Position numbers and translations under genes: made by a program. A stretch of 43,604 nt of DNA, from contig JAILBC010000011.1 of the NCBI GenBank assembly GCA_024681295.1, forward strand, positions 1 to 43,604, in the 5' to 3' direction. The notes below the pieces were generated by a model. The model had not been told where the DNA came from, searched no databases, and saw nothing but the letters and a program-made list of their open reading frames with translations. Below, in pieces: positions 1 to 43,604 of the stretch. Every line of letters starts with the position of its first letter. The stretch's first letter is position 1. Source of the stretch: Bacteroidales bacterium (GTDB taxonomy: Bacteria > Bacteroidota > Bacteroidia > Bacteroidales > F082).

Positions 1-1
1 C

Positions 2-286
2 TCGGGCGACCACTCCATCTATCCCGACTGCCGTCCGAGCTTTGTCAATGCCATGTCGGAAGCGATGTCGAATGGAACGTATGACCATATAACTGTATAT
101 GCACCTTATACCAATCTCAGCAAGAAGGAAATCGCCGAACACGGCAAGGCCTTGGGCATTGATTACAGCGAGACATACTCCTGTTATAAAGGTGGCGAAA
201 AACACTGCGGCAAATGCGGCACCTGCCGCGAACGCATCCAGGCATTAAAGGACGCCGGAATTATTGATACCACCGAATACGAATGA
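2..286 (+). CDS. queC: QueC, 7-cyano-7-deazaguanine synthase (3' part)
   Basis: This is the C-terminal end of the ATP-dependent enzyme that converts 7-carboxy-7-deazaguanine to preQ0 in queuosine synthesis. The gene runs off the left edge, so the N-terminal ATP-pyrophosphatase motif is not visible. The open frame starts at base 2 and codes for a DHSIYPDC segment followed by the family's C-terminal zinc site, a Cys, then GGEKHCGKCGTC (C-x8-C-x2-C-x2-C including the first Cys). An internal ATG at 53 is only a methionine inside the protein. queD and queE follow on the same strand, so the three preQ0 genes form an operon. The 63-base gap to queD is entirely a 7-bp tandem array. Confidence 0.95.
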   Translation, partial: SGDHSIYPDCRPSFVNAMSEAMSNGTYDHITVYAPYTNLSKKEIAEHGKALGIDYSETYSCYKGGEKHCGKCGTCRERIQALKDAGIIDTTEYE

Positions 287-349
287 AACGGAAAACTGAA
301 AACGGAGAACGGAAAACTTTTAACTTTTAACTTTTCACTCTTAACTCCT
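287..349. repeat. Tandem array of nine 7-bp units filling the queC-queD gap
   Basis: The spacer from the base after the queC stop to the base before the queD ATG is exactly 9 x 7 bases. Eight units begin AAC and one CAC. The first four are purine-rich (AACGGAA-like, 287-314) and the last five pyrimidine-rich (AACTTTT at 315, 322 and 329, then CACTCTT at 336 and AACTCCT at 343). The same 7-bp phase recurs at 6201, 8795 and 12247. No promoter or terminator is visible inside it. Confidence 0.85.
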
Positions 350-703
350 ATGTACTACGTCAGAAAAACCCTCGAAATCTCTGCCTGCCATCAATTATAT
401 CTCGATTACGAGAGCAAATGTGAGAACCTCCACGGCCACAACTGGAAGATCAACGTGTATTGCCGTGCTGAGCAACTCGACAGCAACGGCATGGTGTGTG
501 ACTTTACGGAGATCAAGCGCCTTATCCATGGTAAGATTGATCATACCAACATCAACGAAGTGCTCGATTTCAACCCAACCGCCGAAAATCTGGCCAAGTG
601 GATCGTCGACACGGTGCCGAACTGCTACCGCGCCGACGTTTGGGAGTCGCGCGATAACAAGGCCTCCTATATCAAGGACGATGCGCCACAAAACTTCGAT
701 TGA
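350..703 (+). CDS. queD: QueD, 6-carboxy-5,6,7,8-tetrahydropterin synthase
   Basis: The enzyme converts 7,8-dihydroneopterin triphosphate to 6-carboxytetrahydropterin, the second step toward preQ0. The 117-residue length is normal for the QueD/PTPS family. Zinc ligands are visible as His14, His28 and His30 (the LHGHNW segment), with the catalytic Cys24 four residues before the HGH pair, which is the QueD spacing. The conserved C-terminal EN-LA-W segment (PTAENLAKW) is present. The stop codon TGA shares its last base with the ATG of queE (TGATG at 701-705), so the two are translationally coupled. Confidence 0.96.
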   Translation: MYYVRKTLEISACHQLYLDYESKCENLHGHNWKINVYCRAEQLDSNGMVCDFTEIKRLIHGKIDHTNINEVLDFNPTAENLAKWIVDTVPNCYRADVWESRDNKASYIKDDAPQNFD

Positions 704-1293
704 TGTTTAAGATCAACGAAATATTCCACTCCCTTCAAGGCGAAGGCTTCCACACCGGAACGCCGGCGGTCTTTGTGCGCTTCAGCGGCTGCAACCTCCA
801 CTGCGCCTTTTGTGATACCCAGCACCAAACTGGGACGCTGATGTCCACCCAAGCCATCATCAATGAGATCAACAAATATCCCAAGGCCCCGTTGATTGTC
901 CTAACCGGCGGTGAACCGTCATTGTTTATCGATGAGGCCTTTGTGGCGGAACTGAGAATCAAGACCTGTAAGTACATTACCATTGAGACCAATGGCACCC
1001 GACCGGTACCCGACAATCTCGACTGGGTGACGCTTTCCCCGAAAACCGGCTTCGATGGGGGAGATGCTGAACCATGCGTCTTAAAGCAATGTGATGAGTT
1101 GAAAGTGGTCTATCTGGGCCAAGACTTAAAGCAATACGAAGGCATCAAAGCCAGCCACCGTTTTCTCCAACCTTGTTATTCGGATGACGAAACCGTGCGC
1201 CAGGCTAATATGAAAGCTTGTGTGGAGGCGGTGATGAGCAACCCCGGATGGAGGCTTTCGCTCCAGACCCATAGAATCCTTTCAATCCGTTAA
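703..1293 (+). CDS. queE: QueE, 7-carboxy-7-deazaguanine synthase (radical SAM)
   Basis: QueE is a radical S-adenosylmethionine enzyme that contracts the ring of carboxytetrahydropterin to give 7-carboxy-7-deazaguanine. The protein is 196 residues long. The iron-sulfur cluster motif is Cys30-x3-Cys34-x2-Cys37 (CNLHCAFC), preceded by the family hallmark HSLQGEG near residues 9-15. VLTGGEPS is the radical-SAM GGE motif. The end, LSLQTHRILSIR, matches the usual QueE C-terminus. I chose ATG 703 because it overlaps the queD stop; a TTG at 700 in the same frame is less likely. It ends the operon, and a palindrome cluster follows. Confidence 0.96.
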   Translation: MFKINEIFHSLQGEGFHTGTPAVFVRFSGCNLHCAFCDTQHQTGTLMSTQAIINEINKYPKAPLIVLTGGEPSLFIDEAFVAELRIKTCKYITIETNGTRPVPDNLDWVTLSPKTGFDGGDAEPCVLKQCDELKVVYLGQDLKQYEGIKASHRFLQPCYSDDETVRQANMKACVEAVMSNPGWRLSLQTHRILSIR

Positions 1294-1298
1294 GATGT

Positions 1299-1467
1299 TA
1301 CAGAGCTAGCATCCCCTTTCGGGGATGCGATAGGTCTTAGAACACATCTGGCTACAGAGCTGGCATCCCCTGCCGGGGATGCAGCGATGCTTTGGTCATC
1401 CGCCTACGGCGGATGATAGCTCTGTAGGGAAGCGCACCCACATCCCCTTCGCATCCCGTAGGGATGC
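1299..1467. repeat. Cluster of palindromic units (REP/BIME-like) between convergent genes
   Basis: Four perfect hairpins lie in 170 bases: GCATCCCC/GGGGATGC arms at 1309-1328 and again at 1363-1382, TCATCCGCC/GGCGGATGA at 1396-1416, and GCATCCC/GGGATGC at 1451-1467. The first two are direct copies that also share TACAGAGCT upstream (1299-1307 and 1353-1361). A ninth-base inverted partner AGCTCTGTA at 1418-1426 closes an outer stem around the second and third hairpins. The cluster sits between two genes that end facing each other, where it may act as a two-way transcription end or mRNA 3' stabiliser. The last hairpin overlaps the stop codon of the methyltransferase gene. Confidence 0.85.
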
Positions 1468-2180
1468 TACCTCCTATAAATCAAGAAAACAGCGGGTTTT
1501 TTATTCAAATCCCCTTTGAACTTCTTCCACTCGGCCACGTCCTGACTGATGATGAGTTCGTTCTCGCAGGTGAGGTTGCAGGCCACGCACACACGGGTGG
1601 AAGGATGAAGGTTCTTGCATAAATCGGCAAGCATGGCGTTGTTCCTAAACGGGGTCTCGATAAAGAGTTCGGTCTCGTTGTTGCTCATGGAGCGACGCTC
1701 TAGGTTCTTGATGGCGTTCTGTCGATCGGGACTCTTTATGGGCAGGTAGCCGTGGAAAGCGAAGGCCTGTCCGTTGAAGCCCGAGGCCATCAATGCCAAG
1801 ATCATGGCGTTCGGTCCAACCAGCGGCACAACCTTAATACCGGCACTATGGGCCAAATCGACCACCAATGCGCCGGGGTCGGCCACGCAGGGGGTGCCGG
1901 CCTCCGACATAAGTCCCATATCCTCGCCGTTGAGGCAGGGGCCGAGATGCTCCATCAGGTCGAGGTTGCGAGCGTTGTGCTTGTCGAGTTCGATGAACTC
2001 GATCTCGTCGATGGGGCAGTCCATCCCGATGCGGCTCAGCACACGGCGCGAGGTGCGTGTGTTTTCCACCACGAAGTGTTTCAGACGTTTGACAATGTCG
2101 AGGGTGCCCGCAGGAATGACATGCTCGGGCTTGGTGGCTCCCAGTAAGTTGGGCACCAGATAAAGTGTTCCGAAAACCAT
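1467..2180 (-). CDS. RsmI-like SAM-dependent methyltransferase (tetrapyrrole methylase fold)
   Basis: The 237-residue protein belongs to the RsmI branch of the tetrapyrrole (corrin/porphyrin) methylase superfamily; RsmI itself 2'-O-methylates C1402 of 16S rRNA. Visible motifs are the N-terminal GTLYLVPNLLG, the SAM-site loop GLMSEAGTPCVADPG at about residues 89-103 and VPLVGPNA at 118-125. It is shorter than E. coli RsmI (about 286) and lacks the C-terminal helical part, so the exact substrate is uncertain. Its ATG follows directly on the dnaA stop with no gap, so it is cotranscribed with dnaA. Its stop TAG (1467-1469) lies at the edge of the palindrome cluster. Confidence 0.85.
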   Translation of the reverse strand: MVFGTLYLVPNLLGATKPEHVIPAGTLDIVKRLKHFVVENTRTSRRVLSRIGMDCPIDEIEFIELDKHNARNLDLMEHLGPCLNGEDMGLMSEAGTPCVADPGALVVDLAHSAGIKVVPLVGPNAMILALMASGFNGQAFAFHGYLPIKSPDRQNAIKNLERRSMSNNETELFIETPFRNNAMLADLCKNLHPSTRVCVACNLTCENELIISQDVAEWKKFKGDLNKKPAVFLIYRR

Positions 2181-3602
2181 TTAGATGAGGATTTTCTTTT
2201 CGATTTCGGTCATTATGGTCCTGAACTGCTTGTCGGTGTCGAGACGGTCCGACACGGTCTTGCAGGCGTGGTGCACCGTGGCATGGTCCTTGCCTCCGCA
2301 TTGCTGTCCGATGACGGTCAGGCTGCAGTTGGAGTATTTCTTGGCGAAGTACATGACCACCTGACGGGCCTGCACCACCTCGTGCTTGCGGGTGTTCTGC
2401 GAGAGGATCTCAATGGGTAACGAGAAGTAATCGCACACCACGTTCATAATATATTCTACCGAGACCTCTCTCACCGAGTTGCGGATGAAGCGCTCGATGA
2501 TCTCTTGGGCCAGTTCGATGGTGATGGCTTTCTTGTTGAGCGACGACTGGGCCACCAGCGAGATGAGCACGCCTTCGAGTTCGCGGATGTTGGTGCGCAC
2601 GCTTGTGGCGATGTAGTCGATGATCTCGTCGGGCAGCACGATGCCGTTGTTGTAGAGTTTGTTCTTCAGGATGGCGTTTCGTGTGGCGGCATCTGGCATC
2701 TGAAGGTCGGCAGTGAGACCCCATTTGAACCTCGAGAGAAGTCGGGGCTCCATGTCCTGCAGGTCGACAGGCAACTTGTCACTGGTCAGCACCAGCTGCT
2801 TGTTGTTTTGGTGCAGGTAGTTGAAGATATGGAAGAAGGTCTCCTGGGTCTTCGTCTTCTTCGACAGGAACTGGATGTCGTCAATGAGCAACACGTCGAT
2901 CATCTGGTAGAAATGCACGAAGTCGTTCAGGTTCTGATTCTTCGAGGCGTTGACGAACTGGTTGATGAACTGTTCGGCCTGGACATACAGCACAGTCTTC
3001 TCGGGGAACTTGTGCTTCACATGAAGTCCGATGGCATGGCAGAGGTGGGTCTTGCCCAGTCCAGTCTGGCTATATATTAATAAGGGGTTGAAAGCGGTCT
3101 TGCCAGGGTTCTCGGCAACGGCCAAACCTGCCGACCGAGCCAAACGGTTGCAGTCGCCTTCGATGAAGTTATCGAAAGAGTAATGTTCGTTGAGCTGCGA
3201 GTCAATTTCCATCTTCTTCAATCCAGGGAAGATGAAGGGGTTGACCGGCGTTGCCGTGAGGCTTTCTGGGGCGGGGCGACCCAGGGTGTTGTTTTTGGTA
3301 TCGTCACGGTTGGTGCCGGGCATCACCACCTTGTAGGTGGGGTCGCTGCTGTCCATGATGATGCTGTACTCCAGCTTCCCGTCGGTACCCAACACGCGAC
3401 GGATGGTCTTTTTCAGCAGGTCGAGGTAATGCTCCTCCAGCCACTCGTAGAAAAACTGGCTCGGGACTTGGATGGTCAACACATTGTTCGCGAAGCCGAT
3501 GGGCACAATGGGAGCGAACCACGTCGCATAGGCTTGCTCCGAGGTGTTGTCCTTGATGATTTCAAGGCACTTTCTCCATATTTCATTGTGACTTTTCAGC
3601 AT
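2181..3602 (-). CDS. dnaA: DnaA, chromosomal replication initiator
   Basis: DnaA binds origin DnaA boxes and melts the origin in its ATP form. The 473-residue protein has all four regions: an N-terminal domain (EIWRKCLEIIKDN...TWFAPIVPI), a linker, an AAA+ core and a C-terminal DNA-binding domain. Walker A is SQTGLGKT at 178-185, where the first Gly of the usual GxxxxGKT is Ser178. Walker B is LLIDDIQFL around 238-246. The DnaA signature in domain IV is CGGKDHATVHHACKTV at 435-450. The methyltransferase gene starts immediately after it. I find no clear DnaA-box cluster in the 157 bases upstream, so an origin here is not supported. Confidence 0.97.
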   Translation of the reverse strand: MLKSHNEIWRKCLEIIKDNTSEQAYATWFAPIVPIGFANNVLTIQVPSQFFYEWLEEHYLDLLKKTIRRVLGTDGKLEYSIIMDSSDPTYKVVMPGTNRDDTKNNTLGRPAPESLTATPVNPFIFPGLKKMEIDSQLNEHYSFDNFIEGDCNRLARSAGLAVAENPGKTAFNPLLIYSQTGLGKTHLCHAIGLHVKHKFPEKTVLYVQAEQFINQFVNASKNQNLNDFVHFYQMIDVLLIDDIQFLSKKTKTQETFFHIFNYLHQNNKQLVLTSDKLPVDLQDMEPRLLSRFKWGLTADLQMPDAATRNAILKNKLYNNGIVLPDEIIDYIATSVRTNIRELEGVLISLVAQSSLNKKAITIELAQEIIERFIRNSVREVSVEYIMNVVCDYFSLPIEILSQNTRKHEVVQARQVVMYFAKKYSNCSLTVIGQQCGGKDHATVHHACKTVSDRLDTDKQFRTIMTEIEKKILI

Positions 3603-3759
3603 AAAAAACGACTCGCTTTTTCAGTGCGAAATGGAAATGCAAATATCTGATAAAAAAAGTTAATAAAATTATTTTTTTTCTATTGACTTTGCACTTTTTT
3701 CTGCTTATAATACGAGGAAAAATTGTTGTAAAAAATTGCTCAGTTTGTAAATTGATGAT
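3603..3759. other. AT-rich spacer upstream of dnaA
   Basis: This spacer holds a possible dnaA promoter on the minus strand: GATATTTG at 3640-3647, one mismatch from the TAnnTTTG -7 box, placed about 37 bases before the start codon. A 7-bp dyad, TGTAAAT (3746-3752) and ATTTACA (3758-3764), overlaps the yigZ stop and could be a weak terminator. No TTATCCACA-like boxes are visible. Confidence 0.35.
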
Positions 3760-4374
3760 TTACAGCGTTTTAAGATATTTTACTGTAATCCCAAAAATGT
3801 TCTTAAATTTCGCTACAATTCTGTCGGCGTCGTTTTTCCTTGTTGAAAACTCCAGATAACAATCCATCTCAAAGCGAGTGTTTTGCTGCTCAAGGCCTTC
3901 CTCTTTCAGTACCCGCATCACGTCGTTCATGAGGGGGTAGGCAAACTCGAGGCTGTACACCTCGTCGACGGTTTTCTCGATGATGGTGGCGTTGTCCAAG
4001 GCGTCCCTTGCCGCCGTTTTGTAGGCGTTGATCAAACCGCTGACACCGAGTTTGATGCCGCCGAAATACCTCACCACGATAACGCACACGTTGGTGACGT
4101 CTTTCGAGAGAATCTGGTTGAGGATGGGCTTGCCGGCGGTGCCGGAGGGCTCGCCATCGTCGGAGGAGCGGAAGCAAGCCTTGTCGGGACCAATCATATA
4201 GGCGTAGCAGTGGTGACGGGCGTCGTAGTACTTCTTTTTCACCTCTGCCAGAGCCTGTTTCACTTCGTCCTCGCTGGTCACAGTGAAAGCCGTGGCGATG
4301 AACTTGCTGCCCTTTTCCTTGTAAAGTCCCTCGCCGGGTGCAGACAGCATTTTATAGGTGTCGTCGAACATCAT
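3760..4374 (-). CDS. YigZ/IMPACT family protein
   Basis: This 204-residue protein belongs to the UPF0029/IMPACT (YigZ) family. The biochemical role of bacterial members is unsettled; structural similarity to ribosome-associated domains has been noted. Hallmarks are SSDDGEPSGTAGKPIL at 70-85 and VVRYFGGIKLG at 100-110, with the C-terminal UPF0029 half ending in ...FGITVKYLKTL. The frame stays open for 81 codons upstream, but that part overlaps the transporter gene and has no family similarity. The ATG at 4374-4372 overlaps the transporter's stop as ATGA, which I take as the start. It is the second gene of a two-gene unit with the EamA transporter. Confidence 0.9.
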   Translation of the reverse strand: MMFDDTYKMLSAPGEGLYKEKGSKFIATAFTVTSEDEVKQALAEVKKKYYDARHHCYAYMIGPDKACFRSSDDGEPSGTAGKPILNQILSKDVTNVCVIVVRYFGGIKLGVSGLINAYKTAARDALDNATIIEKTVDEVYSLEFAYPLMNDVMRVLKEEGLEQQNTRFEMDCYLEFSTRKNDADRIVAKFKNIFGITVKYLKTL

Positions 4375-5243
4375 AGCTTCACTGTTATTAATACCACCGC
4401 GATAATGGCAATCGCCAGGCCGAGATAATTTTTCCAAGTGAGCTTTTCCTTGAATAGAAGCCATCCGGACAGAGCGGAAAGGCAGACCACGCCGATATTG
4501 TATACGGGGAACATCACCACGTTGTCGAACACTCGCATGGCTTGGTAGATGCAGCAGGTGGAGAAGAAGTTCACGGTTCCCAATGCCAGTCCCCCGAGGG
4601 CGCTTTTCCACTGCCATTTCGACTTCTTCGTGATGAGGTCGTAAGCCACGAGCGCCACGCCGAACAGGAAGGAGATGAAATAGATGAAGGCGATCATGGG
4701 AATCATGTCGCTCGAGGTGTTCTTTTGTTCTGTCATCTTCATCAGGATGTCGCCGATGCCAGTGCTGAAGAAGATGAACACGGGCAACAAGGCGATACCG
4801 ATGGCGACCTTCCCGGTTTTAGTTGCGGTCTTGTCTTTCCCTCCGACCACCAGAAACAGGGCGATGAGGGCCAGCACGATGCCGATGCCCGACATCCATC
4901 GCAAGTCCTCTTTCAGGAAGAGGATGCCAAAAAGGGTGGGGATGACCACCGAGAGTTTGCTTGATAGGGATGTGATGGTGACCCCGGAACGCTGACTGGA
5001 TTCCACAATCAGCACATAGGTGAGGATGAACCAGAACCCGAGGATCAGGGTCAGGCCAAACCAGGGTTGGTCGCTCGGTGTTGCCCAAGTGCCCTTGGCC
5101 ATACCCATTGCTGTGCCAATCAGCGCCGAGGTGGCGTAGTTCCAGGTCAAGGCCTGATGGTTGTCGAGGTTGTACCGCCCGAAGATTCGCATAACCACGA
5201 AGACGGCGGTAGAGAGAATGATGGCTAAAATCAAGTATATCAT
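4371..5243 (-). CDS. EamA/DMT-superfamily transporter
   Basis: The 290-residue membrane protein has about ten hydrophobic helices in two repeated halves, as expected for the drug/metabolite transporter superfamily. It opens with MIYLILAIILSTAVFVVMR, and further helices are evident at LILGFWFILTYVLIV, IGIVLALIALFLVV, IALLPVFIFFSTGI and NYLGLAIAIIAVVLITVKL. The substrate cannot be told from sequence. Its stop overlaps the yigZ start (ATGATG/TGA). A perfect -7 box (TATCTTTG) ends only four bases before the ATG, so the transcript should be leaderless or nearly so. It diverges from prmC across a 35-base gap. Confidence 0.88.
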   Translation of the reverse strand: MIYLILAIILSTAVFVVMRIFGRYNLDNHQALTWNYATSALIGTAMGMAKGTWATPSDQPWFGLTLILGFWFILTYVLIVESSQRSGVTITSLSSKLSVVIPTLFGILFLKEDLRWMSGIGIVLALIALFLVVGGKDKTATKTGKVAIGIALLPVFIFFSTGIGDILMKMTEQKNTSSDMIPMIAFIYFISFLFGVALVAYDLITKKSKWQWKSALGGLALGTVNFFSTCCIYQAMRVFDNVVMFPVYNIGVVCLSALSGWLLFKEKLTWKNYLGLAIAIIAVVLITVKL

Positions 5244-5247
5244 GCGG

Positions 5248-5255
5248 CAAAGATA
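5248..5255 (-). promoter_or_regulatory. -7 promoter box of the EamA transporter gene
   Basis: TATCTTTG on the minus strand is an exact match to the Bacteroidetes -7 consensus TAnnTTTG. The ATG begins at 5243, four bases past the box, which puts the predicted transcription start at the start codon. No TTG-type -33 element is evident at the usual distance. Confidence 0.65.
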
Positions 5256-5266
5256 AGGCTTTTTTG

Positions 5267-5274
5267 TATTTTTG
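5267..5274 (+). promoter_or_regulatory. -7 promoter box of prmC
   Basis: TATTTTTG followed by C matches TAnnTTTG exactly. The prmC ATG starts at 5279, again four bases after the box, so this mRNA should also be leaderless. The box lies 11 bases from the oppositely oriented box of the transporter gene. Confidence 0.65.
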
Positions 5275-5278
5275 CGAT

Positions 5279-6139
5279 ATGATAGGCTTTAATCTGAACA
5301 AAACGAAACGTTATTTCACGGAGCTGCTGGTGGAGCAGTTCTTGCAACGTGAGGCGGAACAGCTGATGCGAATCCTGCTGGAGGATCTCTTTGGCATCGA
5401 CCAAAAACGTCAGCTGATGGAGCCGAAACTGCGTATCGATGAACTTCAATATGCCCAGTTGGAAAATGCTGTGAAGCAGTTGCTAGAAGGCGTTCCTGTG
5501 CAGTATGTCACTGGCAAAGCTTACTTTGACGGGCTGTTATTCCAAGTAAATGAATCCTTGCTGATACCTCGTCCCGAGACGGAGGAGTTGGTGCAAAAGG
5601 TGTCGGCTGGGATTCCTTCGGATAGGCCTTTACGCATCTGGGACATCGGCACGGGTTCGGGCTGCATCGCCATCGCCCTAGCCAAGCGTTTCCCTTTGGC
5701 GAAAGTCATTGCGTTAGATGTCTCAGAAGCCGCTCTTGAAACGGCACGCCAGAACGCTTTATTGAATGAGGTACAGGTGGAGTTCGTCTGCGACGATGTG
5801 CTGAATCCCCAATCGGAAATCTGGAACCAGCCTGTCGATTTTGTGGTCAGCAATCCTCCTTATATCCGTGAGAGTGAGAAAGCCACCATGGAGCGTAATG
5901 TTCTCGAGCACGAGCCTCACACGGCGCTTTTCGTTCCCGATGAAGACCCATTGTTGTTCTACCGTCAAATTCTTACCCTCGCTAAACCCCAGTTAAGCTC
6001 CGACGGCTTCGTGTGGTTCGAGATCAACGAAGCGATGGGGGAGGAGGTGGCTCAACTCGGTCGAGAGATGGATCTCGAAGTTGTGGTTTATAATGATTTC
6101 CTTGGGAAACCACGCTTCGCGTCATTGCGAGGAGCCTAA
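5279..6139 (+). CDS. prmC: PrmC, release factor glutamine N5-methyltransferase
   Basis: PrmC methylates the glutamine of the GGQ motif in release factors RF1 and RF2 and so supports peptide release at stop codons. The 286-residue protein has an N-terminal helical domain, the SAM-binding motif DIGTGSGCIAIALA at about 122-135, an acidic LDVSEAAL loop and the catalytic NPPY at 192-195. I start at ATG 5279; the frame extends 15 bases upstream to a TTG that overlaps the -7 box and is unlikely. The last residues (ASLRGA) and the stop codon are coded by a dispersed palindromic repeat (6120-6157), so the C-terminal tail is repeat-derived. The release-factor gene prfC is also in this window. Confidence 0.95.
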   Translation: MIGFNLNKTKRYFTELLVEQFLQREAEQLMRILLEDLFGIDQKRQLMEPKLRIDELQYAQLENAVKQLLEGVPVQYVTGKAYFDGLLFQVNESLLIPRPETEELVQKVSAGIPSDRPLRIWDIGTGSGCIAIALAKRFPLAKVIALDVSEAALETARQNALLNEVQVEFVCDDVLNPQSEIWNQPVDFVVSNPPYIRESEKATMERNVLEHEPHTALFVPDEDPLLFYRQILTLAKPQLSSDGFVWFEINEAMGEEVAQLGREMDLEVVVYNDFLGKPRFASLRGA

Positions 6140-6157
6140 AGCGACGAAGCAATGACG
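6120..6157. repeat. Dispersed palindromic repeat (CGTCATTGCGAGGAGC type)
   Basis: Arms CGTCATTGC (6120-6128) and GCAATGACG (6149-6157) flank GAGGAGC and GCGACGAA. From memory this closely resembles a repeat seen in many unrelated bacterial genomes. It overlaps the 3' end of prmC, whose stop codon TAA (6137-6139) lies inside it. Confidence 0.75.
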
Positions 6158-6161
6158 TACT

Positions 6162-6201
6162 CGCCTTGGGCTAGGGGAAAGTTGCCCCTGCGGGCGTTTT
6201 T
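6162..6201 (+). terminator. Likely terminator of prmC
   Basis: The stem is CGCC (6162-6165) with GGCG (6193-6196) enclosing AGGGG (6173-6177) paired with CCCCT (6185-6189). It is followed by five T (6197-6201). The two helices are split by an internal loop, so strength is uncertain. Confidence 0.5.
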
Positions 6202-6235
6202 ACTCCTCACTCCTCACTCCCAACTCCTCACTTTC
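6201..6235. repeat. 7-bp tandem array at the 3' end of the protease gene
   Basis: There are five in-phase 7-bp units on the plus strand: TACTCCT at 6201, CACTCCT at 6208, CACTCCC at 6215, AACTCCT at 6222 and CACTTTC at 6229. The protease stop codon (minus strand, 6230-6228) falls inside the array. It belongs to the same family as the arrays at 287, 8795 and 12247. Confidence 0.75.
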
Positions 6236-8762
6236 TAACCTTTCTGGTCATCATCCCCTGGTCGGTCATTAATCTGACAACATAAATCCCTTCGGGGAAA
6301 CGCTCCAGGATGGAGGTGGAGGCGTCCTTGTCGGTGCTGGCATCGTAAACCACCTGGCCTAAGGTGTTGACGATGGTGATTCGTCTGATTCCAGTGATCT
6401 CGCTGTCAGCTTCGTCAACGGCCATCACGTTCTTCGGGAGGCATTCCGACCAAGCGATGTTCAATCCTTCGTCGTTGCTTATACCATATTTATATTGACC
6501 GATAGGCAATGCATCCCAGCCGTAGTCCACATAATGGGCCTCGGCAACCTTTTCGGCGATGAGCTCGGGAGTACCGCCATTGCAGTTGTCGCGGTAGATG
6601 CTGAAAGGGTTGCCTACGGTGATGTCATCGATATAGAAAGCGTTTTCGTATTCACCTTCGGCGAGCTGGTTGACGTATTTCCATTGAAGTTGGTGGCTGC
6701 CAGGGTCAAGTGTAAACGAATAACGGGTCCACGGCACCTCATCTTTGATGGTCTCGCCCTGCTGCACGTTGTCAATCAAGAAGCCACCTCCGTTAAGCGG
6801 GAAGCAGCTGATACGGGCTTGGTAACTGATGACGCAGGTGACGGGGACGTTGACACCCAAACTGAGGCTGCTAGTGGAGAACATCCCAGTGTTGGTCGAC
6901 TTGGCGCTATACACGCCCTCGTAGGGGTTGTTGGTGCTGACGACCCATGGGCTGGAGGCATCGTTAAACCACATGTTCTGGTAGAAGTCGCCCGACTCGA
7001 AACCGTCGACGATGCTGTTGGGCATGTTCCATGTTAGGTCCACGCGTTGGTTGTTGATGACCTCGGCTTCAATCTCCACCGTTTTATTGATAAACACATA
7101 GTTGGAGGGTAGGGTGGTGATGCCGTTGTCAAGGACAGCGGTAACATAATAAGTGTAGTTGCCGCCGTAGTTCAGGTGGTCGGTGTAGGTGGTGGAGGTA
7201 ACATTGTTTGCGATGCGCAGTCCGTCGCGGTAGACCTCGTAGGAGACGACCGAGGCGGGGGCGTCCCAACTCAATTCAACATTGTCGCCATCGAAATCGG
7301 CCGTGAGTCCCGAAGGACCGTGGAAGAACAAGGCGTTGATGGCAGCCAGGGCATCGATGCGGCCCGAGCCAGTGATGTTGTTCTTTTTGTAGTTGCCAAT
7401 CTTCACCGCGGTGAGTTCAATGATGGAGTCGATTTCGGCGGGACTCAGGGTGGGATTGGCTTCCAGCAGCAAGGCCATTACCCCAGCGGTGCAGGGGGTC
7501 GCCATCGAGGTACCGTCGTGGGCCTCATAGGCGGTGTTGCTCGGGAAACCGAGTGAGATGATGTTGGCACCCGGTGCGGAAATGTCGGGACGGATCAAAC
7601 CAGTCATGTCGGGGTCGCCAACTTCATAGGGATAGTCGTAGTACTCGCCGATGTTGGCACCTTGAGTCCAGGTCACAGGGCCTACTGACGAGAAACTGCT
7701 GTGCTTGTCGTTGGCATCGGTGGCACCGACGCACACCACGGCGGTGTGTCCTCCGTGGAGGGTTTGGTCGGGATGGAACCATGGCGGGGGACAGTTGCCC
7801 GGAGCCTCGATATTGAAAGGCTTCGGATAGGTGTATTGGGTGTCGCCGACATTGCCAGCGGCCACTGCGGCCACCACACCGGCATCGAGAACGGTCTCGT
7901 ACAGCTGCCTGAAGAGCGCATAGCCACCCGTCTCGGGGTCACCGAAAGAGCAACTCAAGATGTCGGCTCCATGGGCCAGGGCGAACTCAATGCCTTCAAT
8001 GATCTGTGCATCACCCCCATAGCCGGTCTCGTCCATGATCTTCACCGCCATGATTTTGGCTCCTGGGGCGATACCCGTCTGGGTTCCTGCGTTGCCCTGT
8101 CCGGCCACGATGCCGGCACAGTGGGTGCCATGCATGTAATCATCCATAGGGTCGTTGTCGTGGTTGACGACATCATAGCCGTGATGAGGGAACTCAGGAC
8201 CTCCATCCCACATGCTGCCCGCAATGTCAATGTGGTTGTAGTTCACACCCGTATCGAGTATGGCTACGATGACACCATTGCCAGTATATCCTGTCGTGCC
8301 GTTGTAGTTCCACACAGCAGGAGCGTTCACCTTGTCCACGTGCCAAGCATTGTCCTTCGATTCCACAGGATAAGACTTCTCGTTCTCGGGGAGCATCCTT
8401 CTGAGTTCGTCGTGATAAACAAAGGCTACATCGTGGCGAGCCTCCAATTGCATGATCACCTCATCGGAGGCCATGCATGCGAAGGCGTTGACGCTCCAGA
8501 AGGGATGGATGTCTTGGACCTCTTCGCCGAAACTTGCTACGTAGTTGAGCACGTTAGACTGCGAAGCCTCGCAGAATTCTTGAAGTTCATTGATAACAAA
8601 CTCACGCTTCTGTGCCTTGTCCATATACTGGGTCTTACGGCACATCTCAACATGATCATACTGCTGTTCCATCATCACAATCACACGATGGAACTCCTTG
8701 TCCTGCCCGAAGATCTCCCCGAAGCAGAACATCAAAACCAAAATGGCAAATGCTCTTTTCAT
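6228..8762 (-). CDS. Secreted subtilisin-like (S8) protease with type IX secretion domain
   Basis: The 844-residue protein begins with a signal peptide (MKRAFAILVLMFCFGEIFGQ). It then has a pro-region to about residue 140 and an S8 catalytic domain with Asp170 (AILDTG), His211 (HGTHCAG), the oxyanion Asn304 (AAGN) and Ser419 (GTSMATP). Next come a fibronectin-III-like segment around 485-560, a jelly-roll-like region (DGFESGDF ... FYIDDI) typical of carbohydrate-binding or adhesion modules, and a C-terminal type A sorting domain (ITIVNTLGQVVYDA ... GIYVVRLMTDQGMMTRKVRK). That end sends proteins through the type IX system to the cell surface. A perfect -7 box lies 19 bases upstream. A broad extracellular protein-degrading role is inferred. 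Confidence 0.93.
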   Translation of the reverse strand: MKRAFAILVLMFCFGEIFGQDKEFHRVIVMMEQQYDHVEMCRKTQYMDKAQKREFVINELQEFCEASQSNVLNYVASFGEEVQDIHPFWSVNAFACMASDEVIMQLEARHDVAFVYHDELRRMLPENEKSYPVESKDNAWHVDKVNAPAVWNYNGTTGYTGNGVIVAILDTGVNYNHIDIAGSMWDGGPEFPHHGYDVVNHDNDPMDDYMHGTHCAGIVAGQGNAGTQTGIAPGAKIMAVKIMDETGYGGDAQIIEGIEFALAHGADILSCSFGDPETGGYALFRQLYETVLDAGVVAAVAAGNVGDTQYTYPKPFNIEAPGNCPPPWFHPDQTLHGGHTAVVCVGATDANDKHSSFSSVGPVTWTQGANIGEYYDYPYEVGDPDMTGLIRPDISAPGANIISLGFPSNTAYEAHDGTSMATPCTAGVMALLLEANPTLSPAEIDSIIELTAVKIGNYKKNNITGSGRIDALAAINALFFHGPSGLTADFDGDNVELSWDAPASVVSYEVYRDGLRIANNVTSTTYTDHLNYGGNYTYYVTAVLDNGITTLPSNYVFINKTVEIEAEVINNQRVDLTWNMPNSIVDGFESGDFYQNMWFNDASSPWVVSTNNPYEGVYSAKSTNTGMFSTSSLSLGVNVPVTCVISYQARISCFPLNGGGFLIDNVQQGETIKDEVPWTRYSFTLDPGSHQLQWKYVNQLAEGEYENAFYIDDITVGNPFSIYRDNCNGGTPELIAEKVAEAHYVDYGWDALPIGQYKYGISNDEGLNIAWSECLPKNVMAVDEADSEITGIRRITIVNTLGQVVYDASTDKDASTSILERFPEGIYVVRLMTDQGMMTRKVRK

Positions 8763-8781
8763 ATGAAAAAAATATTTTTCG

Positions 8782-8789
8782 CAAAATTA
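8782..8789 (-). promoter_or_regulatory. -7 promoter box of the S8 protease gene
   Basis: TAATTTTG followed by C on the minus strand matches TAnnTTTG exactly and lies 19 bases before the ATG. It is divergent from the rnpB promoter, with the 7-bp array at 8795-8829 between them. Confidence 0.65.
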
Positions 8790-8794
8790 CAAAA

Positions 8795-8829
8795 AACCTC
8801 TCACCGCTCACCTCTCAATTCTCAATTTT
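8795..8829. repeat. 7-bp tandem array between the protease and rnpB promoters
   Basis: Five units are in phase: AACCTCT at 8795, CACCGCT at 8802, CACCTCT at 8809, CAATTCT at 8816 and CAATTTT at 8823. The array stops three bases before the rnpB -7 box, so it occupies the -33 region of that promoter and the upstream region of the divergent protease promoter. Confidence 0.7.
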
Positions 8830-8832
8830 CGT

Positions 8833-8840
8833 TACTTTTG
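8833..8840 (+). promoter_or_regulatory. -7 promoter box of rnpB
   Basis: TACTTTTG matches TAnnTTTG exactly. The RNase P RNA P1 helix starts at 8846, six bases downstream. Because the RNA's own 5' end is defined by structure, this spacing calibrates the predicted starts of the other promoters in the window. Confidence 0.75.
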
Positions 8841-8845
8841 CCGCG

Positions 8846-9214
8846 GCGATGAGAGGGACTGTCGCGAGTCGGGAAAGCCGGCGCGAGGAAAGTCGGGACA
8901 GCGCAGAGCACCGTACTTCTTAACAGGAAGGTGTCCGCAAGGGCAACAGCAAGTGCCACAGAAAAATACACCGCCCACAAGGGTAAGGGTGAAAACGCGA
9001 GGTAAGAGCTCACGCGGTGGGTGGCGACATTCCGCCGGGGTAAACCTTACGGGCTGCAAGCCCGAATATAGAGGCAAAGGCCGACGTGTCGGCTGAACGG
9101 GCTGCTCGTCCGTCGTCTCAGGGTAGGGCGCTTGAGCCTGCGGGTGACTGCAGGTCTAGAGAAATGACAGTCGCCCCGAAAGGGGAACAGAATCCCGCTT
9201 ACTACTCTCATCGC
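8846..9214 (+). ncRNA. rnpB: RNase P RNA, bacterial type A
   Basis: This is the catalytic RNA that removes 5' leaders from tRNA precursors. Its ends are set by a perfect 10-bp P1 helix, GCGATGAGAG (8846-8855) with CTCTCATCGC (9205-9214). The conserved GAGGAAAGTC is at 8885-8894, and the partner AACAGAATCCCGCTTA begins near 9186. In P4 the usual CCGGG/CCCGG pairing is replaced by CGGGA (8894-8898) and TCCCG (9193-9197), which still pair, so the change is compensatory. GGTAAGAGCTCACG, GGTAAACCTTACGGG and the AGAGAAATGACAG segment are also recognisable. Seven T follow P1, acting as terminator. The 369-nt length is normal. Confidence 0.96.
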
Positions 9215-9221
9215 TTTTTTT
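9205..9221 (+). terminator. rnpB 3' end and T-run
   Basis: The 3' strand of P1 (9205-9214) is followed by seven T at 9215-9221, so the RNase P RNA closing helix appears to double as the terminator stem. Confidence 0.6.
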
Positions 9222-9230
9222 ACAATAATA

Positions 9231-9246
9231 AACGTCTTTAGACGTT
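9231..9246. promoter_or_regulatory. Short perfect hairpin or dyad before the TPR gene
   Basis: AACGTC (9231-9236) and GACGTT (9241-9246) flank a 4-base loop, 17 bases before the TPR gene start. It could be an operator or a small mRNA hairpin. No consensus promoter is visible between rnpB and the TPR gene. Confidence 0.35.
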
Positions 9247-9263
9247 ATGTCAGAGTAATTTAG

Positions 9264-12200
9264 ATGACCATGAGAATCCGTACCTTCATACTAGCCGTGA
9301 TGCTGCTTGCGACCACCTTGTTGCATGCGCAGAAAACGGTACCCCAATATGAACCAGAAGCCTTGTACAATCAGGGTGTGACCCTCTTCCAAAACGGTGC
9401 CTACGCGGCCGCACTGGAGTCGTTCACCCAATATCTGACCGTTGTCGATGACCCAAAACTCCAGAAGTCGGTCGACGCCCAATACTACATCGCCGTCAGC
9501 GCCCTTTATGCAGGCCGCGCCGACGCGGAAGCCAAAATAAAAGCCTTCATCAGCGACAACCCGGGCAGCACTTGGGCCACCCATGCCAATTTCCTTTACG
9601 CCAACGTGCTGTTCGCCAAGAAGAAATATGCCGATGCCTTGGCCATCTACGAGAAGACCTCACCCTCGTCATTGTCCCGTGAAGAAGCCCAACAACTACA
9701 GTTTAACATGGGCTATGCTTACCTTCAACTCAATGAGTACGACAAAGCCCTGCCTTATCTCCAAGGCGCTGCATTCAACGAAGGGAAGTACCAGCAGGAT
9801 GCCCAATATTACTATGCTTACATCCAATACTTGAAAGGCAACAACCAAGAGGCGCTTCGCTTCTTCCAACCGCTTTGCAACCACGCCATCTATGGCAATG
9901 CCGCAAGGGCTTGTGTGATGCAGATCAACTACAGTGATGACGACTGGGAAGCAGTGCTTCGCGACGGTCCCGAGGTGGTGCGCAATGCCGACAAAAAGCG
10001 CCAAGGGGAACTGGCCCTGATGGTCGCTGATGCCTATTTCCAGCAGAAGGATTACAGCAATGCACTCGTGTATTACACCTTCTTCAACAAAGGCGGTTTT
10101 TCTCGCACCATGTCCCGTGAGGCCTGCTATCAGATGGGACTCTGTAAGATGAAGACAGGCCACCTCAAAGAAGCTATCTCCGACCTTCAGAAAGTGGCTT
10201 CCGACAAGGACACCATCGGACAATATGCCTCATACTACTTGGCTTCGTGCTATGCCGACACCGACCAGCCCAAATACGCCCGCAATGCGTTCTATACTGC
10301 ATACGCTGCAGGATTTGACAAAGCCATCAGCGAAGACGCCCTGTTCAACTACGCCCACCTGAGCCTCATCCCAGGTACCGACCCGTTCAATGAGGCCGTG
10401 GCCCAGCTCGATGCCTTTGTAGAAGAAAACCCGAACTCGGAACGTCGTGCCGAAGCCGAAGAACTCGCTGTGTACCTGCTGCTTAACGCCCAACGTAACG
10501 ACGAGGCACTCGCCCGTCTGGAAAAGATGCGCCAGAAAAGCCCTGAGTTGCGTTCGGTGTACGATGAACTGCTTTACGCCACGGGTATCGACCATTTCCA
10601 GGGACAACGCTACGACAAGGCCCAGGTCTGCTTCTCCAAGATCCTTAACGGCAAACAGTCGGGTAGCCGCAAGGCCGAAGCTACGTTCTGGCTCGCTGAG
10701 TCTGCCTTTGCCGCAGGCGACTTTGCCACGGCTGAACGCTACTACAAGCAAGTGAAGAACAACAACGCCTCTGGCCGCGAGCTGTCGGTCATGGCTGATT
10801 ACGGATTGGGCTACATCAGCTACCAAAAGCCCGACTACGACGCAGCCGTACGATATTTCAGGAACTTCGTACAGCAGTGCGACGACCGTAAGACTGACCT
10901 CAAGAGCGACGCTTACATTCGTTTGGGCGACTGCTTCTTCGTGGACCGCAGCTACAACGAGGCCATCAACTACTACGACATGGCCACCCGCATCAACAAG
11001 CGCAATGCCGATTACGCCCTCTTCCAACAGGGACTCTGCTACGGTGCCAAAGGCAACTCCAACCAGAAGATCAATCTGCTAGAGACGGTGGTGACCACTT
11101 ATCCTTCCACTAGCTATTACGATCGTGCCCTGTTCGAGATTGGCAATACCCATCTTGTTTACGGTGACAAACGGTCCGCTATCGCCGCCTTCAACCGCCT
11201 CATCAAGGAACGCCCGCGTTCTTCCTACACCCGTCAGGCTCTCATGAAGGTGGGTATGATCTACTACAACAACAACCAGTATGACCAGGCCCTTGCTAAC
11301 CTGAAGACCTTGATCAAGAACTATCCCAATACCGATGAGTCACGTGATGCGCTGGCTATTGTTCGCAACATTTATATGGAACAAAATAACCTAAATGAGT
11401 ATTTCAGTTACGTGGAATCGTCAGGTTCGGGCCAAGTACAAGTAACGCAGCAGGATTCGCTGGCCTTTGCCAATGCGGAGAACTTCTTCCTCGACGGACG
11501 TTATCAGGATGCCGAGAAGGCACTGAAATATTACTTCGATCATTTCCCGAAGGGAGGCTATACGCTGAAAGCCCGTCACTACGCTGCGGAATGCGCTGAA
11601 AAGGTCGGGACCGAAGAAGAGGTGAAGACCCATCTGAACTACATTGTGAGCCAGCCCGACAACGACTATACCGATGGTGCTTTGCTGAAGTTGGCCCGCA
11701 TCGAATACGACCATAAAAACTACGACAAGGCAAGCCAATACTACGGCCGTCTTGCCAATATCACCGAGGAACCGCTCCGTAAATTGGAAGCCCTCGAAGG
11801 CAGCATGAAGAGTTATTACTTCCTGAACAACTACGACAAGGCCATCGAGATGGGGGAGACCCTGAGCCGTTCGAAAGACCTGACCCAAGAACAGACCAAC
11901 CAAGTGAACCACATCCTCGGCAAGTCGTACTTCATGAAAGGCAACTACAGCACTGCCATCACCTGGCTCGACAAGAGTAGCGGGACCGACAAGTCGGTCT
12001 ACGGTGCTGAGAGCGCCTACTACGCTGCGAAGGCCTCCTTTGAACAGAACAACCTTGATGATACGGAGAATCGAGTATTCAGCATTGCTGAACAGTTCTC
12101 GAACCATGAGTACTGGGTGGCCAAGTCGTTCATCCTGCTGGCCGATGTGTATGTGGCCAAGGACAACCGCTTCCAAGCCCGCGAGACCCTCCGTAGCGTA

Positions 12201-12269
12201 GTGGATAATTGCTCCATCGCCGAACTCCGAGCTGAAGCCCAATCCAAACTCTCCACTCTTAACCTCTAA
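9264..12269 (+). CDS. Large periplasmic TPR protein
   Basis: The 1001-residue protein has a signal peptide (RTFILAVMLLATTLLHAQ) and is otherwise built of tetratricopeptide-type helix pairs from about residue 30 to the end. Examples are YNQGVTLFQNGAYAAALESF, LGDCFFVDRSYNEAINYYD and LALIKNYPNTDES-like units. TPR arrays of this kind bind partner proteins; no catalytic motif is seen. Starts at ATG 9264 or 9270 are both possible. The gene is followed after 25 bases by an outer-membrane barrel gene, so the pair probably acts as a periplasmic scaffold with its barrel. The last seven codons (KLSTLNL) and stop lie in a 7-bp tandem array, meaning the C-terminus is shaped by that repeat. Confidence 0.88.
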   Translation: MTMRIRTFILAVMLLATTLLHAQKTVPQYEPEALYNQGVTLFQNGAYAAALESFTQYLTVVDDPKLQKSVDAQYYIAVSALYAGRADAEAKIKAFISDNPGSTWATHANFLYANVLFAKKKYADALAIYEKTSPSSLSREEAQQLQFNMGYAYLQLNEYDKALPYLQGAAFNEGKYQQDAQYYYAYIQYLKGNNQEALRFFQPLCNHAIYGNAARACVMQINYSDDDWEAVLRDGPEVVRNADKKRQGELALMVADAYFQQKDYSNALVYYTFFNKGGFSRTMSREACYQMGLCKMKTGHLKEAISDLQKVASDKDTIGQYASYYLASCYADTDQPKYARNAFYTAYAAGFDKAISEDALFNYAHLSLIPGTDPFNEAVAQLDAFVEENPNSERRAEAEELAVYLLLNAQRNDEALARLEKMRQKSPELRSVYDELLYATGIDHFQGQRYDKAQVCFSKILNGKQSGSRKAEATFWLAESAFAAGDFATAERYYKQVKNNNASGRELSVMADYGLGYISYQKPDYDAAVRYFRNFVQQCDDRKTDLKSDAYIRLGDCFFVDRSYNEAINYYDMATRINKRNADYALFQQGLCYGAKGNSNQKINLLETVVTTYPSTSYYDRALFEIGNTHLVYGDKRSAIAAFNRLIKERPRSSYTRQALMKVGMIYYNNNQYDQALANLKTLIKNYPNTDESRDALAIVRNIYMEQNNLNEYFSYVESSGSGQVQVTQQDSLAFANAENFFLDGRYQDAEKALKYYFDHFPKGGYTLKARHYAAECAEKVGTEEEVKTHLNYIVSQPDNDYTDGALLKLARIEYDHKNYDKASQYYGRLANITEEPLRKLEALEGSMKSYYFLNNYDKAIEMGETLSRSKDLTQEQTNQVNHILGKSYFMKGNYSTAITWLDKSSGTDKSVYGAESAYYAAKASFEQNNLDDTENRVFSIAEQFSNHEYWVAKSFILLADVYVAKDNRFQARETLRSVVDNCSIAELRAEAQSKLSTLNL

Positions 12270-12294
12270 CCTCTAACCTCTCACTCCTCACCCC
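12247..12294. repeat. 7-bp tandem array across the TPR stop and up to the next ATG
   Basis: Units are in phase from 12247: AACTCTC, CACTCTT (12254), AACCTCT at 12261, 12268 and 12275, CACTCCT (12282) and a final CACCCC that abuts the ATG at 12295. The TPR stop codon TAA (12267-12269) is formed at the junction of two units. Three identical neighbouring units suggest recent slippage. Confidence 0.85.
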
Positions 12295-14040
12295 ATGAAA
12301 ACCAAATACATCTCCATAGTCCTCGCGCTCCTTTTGAGTATTAGCGCCTTTGCCCAACACAACGAGGAAGTCACCATCGAGGGCACGTACCGCCCGAAGG
12401 TGAACAAAGTGGATAAAATCGTGTTGCAGCCCGAGACACCCGAACAGAAGTTTGAGATGCCGAACACAGAAACCCATCTGATGGACATTGATCGCCGTTT
12501 CCCCCTCGATTTGGAGAAGTTGAGCGCACAGAGTTACAGTGGAAAGAACGCTCGCATGCCTGAGTCGACCAAAAACTTCCTGATGGCCGGCTTCGGAACG
12601 CGCATCTCCCCGGTGTTTCTCTATAAGCACAACTCCAACCTGACCAAAAATTTGGGTCTGGGCGTGGGCATCAAGCATTATTCCTCGTGGCTCGATATCA
12701 AAGATTACGCCCCGTCGAGCTTCATGAACAATGCTTTTGAGATCGGTCTAACCAGCAGCAAGTACAAAAATGTCCAACTGGAAGGCGATGTCTATTACAA
12801 GAACGACATGGTTCATTATTACGGCGTGAATTTGTTGAACCATCCTCTGACTGATGAGCAGATTGAGCTGTGTTGTCCGAAACAGATATACAACACTATA
12901 GGGGGACATTTCGGGATGGCTCCCGCGACGACCCGGACGGGCGAAGTGAACCACCATTTGAGTGTGGATTATCACTATACCTTTGACAAAACATACGCAA
13001 GAGAACATTCTGTGGAGACGGAATACGGCCTCGGTTACACTCAAAGCTGGTGGGGCAACAAGAGCCATCCGCAGAAAATTGGCATGGATTTAGGTTTCCA
13101 GTGGGAACATTTTGCCAGTAATCATGTAGAGTATTTTTTACCTGTGATCAATCAGTGGTCGCTCTATTTGATCAAGGTCAACCCGTTCTTTGAGATGGGT
13201 GATGAGTTCTATAAACTCCATTTGGGTGTACGTCTGGATGGCGTGAATCGCGTCCAGAACGGGGATCAGTTCCTAGCAGTGTGCCCTGACGTCAGTGGAA
13301 GTCTGTTTGTGCTGGATAAGAAGTTGGAATTCTATGCTGGCTTGAACGGTGGTAGGAAACTGACGACCTACAGCAATCTCATCACCGAGAATCCTTTTGT
13401 AGGAAGAAAATTATCTATGTTGGCGCAAAATGTCAAACTCGGTTTCGACGGCGGTGTTCGTACCAATATCGGTGAAGTGGTTGACCTGCATTTGGGCGTG
13501 CGTTATCGCCATACCGACAACGACCCGTTCTTTGTGCACGATAGGAGCGTCCCTGAATGGCAAGGGTTTCCCAATAAGTATGATGTGGTTTATGATGAAA
13601 CCCAGTTGGTGAGCGTGCTGGCTGATATGCGCGTGAAACTGCGTGACGGTTTCACGGTTGACATGGGCTTCGCCTACAACAATTACAAGATGACTAACGA
13701 GGATTGTCCTTGGCATCGTCCCAAGATGGAAGGGAAGTTAAAGCTGACCTACGATGTCAACGACAAGTTGGCGTTCAATACCACCTTCCTCTATCAGGGC
13801 GGACGCTATGCCAAGGATTGGAACAATGGTCCCTATTGGATGACCAAATACCCTCCTCAATATGATGTTGTAAAACTGAAGGATGTCTATGACCTCAGTC
13901 TTGGCGCCGACTATCGTTTTAACGACCAGCTTTCGGTGTTCGCCAAACTGGACAACGTGCTCAACCAAAAGTACCAGCTTTATTATGGTTACCCGGTGGA
14001 AGGAATCCAGTTTTTTGCCGGTCTTAAAATGAGGTTCTAA
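12295..14040 (+). CDS. Outer-membrane beta-barrel protein (TonB-dependent receptor-like)
   Basis: The 581-residue protein has a signal peptide (MKTKYISIVLALLLSISAFAQ), then about 60 polar residues beginning HNEEVTIEGTYRPKVNKVDK, and then alternating amphipathic strands rich in Tyr, Phe and Gly. The end, LDNVLNQKYQLYYGYPVEGIQ to ...GLKMRF with a terminal Phe, is typical of the last strands of TonB-dependent receptors. No clear plug domain or carboxypeptidase-like repeat is present, so it is shorter than a full SusC-type receptor. It forms an operon with the TPR gene. Function and substrate are unknown. Confidence 0.82.
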   Translation: MKTKYISIVLALLLSISAFAQHNEEVTIEGTYRPKVNKVDKIVLQPETPEQKFEMPNTETHLMDIDRRFPLDLEKLSAQSYSGKNARMPESTKNFLMAGFGTRISPVFLYKHNSNLTKNLGLGVGIKHYSSWLDIKDYAPSSFMNNAFEIGLTSSKYKNVQLEGDVYYKNDMVHYYGVNLLNHPLTDEQIELCCPKQIYNTIGGHFGMAPATTRTGEVNHHLSVDYHYTFDKTYAREHSVETEYGLGYTQSWWGNKSHPQKIGMDLGFQWEHFASNHVEYFLPVINQWSLYLIKVNPFFEMGDEFYKLHLGVRLDGVNRVQNGDQFLAVCPDVSGSLFVLDKKLEFYAGLNGGRKLTTYSNLITENPFVGRKLSMLAQNVKLGFDGGVRTNIGEVVDLHLGVRYRHTDNDPFFVHDRSVPEWQGFPNKYDVVYDETQLVSVLADMRVKLRDGFTVDMGFAYNNYKMTNEDCPWHRPKMEGKLKLTYDVNDKLAFNTTFLYQGGRYAKDWNNGPYWMTKYPPQYDVVKLKDVYDLSLGADYRFNDQLSVFAKLDNVLNQKYQLYYGYPVEGIQFFAGLKMRF

Positions 14041-14050
14041 ATACCTCTAA

Positions 14051-14101
14051 GCGCCTCGAGAGGCGCAAGTTTAATAACCCCACACAGTGCGCTGTGTGGG
14101 G
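14051..14101. other. Two GC-rich hairpins after the barrel gene
   Basis: A palindrome GCGCCT-CGAG-AGGCGC (14051-14066) is followed by a perfect 10-bp stem CCCCACACAG/CTGTGTGGGG with a 4-base loop (14078-14101). On the plus strand the second stem is followed by GTGAAAA rather than T, so it is not a standard intrinsic terminator for the upstream gene. An mRNA 3'-end stabiliser is equally possible. Confidence 0.5.
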
Positions 14102-14106
14102 CGTGA

Positions 14107-16167
<2,061 letters not shown>

Positions 16168-16191
16168 CAAACTAACTTAAAACTAATAATT

Positions 16192-19100
16192 ATGAAAACT
16201 AGAATTCTGCCACGGCTCTTGGCGCTTGTCATAAGCGTCGTGATGCTTGCAGGTGTCTCCTCCTGCAACAAGGAAACCAAAAAGGGAGTAGCGGAAAGAC
16301 CGCTGAATTTCAATGTTGTCGACGTGGTACCGAACTACAGCGCCGACGAAGTGCAGTATGACGTTACCGTGTTCTTCACCAAACCTATTGAAGACGAGGA
16401 AGCCATCAAGATCTTCGACCCCGAGTTTGTGAACCAATACTCGGTCACCTCCAGCTACCTCGGCAACAGGAAGTATGAGTATCAAATCAATAGCGTCAAA
16501 CGCGGCTCAGGCTACAAAGTGATCGACATGGTGCTCGACGGCAAACCCATCAAGTCCGACTCGAAGACCACCCGCCAACTGTCGGTCTATGGCAAGGATG
16601 TGTTTAAAGTCATCGACTGTGTGGTGGCCAAAGAGAATAGCTCCGCTACCCTGATTTTCTCGCAACAGCTTCAACAACGCAATATCGACGGCTTCATCAG
16701 TGTTACCCCGGAAATGGGCTACCGCACCGAGATCGTCGGCAACAAGATTGTGATCTACTTCGACAAGTCGAACCTTTATCGCTATCAGCAAGAGAACGTG
16801 AAGCTGACCGTTGGTGCCGGTATCAAGGACATTGACGGCAACTCCCTCAGCGACTCTCAGACCTTCAATCTCGACCTTACCGACCTGAGACCGAAGGTGA
16901 GATGGAGCGAAGACGGCGTCATCGTTCCCGAAGTGGGCGATGCCACCATCTATTTCGATGCTGTGTGCCTCAACTCGGTGATCCTCCGCATCGTCCGCGT
17001 GTTTGACGACAACATCATCGCCTACTATCAGGAGAACGACCTCGACGACACCTACGGTATCCGCAAAGCTGGACGCCTTGAGAAGAAAGTCAAAATCGCC
17101 CTCGAGTCACCCGACCCGAAACAGTGGAAGACCTTCCCGATTGTCCTTTCCGACTATGTCGATGTGAAAGCAGGCGACATGTACCAGCTGATCCTCGACT
17201 TCGGTCCCGCCGACTACGCTTTCGCTACCGAGGAGTCGAAGCAGCTCACCCTCGAAAACGAGGAGCTGGAAGCGAAGTATTGGGACGGACAGGCCTACGA
17301 CTTCAAGGATTACGACTACGAAGGAAGCTGGTACGACCCGCTTACCCTTACCTATTACAACGATGTGGACATCCGTAAGAACATCATGGTCACCGACCTC
17401 GCCGTCACCGCCAAGATGGGTGCCGACGACGCTGCCGACGTTTTCGTGTTCGGTATCAACGATGCCAAACCGGTATCGGGTGCGGAAGTCACCGCTTATA
17501 ACTACCAGCGCCAGCAGATCGCCTCGGGTCGCACCGATGGCGACGGTCATGTCACCTTGAAATGTGCCAACCGTCCGGCCTTCATCGTGGCCAGCGACAA
17601 ACAAGGCGGACAGTCACTCATCAAGACCAACAACGGCGAATCTCTGTCGTACAGCAAGTTCGACGTCAACGGCGAGAATGTCGAAAAAGGCATCTCCGCC
17701 TTCGCCTACACCAACCGTGGCGTGTGGCGTCCCGGCGATGAGCTGCAGCTCAACCTGATGGTCTCCGACATCGATGCCAAGCTGCCTGCCGACTACCCAG
17801 TCGTCATGGAAGTCTACGACGCCAACAGCCGCCTCTACTCTCGCCAGTCGAACAGCAACCCTGTAGGTGGCATCTATACCTACAACGTGGCCACCAGCCC
17901 CAACGACGAGACTGGCCTCTGGAGAGCCTCGTTCAAGGTGGGTAACACCGTCATCAACAAGAACCTCCGCGTGGAGACTGTGAAGCCCAACCGCCTCGAG
18001 ATCAACTTCAACACCCCCGAGGTGATTAGCATCCGCAACCCCAAGAACGCCCAACTGAACGCCAAATGGCTCAATGGCCTCACTGCTTCCGGACTGAAGG
18101 CCGACATCGTGGTTAAGGTGCGCCAGGGCAAGACCTCGTTCGCCAAATTCCCGACTTACACCTTCTGCAACGAGTCGGAAGACTTCTATCCCGATGAGAT
18201 GGAACTTTTCAACGGCCCGCTTGATGGCCAGGGCAACGCCTCCGTCAGCTTCGAACCGCTTAGCGACCTCTATGCCGACCAGATGATCAACGCCACCTTC
18301 GTCACCACTGTCTACGAAAGCACGGGCGACTTCAGCATCACCTCGTCTTCAGCTAAACTCTCACCCTGCAAACGTTACGTGGGCGTGGAACTGCCTCCGA
18401 CCGAGTCGAAATACGGCAGCTACTACTTCACCAACCGTAACTGGACCTTCCCCGTCGCCCTCGTCAAAGAGGACGGTGAACTCTCCAATGCAACCAGCGC
18501 CATAGAATACAACCTCTATAAACTCGACGGCTACTGGTGGTGGTCAAGCGAAGACAGCTACACCCTTAAAAAATACGTGAGAGGCACTTATAAGAATCCT
18601 GAGCTGAGCGGTACAATGACCCTCAACAACGGCAAATCCAATATCCAGATCAACATCCCCGACAAGAAATGGGGCTCCTACCTCCTTGTGATTAAAGACC
18701 AGCAGGGCGGTAACACCTTCGCCAAGGTGCTGCGTTTCGACTGGGACTACGCTACTATCCACTCCACTGGCAGTTCCGACGGTCCTGTGCAACTGGCCAT
18801 GAGCAGCGCCAAAGACAGCTACAACGTCGGTGAGAACATTATCGTGAGCTTCCCGGCCAACGAGAAAGCCACCGCTTTGGTCACTGTCGAGGCCAATGAC
18901 AAGGTCATCTACTCGAAAGTGATGGATAAGCTCGGCACCGAAGGCCAGATTGAAATCAAGGCCACTGAAGAGATGATCCCCAACGTTTACGTCTACGTGT
19001 CGCTCATCCAGCCCCGTAACGCCGAGAACGACTTGCCGCTCCGCATGTACGGCGTGGTGCCCGTCAAGATTGAGGATACCAAACTGCAACTGAAGCCTTC

Positions 19101-21375
19101 CATCGAGATTCCTGAGACCTCCAACACCAAGAAGACCATCCAGGTGAAAGTTTCCGAAGCCAACAACCAAGGCATGACCTACACCCTGGCCGTTGTCGAT
19201 GAAGGCATCCTCGGCCTCACCAACTTCCATACCTCCAACCCGTACGACTACTTCAACGCCAAGCAGGCACTCAAGGTCCGTACCTGGGACAACTACAAGT
19301 ACATCATTGACGCCTTCACCGGTGAGTTGGGCACGGTCTACGCCATCGGCGGTGACGGATTCGTCAACCAGGAGATTGCCTTGGACAAGCGCTTCAAGGC
19401 CTACGCCATCACTTTGGGACCCTTCGAGCTGAAAGCTGGAAAGAACACCAACACCCACGAGTTTGAAGTGCCGCAATGCTCTGGCGCCCTTCGCTTCATG
19501 GTGGTTGCCAAGGGTCAAGGCAAGTCGTATGGCGCTGCCGAGAAGCAGATGAAGGTGATCGACCCGATTACCCTTTATGCCACCGCACCGCGCGTCACCG
19601 CTCCTGGTGATGAGATGACCCTCAAGGTGCAGGTGCTGGCCCCGACCATGAAGGGCAAGACCCTCAAAGTGGTGGCCAACAACAAGAACCTCAACGCCAT
19701 CGGTGAGCTTCCGACTTCCGTGAAGGTGGACGCTAACGGTGAAGCCATGCTCGTCATGAAAGTCAAGGTGCCAGAGACCCTCGGTCTCGCTACTTTCGAC
19801 GTGAAAGTGTCGGGCGAAGGCTACGAAGCCCAAAGCACCACCGACATCCCGATCCGTATGCCGTATGCCGAGAAACGCCAGACCTATATGAAGGAACTCG
19901 CCCCCGGCGCTACGGAGACCTTCTCGTTCGACATGAAAGGCCTCAGCGGTACCCAGGAAGGCAATGTCATGGTCGCCTCGCTGATTCCTGTCGACCTCTA
20001 CAGCCGACTCAACTACCTCACCACTTATCCTTACGGTTGCCTTGAACAAGTGGTGTCAGCTGCATTCCCACAGTTATATATCAACTACTTCATCCAACAG
20101 AGCGAAGAAGATCAGAACAAGACCCGCGATGCCATCCAAAACGGCATCGCCAGCATCAAGTCGTACCAGAAGGCTGACTTCTCGTTGACCAACTGGGTGG
20201 GAGGCACGTACTCGGATCCTTGGACGGAACTTTACGCGCTTCACTTCCTGGTGGAAGCCAAGAACCAAGGCTTCGACGTGCCTGAGTACCTGCTTAAAGG
20301 TCTCATGGACCATCAGGCCGACATCGCCAAGGCTTGGGCCATGAACCCCGACTTTAAGCAAGGCGAGACCATCCAGGCCTACCGTCTCTTCGTGCTGGCC
20401 TTGGGCGGCGCTCCCGAGATGGGTGCCCTCAACCGCTTCAAGGAGCTGAAGATGAACTACAACCTGAGCTCGCTGCTCACCGCAGCCACCTACGCCCAGG
20501 TGGGTAAGAAGAACATGGTGTCGCAGTTCTGGCCGGCCGTCGAAAACACCGAGAACATGTCGGACTACATCTCTTCATTCGGCTCCAAGACTCGCGACTT
20601 GGCCTTCCTGACCTATTCGGAGATGCTGTGCAGCCGCGACGAGGCCTCCATCAAGGGCCATGTCAAAGACCTCTGTGAGATTCTCAACAGCGGACGTTGG
20701 CTCGACACCCAGTCGACTGCCTTTGCCCTGTTCACCCTTGGCAAGTACGCTGAGAAGATTGGTGCCACCAACACCCCGATTTCAGCCGTCGTGAACGTCA
20801 ATGGTGAGGATCACACGCTGACGAGCAAGCTCGGCTCCGCCGGATTCCCCATTGTTCCGAAGCTGGGTACCAACCAGGTGAAGGTTACCAACAACTCCGA
20901 CCAGAAGGTGACCGCCCAGGTCTATACCAAGACCGCCGTGGCTGAGTACGAGACCACCGAAAACGGCAACTTCATCAAGATGAACGTGATGTATGTCGAC
21001 AGAAACGGCGCTGCGGTCAATCCGGCCTCGTTGCCGATGGGCAAGGCCTTCTCGGCGGTTATTACCGTGGAGAACCCGAGCGATTACCGCGTCACCGAAC
21101 TTGCCCTGTCGTACTACCTCGCCTCAGGCTGGGAGATTGTGAACGACCGCCTGTTCGAACAAGGCATTGAGACCATGGGCGCCAAGCACCTTGACATCCG
21201 CGACGACAGAGCCTACTTCTTCTTCGACCTCTCACCGCGCTCGAAGAAGACCTTCACGATCAAGTTGAACGCCACATACGAAGGCTCGTTCATGCTGCCT
21301 GCCGTGCGCTGCGAGGATATGTATAACAACGATATCTACTATGTGGTGCCGGCCCGTCCGGTCGTCGTCAAATGA
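16192..21375 (+). CDS. Bacterial alpha-2-macroglobulin lipoprotein with intact thioester
   Basis: The 1727-residue protein is a large protease trap anchored by lipid: a signal peptide ends in a lipobox with Cys25 (LAGVSSC). It has the macroglobulin domain series, including an MG2-like region (FAYTNRGVWRPGDELQLNLMVSD) and the A2M domain (NKGITYTLAVVDEGILGLTNF-like segment near residue 1000). The thioester motif YPYGCLEQ has its reactive Cys at residue 1283, so the bait-and-trap chemistry should work. An alpha/alpha thioester domain follows. The stop overlaps the PBP1C start as ATGA (21372-21375). Bacterial members are known to pair with PBP1C and are thought to protect the cell wall machinery from invading proteases. 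Confidence 0.95.
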   Translation: MKTRILPRLLALVISVVMLAGVSSCNKETKKGVAERPLNFNVVDVVPNYSADEVQYDVTVFFTKPIEDEEAIKIFDPEFVNQYSVTSSYLGNRKYEYQINSVKRGSGYKVIDMVLDGKPIKSDSKTTRQLSVYGKDVFKVIDCVVAKENSSATLIFSQQLQQRNIDGFISVTPEMGYRTEIVGNKIVIYFDKSNLYRYQQENVKLTVGAGIKDIDGNSLSDSQTFNLDLTDLRPKVRWSEDGVIVPEVGDATIYFDAVCLNSVILRIVRVFDDNIIAYYQENDLDDTYGIRKAGRLEKKVKIALESPDPKQWKTFPIVLSDYVDVKAGDMYQLILDFGPADYAFATEESKQLTLENEELEAKYWDGQAYDFKDYDYEGSWYDPLTLTYYNDVDIRKNIMVTDLAVTAKMGADDAADVFVFGINDAKPVSGAEVTAYNYQRQQIASGRTDGDGHVTLKCANRPAFIVASDKQGGQSLIKTNNGESLSYSKFDVNGENVEKGISAFAYTNRGVWRPGDELQLNLMVSDIDAKLPADYPVVMEVYDANSRLYSRQSNSNPVGGIYTYNVATSPNDETGLWRASFKVGNTVINKNLRVETVKPNRLEINFNTPEVISIRNPKNAQLNAKWLNGLTASGLKADIVVKVRQGKTSFAKFPTYTFCNESEDFYPDEMELFNGPLDGQGNASVSFEPLSDLYADQMINATFVTTVYESTGDFSITSSSAKLSPCKRYVGVELPPTESKYGSYYFTNRNWTFPVALVKEDGELSNATSAIEYNLYKLDGYWWWSSEDSYTLKKYVRGTYKNPELSGTMTLNNGKSNIQINIPDKKWGSYLLVIKDQQGGNTFAKVLRFDWDYATIHSTGSSDGPVQLAMSSAKDSYNVGENIIVSFPANEKATALVTVEANDKVIYSKVMDKLGTEGQIEIKATEEMIPNVYVYVSLIQPRNAENDLPLRMYGVVPVKIEDTKLQLKPSIEIPETSNTKKTIQVKVSEANNQGMTYTLAVVDEGILGLTNFHTSNPYDYFNAKQALKVRTWDNYKYIIDAFTGELGTVYAIGGDGFVNQEIALDKRFKAYAITLGPFELKAGKNTNTHEFEVPQCSGALRFMVVAKGQGKSYGAAEKQMKVIDPITLYATAPRVTAPGDEMTLKVQVLAPTMKGKTLKVVANNKNLNAIGELPTSVKVDANGEAMLVMKVKVPETLGLATFDVKVSGEGYEAQSTTDIPIRMPYAEKRQTYMKELAPGATETFSFDMKGLSGTQEGNVMVASLIPVDLYSRLNYLTTYPYGCLEQVVSAAFPQLYINYFIQQSEEDQNKTRDAIQNGIASIKSYQKADFSLTNWVGGTYSDPWTELYALHFLVEAKNQGFDVPEYLLKGLMDHQADIAKAWAMNPDFKQGETIQAYRLFVLALGGAPEMGALNRFKELKMNYNLSSLLTAATYAQVGKKNMVSQFWPAVENTENMSDYISSFGSKTRDLAFLTYSEMLCSRDEASIKGHVKDLCEILNSGRWLDTQSTAFALFTLGKYAEKIGATNTPISAVVNVNGEDHTLTSKLGSAGFPIVPKLGTNQVKVTNNSDQKVTAQVYTKTAVAEYETTENGNFIKMNVMYVDRNGAAVNPASLPMGKAFSAVITVENPSDYRVTELALSYYLASGWEIVNDRLFEQGIETMGAKHLDIRDDRAYFFFDLSPRSKKTFTIKLNATYEGSFMLPAVRCEDMYNNDIYYVVPARPVVVK
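20038..20049 (+). other. Thioester-forming CLEQ codons of the macroglobulin
   Basis: These bases encode Cys-Leu-Glu-Gln. In active alpha-2-macroglobulins the Cys side chain and the Gln form an internal thioester that attaches covalently to an attacking protease. Many bacterial relatives lack this motif, so its presence separates this protein from the non-thioester type. Confidence 0.85.
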
Positions 21376-23648
21376 CGCATCGCAAGCTTTTAATAAGAGC
21401 AGGCCTACTACTCGTAGGCCTGTTCTTGCTTTTTCTTTGTATCCCTGTTCCCAAATTCGACGACCCTTACTCCACCGTTCTTACGGCTAGCGATGGGTCG
21501 TTGCTGGGTGCTCATATCGCCGACGACGGTCAGTGGCGCTTCCCTGCTACCAACAACTACTCCGAGAAATACCTTGCGTGTGTTCTGGAATACGAGGACC
21601 AGCAGTTCTTCCTCCATCACGGTGTCAATCCGGTGGCTTTAATCCAAGCTTTCATCGAGAACATCAAGGCAGGCCATGTAGTTAGGGGAGGGAGCACCAT
21701 CTCCATGCAGGTGGTCCGCTTGGCGCGCCACAACAGGCCCAGAACATACAAGGAGAAGCTGATCGAGGTGATCCTTGCCCTCCGCCTGGAACTGCATTAT
21801 TCCAAGAAATCCATTTTTGACCTCTATGCCGCTCACGCGCCTTTCGGGGGCAATGTGGTGGGCATCGACGCGGCGGCTTGGCGTTACTTCCATACCACTC
21901 CCGACAGGCTTACCTGGAGTGAGGCCGCCACTCTCGCTGTGCTGCCCAACGCCCCGTCCATCATCCATCCCGGCAAGGCCCGCGAGAAACTGCTTGACAA
22001 ACGCGACGCCCTTTTGCTAAGAATGACCACCTCGAAGGTGTACATCCCACGACGTTTCCGTGTACCTCAACTGAGTCGTGACGACTATGAACTCGCCCTC
22101 ATGGAACGCCTACCCGACAAGCCTTACGAGATGCCCATGCTGGCCTACCATTACCTGATGGACCAGTCAAAAAAGCATAAAGGGGAGCAAATCCAGTCAA
22201 GCATCGACTGCAACTTGCAGCGAAACGTGATGCGTGTCATGGCACGACACTATCAGGTCAACAGCCAGAACCAGATTGAGAACGCGGCGGTGTATGTGTA
22301 CGACTATCTCAACAATCAGACCGTAGCCTACGTGGGCAACAACATGGAGGCCAAAGACGCTTCCATGATCGATATGGTGAAGGCACAACGCTCCACTGGC
22401 AGCATCATGAAGCCTTTCCTTTTTGCTGCCATGCTCGATGAAGGCACACTGCTTTCCACCATGCTGCTCCCCGACATCCCGATGAACCTCTCGGGATATA
22501 CGCCCAAGAACTACTCCGGCCAATACTGGGGTGCGGTGCCGGCTAACGAAGCACTCCAGAACTCGCTGAACGCACCTTTCGTACATCTGCTCAAGAAATA
22601 CGGTCACCAACGTTTCCACGCACTGCTCAAAAGACTAGGTATCAGGGGAATTGTGTTCGACGCCGACCATTACGGACTATCGCTCATTGTGGGTGGGGCA
22701 GAGGCCTCGCTTTACGACCTGGTGAATGTCTATGGACGCATGGGCCGTGAGCTGGCCACTGGCGAAGACCTTACCCCGTTTACGCCAGAAGCCATCGCCA
22801 TCACTTTCGACGTGATGAAGGGCCTTACCCGTCCCTCGACACAGACAGGATGGACGGGCTTCTCATCGTCGAAACAGTTGGCTTGGAAAACCGGTACCAG
22901 TTTCGGATTCAAGGACGCTTGGGCCATCGGACTCACCGACCGTTTTGTGGTTGGTGTATGGGTGGGCAACGCCGACGGGGAGGGACGTCCGGGATTAACC
23001 GGTGTAGGTGCCGCAGCACCAACCCTGTTCGATGTGGTGGCCTTGTTGAGCGACAGTTACACCCGTCGTGCTTCAACCCCCGAGTCGATTGAGGTGGAGG
23101 TCTGCGCCGTGTCGGGCTATCCCGCTACGGAACGCTGCAAGCATACCAAAAAGGTGATCATGCCTGACGTGGAAATCAAGACAGGGCCGTGCCCCTACCA
23201 TAAGAAAGTGTTCCTCGACTCTACACGGCAATATCAGGTGCTTCCCGATTGTTATCCTGTCGACCAAAAGTGCTATGACATCTATTTCGTGCTGCCTCCG
23301 GTACAAGAATGGTTCTATAAGAGACACTCGGCCTTGTACAAGCCCTTGCCAGCGCTCTATCCACGTTGTGCTTCGGCACATCCCGACGATATGATGGCCT
23401 TTGTCTATCCCAAGTCCGACGCCAGGGTCACCATCCCCGTCGGTATCAAGGGCGACCGGCAACAGGTGGTCTTTGAGATTGCCCACCGCAACCCTGGAAA
23501 GACCATCTACTGGACCTTGAACGACACCTTCTTGGGCCAGACGCGATGGGTGCACCAGATGCCCATCGATGTGGCTAGAGGCACCTACCTGTTGCGCTGT
23601 GTCGATGAGGATGGAGTGGAACTCAGTAGGAAGATTGTTGTTAATTGA
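21372..23648 (+). CDS. pbpC: PbpC, penicillin-binding protein 1C
   Basis: This is a bifunctional class A penicillin-binding protein for peptidoglycan polymerisation and cross-linking. It has 758 residues: an N-terminal membrane helix (LLIRAGLLLVGLFLLFLCI), a GT51 domain with catalytic Glu75 in EYEDQQFF and GGSTISMQ at 106-113, and a transpeptidase with Ser344-x-x-Lys347 (GSIMKP), SLN at 398-400 and KTG at 506-508. A C-terminal BiPBP_C-type domain is rich in Cys and Pro, from about 570 on. It is translationally coupled to the macroglobulin gene, the usual arrangement for the PBP1C class and the reason for preferring PBP1C over PBP1A or 1B. Confidence 0.95.
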   Translation: MTHRKLLIRAGLLLVGLFLLFLCIPVPKFDDPYSTVLTASDGSLLGAHIADDGQWRFPATNNYSEKYLACVLEYEDQQFFLHHGVNPVALIQAFIENIKAGHVVRGGSTISMQVVRLARHNRPRTYKEKLIEVILALRLELHYSKKSIFDLYAAHAPFGGNVVGIDAAAWRYFHTTPDRLTWSEAATLAVLPNAPSIIHPGKAREKLLDKRDALLLRMTTSKVYIPRRFRVPQLSRDDYELALMERLPDKPYEMPMLAYHYLMDQSKKHKGEQIQSSIDCNLQRNVMRVMARHYQVNSQNQIENAAVYVYDYLNNQTVAYVGNNMEAKDASMIDMVKAQRSTGSIMKPFLFAAMLDEGTLLSTMLLPDIPMNLSGYTPKNYSGQYWGAVPANEALQNSLNAPFVHLLKKYGHQRFHALLKRLGIRGIVFDADHYGLSLIVGGAEASLYDLVNVYGRMGRELATGEDLTPFTPEAIAITFDVMKGLTRPSTQTGWTGFSSSKQLAWKTGTSFGFKDAWAIGLTDRFVVGVWVGNADGEGRPGLTGVGAAAPTLFDVVALLSDSYTRRASTPESIEVEVCAVSGYPATERCKHTKKVIMPDVEIKTGPCPYHKKVFLDSTRQYQVLPDCYPVDQKCYDIYFVLPPVQEWFYKRHSALYKPLPALYPRCASAHPDDMMAFVYPKSDARVTIPVGIKGDRQQVVFEIAHRNPGKTIYWTLNDTFLGQTRWVHQMPIDVARGTYLLRCVDEDGVELSRKIVVN

Positions 23649-23667
23649 TAGAATTTTTGTACCTTTG
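23638..23667 (+). promoter_or_regulatory. guaB promoter (-33 TTG, -7 TACCTTTG)
   Basis: The -33 element TTG at 23638-23640 and the -7 box TACCTTTG at 23660-23667 are separated by 19 bases, the spacing known for Bacteroidetes. The -33 lies in the last codons of pbpC. The guaB ATG is 24 bases downstream of the box. Confidence 0.75.
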
Positions 23668-23691
23668 CAAATTAATATAAAAAAATAAGCA

Positions 23692-25164
23692 ATGTCAGTA
23701 GATAAAAATAAGTTCGTCGGTGAAGGTCTGACCTACGACGATGTGCTGCTGGTTCCAGCTTACAGCAACGTGCTGCCTCGGGAGACCAGCCTGAAAACCA
23801 GGTTTACCCGTAACATTCAACTGAACGTCCCCATCGTGTCGGCTGGTATGGACACCGTGACCGAGTCGCGCATGGCCATTGCCATCGCCCAGGAAGGCGG
23901 CATCGGCGTGCTCCACAAGAACATGACCATCGGGAAACAAGCTGCAGAGGTCCGAAAGGTGAAACGTGCCGAGAACGGCATGATCACTGACCCAATCACC
24001 ATCCACGTCGACGCCACGGTGCGTGATGCGCTCAACTTGATGAGTGAATATCATATCGGAGGCATCCCGGTCATCGACAGCCACAATATACTGAAAGGCA
24101 TTGTCACCAACCGCGACTTGCGTTTCGAGCGTGGCCTCGATCGCCCCATCAGCGAGGTGATGACCAGCGAAAACCTGATTACCACCACCGAGGTGTCGTT
24201 TGAACATGCCGCTGACATCCTGCAACAGCATAAAATCGAGAAACTGCCGGTGGTCGACAAGGAGAACCATCTCCTTGGACTGATTACCTATAAAGACATC
24301 ATCAAGGTGAAGGCCCGTCCCAACGCTTGCAAGGACAGCCGCGGACGCCTGCGTGTGGCCGCCGCTGTGGGTATCGCAGCGAACACCATGGAGCGTGCCG
24401 ACGCTCTGGTGGAGGCTGGCGTCGACGCCCTCGTCGTCGACACCGCCCACGGCCACTCGCAAGGCGTGCTCGACATGATCAAAGCCCTTCGACAGCGTTA
24501 TAGCGAAATCGACATTGTGGGCGGTAACATCGCTACTGGCGAGGCTGCCCTCGCTCTGGTGGAGGCTGGCGCGGACGCCGTCAAAGTGGGTATTGGTCCT
24601 GGCTCTATATGCACCACCCGTGTGGTGGCGGGCATCGGCGTGCCACAACTCACCGCAGTACTCGAAGTGGCCAAAGCCCTCGAAGGCACTGATGTGCCGA
24701 TCATCGCCGACGGTGGCATCCGCTATACCGGCGACATCGTGAAAGCCCTCGCCGCAGGCGCTTCCTCCATCATGGCAGGCTCGCTCTTCGCAGGCGTGGA
24801 TGAGTCTCCTGGCGACACCATCATCTTCGAAGGCCGTAAGTTCAAGACCTACCGCGGCATGGGCTCTCTCGAAGCCATGCAGGCCGGTTCGAAGGACCGC
24901 TACTTCCAGGATATGGAAGACGACGTCAAAAAACTCGTCCCGGAAGGCATCGCTGGCCGCGTGCCGTACAAAGGCACCCTCGCCGAAGTGGTCTACCAGA
25001 TGGTCGGCGGTCTCCGCTCTGGCATGGGCTACACCGGGTCACATACCATCGAAGAACTCCAAAAAGCCAAGTTCATCAGAATCACCAACTCGGGCATCCT
25101 CGAGAGCCATCCCCATGACGTCACCATCACCCAGGAAGCCCCGAACTATAGTAAAAGATCATAA
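23692..25164 (+). CDS. guaB: GuaB, inosine-5'-monophosphate dehydrogenase
   Basis: GuaB oxidises IMP to XMP with NAD+, the rate-limiting step of GMP synthesis. The 490-residue protein starts [13 protein letters not shown], as typical. It has two CBS domains between about residues 95 and 205 ([21 protein letters not shown] and [17 protein letters not shown]). The catalytic loop is GPGSICTTR with Cys307. [20 protein letters not shown] and [10 protein letters not shown] form the phosphate and flap regions. It has its own promoter. The PPIase genes follow after 15 bases with no visible terminator, so they are likely cotranscribed. Confidence 0.97.
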
Positions 25165-25179
25165 AACAGCAATTTTATC

Positions 25180-27195
25180 ATGAGAAGATCCATTTCTTTT
25201 AGTGTGCTCGCCATCATGGCGCTCGCGCTCTTTTGCGGCCAAACCCTCGCACAGTCGAAACTCGACAAGAAAGTGCTGATGACCATAGGAGGCAAACCGG
25301 TCACCGTCAAAGAGTTTACCGATATCTACAACAAAAACAACCTCAAAGACGAGGTGATTGAGAAGAAGTCGGTCGATGAATATCTCGACTTGTTTGTGAA
25401 TTACCGCATGAAGGTGATGGAAGCTTACGCGATGCAACTTGACACCAGCGCCAAATTCAAGAAGGAACTGGACGGCTACCGCAAACAACTGGCCAAGCCG
25501 TACTTCACCAACGATGAGGTCAGCGAGGAACTTGTCGAGGAAGCCTACCAGCGCAAACTCAAGGACATCAGGGCATCGCATATCTTGATCACTTGCGACA
25601 AACACGCCCTTCCGGCAGACACTCTGAAGGCCTATAACAAAGCCATGGACATCCGCAAGAAAGCCCTGAAAGGTGACTTCGGCGAAGTGGCCGCCACCTA
25701 TTCGCAGGATCCCACCGCTCGCGACCGCAAAGCCGATGCCAACGGCCCTGCCCGTAAAGGCAACCACGGTGACCTGGGCTACTTCACCGTGTTCGACATG
25801 GTTTATCCGTTCGAAACCGGAGCCTATAATACCCCTGAAGGCGAAGTTTCCATGCCAGTGCGTAGCGACTATGGCTACCATATCATCAAGGTCAACAGTG
25901 TGACCGACGCCATGGGTGTCGTCACCGCCGCCCACATCTTCCTGAAACTCGATCAGGATGCCTCTGAGGAAGATGTTCAAGCCTTGAAAGCCAAGGCCGA
26001 CAACATCTACAAGGAAGTGATGGACAGCGATGGCAAGGGATGGAATGACGCTGTGGTGAAATACTCCGACGACCGTGGCTCAGCCAATCGTTCTGGGGAA
26101 CTGAGTCCCTTCACCGTGAGCCGTATCGTGCCCGAGTTCATCGAAACGCTGAAACAGCTTCAGCCTGGTGAGATTGCGAAACCAGTCCGTACCAGCTACG
26201 GCTTCCATATCATCAAACTCATCAGCAAAACAGGTGTGGCCAGCTTCGAGAAGGAACGCCAAAACATCGCCGAACGCGTCGAAAAAGACATGCGCTCAAA
26301 AAAGACAGAAGAAGCAGTTATCCAACAGATCAAGAAAGAGTACGGCTTCAAGAATAATGACAAGCATATTAGCCAATTCATCACTTCTGTTGATAGTACT
26401 ATACTAACTGGCAAATACGTTCCAACTGACGACGTTAAGGGCGATAACGTGCTTTTCACCATTGGCAAGTCGCACTACACCGTATCGGATTTTGTGGAAT
26501 ACATTCAGACCAAGCAGACACCCCAGAAATATGTGACGGCTCCGACGTATGCCTATCAACTTTTCGAGTCCTTCCAAAATGCCAAGATTCTGGAGTATGC
26601 CGATGCACACCTTGAAGAGAAGTATCCTGAATTCCAGATGCTCATGCAGGAATACAACGACGGCATCCTTCTGTTCGACCTCATGGAGAAAGAGGTCTGG
26701 AGCAAGGCCATTAGCGATACCACCGGCCTTAAGGAATTTTTCAACAGAAACGCCTCCAATTATGTTTGGGGTGAACGTGTGAAGGCCTGCGTGATCACGG
26801 TGAACCGGCCCGAGTCGCTTCCCGCGGTCAAGCGTTATCTCGACGAGGGCGTGCCTTTCGACAGCCTGCGTGTCACCATGAAGCGCGATACAGTCAATTA
26901 CGTCACCGTCCGCAACGGTTTCTATCAACATGGCGACAACGTCTTTGTGGACCAGACCGAGTGGAAAGCCGGCGTGAGAAACGAAATCCCCTCGTCAGTC
27001 GACCAATCGACCGTAATCGTCAACATCATCGAACTGCGCAAACCCGAGCCGAAGACCCTTGGCGAAGCAAGAGGCCTGGTCACATCCGACTATCAGGTTG
27101 AACTGGAGGAAAAGTGGATTGAGAATCTTCACGGAAAGTATCCGGTGAAGGTCGATGAGAAAGTGTTGGATCAAGTCAGAGCACTCTATCAATGA
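25180..27195 (+). CDS. Periplasmic peptidyl-prolyl isomerase with two PpiC domains
   Basis: The 671-residue protein has a signal peptide (SISFSVLAIMALALFCGQTLAQ) followed by a SurA/PrsA-type chaperone region and two parvulin (PpiC) domains. The first spans about 127-236 (IRASHILITCD ... RSDYGYHIIKV) and the second about 243-348 (VTAAHIFLKLDQ ... SYGFHIIKLISK). A second chaperone-like part occupies the C-terminal 300 residues. It probably helps outer-membrane and secreted proteins fold. The stop overlaps the next gene's ATG (27192-27195), and surA follows that, so three related folding factors lie in a row. Confidence 0.92.
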   Translation: MRRSISFSVLAIMALALFCGQTLAQSKLDKKVLMTIGGKPVTVKEFTDIYNKNNLKDEVIEKKSVDEYLDLFVNYRMKVMEAYAMQLDTSAKFKKELDGYRKQLAKPYFTNDEVSEELVEEAYQRKLKDIRASHILITCDKHALPADTLKAYNKAMDIRKKALKGDFGEVAATYSQDPTARDRKADANGPARKGNHGDLGYFTVFDMVYPFETGAYNTPEGEVSMPVRSDYGYHIIKVNSVTDAMGVVTAAHIFLKLDQDASEEDVQALKAKADNIYKEVMDSDGKGWNDAVVKYSDDRGSANRSGELSPFTVSRIVPEFIETLKQLQPGEIAKPVRTSYGFHIIKLISKTGVASFEKERQNIAERVEKDMRSKKTEEAVIQQIKKEYGFKNNDKHISQFITSVDSTILTGKYVPTDDVKGDNVLFTIGKSHYTVSDFVEYIQTKQTPQKYVTAPTYAYQLFESFQNAKILEYADAHLEEKYPEFQMLMQEYNDGILLFDLMEKEVWSKAISDTTGLKEFFNRNASNYVWGERVKACVITVNRPESLPAVKRYLDEGVPFDSLRVTMKRDTVNYVTVRNGFYQHGDNVFVDQTEWKAGVRNEIPSSVDQSTVIVNIIELRKPEPKTLGEARGLVTSDYQVELEEKWIENLHGKYPVKVDEKVLDQVRALYQ

Positions 27196-28040
27196 GAAAA
27201 ACCTGGCTCTTCTTGGCGCTTTTGACCTTGGTGCTGACCGGCTGTGTCGATTATATGAGGCAGTCGGAACGCATGGTGGTGGCCGAGTGCTATGGTGTGA
27301 AGCTTTATGCCGATGAGCTGCAAGACATCCTCCCGCCTGATCTCAGCAGGATGGACAGCCTGACCCAGGCGAACGCTTACATCGACTCGTGGATACACCG
27401 TCAGATCCTGATCCACCAGGCCGAGATCAATCTCCCAGCAGAGCAACTCGACTTCTCGAAACAGCTTCAAGACTACCGGAACTCACTGGTGATCTATGCC
27501 TACGAGACCCAGATGATCGAGCAATATCTCGACACCATTGTCAGTGATGAGGAGATCGAAGCCTATTACGAAGAGCACAAGGAGAGTTTCCAGTTGAGAT
27601 CCACCATGGTGAGGGTCGCTTACGTGATTCTTGACGAGAATTGCAAGCAGATGAAGGAATTCAAGAAACTGATGAGTGACCGCGACACCTTAGACCTGAC
27701 GCAACTTGATGCCTTGGCTGAGCAGGATGCCGTTGCCAGTTATCTTGACGTAGATAACTGGGTGCGTCTCGACGATTTTTTGGCAAAGGTTCCCATTGAG
27801 ATCTATAACTCGGAGAGTTTTCTGAAAAAGAACAGATTCGTCACCTTTGAAAAAGACGATTTCACCTATATGGTCAGGTTCGAGGATTATCTGCTCGAGA
27901 AAAGCGTTTCACCCATTGAGATTGAAAAGGAAGGTATCAAGGATATCCTTCTGTTGAAGCGAAAAAAGGAGTTGCTTTCACAGATGAGCGTTGGCTTGTA
28001 TGAGAAGGCAAAAAAAGAAAAAGTATTTGAAATCTATTAA
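27192..28040 (+). CDS. SurA-like lipoprotein without a parvulin domain
   Basis: The 282-residue protein has a lipoprotein signal with Cys18 (LVLTGC). The rest resembles the chaperone part of SurA/PpiC proteins: ECYGVKLYADELQDILP is like the VNGxxI start, and IHRQILIHQAEINLPAEQ, VSDEEIEAYYEEHKESFQL and AYVILDENC follow. No complete parvulin domain is visible; the usual H-I--GFHII motif is missing. It is flanked by a two-domain PpiC protein and SurA. I infer a folding or delivery role for outer-membrane proteins; the exact function is not known. Confidence 0.78.
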   Translation: MRKTWLFLALLTLVLTGCVDYMRQSERMVVAECYGVKLYADELQDILPPDLSRMDSLTQANAYIDSWIHRQILIHQAEINLPAEQLDFSKQLQDYRNSLVIYAYETQMIEQYLDTIVSDEEIEAYYEEHKESFQLRSTMVRVAYVILDENCKQMKEFKKLMSDRDTLDLTQLDALAEQDAVASYLDVDNWVRLDDFLAKVPIEIYNSESFLKKNRFVTFEKDDFTYMVRFEDYLLEKSVSPIEIEKEGIKDILLLKRKKELLSQMSVGLYEKAKKEKVFEIY

Positions 28041-28043
28041 CAA

Positions 28044-29432
28044 ATGGTTATGCGGAAAAGAATAGTATTGCTCTTTGTGATGATGGCCGTGACGGTGGCT
28101 GCCGTGGCCCAGGCGCCTAAGGTGCAGGTGGTCGACAAGGTGGTTGCCGTGGTGGGCAAGAACATCATCCTTCAGTCGGATATTGAGAGCCAGTATGTAC
28201 AATACAGGATGCAAGGCAATTATGAAGGAAACAGTTCCGCCATGCGTTGCGCCATTCTGGAGGAACTGATGTTCCAGAAGTTGATGCTGAACCAAGCGGA
28301 GATGGACAGCTTGAATGTTACCGACAACGAAGTTGAGATGGAGATGAACCGTCGTATCAGCGATCTCCTTGGTCGTGCTGGTTCTCAGGAAAAGCTGGAG
28401 TCGATCTTCAACAAGACCATGTCGGAAATCAAAGATGAGCTCCGTCGTTTGGTCAAGGAGAAGTGCCTTCAGGACCAGGTGAGGGCTGACATCTTAAAAA
28501 GTGTAGTGGTTACTCCCGCCGAAGTCAGGGCTTTCTTTAACAACATTCCTGCCGACAGCATCCCCATGGTTGACGAGCAGTACGAGATCATGCAAATCGT
28601 CAAGCGTCCGCCTGTCAGTATCGACGAGAAGCTGGCAGTCAAAGACCAACTCTACCAGATTCGCAAGCGTATTCTTGACGGGGAGAGCAGCTTCTCCACC
28701 ATGGCCATCCTTTATTCGGAAGACCCCGGCTCAGCTACCAAGGGTGGAGAACTCGGTTTTACCGGTCGTGGCGAGTTCGCTCCAGAGTTCGAGATGGTGG
28801 CCTTCAACCTTCGTGACGGTGAGATCTCGGAGGTGGTGGAGACCCAGTTCGGCTTTCATATCATCCAGTTGATCGAACGTCGCGGCGACTACGTCAACTG
28901 TCGTCACATCCTGCTCACTGCCAAAGTGCCCGTAGAGGCCCTTGAACAAGCACAGCACGAACTCGACTCGGCGGCGCAGCTCATCCGTAACGGCGACATG
29001 ACTTTCGAGGAGGCCTGCCTGAAATTCAGTGACGACGACTCCAAAACCAACGGCGGCTATATTGGCAGCCCCATGGGCGGCAATAGGATCAGTTTGCAGG
29101 ATATCCGGGAATTGGAACAATATCCGAGTTTCGGAGAATTCAAGAATCTGGCCTTTGTCATCAGCAAACTGGGGGTGGAGACGGTCAGCGACCCCTTGCC
29201 CATGGTCACCAATGATAACAAGGATGCCTTCCGCTTGGTGATGGTGAAGAAGAAGATACCAGCCCACAAAGCCAACCTGAACGACGACTATGCGTTGATT
29301 CAGTCGTGGGCCCTGAACCAGAAAAACCAGGAGGTGATCAGCAACTGGATCAGGAACAAGGCCAAGAAGGCCTTCGTGAGAATCGACGAAGACTATAGGG
29401 ATTGTGACTTTCAATTTGAATGGGAAAAATAA
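28044..29432 (+). CDS. surA: SurA, periplasmic chaperone/peptidyl-prolyl isomerase
   Basis: SurA carries unfolded outer-membrane proteins across the periplasm to the BAM complex. The 462-residue protein has a signal peptide (IVLLFVMMAVTVAAVAQ) and an N-terminal chaperone domain starting VDKVVAVVGKNIILQSDIESQ. It has two parvulin domains, at about 175-275 (EQYEIMQIVKRPP ... TQFGFHIIQLIERRG) and 280-385 (VNCRHILLTAKVP ...), and a C-terminal helix. ATG 28044 or 28050 may be the start. The MoxR gene follows after six bases. Confidence 0.93.
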   Translation: MVMRKRIVLLFVMMAVTVAAVAQAPKVQVVDKVVAVVGKNIILQSDIESQYVQYRMQGNYEGNSSAMRCAILEELMFQKLMLNQAEMDSLNVTDNEVEMEMNRRISDLLGRAGSQEKLESIFNKTMSEIKDELRRLVKEKCLQDQVRADILKSVVVTPAEVRAFFNNIPADSIPMVDEQYEIMQIVKRPPVSIDEKLAVKDQLYQIRKRILDGESSFSTMAILYSEDPGSATKGGELGFTGRGEFAPEFEMVAFNLRDGEISEVVETQFGFHIIQLIERRGDYVNCRHILLTAKVPVEALEQAQHELDSAAQLIRNGDMTFEEACLKFSDDDSKTNGGYIGSPMGGNRISLQDIRELEQYPSFGEFKNLAFVISKLGVETVSDPLPMVTNDNKDAFRLVMVKKKIPAHKANLNDDYALIQSWALNQKNQEVISNWIRNKAKKAFVRIDEDYRDCDFQFEWEK

Positions 29433-29438
29433 AGAGAT

Positions 29439-30401
29439 ATGTATAGTTCGGATGTAGAAGGCGCCAATGCGCTGGTTGAGAAATACGGCAGACTACGCAA
29501 GGAGATAGGGAAGGTCGTCGTGGGCCAAGACGAGGTGGTGCATAACACCTTGCTTTCCATCTTTTGTCAAGGACATGTGCTGTTGGTGGGTGTTCCCGGC
29601 CTGGCCAAGACCCTGCTGGTGAACACCATCGGCAAGGTGCTGGGCTTGAGTTTCAGCCGCATTCAGTTCACGCCCGACCTGATGCCTTCCGATATCGTAG
29701 GCACGGAGATCCTCGACGAATCGCGTCAGTTCCGTTTCGTCAAAGGGCCGGTATTTGCCAACATCATCCTGGCCGACGAGATTAACCGTACGCCGCCTAA
29801 GACGCAGTCGGCACTGCTTGAGGCCATGCAGGAGAAATGCGTGACGGTGTCGGGCACGACCTATAAGCTGAAAGAGCCTTTCTTTGTGCTGGCCACGCAA
29901 AACCCTATCGAGCAGGAGGGGACCTATCCACTTCCTGAGGCTCAGCTCGACCGGTTTATGTTTAACTTGGTTTTGGATTATCCTTCATACGAGGAGGAAG
30001 TCCAAGTGGTGAAAAATACCACCATGGGGGTGGAGGCTCAGGTGGAGCCGGTTCTTACGCCAGAGGAGATTGTCTATTTCCAGCAGCTGGTACGTCGTGT
30101 TCCTGTCTCGGACCACGTCTATGAATATGCGGTCGCTTTGTCGGCGAGGACCCGTCCGGGTACGCCTTCGGCCCATGATTGGGCCAACCGATTCTTGAGT
30201 TGGGGTGCTGGCCCTCGTGCCTCGCAGTACCTCATCATCGGTGCCAAGGCCAATGCCCTGCTTGCTGGGAAGTACTCGCCTGACATTGAGGACATCAAGA
30301 AGGTGGCTGTTCCTATCCTGCGACACCGTATTATCCGCAACTACACCGCCGAGGCCGAGGGCGTCGGCATAGAGCAGATCATCGATGAGTTGATGAAATA
30401 A
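29439..30401 (+). CDS. MoxR-family AAA+ ATPase
   Basis: MoxR proteins are chaperone-like AAA+ ATPases that activate or assemble partner complexes, usually with a von Willebrand factor A protein. The 320-residue protein shows Walker A GVPGLAKT (51-58), the MoxR-specific IQFTPDLMPSDIVGTEIL, Walker B LADEINRTPPKTQSALLEAMQE with Asp113 and Glu114, and the sensor segment VLATQNPIEQEGTYPLPEAQLDRF. Such genes are usually followed by a DUF58 or VWA gene. Here a strong terminator comes next and no partner is in the window. It ends the guaB-surA transcription unit. Confidence 0.93.
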   Translation: MYSSDVEGANALVEKYGRLRKEIGKVVVGQDEVVHNTLLSIFCQGHVLLVGVPGLAKTLLVNTIGKVLGLSFSRIQFTPDLMPSDIVGTEILDESRQFRFVKGPVFANIILADEINRTPPKTQSALLEAMQEKCVTVSGTTYKLKEPFFVLATQNPIEQEGTYPLPEAQLDRFMFNLVLDYPSYEEEVQVVKNTTMGVEAQVEPVLTPEEIVYFQQLVRRVPVSDHVYEYAVALSARTRPGTPSAHDWANRFLSWGAGPRASQYLIIGAKANALLAGKYSPDIEDIKKVAVPILRHRIIRNYTAEAEGVGIEQIIDELMK

Positions 30402-30430
30402 AAAAACAGCCCGGTTCTCCGGGCTGTTTT
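30400..30430. terminator. Bidirectional intrinsic terminator
   Basis: A perfect 10-bp stem AACAGCCCGG (30405-30414) and CCGGGCTGTT (30419-30428) has the loop TTCT. T follows on the plus strand, and a run of A precedes it, which reads as T on the minus strand. It ends the MoxR unit and the facing HTH gene. Confidence 0.85.
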
Positions 30431-30454
30431 CATGTTGTCAATGCTGGTCTAGGA

Positions 30455-30775
30455 TTAGATGGCAGGGTTGGCGGAAATCTTGCGCTTGGCTTCCTTTGAG
30501 AAGATGGCGAAGAAGTCGCGGTGAAGAATCACGGAGATGCGCATTAACAGTTCCGTGTCGATGTCCTGACGACGGAAGATGTTGTACACATTGGTGCGGT
30601 CGCAGTCAAGTTTGCGGGCAAGCCACGACACGGTGCGCTCTTGGTTCTTTAATTCCTTTTGGATGAGGGTGCCGATGAAAATGGCGTTTTCATCACCTTC
30701 AGCAGCTGTTGCTCTTTTGGCCCTGGGCTTTCTTGTGCCTCTCTTGGTCTCTTTGATCTCGTTTGTCTTTTCCAT
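30455..30775 (-). CDS. Small HTH DNA-binding protein (XRE-like)
   Basis: The 106-residue protein has a charged Lys/Arg-rich N-terminal tail (residues 1-24) and a helix-turn-helix region at about 46-72 (RTVSWLARKLDCDRTNVYNI). It is followed by a helix pair ending LHRDFFAIFSKEAKRK. Many Bacteroidales genomes carry several such short regulators, usually of unknown target. The gene stands alone, convergent with MoxR and behind a long leader of about 325 nt with paired inverted repeats, so post-transcriptional control is likely. Confidence 0.85.
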   Translation of the reverse strand: MEKTNEIKETKRGTRKPRAKRATAAEGDENAIFIGTLIQKELKNQERTVSWLARKLDCDRTNVYNIFRRQDIDTELLMRISVILHRDFFAIFSKEAKRKISANPAI

Positions 30776-31106
30776 TTTGTTTTTGCTTTTTTGTTTTTAA
30801 CATCAGTGAGCCCCAAATAGAAGTGGGACCACTATTTCGTTCACAGAAAGCCTAGAAAAAAAACTGCTAATCTCATAGTGTCCCACATCTGTACCGATGT
30901 ACGGCTCACTAGTTATTATTGAGATTTATTCGACCTTGTTGAGGTTTCCCTCGCCGCAGTCATTAAAAAGAAATGTTTTCTAGGCTTTTCTTTTTGAACG
31001 TAAAATAATCACTAATGCCGTTTAATAATGTCTGATTCTATTTGTGTTTTCTCTTTCTCTTTTATTTATTCAATTTTTTTATTGCTACTCACCTAATAAA
31101 TCCATG
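30776..31106 (-). promoter_or_regulatory. Structured leader of the HTH gene
   Basis: This A/T-rich stretch has no gene. Read on the minus strand it contains AGTGAGCC (30910-30903) pairing with GGCTCACT (30812-30805), GTGGGACACTAT (30886-30875) pairing with ATAGTGGTCCCAC (30835-30823, one bulge), and a small ACATC/GATGT hairpin (30900-30885). It also has a GAGG-GAAA-CCTC tetraloop hairpin (30952-30941). AAAGCCTAGAAAA (30988-30976) is the exact complement of TTTTCTAGGCTTT (30859-30847), which lies in the loop of the second stem. The two sets of pairings compete or form a pseudoknot. Confidence 0.5.
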
Positions 31107-31114
31107 CAAATATA
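31107..31114 (-). promoter_or_regulatory. -7 promoter box upstream of the HTH gene leader
   Basis: TATATTTG followed by C on the minus strand matches TAnnTTTG exactly. A TTTG at 31142-31139 is a possible -33 element, but at 24 bases the spacer is longer than usual. Transcription from here gives a leader of about 325 nt. Confidence 0.55.
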
Positions 31115-31149
31115 GCAATTAATTTTTCATATCGCCCACAAAATTATAA

Positions 31150-31205
31150 ATTTATCGAAATATAATCGATAAATCACTATAAACAACTGAATACCAATTG
31201 TTTAT
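31150..31205 (-). terminator. Two A/T-rich hairpins after the LUD gene
   Basis: ATAAACAA/TTGTTTAT (31179-31186 and 31198-31205) and ATTTATCGA/TCGATAAAT (31150-31158 and 31166-31174) follow the LUD stop on the minus strand, with T-rich sequence beyond. They may be a weak terminator; the second dyad could also be an operator, as it lies just upstream of the HTH promoter. Confidence 0.4.
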
Positions 31206-31230
31206 GTTCGTAATTTATACTGATTCTAAA

Positions 31231-31899
31231 CTACTCGTCTACAAGAAACACCGCAATCTGGCGTGGACCGAAAACACCTTGAACGATTTCCTGCTCGATG
31301 TCGTACGACCGTGAGGTACCTGTGAGGATGACCGTCTGGCTAGCATCTTTGCCTATCTGCTTGTTGAGGCTTTGCAAGGCTTCTTTCAGCCCCACTACAA
31401 TCTGGTCTGTACGGGCCATGACCAGCAGGATGTCAGGGTCGGTGTAGGCCTTGCGCGATCCCGCCCGACCGTCGGTGACGATGATGCTGCCGGTTTGTGC
31501 GATGAGATAGTCGCAAGGGATGATGCTGGCAATTTTGGGATTGTTGTTCCGGTCAGGCTCGTCAACCACATAGCTCACGTCATATTTCTTCAAAAGCGTT
31601 TGCATCTCGGGACTGGTGCACCATAACGCACCCCATCCGTTTTGCGGCGCCAGTTGCTTCAAACACTCGCCCAACTCGGCTTCGTTCTCGAGATAAATGA
31701 ATATACCGCCCATATCCTTGAAGCGTTGGACAAAAGTGATGGCGTTACCGTCCTCCTCCCGGATAGGCTTCCAGGTATCGGTCTGCAGGTCGATGTCCTT
31801 GAACATGGCCTCAGGCTTTTCAATCACGGCATTGCGCAACAGCGCGAGAATCTGTTCTTTGTTGGTGGTCCCTTTGTCCTGCCCTCTTCTATCCTTCAT
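31231..31899 (-). CDS. LUD-domain protein (LutC/YkgG family)
   Basis: The 222-residue protein matches the LUD domain family, named for lactate utilisation proteins LutB and LutC. Typical segments are WGALWCTSPEMQTLL, IASIIPCDYLIAQTGSIIVTDGRAGSRK and ILTGTSRSYDIEQEIVQGVFGP. The frame is open for 25 more codons upstream inside ftsH; I use ATG 31899-31897, which overlaps the ftsH stop by 11 bases. LutA and LutB are absent, and the gene is coupled to ftsH and rsfS instead, an order I recall from other Bacteroidetes. Its role there is unknown; lactate use is not shown by this context. Confidence 0.85.
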   Translation of the reverse strand: MKDRRGQDKGTTNKEQILALLRNAVIEKPEAMFKDIDLQTDTWKPIREEDGNAITFVQRFKDMGGIFIYLENEAELGECLKQLAPQNGWGALWCTSPEMQTLLKKYDVSYVVDEPDRNNNPKIASIIPCDYLIAQTGSIIVTDGRAGSRKAYTDPDILLVMARTDQIVVGLKEALQSLNKQIGKDASQTVILTGTSRSYDIEQEIVQGVFGPRQIAVFLVDE

Positions 31900-33796
31900 G
31901 GTTTTCCTGGTTTGATTCGTTTTCTTCCTTGGCGGTGTCCCACGGGCGCTTCCCGAAGATGGCCTCGAGGTCATCGCTGAAAATGACTTCCTTGTCGATG
32001 AGTTTTTGTGCCAGCTGGGTCAAGCCATCGCGATGATTGCTCAGGATGTCGAGCGCTTCTTGGTAGGCCTTCTCCACCAGTTTCTTCACCTCCTTGTCAA
32101 TGGTCTCGGCGGTCTTCTCACTGTAAGGCTTGGTCAGCGCATAGTCCTGCTGCCCTGTGGAATCGTAGTAGCTCAGGTTGCCAATCTCTTCGTCGAGGCC
32201 GTAGTAGGTGACCATGGCGAAAGCCTGTTTGGTCACCTTCTCAAGGTCGGAGAGGGCTCCCGTGGAGATTTGACCGAAGACCACCTGTTCGGCGGCACGG
32301 CCTCCCATGGTGGCAATCATCTCATGGTAAAGTTGCTCCTTGGTGGTAATTTGGCGTTCTTCAGGCAAATACCAGGCAGCGCCCAACGACTTGCCGCGAG
32401 GAACGATGGTGACCTTAACCAGCGGATGTGCGTATTGCAACAGCCAGCTTGTGGTGGCATGGCCCGCCTCGTGGAAGGCAATCACCTTCTTCTCGTCGGC
32501 GGTGATAATCTTGTTCTTCTTCTCGAGACCCCCGATGATACGGTCGATGGCATCCATGAAGTCCTGCTTCCCAATCACGTCCTTGCCTTTGCGGGCGGCC
32601 ATCAGGGCAGCCTCGTTGCAGACATTGGCGATGTCGGCGCCCGAGAAACCTGGGGTTTGCTTGGCTAGGAACTCGCGGCTGACATCATCACCAAGTTTGA
32701 GGTTGCGCATGTGCACCTCGAAAATCTCTTTACGTCCGTTCAAGTCGGGCAGTTCCACATAAATCTGGCGGTCGAAACGTCCGGCACGCATCAGGGCCTT
32801 GTCCAGAATATCAGCCCGGTTGGTGGCGGCCAGCACGATGACACCCGAGTTGGTGCCGAAGCCGTCCATCTCGGTGAGCAACTGGTTCAGCGTGCTCTCA
32901 CGCTCATCGTTGCCCCCGTTGATGGGGTTCTTGCCGCGTGCTCTTCCGATGGCGTCGATCTCGTCAATGAAGATGATGCAGGGGGATTTCTGCTTGGCGT
33001 TGTTGAATAGGTCGCGCACCCGGGAGGCACCCACGCCCACGAACATCTCCACGAAATCGGAACCAGAGATGCTAAAGAAAGGTACGTTAGCCTCGCCAGC
33101 GACCGATTTGGCCAATAAGGTCTTACCTGTTCCGGGAGGGCCCACCAGCAACACCCCCTTCGGGATCTTGCCGCCCAAACGGGTGTATTTGTTGGGGTTC
33201 TTCAAGAAGTCGACGATTTCCATGATCTCGACTTTGGCTTCCTCTAGGCCAGCCACGTCCTTGAACGTCACGTTGACAGGCACGTTGTCCTTGTCGAACA
33301 GCTGGGCCTTCGACTTACCGATGTTGAAGATCTGTCCGCCTCCGCCCATTCCGCCGCGGCCCATGCCACGCATGAAAACTATCCAGAGGACGATGATGAA
33401 CACGAAAGGCAGTATCCAGGTGAGCAGGAAGTCCAACCCCCAGTTCTTGCGTTGCACATTGGTGATGTATACGGGATGCTCGATGCCGTTCTCTTCCTGC
33501 ACCTTCTCCACGGTTTCCTCGAAACGCTCAAGCGACCCGATGCGATAAGAATATCGGGCCTCCTTCTCGTCGCCGACGTAAATGTCGGCCGTTTCCTTGT
33601 TGACCAACTCGATCTTGGAGACTTCGCCGCTTTTCAACATCTCGATGACCTGCCCCAAATCGATTTCTTCTTGTGATATTTCATTTTGGCCCGAAAAATA
33701 AAGGGCAAAGAGAACTACCGTCAGGATGACGTAGATCCAGTAAAAACTGAACCTTCTCTTGCCGTTAGGTCTCGGGTTGTTTTTGTTTTCTTCCAT
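31889..33796 (-). CDS. ftsH: FtsH, ATP-dependent membrane zinc protease
   Basis: FtsH is a membrane-bound hexamer that degrades damaged membrane proteins and some short-lived regulators. The 635-residue protein has two membrane helices (about 16-35 and 121-143) enclosing a periplasmic domain. It has the AAA+ module with Walker A GPPGTGKT (219-226), Walker B with Asp278-Glu279, and the second region of homology ending RAGRFDRQI. The M41 zinc site is HEAGH (442-446). [12 protein letters not shown] linker follows the second helix. It lies between rsfS (21-base gap) and the LUD gene (overlap) in one minus-strand operon. Confidence 0.97.
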
Positions 33797-33817
33797 AAAA
33801 CCTAAAAATACTAAGGG

Positions 33818-34195
33818 TTAATCCTCTTCTCCGTTCACAATCCGCTCGGCGTCGGCCCAAAGTTCCTCCAACTGATAGAACTTGCGCGCCGACTGCAGGA
33901 AGACGTGAACCACGACATCCACGAAGTCAATCAAAATCCACTCGACGTTGTCGCGTCCCTCCACGTGATAAGGCTTCACGCCTTGCTGTTCCCTGGCCTC
34001 GTCGATGATTTTGTCGGCGATGGCGTCGACCTGGGTCTTCGAGTTGGCGTGGCAAATCACAAAGTAGTCGGTGACCGAAGTCCCTGTCTCCCTCAAGTCC
34101 AAAGTGACAATCTCTTTCCCTTTCAAGGATTCCATGGCATCGACAACGGTAGACACTAATGCCTCCACATTGTCCGATTGATGTCTTATTCTCAT
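33818..34195 (-). CDS. rsfS: RsfS, ribosomal silencing factor
   Basis: RsfS binds ribosomal protein L14 and blocks joining of the subunits during starvation. The 125-residue length and the segments LVSTVVDAMESLKGKEIVTLDLRET, TDYFVICHANSKTQVDAIADKI and GRDNVEWILIDFVDVVVHVF are standard for the family. It is the first gene of the rsfS-ftsH-LUD unit and diverges from kdsC. Confidence 0.95.
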   Translation of the reverse strand: MRIRHQSDNVEALVSTVVDAMESLKGKEIVTLDLRETGTSVTDYFVICHANSKTQVDAIADKIIDEAREQQGVKPYHVEGRDNVEWILIDFVDVVVHVFLQSARKFYQLEELWADAERIVNGEED

Positions 34196-34233
34196 GCTTA
34201 AAACGATTCTTTAGAATTCATTAATTGAAACTA

Positions 34234-34241
34234 CAAAAATA
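34234..34241 (-). promoter_or_regulatory. -7 promoter box of rsfS-ftsH
   Basis: TATTTTTG on the minus strand matches TAnnTTTG exactly and sits 38 bases before the rsfS ATG. No clear -33 element is seen. Confidence 0.6.
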
Positions 34242-34294
34242 CACAAATAGTTTGATTGTTGCTGTTTTTTTGGTCGGATGTCGCAAAAAATCAG

Positions 34295-34302
34295 TAATTT
34301 CG
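34295..34302 (+). promoter_or_regulatory. Possible -7 promoter box of kdsC
   Basis: TAATTTCG has one mismatch to TAnnTTTG and lies 22 bases before the kdsC ATG in the divergent rsfS/kdsC spacer. Confidence 0.45.
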
Positions 34303-34324
34303 TGCATCGAAACAGAAAGTGCTT

Positions 34325-34846
34325 ATGAACGAGTACGAAGAAATCTTGAAGAACGTCACGACTTTCATCTTCGATTACGACGGGGTGATGACTGATGGGA
34401 CGGTGTATATGGACAGCAACGGCGACCCGCTCCGCACTTCCAATGTGAAGGACGGCTATGCCATTCAATTGGCAAGCAAGTTGGGTTATCATCTGGCGGT
34501 TATCTCCGGAGCCGTAGTCACCAACATCACCAAACGACTGAATGTGCTGGGTGTACACGATGTGTATATTGGCATCCCCGACAAGGTGGTCAAACTGGAA
34601 GAATACATGGCACTGTACGGCCTAAAACCCGAACAGATTGTTTATGTGGGTGACGATATCCCCGACATTCCTGTGATGCGTAGGGTAGGAGTGGCGGCTT
34701 GCCCCGCCGATGCAGCCCCCGAGATCCGACAAATCTGTCATTTCGTGAGCGACCGCCCAGGCGGAAAAGGCTGCGTGCGCGATATCATCGAACAAACATT
34801 GAAGGTACAAGGCAAATGGATGACTGCCGATGCCTATTCTTGGTAA
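34325..34846 (+). CDS. kdsC: KdsC, 3-deoxy-manno-octulosonate-8-phosphate phosphatase (HAD family)
   Basis: KdsC removes phosphate from Kdo-8-phosphate, giving Kdo for the lipopolysaccharide core. The 173-residue protein is a cap-less HAD phosphatase. It has catalytic Asp17 and Asp19 in FDYDGVMTDG, the AVISG motif II, and VGDDIPDIPVM as motif IV. RPGGKGCVRDIIE is the C-terminal segment characteristic of KdsC. The frame extends to a GTG at 34319, but ATG 34325 fits the family start better. It begins a plus-strand operon kdsC-maf-surE-(membrane protein)-lpxB. Confidence 0.92.
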   Translation: MNEYEEILKNVTTFIFDYDGVMTDGTVYMDSNGDPLRTSNVKDGYAIQLASKLGYHLAVISGAVVTNITKRLNVLGVHDVYIGIPDKVVKLEEYMALYGLKPEQIVYVGDDIPDIPVMRRVGVAACPADAAPEIRQICHFVSDRPGGKGCVRDIIEQTLKVQGKWMTADAYSW

Positions 34847-34858
34847 TAATAATAAGGT

Positions 34859-35437
34859 ATGCTGCAACATCTTGAAAAATATTCGGTAGTCCTCGCATCG
34901 AAATCGCCACGTCGGCAGGAATTGCTGCGTGGCATGGGCGTGCAATTCCAATGTATCACCAAAGAGACCCTGGAACGATACCCCGAGATGCCTTTGAAAA
35001 AGGTGGCGGAATACCTGAGCCGCCAGAAATCGCAGGCCTTCACCGATGAGGAACTGCCTAAGAACTATCTTCTGATCACCGCCGACACCGTGGTGATTGC
35101 CGAAAACGAAATCCTCGGCAAGCCTGTCGATCGCGACGATGCCCTTCGCATGTTGCGTCTCCTCTCGGGAAAGACCCATGTGGTGGTCACGGGTGTCACC
35201 CTCCGATCCAAAGAGAAGACCAAGACCTTCTCCGCCTCATCTTCGGTGACTTTCGCCACCCTCGATCCGGAAGAGATGGCTTATTATGTGGACCATTACC
35301 GACCCTTCGACAAAGCAGGGGCCTACGGCATCCAGGAATGGATCGGCTATGTGGGCATCTCAGGCCTTCGCGGGTCGTTCTATAACGTCATGGGACTGCC
35401 GACCCAACGCCTGTATAACGCATTGAAGAACTTTTAA
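34859..35437 (+). CDS. maf: Maf-family nucleotide pyrophosphatase
   Basis: Maf proteins hydrolyse non-standard or UTP/dTTP nucleotides and have been linked to septum control. The 192-residue protein carries LASKSPRRQELL (12-23), ITADTVVI, LGKPVDRDDALRMLRLLSGKTHVVVTGV and DKAGAYGIQEWIG. These match the YhdE (dTTP/UTP) subgroup rather than YceF, though I am not certain of the subgroup. It is 12 bases after kdsC and 4 before surE. Confidence 0.93.
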   Translation: MLQHLEKYSVVLASKSPRRQELLRGMGVQFQCITKETLERYPEMPLKKVAEYLSRQKSQAFTDEELPKNYLLITADTVVIAENEILGKPVDRDDALRMLRLLSGKTHVVVTGVTLRSKEKTKTFSASSSVTFATLDPEEMAYYVDHYRPFDKAGAYGIQEWIGYVGISGLRGSFYNVMGLPTQRLYNALKNF

Positions 35438-35441
35438 GCTT

Positions 35442-36221
35442 ATGGGAAACGACAAACCGCTGATATTGATCACGAATGACGATGGCTACCAGGCCAAAGG
35501 CCTACGAAAGCTCATTGATCTGATGCGTCCCCTCGGTGAACTCATCGTGATCTCCACCGAGAAGGTGATGTCGGCAAAAGGACACTCCATCACGACTACC
35601 CCCGACCTCACCGTCAAACTTGTGGAAAGCGGTCCGGATTACAAAGAATACCGCTGCAATGGCACTCCCGTCGACTGCGTGAAGGTGGGCTACCAATGGC
35701 TGCTTAAACGCCTTCCCGACCTGGTGGTGTCGGGCATCAACCACGGCTCCAACGCTTCCACCAACGTGATTTACTCGGGTACCATGGCCGCCGCCATCGA
35801 GGCTTGCATGGATGGCATCAACGCCATAGGCTTTAGCCTCGACGACTACAGCCTCGATGCCGACTTTGATCACCTCGACGGCTATATCACCGCCATCACA
35901 CGAAAAGTGCTCCGCGAAGGCCTCCCCGACGGCGTGTGCCTCAACGTCAACTTCCCCATCCGTGGCGAAGAACCCATCAAAGGTATCAAAATATGCCGCC
36001 AAGCCAAAGCCAAGTGGATTGAAGCCTACAGCGAGTGCCTCGACGAAAAAGGGGGCACCTGCCTGAAACTCGGCGGCAAGTTCATCTGTGAAGACCTAGG
36101 CGAAGAAACAGACCACTACGCGATAAAACACAACTATATCTCGTTGGTTCCGACACACTTCGACCTGACTGCCAAACAATATTTGGACGACATGCGACGT
36201 TTTGAACACATCCTTGAATAG
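35442..36221 (+). CDS. surE: SurE, 5'/3'-nucleotidase
   Basis: SurE is a metal-dependent phosphatase acting on nucleoside monophosphates, often linked to stationary-phase survival. The 259-residue protein has the metal site ILITNDDGYQAKGLRKL (Asp13, Asp14), then SAKGHSIT, NGTPVDCVKVG and the VVSGINHGSNAS motif. It overlaps no gene; maf is 4 bases upstream and the small membrane protein gene is 5 bases downstream. Confidence 0.96.
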   Translation: MGNDKPLILITNDDGYQAKGLRKLIDLMRPLGELIVISTEKVMSAKGHSITTTPDLTVKLVESGPDYKEYRCNGTPVDCVKVGYQWLLKRLPDLVVSGINHGSNASTNVIYSGTMAAAIEACMDGINAIGFSLDDYSLDADFDHLDGYITAITRKVLREGLPDGVCLNVNFPIRGEEPIKGIKICRQAKAKWIEAYSECLDEKGGTCLKLGGKFICEDLGEETDHYAIKHNYISLVPTHFDLTAKQYLDDMRRFEHILE

Positions 36222-36226
36222 TAATT

Positions 36227-36475
36227 ATGAGAATCAAAGATAGTTTTTGGATTGGACTTCTGATTGGAGCGGCAGTGTTTGCCCTTTGCTTCCTGCTGCT
36301 TTCACTGATCCCGTGGGGTGAGGCCTACACCAGGGCTCCTTACCTGCTTGCTTTCATCCCGGGCATCGTGCTCTTCAGAATGTCGATGGTGAAATGGAAT
36401 ATGGAACGCTGCGGCAAAGGCATCCTGCTGGTGAACTGCATCGGACTGCTGCTTGTGTTCTTCCTCATCAAATAG
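36227..36475 (+). CDS. Small three-helix membrane protein of unknown function
   Basis: The 82-residue protein has three hydrophobic stretches: FWIGLLIGAAVFALCFLLLS, APYLLAFIPGIVLFRMS and ILLVNCIGLLLVFFLI. A short basic segment VKWNMERCGKG separates the last two. No domain is recognised. Tight spacing (5 bases after surE, 6 before lpxB) shows it is a real gene in the lipid A operon. Confidence 0.75.
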   Translation: MRIKDSFWIGLLIGAAVFALCFLLLSLIPWGEAYTRAPYLLAFIPGIVLFRMSMVKWNMERCGKGILLVNCIGLLLVFFLIK

Positions 36476-36481
36476 GCCGAC

Positions 36482-37597
36482 ATGAAGTATTATATCATAG
36501 CTGGCGAGGCTTCGGGCGACCTTCATGCGTCGAACCTGATTGCCGAGCTGAAGAAAAAAGACAAAAACGCGGAGTTCAGAGCCTGGGGCGGCGACCTGAT
36601 GCGAAAACAGGGCGCCGAGCTGGTGAAACACTACCGCCATACGAACTTCATGGGCTTCGTGGAAGTGGTTGTCAACCTCCGTAAAGTGCTGGGCAACATC
36701 AACGAATGTAAAGCCGACCTGCTCCGCTACCAACCCGATGTGGTCGTTTTGGTGGATTACCCGGGTTTTAACTTCCGCATCGCTGAATTCGCCCACCGCA
36801 AGGGGATGAAAGTGTGCTACTACATCTCTCCACAGGTGTGGGCCTGGAAACGCCACCGCGTTAAAAAAATCAGGAAATATGTCGACCAGATGCTGGTCAT
36901 CCTCCCCTTTGAAGAGGATTTCTATAAAGAACATGGCGTTAAAGCCACCTTCGTCGGACATCCGCTTCTTGATGAGCTGGCAAAACTCCAGAACCCCTCA
37001 CGGCTGCATTTCATCCACCGCAACGACCTCTCCGAGAAAAAGGAAATCATCGCCTTGCTCCCCGGCAGCCGCAAACAGGAGGTGGAACGCATGCTGGGCA
37101 CCATGCTGAAGGTGATTCCGCATTTTCCACAATACCAGTTTGTCATCGCCGGCGCACCCTCGCTCGACAAGAACCTCTATCTCAAGATGATTGGCAACGC
37201 CGATGTCCGCCTGGTAGAGAATCAGACCTACGAGTTGCTTCAAAACGCCAGCGCGGCACTGGTGACCTCTGGCACCGCCACCCTCGAGACCGCCCTGCTC
37301 TCCGTCCCCGAAGTGGTGTGCTACAAAGCCAACCGTCTCTCATATATCATCGCCAAAAACCTGATCAAGGTGAAATACATCTGCTTGGTCAATCTGGTGA
37401 TGGACAAAGAGGTGGTGAAAGAACTGATACAGTACGACTTCACCGAGGACAACCTGGTGAAAGAACTGGAATCACTCCTGCAAGACCCCAAGAAACAACA
37501 CCGCATCCTCGACGACCTCGATATGCTGAAACATAAATTGGGCAATGCAGGTGCTTCCGAAAAGGCTGCAGAAGTGATTATTAATATGGTAAAGTAA
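36482..37597 (+). CDS. lpxB: LpxB, lipid A disaccharide synthase
   Basis: LpxB joins lipid X to UDP-2,3-diacylglucosamine to form the lipid A disaccharide at the inner membrane. The 371-residue protein opens with IIAGEASGDLHASNLI, followed by GFVEVVVNLRKVL, DVVVLVDYPGFNFRIAEFA, YYISPQVWAWKRHRVKKI and LPFEEDFY. The GT19 segment FVGHPLLDE and the nucleotide-sugar region LLPGSRKQEVERML and VTSGTATLETALL complete it. The gene shares an operon with kdsC, tying together two lipopolysaccharide steps. Confidence 0.96.
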   Translation: MKYYIIAGEASGDLHASNLIAELKKKDKNAEFRAWGGDLMRKQGAELVKHYRHTNFMGFVEVVVNLRKVLGNINECKADLLRYQPDVVVLVDYPGFNFRIAEFAHRKGMKVCYYISPQVWAWKRHRVKKIRKYVDQMLVILPFEEDFYKEHGVKATFVGHPLLDELAKLQNPSRLHFIHRNDLSEKKEIIALLPGSRKQEVERMLGTMLKVIPHFPQYQFVIAGAPSLDKNLYLKMIGNADVRLVENQTYELLQNASAALVTSGTATLETALLSVPEVVCYKANRLSYIIAKNLIKVKYICLVNLVMDKEVVKELIQYDFTEDNLVKELESLLQDPKKQHRILDDLDMLKHKLGNAGASEKAAEVIINMVK

Positions 37598-37659
37598 AAA
37601 ACTATTAATTAAATATATAGAGTTTTTTATTAACTTGCGCCAGTTTTTGATTCGAATCG

Positions 37660-39753
37660 ATGAACTGGAACAAGTATCCTTTCTTGAGATTGGTGGCCGC
37701 ATTGGCCCTAGGCATCGCACTTCACGAAGTCTGGACGGACTTCCATCCCGACGGTCGTTGGCTTTGGTGTGGGCTTGTAACCCTGATAGCCGGCTTTATT
37801 GTGTTGCATCGTACGCTCAAGTCGTACCGCTACCGATGGATTCATGGAGTGACGGCGATGCTTGTCTTTGTCTATCTGGGCTTTAGTAGGGCTTGTCTCC
37901 AAGAGGTTAAGCCTGATGATTTCAATTCAATGATGCAGGAGGGCTGGTGCCTAGCCCGACTTGAAGAACCGCCTGTGGAACGAGAGAGAACCTACAAAGT
38001 CGTGCTCGACCTCGAAGGCTTCAGTAACAGCGATGGGGTGATTTGTGCCGAGGGGAAGGTGCTGGCCTATTTCCAAAAGACGGAGGAAGTGGCAAAACTG
38101 GCTTATGGCGACCTGATAGCCTTCCATGTTCCCATAGAAGCGGTAGCACCACCGATGAATCCTGGGGAATTCGATTACAAGAAATACTTGGAACGCAGGG
38201 GAGTGACAGGCACCGTGTACTTGAAAGAGGGCGACTGGCTCCCGATAGGGATAAGACAAGAAAACGTAGTCTTTTCGTTTGCCTATCGTTTTCGCGACCA
38301 GATGATGGAGGCCATGCAACGATGTGGCATTACCGGTGACGAGTTGGGGGTAGGGGCAGCCATTCTTCTGGGTTACGACGACAGCCTCCCGGCCCAGGTG
38401 CGGCACAATTACGTGGCGGCAGGGTCCATGCATATCCTCTGTGTGTCGGGCATGCACGTCGGCATCATCTATCTGTTGGCTTCGTTCCTACTAGGTCTGT
38501 TGGGTAGGAGCAAAGGCGCCCTTTTTGCCAAACGAATCATCCTGCTCCTCCTGATTTGGTTTTATGCCTTGATTACCGGATTGTCGCCCTCCATCATGCG
38601 CTCCGCCCTGATGATCTCGATGATCATCTTCGGTGAAATCATCCACCGCAAAGGCTTCACGCTGAACTCCATTGCCGCATCGGCCTTCCTGCTTCTGCTG
38701 ATCGACCCGAACAACCTTTTTGCCATCGGGTTCCAACTGTCGTATGTGGCTGTGGTGGGTATCGTGCTGCTGCAAAAGCCCCTCTCCAATCTGGTGTTTT
38801 TCCAAAACAAGCTTTTGGCCAAGGTGTGGGAAATCACCACGGTGTCAATTGCCGCCCAGATCGCCACCATGCCTTTCACCATCTATTATTTCAACCAGTT
38901 TACTCCTTATTTCTGGCTGAGCAACCTGTTGATGACTCCTTTGTCGTTTGTGATCATCCTTTCGGGAATGACACTCTTGGCGGTGTCGTGGGTGCCATGG
39001 CTGAATCTGGCAGTGGGGAAGGCGGTTTGGTTTGGCTTGCATGGGATGAATGCCGTGGCCTCAGGTGTGGAACAACTGCCGCTTTCACTAGTCAAAGGGC
39101 TGTTTATGGACGATTTCCAGTTTGCGGTAAGTTTGGTGTTGTTGGTGCTATTGTTATTATTTGTGAACCTAAGGAAAAAACGAATGCTGATGGAGATGCT
39201 GGTTGTTTCGACGGTGTTTGCTCTTAGTTTGGGCTGGCGAACGCAGCGTCTTTCACAGCAGTCGGGAGTGATGATTTACTCGTTGCGCAATCATACCGCC
39301 ATTGTTGTGGTTCAGGGTTTCAACTGTGTGTTGCTGTGCGACGAGGAACTGCTGGCAGAGCCATCAGCCATCGACTATAGTCTGAAAGGGCACTGGGCCG
39401 CAGCCCAGATACCGATGAATCCACCATGTTTCACCCTTGCTGAAGATTTTAGCTGTCCGATAGCGGTCAAACGGAAAAGTTTGTTGTCGGCTCAAGGGGT
39501 GTTGTTGGCTTTCTGGAATCCAGATTCGTCGTTGGGCTATGGGCGTAAGGTGAATGTTGATTATGTGTTGGTGTGTGGCCGGCAGAAGCCCAATCTCCGT
39601 AAAGTCCTTGATGTCTATCATGTCGGCACTTTGCTCATCGACGGCTCTGTGCCGAGATCACAAGTCCAGGAATGGATTCAACAGGCCGAGGCCAGCCATA
39701 TCCCATGTCGCAGTCTTCATGATGGAGCAGTTTGTCTGAATTTAAATCACTGA
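37660..39753 (+). CDS. comEC: ComEC/Rec2-family membrane protein
   Basis: ComEC forms the inner-membrane channel for single-stranded DNA uptake in competent bacteria. The 697-residue protein begins with helices (FLRLVAALALGIALHEVW), then an OB-fold DUF4131 region to about residue 200. The Competence domain follows, with GAAILLGYDDSLPAQVRHNYVAAGSMHILCVSG and MHVGIIYLLASF, then many membrane helices to about residue 520. The C-terminal 170 residues replace the metallo-beta-lactamase domain of longer ComEC proteins with a shorter region that lacks an HxHxDH motif. Whether this lineage is naturally competent is not shown. Confidence 0.9.
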   Translation: MNWNKYPFLRLVAALALGIALHEVWTDFHPDGRWLWCGLVTLIAGFIVLHRTLKSYRYRWIHGVTAMLVFVYLGFSRACLQEVKPDDFNSMMQEGWCLARLEEPPVERERTYKVVLDLEGFSNSDGVICAEGKVLAYFQKTEEVAKLAYGDLIAFHVPIEAVAPPMNPGEFDYKKYLERRGVTGTVYLKEGDWLPIGIRQENVVFSFAYRFRDQMMEAMQRCGITGDELGVGAAILLGYDDSLPAQVRHNYVAAGSMHILCVSGMHVGIIYLLASFLLGLLGRSKGALFAKRIILLLLIWFYALITGLSPSIMRSALMISMIIFGEIIHRKGFTLNSIAASAFLLLLIDPNNLFAIGFQLSYVAVVGIVLLQKPLSNLVFFQNKLLAKVWEITTVSIAAQIATMPFTIYYFNQFTPYFWLSNLLMTPLSFVIILSGMTLLAVSWVPWLNLAVGKAVWFGLHGMNAVASGVEQLPLSLVKGLFMDDFQFAVSLVLLVLLLLFVNLRKKRMLMEMLVVSTVFALSLGWRTQRLSQQSGVMIYSLRNHTAIVVVQGFNCVLLCDEELLAEPSAIDYSLKGHWAAAQIPMNPPCFTLAEDFSCPIAVKRKSLLSAQGVLLAFWNPDSSLGYGRKVNVDYVLVCGRQKPNLRKVLDVYHVGTLLIDGSVPRSQVQEWIQQAEASHIPCRSLHDGAVCLNLNH

Positions 39754-39799
39754 TTATCAATAAATTAATGTTTTTTGTAAAAAAAATTAAAAAAATCAC

Positions 39800-39829
39800 T
39801 TGTGGATTTAAAAAATGTTTGTATCTTTG
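39800..39829 (+). promoter_or_regulatory. tRNA-Asp promoter (-33 TTG, -7 TATCTTTG)
   Basis: TTG (39800-39802) and TATCTTTG (39822-39829) are 19 bases apart, an ideal Bacteroidetes promoter in an A/T-rich region. The tRNA begins 37 bases after the box. Confidence 0.8.
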
Positions 39830-39866
39830 CACCCGCAAACTGAACGATAAAGTTCTTTTTCAGATT

Positions 39867-39941
39867 GGTCCGGTAGTTCAGCTTGGTTAGAATGCCTGCC
39901 TGTCACGCAGGAGGTCGCGAGTTCGAGCCTCGTCCGGACCG
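39867..39941 (+). tRNA. tRNA-Asp (anticodon GTC)
   Basis: The acceptor stem GGTCCGG (39867-39873) pairs with CCGGACC (39934-39940), and the discriminator is G39941. The anticodon stem CCTGC/GCAGG encloses CTGTCAC with anticodon GTC at 39902-39904. The T-arm reads GCGAGTTCGAGCCTCGT. CCA is not encoded. QueC/D/E at the left edge serve queuosine, which is placed in the wobble position of GUN tRNAs such as this one. Confidence 0.97.
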
Positions 39942-39944
39942 CTG

Positions 39945-39975
39945 AAGCGCAAGCCCAAAGGCCTGCGCTTTTTTT
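39945..39975 (+). terminator. Terminator after tRNA-Asp
   Basis: AAGCGCAAGCC (39945-39955) pairs with GGCCTGCGCTT (39960-39970) with one mismatch, followed by T to 39975. The capA-like start codon lies only five bases beyond the T-run. Confidence 0.75.
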
Positions 39976-39979
39976 ATGC

Positions 39980-41167
39980 ATGAAAACAAGGCGAATCGTC
40001 GACCGGCAGTGGCTTTTGTGGCTTTCATCCTTGATGATTGTCTGGATGGTTTTGTGGATGACGCTTGTGTCGGACCATGCGATGAAGCTCAAGAAAGAGG
40101 CCGAAGCGCGTGAGGCCTACCTGGCCGATAGCGTGGTGACGCTGCTCTTCGCTGGCGACGTCATGGGCCACGAGCCCCAATGGAGAGCTGCCTACGATCC
40201 GACCACGGGTACCTACGACTATCACGATTGTTTTCAATTTGTTTCACAATTGTTTCACAATGCGGACTTGGCTTGCGCCAATTTAGAAGTGACGCTCGCT
40301 GGCCCACCGTATACTTCGTATCCCACTTTTTCTTCACCCGATGAGCTGCTCTTTGCTTTGGATGACGCAGGAGTCGACGTGCTGTTTACCGCCAACAACC
40401 ACGTGCTCGACCATGGAAAATCAGGCTTGGAACGCACCATCTACATGCTCGACAGCGTGGGGATGCTCCATGCCGGTAGTTATGTCGACTCGCTGAGCCG
40501 CGATACCACCTATCCTTTGGTGGTCGATGTGAGGGGCCTGAAAGTAGGCTTCCTCAATATGACCTACGGCACCAACGGCTTGAAGGCCCGTGAGCCCAAT
40601 CTGGTGAACAAATTGGATACTGCAGAGATGATTCGTGATTTCAACCGACTCGAAGAATTGGGCGCCGACTTGAAAGTGATGTTCGTCCACTGGGGCGATG
40701 AATATGAGTTGCACGCCAATCGCTACCAGCGTTATTTTGCCCAATTCATGGTTCGTCATGGAGCCGACTTGATCATCGGTGGTCACCCCCATGTGTCGCA
40801 GGATGCCGACACTTTGTATGCTCCTGACGGTCACCCCGTGGTGGTTTATTATTCCATGGGCAACTTCGTCTCCAACCAGCGCCGACCCAACACCAATGGA
40901 GGCATCATGATTCAGGTGGCAGTAAACCGCTTCACAGGCCGTGTCATCAGCACCAACTACATCCCGTATTACGTGCATCGCGGCTATATTCATGGCAAAT
41001 ACCAGTTTTATGTCGTTCCGACCCTTCCTTTCATTAATAATAGGTATGACTTCCGGCTTCCTTACCACGATAGCGTCGCACTGGTCAAGGTTCATCAAGC
41101 CATGACGGAACGACTTAAGGATTTTATTCCTATTTTTGCAGACGATTTTGAAATCGAGGACAAATGA
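39980..41167 (+). CDS. CapA-family (poly-gamma-glutamate capsule-type) metallophosphatase-fold protein
   Basis: The 395-residue protein has an N-terminal membrane anchor ([20 protein letters not shown]) and a CapA/PgsA domain. Visible motifs are [13 protein letters not shown] (Gly59-Asp60), [40 protein letters not shown] and [11 protein letters not shown]. The family is related to calcineurin-like phosphatases and was named from capsule poly-gamma-glutamate export. Many members lie outside capsule operons, as here, so the role is uncertain. The start follows directly on the tRNA terminator, and the stop overlaps the prfC ATG (41164-41167). Confidence 0.9.
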
Positions 41168-42738
41168 CTTTTCAAGAAGAAATCAATAGGCGAAGGACTT
41201 TCGCCATCGTGAGCCACCCCGATGCGGGTAAAACCACGCTGACCGAGAAACTGTTGCTTTACGGCGGTGCCATCCAGGTGGCTGGTGCTGTGAAGTCGAA
41301 CAAGATACGCAAGACTGCCACCTCCGACTGGATGGAGATTGAACGCCAGCGCGGCATCTCCGTGGCCACTTCGGTGATGGGATTCGACTATCAAGGCATC
41401 AAGATTAATATCCTGGATACCCCGGGCCATAAGGACTTTGCGGAGGATACGTTCAGAACCCTGACCGCTGTTGACAGCGTTATCGTGGTGATCGACGCCG
41501 CCAAGGGCGTGGAGTCGCAGACCGAGAAACTGGTGGAGGTGTGCCGAATGCGCAATACCCCCATCATCGTCTTTATCAACAAGATGGACCGTCCTGGTAA
41601 GGATGCTTTCGAACTGCTTGATGAAATCGAGCAGAAGCTGGGTCTTCGCCTGACTCCCCTGAGCTGGCCGATTAACATGGGACCGAAGTTCAAAGGCGTG
41701 TATAGTATTTACGACAAGAGCCTATATCTCTTCAACTCCGACAAACAGCATATCACCGCAGGTATTGCCTTCGACGACCTCAACAACCCCGAGTTGGACA
41801 AGATGCTCGGTGAGGATGCCGAGACCCTTCGTAACGAGACCGACCTGGTGCAGGGCGTTTACGACACCTTCTCCAGGGATGCCTATCTGAAAGGGGATAT
41901 CTGCCCTGTGTTTTTCGGCTCTGCCCTGAATAACTTTGGTGTGAAAGAACTGCTCGACTGCTTTATCCAGATTGCCCCCACCCCGATAGGCCGCGACACT
42001 GAAGAACGTCACATCGAGCCTACCGAGGAGAAGTTCACGGGCTTCGTCTTTAAGATTCACGCCAACATGGATCCCAACCACCGCGACCGCATCGCCTTTG
42101 TCCGTGTGGTCTCTGGCCGTTTTGAGCGCAACAAGAACTATTTCCACGTGCGTCAGCGCCGTGAGCTGAAGTTCGCCAATCCCACCGCCTTCATGGCCCA
42201 GAAGAAATCGGTGCTCGATGAGGCATTTCCAGGCGATATCGTGGGCTTGTACGACGCTGGCAACTTCAAGATCGGCGACACCCTGACTGAGGGGGAGATC
42301 CTGAATTACAAAGGCATTCCGAGTTTCTCGCCCGAGCAGTTCCGTTATGTAGAGAATGCCGACCCGATGAAAGCCAAGCAGTTGGCCAAAGGGCTGGAGC
42401 AACTTACCGACGAGGGAGTGGCACAGCTGTTTACGGGCAAGATGACAGGTCGAAAGATCATAGGCACCGTTGGTGAACTGCAGTTTGAGGTGATACAATA
42501 TCGTCTGCTGCATGAATACAACGCTTCTTGTCGCTATGAGCCTATCTCGCTCTACAAGACCGCCTGGATTACCAGCGAAAACGAAGCGCAGCTGGCCGAT
42601 TTCAAAAACCGCAAGGCTATGAATCTGGCCGAAGACAAAGAGGGTAGGGACGTGTTCCTGGCCGAGTCGCCTTACGCCTTGCAGATGGCCATGGAAAAAT
42701 ACCCCGACATAGAATTCCATTTTACTTCGGAATTTTGA
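41164..42738 (+). CDS. prfC: PrfC, peptide chain release factor 3
   Basis: RF3 is a GTPase that recycles RF1 and RF2 from the ribosome after termination. The 524-residue protein has G1 SHPDAGKTT (17-25), the switch-1 region around [18 protein letters not shown]3 DTPGHKDF and G4 NKMD. The RF3-specific [15 protein letters not shown] distinguishes it from EF-G. It is coupled by ATGA to the capA-like gene and has no promoter of its own in view. Confidence 0.96.
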
Positions 42739-42748
42739 TTTTCTTTTT

Positions 42749-42756
42749 TATATTTG
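42749..42756 (+). promoter_or_regulatory. -7 promoter box of mscL
   Basis: TATATTTG followed by C matches TAnnTTTG exactly and lies 44 bases upstream of the mscL ATG. No -33 element at normal spacing is obvious. Confidence 0.65.
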
Positions 42757-42800
42757 CACGGACTATTTATATAAGGTGTAACATTTAAAAAATAAGTATT

Positions 42801-43217
42801 ATGGGTTTCTTCAAAGAATTTAAAGAGTTTGCCGTCAAGGGCAACGTGATGGACATGGCCATTGGCGTGGTCATCGGCGGTGCGTTCGGCAAGATTGTCA
42901 CCTCTTTGGTGTCAGACATCATCATGCCGCTGATCAGTGCGGCTACGGGCGGACTTACCTTCACCGACTGGAAGTGGGTGATTCGCGAGGCCGTCATGGA
43001 GGGCGAGACCGTGGTCAAGCCCGAGTTGGCCCTTACTTGGGGTAATTTCCTTCAGGTGATCTTCGACTTCATCATCATTGCGTTCTGCATCTTCTTGGTG
43101 GTGAAGGGAATGAATAAACTGAAGAAGAAAGAGGAACCGGCACCTGAACCGGCGCCTGCTGAACCCTCTGAGGACATCAAACTGTTGACTGAAATTAGAG
43201 ATCTTCTGAAAAAGTAA
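42801..43217 (+). CDS. mscL: MscL, large-conductance mechanosensitive channel
   Basis: MscL opens under membrane tension and releases solutes on sudden osmotic downshift. The 138-residue length is typical. The N-terminus [35 protein letters not shown] contains the first helix and pore, and [24 protein letters not shown] is the second helix and charged end. A Pro/Glu linker ([15 protein letters not shown]) leads to a short C-terminal helix ([13 protein letters not shown]). It has its own promoter and terminator. Confidence 0.96.
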
Positions 43218-43244
43218 AAATTATTTATTAACTTAAAGTACTGT

Positions 43245-43280
43245 TGGAGAGTCTCTTACGAGACTCTCCAAATTTTTTTG
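43245..43280 (+). terminator. Strong terminator after mscL
   Basis: A perfect 12-bp stem TTGGAGAGTCTC (43245-43256) and GAGACTCTCCAA (43261-43272), with the loop TTAC, is followed by a run of T (43274-43280). It isolates the ribosomal RNA promoter from mscL. Confidence 0.9.
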
Positions 43281-43299
43281 AAAAAAAATATTAAATTTT

Positions 43300-43331
43300 T
43301 GTTGCACGTATCCAAAAAAGCTGTAATTTTG
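43300..43331 (+). promoter_or_regulatory. Ribosomal RNA operon promoter
   Basis: The -7 box TAATTTTG is at 43324-43331. Two TTG candidates for the -33 element are at 43300-43302 (spacer 21) and 43303-43305 (spacer 18), in an A/T-rich upstream region as expected for a strong rRNA promoter. Between the box and the 16S start (43332-43478) lies a leader of about 150 bases; no gene is visible in it. Confidence 0.75.
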
Positions 43332-43478
43332 CAGCCGTTTTCGCCCCGAGGGAAAGGAAGCAGGGAAGAGGGTGCGGGAAGTTCTTTGAAAGTCTGAAGC
43401 CAGCATAAGAAGCAAGCAAGGTAAACTTGAAGCAACAGCGGAACCCTAAAACAGGAAAATAGAAAGTACAACAATAAT

Positions 43479-43604
43479 ACAATGAAGAGTTTGATCCTGG
43501 CTCAGGATGAACGCTAGCGGCAGGCCTAATACATGCAAGTCGTACGGGATGAGCCCTTCGGGGCTTTGAGAGTGGCGCACGGGTGCGTAACGCGTATGCA
43601 ACCA
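43479..43604 (+). rRNA. 16S ribosomal RNA (5' part)
   Basis: The conserved 16S start GAAGAGTTTGATCCTGGCTC is followed by AGGATGAACGCTAGCGGCAGG and CATGCAAGTCG, the Bacteroidetes pattern, and GCGCACGGGTGCGTAACGCG. The gene continues past the right edge. The exact 5' end is estimated from other 16S genes. Confidence 0.95.

Follow-up and report, generated by a model that had tools for sequence, protein, structure and literature searches.

The four arrays of 7-bp tandem units in the window (the whole 43,604-nucleotide stretch of Bacteroidales DNA analysed here) are members of a population of such arrays found across the genome and its genus. At individual sites the seven-base rhythm is kept while the letters change, which suggests self-spreading and self-renewing repeats rather than ordinary control signals. 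Probably, although well short of certainty, the arrays form a population of heptamers, neutral or selfish, which shifts in length by steps of seven bases, is copied between sites of the genome and survives where it is tolerated.

Four arrays of the window and their neighbour genes

All four arrays lie where the initial annotation had placed them. Their shared unit length of 7 is borne out by TRF, the sequence and pattern matches, and their boundary positions (next to an ATG, at a stop codon or in a gap between gene and RNA) were confirmed from the sequence. A pattern of three MACYYYY units, with one mismatch allowed and overlapping matches counted, has 12 matches in the window, all at the four arrays and nowhere else. 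In 100 dinucleotide-preserving shuffles of the window the mean was 0.04 matches and the maximum 1.

The first array, described initially as a single one at 287-349, is real but composite and spans 286-349. A purine-rich part of AAAACGG/AAAACTG units (G-strand; 286..317, plus strand; TRF period 7, 4.6 copies; sequence) starts at the final base of a TGA stop codon (284-286). A pyrimidine-rich part of AACTTTT/CACTCTT/AACTCCT units (C-strand; 315..349, plus strand; TRF period 7, pattern matches at 315-349) ends directly 5' of the ATG at position 350, which opens a queD-like gene of the 6-pyruvoyl tetrahydropterin synthase family (350..703, plus strand; PF01242, E 9.1e-29). The two parts make one G-to-C opposite pair.

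The second array, C-strand with CACTCCT/AACTCCT units (6201..6235, plus strand; TRF, sequence, pattern matches), is a G-strand array on the minus strand, where it contains the stop codon (6228-6230) of an S8 peptidase gene (6228..8762, minus strand; PF00082, E 1.7e-53). The peptidase also has a weak match, under the curated cut-off, to a type IX secretion sorting domain (PF18962). By eye, a comparable array is lacking 3' of this gene's end in the six relatives compared.

Between the 5' side of the peptidase gene and the RNase P RNA, directly 5' of the latter, lies the third array (8795..8829, plus strand; TRF, sequence, pattern matches). It is real and of period 7 but impure, its units being ACCTCTC, ACCGCTC, ACCTCTC, AATTCTC and AATTTTC. 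The RNA itself is of bacterial class A (8846..9218, plus strand; Rfam RF00010, 241.1 bits). Upstream of it, heptamer-like sequence of another spelling was seen by eye in five of six relatives, and none in the sixth (G142). The fourth array, C-strand with an AACCTCT core (12247..12294, plus strand; TRF, sequence, pattern matches), spans the stop of a TPR-repeat protein gene (9264..12269, plus strand; TPR families, ORF list) and runs up to an ATG at 12295. By eye it is missing from this gene boundary in all 14 relatives compared, a gain that shows no visible target duplication.

Abundance and placement across the genome and genus

The genome-wide pattern search proposed in the initial annotation gave 161 + 180 overlapping exact matches (341) in the 2.72 Mb draft, and the same pattern read backwards gave 55 + 84. 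The backwards pattern does not serve as a clean null, since it also picks up CACTTTC arrays; other periods and shuffled sequences were therefore used as nulls. With no sequence assumed, there are 63 runs of period 7 in a 703-kb sample; no other period between 4 and 12 has more than 9, and one set of Markov shuffles of the sample has no period-7 run. The sample comprised the window, one 20-kb stretch chosen for its listed matches, and up to 20 kb from the start of each of contigs 1 to 59; six of its short contigs (13,120 bases) hold no G or C at all and were taken as masked. Relatives carry the same excess: in G072 36 runs have period 7 and no other period has more than 6, and in other relatives the figures are 40 and 9. 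In a gyrB scan the relatives matched at no more than 73% identity, too low for us to claim a genus. The pyrimidine-rich unit sequence speaks for the arrays being ordinary pyrimidine-rich spacer, yet the window has 12 matches where its shuffles average 0.04, and the sample has 63 runs where shuffles have none and other periods no more than 9. That reading has a negligible probability, and we rejected a chance origin.

The proposal of one dispersed family was upheld: the 703-kb sample holds 88 arrays, 19 to 66 bp long and of varied 7-bp units in our array lists. The common units CACTTTC, AACTTTT, AACCTCT and CCGTTTT nowhere have three G or three C in a row. Placement is strongly skewed to intergenic sequence (37 of the 88 arrays) and gene 3' ends (34), for which random expectation is 13.6% and 2.9%, respectively; a further four arrays lie at a 5' end. 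The suggested enrichment at gene boundaries is thus strong, but the arrays are not confined there, as the remaining 13 lie inside genes. Among the 75 non-internal arrays, 57 lie no more than 5 bp from a stop codon (control 9.7%) and 25 no more than 5 bp from a start (control 11.2%). The corresponding counts in G072 are 35 and 9 of 43. After stop codons the G-strand is on the coding strand in 44 of 59 cases here and in 29 of 38 in G072.

The 13 internal arrays are in frame and translated without a stop. Genes with internal arrays include those of IleRS, ValRS, LptF/G and FtsK, and we compared the internal arrays of IleRS, LptF/G and S41 with orthologs; a limited literature search found nothing on in-frame heptamer arrays within essential Bacteroidota enzymes. 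As seven bases do not divide into whole codons, a perfect array of heptamers encodes one heptapeptide cycle common to all three frames. A stop-free unit is thus tolerable within a gene, and any frame that enters an extended array whose unit bears a stop is terminated. An array entering a gene end can itself provide the stop, so that part of the nearness to stop codons arises by construction. The repeats are shown here as a route to in-frame lengthening of parts of essential enzymes, and in such genomes C-termini, loop alignments and gene models that are partly repeat-encoded call for caution.

Where opposite arrays are neighbours, the G-rich strand comes first and the C-strand second in 13 of 13 pairs. 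Many of these pairs fold into hairpins (z as low as -11.6) and some sit between convergent genes; the 286-349 array and its counterparts in relatives show hardly any folding. Unit order is mirrored between the arms (325.5 versus 293.7 for unit-shuffled arms, SD 9.2; 21 pairs), yet in some pairs the two arms are built of different unit families, and fold-back may not be the sole origin of pairs. When arms from the same site were compared within and between species, the difference was small: own arms did better on average at three of four sites (-18.9 versus -13.1, -23.4 versus -20.5 and -6.5 versus -5.2), while at the S41 site the two were equal (-17.3 both).

A period-7 run is present in 48 of 99 orthologous gaps of relatives (shuffled mean 0.065), and arrays are gained and lost at orthologous sites. 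The dominant unit is identical in just two of 54 orthologous array pairs and differs by two or more mismatches in 42. When the three commonest units are considered, 15 of the 54 pairs have an exact match and a further 24 have units a single base apart. Units resembling TAACTGA are seen only in relatives and, among the sites compared, only at queD, in the genomes G111, G072 and G109. Arrays at different sites of one genome resemble each other with a mean similarity of 0.147, versus 0.092 +/- 0.006 for label shuffles (0 of 500 reach 0.147), and this likeness supports the shared origin that had been suggested for the arrays. Similarity at the same site between genomes is slightly higher still, at 0.168. 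Given this value and the shared commonest units, much of the change in letters at orthologous sites may be gradual drift at the site rather than replacement. At one site (L093:462) the same array is 14 bp longer in G142, that is, by exactly two units between two species.

Origin and maintenance of the arrays

In a neutral or selfish population, array length would change by slippage in 7-bp steps, and arrays of one genome would be copied from one another by template switching or gene conversion. Such copying would spread new spellings and seed new sites, with selection acting mainly to purge harmful insertions and to preserve reading frames. Slippage and copying alone do not account for the strict G-to-C order or for the G-strand bias after stop codons. 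Both are taken up by a different reading, in which the arrays are functional 3' elements: sense G-strands after stop codons and intergenic G-then-C hairpins would end transcription or protect RNA ends, and the letters may be free to vary because only the rhythm or the hairpin counts. Besides the coding-strand bias (44/59 here, 29/38 in G072), the 57 of 75 non-internal arrays at most 5 bp from a stop codon, the hairpins with z down to -11.6 and the pairs between convergent genes argue for this reading. However, pairs of the same order also lie within the IleRS, LptF/G and S41 genes, in which termination would be harmful, the 286-349 array and its counterparts hardly fold, and arrays come and go at orthologous sites. 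Since an array at a gene end can supply the stop itself, nearness to stop codons is moreover partly built in, and on balance we regard a role as 3' elements as unlikely.

It is more doubtful that the arrays are scars of DNA breaks, at which G-rich heptamers would be added to 3' ends in 7-nt steps, telomerase-like, as at internal breaks of vertebrates. Two extended ends, when joined, would give a G-strand followed by a C-strand, and one extended end a single array. End addition predicts the G-to-C order of all 13 opposite pairs, and the differing unit families in the arms of some pairs are not what fold-back would yield at birth, but the mirroring of unit order above chance in 21 pairs favours fold-back. 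One clean gain, in which a target of about 20 bp was replaced by an array of about 46 bp, and the lack of target duplication in six alignments resemble interstitial telomeric insertions as described in PMC7215372. Against this, no enzyme is known for heptamer addition. Counts of the reverse-transcriptase domain PF00078 are uncorrelated with array counts across 55 genomes (rho -0.16, p 0.24), a weak test as the count covers the MACYYYY family only, and PF00078 has no match in seven of the 14 genomes with at least 50 pattern matches, four of these seven being at least 96% complete. We give very little credence to the broader proposal that at least two bacterial phyla share a polar, telomerase-like process adding G-rich heptamers to 3' DNA ends in 7-nt steps, with G-to-C pairs and stop-codon arrays as its scars and loops of essential enzymes rewritten species by species. 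Mobilisation by a Y1- or MITE-type transposase has only a slim chance of being correct. The arrays are dispersed and often palindromic, and Y1 transposases occur in 54 of 75 genus genomes, but Y1 counts do not follow array counts (rho -0.03, p 0.81, 55 genomes; again a weak test on the MACYYYY family only) and Y1 is without a match in seven of the 14 genomes rich in arrays. On these weak tests, neither the reverse transcriptase nor the Y1 transposase was retained as a driver. Six aligned sites, too few for a firm negative, showed no target duplication and no terminal inverted repeats or common ends, and a fixed mobile element is likewise improbable. A search of phages with one repeat gave no match, a negative of little weight because of the low-complexity filter. 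The neutral or selfish population remains our preferred explanation. A genus with many species, in which the same sites are differently spelled, makes gain, loss, homogenisation and polarity datable and testable.

Comparison with known heptamer repeats and other systems

The window arrays are a variant of the known bacterial heptamer repeats, with which they share the 7-bp unit, the many dispersed copies and the enrichment in noncoding sequence. Heterocystous cyanobacteria carry short tandem heptamers between genes, the STRR repeats; their phylum is not that of this genome, and the likeness is one of description. The suggested resemblance to published heptamer repeats is supported, and the placement of the arrays is like that of the GGGNATC repeats of Xanthomonas (Rehm 2015, PMC4692102). 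According to that paper, GGGNATC of Xanthomonas and GGGGA(C/T)T of Nostoc also have 7-bp units with variable positions, and GGGNATC occupies 186 and 183 sites per genome. Like the arrays here it lies near the end of the upstream ORF and is mostly intergenic, 11% and 7% overlapping ORFs, and the discussion describes a coding-strand downstream preference, as here; by contrast, on tandem ORFs the repeats of Xanthomonas are about as often on the ORF strand as on the other (30 and 35%, 35 and 35%). Its 70 and 75 convergent pairs, which we read as G-strand first, parallel the 13 of 13 here, and paired repeats are few in Nostoc. The units of Rehm 2015 have three or four consecutive G and fold into G-quadruplexes in vitro, whereas the units here lack such runs. 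The sections consulted cover variation in length and sequence between species, but neither arrays inside essential enzymes nor a switch of unit family at one and the same site. Earlier surveys cited there saw an excess of heptamers in bacteria and guessed at polymerase slippage, the cause being unsettled.

The statement that no named equivalent is known in Bacteroidales is incomplete at best: TAACTGA arrays, also tandem heptamers and mostly intergenic, were already published from five Bacteroidetes (MacGregor 2015, PMC4679880). In that paper, some of them overlap the stop codons of upstream genes, as here, and 7-nt indels separate Cyanothece strains. TAACTGA arrays have one dominant unit, lie mostly just 5' of start codons and insert into proteins chiefly at the ends, whereas the arrays here are of many unit families and lie chiefly next to stop codons. 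The TAACTGA unit is not that of the window arrays, whose units are of the MACYYYY and AAAACGG/AAAACTG types.

BrickBuilt of Porphyromonas gingivalis (PMC4596501) is also a repeat array in a Bacteroidales genome, but a minisatellite within a MITE and, in the account given by PMC10969869, strictly intergenic, unlike the arrays here, which also lie inside genes. The interstitial telomeric sequences of vertebrates (PMC7215372) are likewise internal short tandem arrays, often gained with small deletions; their template and enzyme are known, whereas we found none here. Rickettsia palindromic elements, as summarised in PMC10969869, are families of about 150 bp with a conserved peptide, in contrast to the 7-bp unit without a fixed element here. 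They share with our arrays a palindromic structure, present here in part of the cases, and in-frame insertion into unrelated protein genes, which here applies to 13 of 88 arrays.

Period-7 arrays in the window and in related genomes

The window carries 7-bp tandem arrays at 286-349, 6201-6235, 8795-8829 and 12247-12294, all four where the initial annotation had placed them. Its proposal that they form one family within the window also stands: three consecutive MACYYYY units (at most one mismatch) give 12 overlapping matches, confined to these four places, against a mean of 0.04 in 100 shuffles of the window. Each adjoins a boundary, as had been described. The one at 286-349 is in fact a pair of arrays, G-rich AAAACGG/AAAACTG and then C-strand AACTTTT, which together take up all the sequence between a TGA stop codon and the start (ATG) of a queD-like gene. 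The 6201-6235 array includes the stop of a minus-strand S8 peptidase gene, and the 8795-8829 array lies upstream of RNase P RNA. At 12247-12294 the array includes the stop of a TPR protein gene and finishes ahead of the following ATG.

Before the RNase P RNA, TACTTTTG at 8833-8840 fits the Bacteroidetes -7 box, TAnnTTTG, so the 8795-8829 array covers the position where a -33 box would stand. Immediately before the 6201 array, at 6182-6200, T5 follows a GC-rich inverted repeat, by eye a terminator-like arrangement for the plus-strand gene. A palindromic-looking repeat occupies 6121-6157 (CGTCATTGCGAGGAGC...GACGAAGCAATGACG), with similar letters in gaps of the relatives G072 (sites L093:462 and L093:17831) and G109 (L093:462); this is a putative second dispersed repeat family. 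A period-11 array (TCACAATTGTT, 3.6 copies) lies at 40222-40261.

In the genome-wide search suggested by the initial annotation, the exact three-unit pattern has 161 + 180 overlapping matches in the draft genome (2.72 Mb; the window forms contig 112), against 55 + 84 for the reversed pattern, a control that is not a clean null. With no unit assumed, period 7 is in excess in this genome, in G072 and in other relatives. A period-only scan of 702,991 bases of the present genome, a sample not wholly unbiased in that it takes in the window and one stretch chosen for its listed matches, counted 63 period-7 runs, with no more than nine for each of the other periods between 4 and 12; no period-7 run came from Markov shuffles. 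The counts were 36 vs at most six in G072 (462,680 bases, 6 of 26 stretches being orthologous to array-bearing regions) and 40 vs at most nine in the other relatives (472,999 bases, every stretch chosen for such orthology). Period 8 shows a smaller excess at scores of at least 14: six runs vs 36 in G072, nine vs 40 in the other relatives. Around gyrB, 80 named loci (1.44 Mb, with Bacteroidota titles almost throughout) yielded 30 runs at period 7, 17 at its harmonic, period 14, and 12 at period 21, with at most seven at each remaining period from 4 to 13. The three-unit pattern occurs in 114 of the family's 149 genomes, the present one counted, with few matches in many, and the units listed vary from genome to genome; common here are AACTTTT, CACTTTC, CACTCTT, CACTCCT, AACCTCT and CCGTTTT.

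Placement at gene ends and inside genes

Genes were called with our own simple codon-usage caller (85% coding). The 88 arrays in the sampled 703 kb of the present genome comprise 37 intergenic, 34 over a gene 3' end, four at a 5' end and 13 internal, where random placement gives 13.6%, 2.9%, 3.0% and 80.5%. The intergenic enrichment proposed as a check is present, and the 13 internal arrays show that the family is not confined to boundaries. A stop codon lies within 5 bp of 57 of the 75 non-internal arrays (control 9.7%), a nearness that is partly by construction, because the stop may be provided by the array itself where it runs into a gene; a start codon lies as close in 25 (control 11.2%). 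In the 59 arrays with a stop codon no more than 10 bp away, the coding strand is G-rich in 44, C-rich in 14 and unclear in one. The G072 sample has 48 arrays (22 at 3' ends, 21 intergenic, five internal), with a stop codon within 5 bp in 35 of 43 non-internal arrays and a start in nine; for its arrays near stop codons the coding strand is G-rich in 29, C-rich in seven and unclear in two.

The 13 internal arrays translate free of stops and occupy nine called genes, including, by Pfam, IleRS, ValRS, LptF/G, FtsK, S41 protease and ApbE. Among IleRS, LptF/G and S41 protease orthologs the array stretch varies in length; several species carry differently spelled in-frame arrays (KLKVESGKLKDLSTLHSPLSTF here vs KLKTENGERKTKLSVFSSPFSVY in the relative G099, for example) and others have no array. 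At IleRS loop 2, 14 of 30 species have a plain 36-nt loop, two a 27-nt loop, three a weakly periodic 57-nt loop and 11 a period-7 run (score at least 8). Loop 1, readable in 26 of the 30, has a run scoring at least 10 in 11. Two alignments with IleRS sequences of solved structure show the relatives to be shorter by 13 residues at loop 1 and by three at loop 2. The array stretches are probably surface loops.

Two closely similar species differ at loop 2: L231 (G109) has the plain 36-nt loop and L232 (G072) a 66-nt array loop resembling that of G155. By eye, loop 1 of L226 (G166), L234 (G127), L237 (G160) and L236 (G114) holds other palindromic-looking inserts, differently built, as if this loop might accept several kinds of insert or repeat families. 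A second IleRS-like stretch in the present genome (G000:C134:41560-42951), 95% identical to the first over residues 1-469, may reflect duplication, contamination or the assembly.

Turnover, polarity and possible origins

Arrays recur at the same sites with changed letters. We read 99 gaps of at least 28 bp in relatives, orthologous to 21 sites ascertained in the present genome: 48 have a period-7 run (score at least 10; shuffled mean 0.065), five a period-8 run, and the remaining periods between 4 and 12 are not represented. Comparing 54 array pairs at orthologous sites, we find the same dominant unit in two and dominant units with at least two mismatches in 42; one of the three commonest units is shared exactly in 15 and with a one-base difference in 24 more, so part of the letter change may be gradual. 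At the queD site seven of eight relatives carry, by eye, heptamer-like sequence of differing kinds: TAACTGA-like in G111, G072 and G109, AAAACTG in G155, AAACGG and AACTTTT in G130, CATTCCTAATTCC in G099 and CAATTAT in G114; none was seen in G142. Likeness between sites within one genome is 0.147 vs 0.092 +/- 0.006 for label shuffles (0 of 500 reach 0.147); between genomes at the same site it is 0.168. Arrays are also gained and resized: that at 12247-12294 is missing in 14 of 14 relatives, with ~46 bp of array here and ~20 bp of ordinary sequence in the closest relatives, and the array at L093:462 is 14 bp longer in G142.

We favour a neutral or selfish heptamer population. Slippage would change arrays in 7-bp steps, which the period and the 14-bp difference of G142 fit; spellings common within a genome would call for copying between arrays, for which template switching or gene conversion would be the least demanding route. 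Survival would be set by harm: stop-bearing units end frames, and stop-free units can persist in frame. In 55 genomes, counts of neither reverse transcriptase (PF00078, rho -0.16) nor Y1 transposase (PF01797, rho -0.03) track pattern counts, and each is missing from seven of the 14 genomes with at least 50 matches, four of the seven lacking PF00078 being at least 96% complete.

Slippage and copying do not account for the G-to-C order of paired arrays or for the G-strand bias, features that would suit a transcript-end function or else a polar origin, for example end addition. Among pairs of arrays at most 60 bp apart, all 13 opposite pairs with clear strands run G-rich then C-rich (eight here, four in G072, one elsewhere); of the remaining six, one is same-strand and five are unclear. 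The two arms of IleRS loop 1 in seven species are all G-to-C by eye, at one shared, hence non-independent, site. Folding is strong in many pairs (z -11.6 for LptF/G in G099, -9.2 for IleRS loop 1 in the present genome) and poor in others, including 286-349 (z 1.4). Taking 21 pairs together, unit order is mirrored between the arms more than in unit-shuffled arms (325.5 vs 293.7, SD 9.2, maximum of 300 shuffles 316); few individual pairs stand out, and some have unlike unit families in the two arms, such as S41 here.

Comparison with known heptamer repeats

Heptamer repeats are already a known kind in bacteria. Those of Xanthomonas (PMC4692102) resemble ours in period, copy number, nearness to the upstream ORF and convergent opposite pairs (70 and 75 cases). 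According to that paper's discussion they also have in common with ours a preference for the downstream side on the coding strand; they differ in their G-tract units and in tandem-ORF counts without strong strand bias. The initial annotation knew of no named equivalent in Bacteroidales; the TAACTGA family is reported from five Bacteroidetes and, like our arrays, overlaps stop codons and some ORF ends (PMC4679880). What differs from known heptamers is the many unit families within one genome, the change of dominant unit between species at fixed sites, and the arrays inside essential enzymes.
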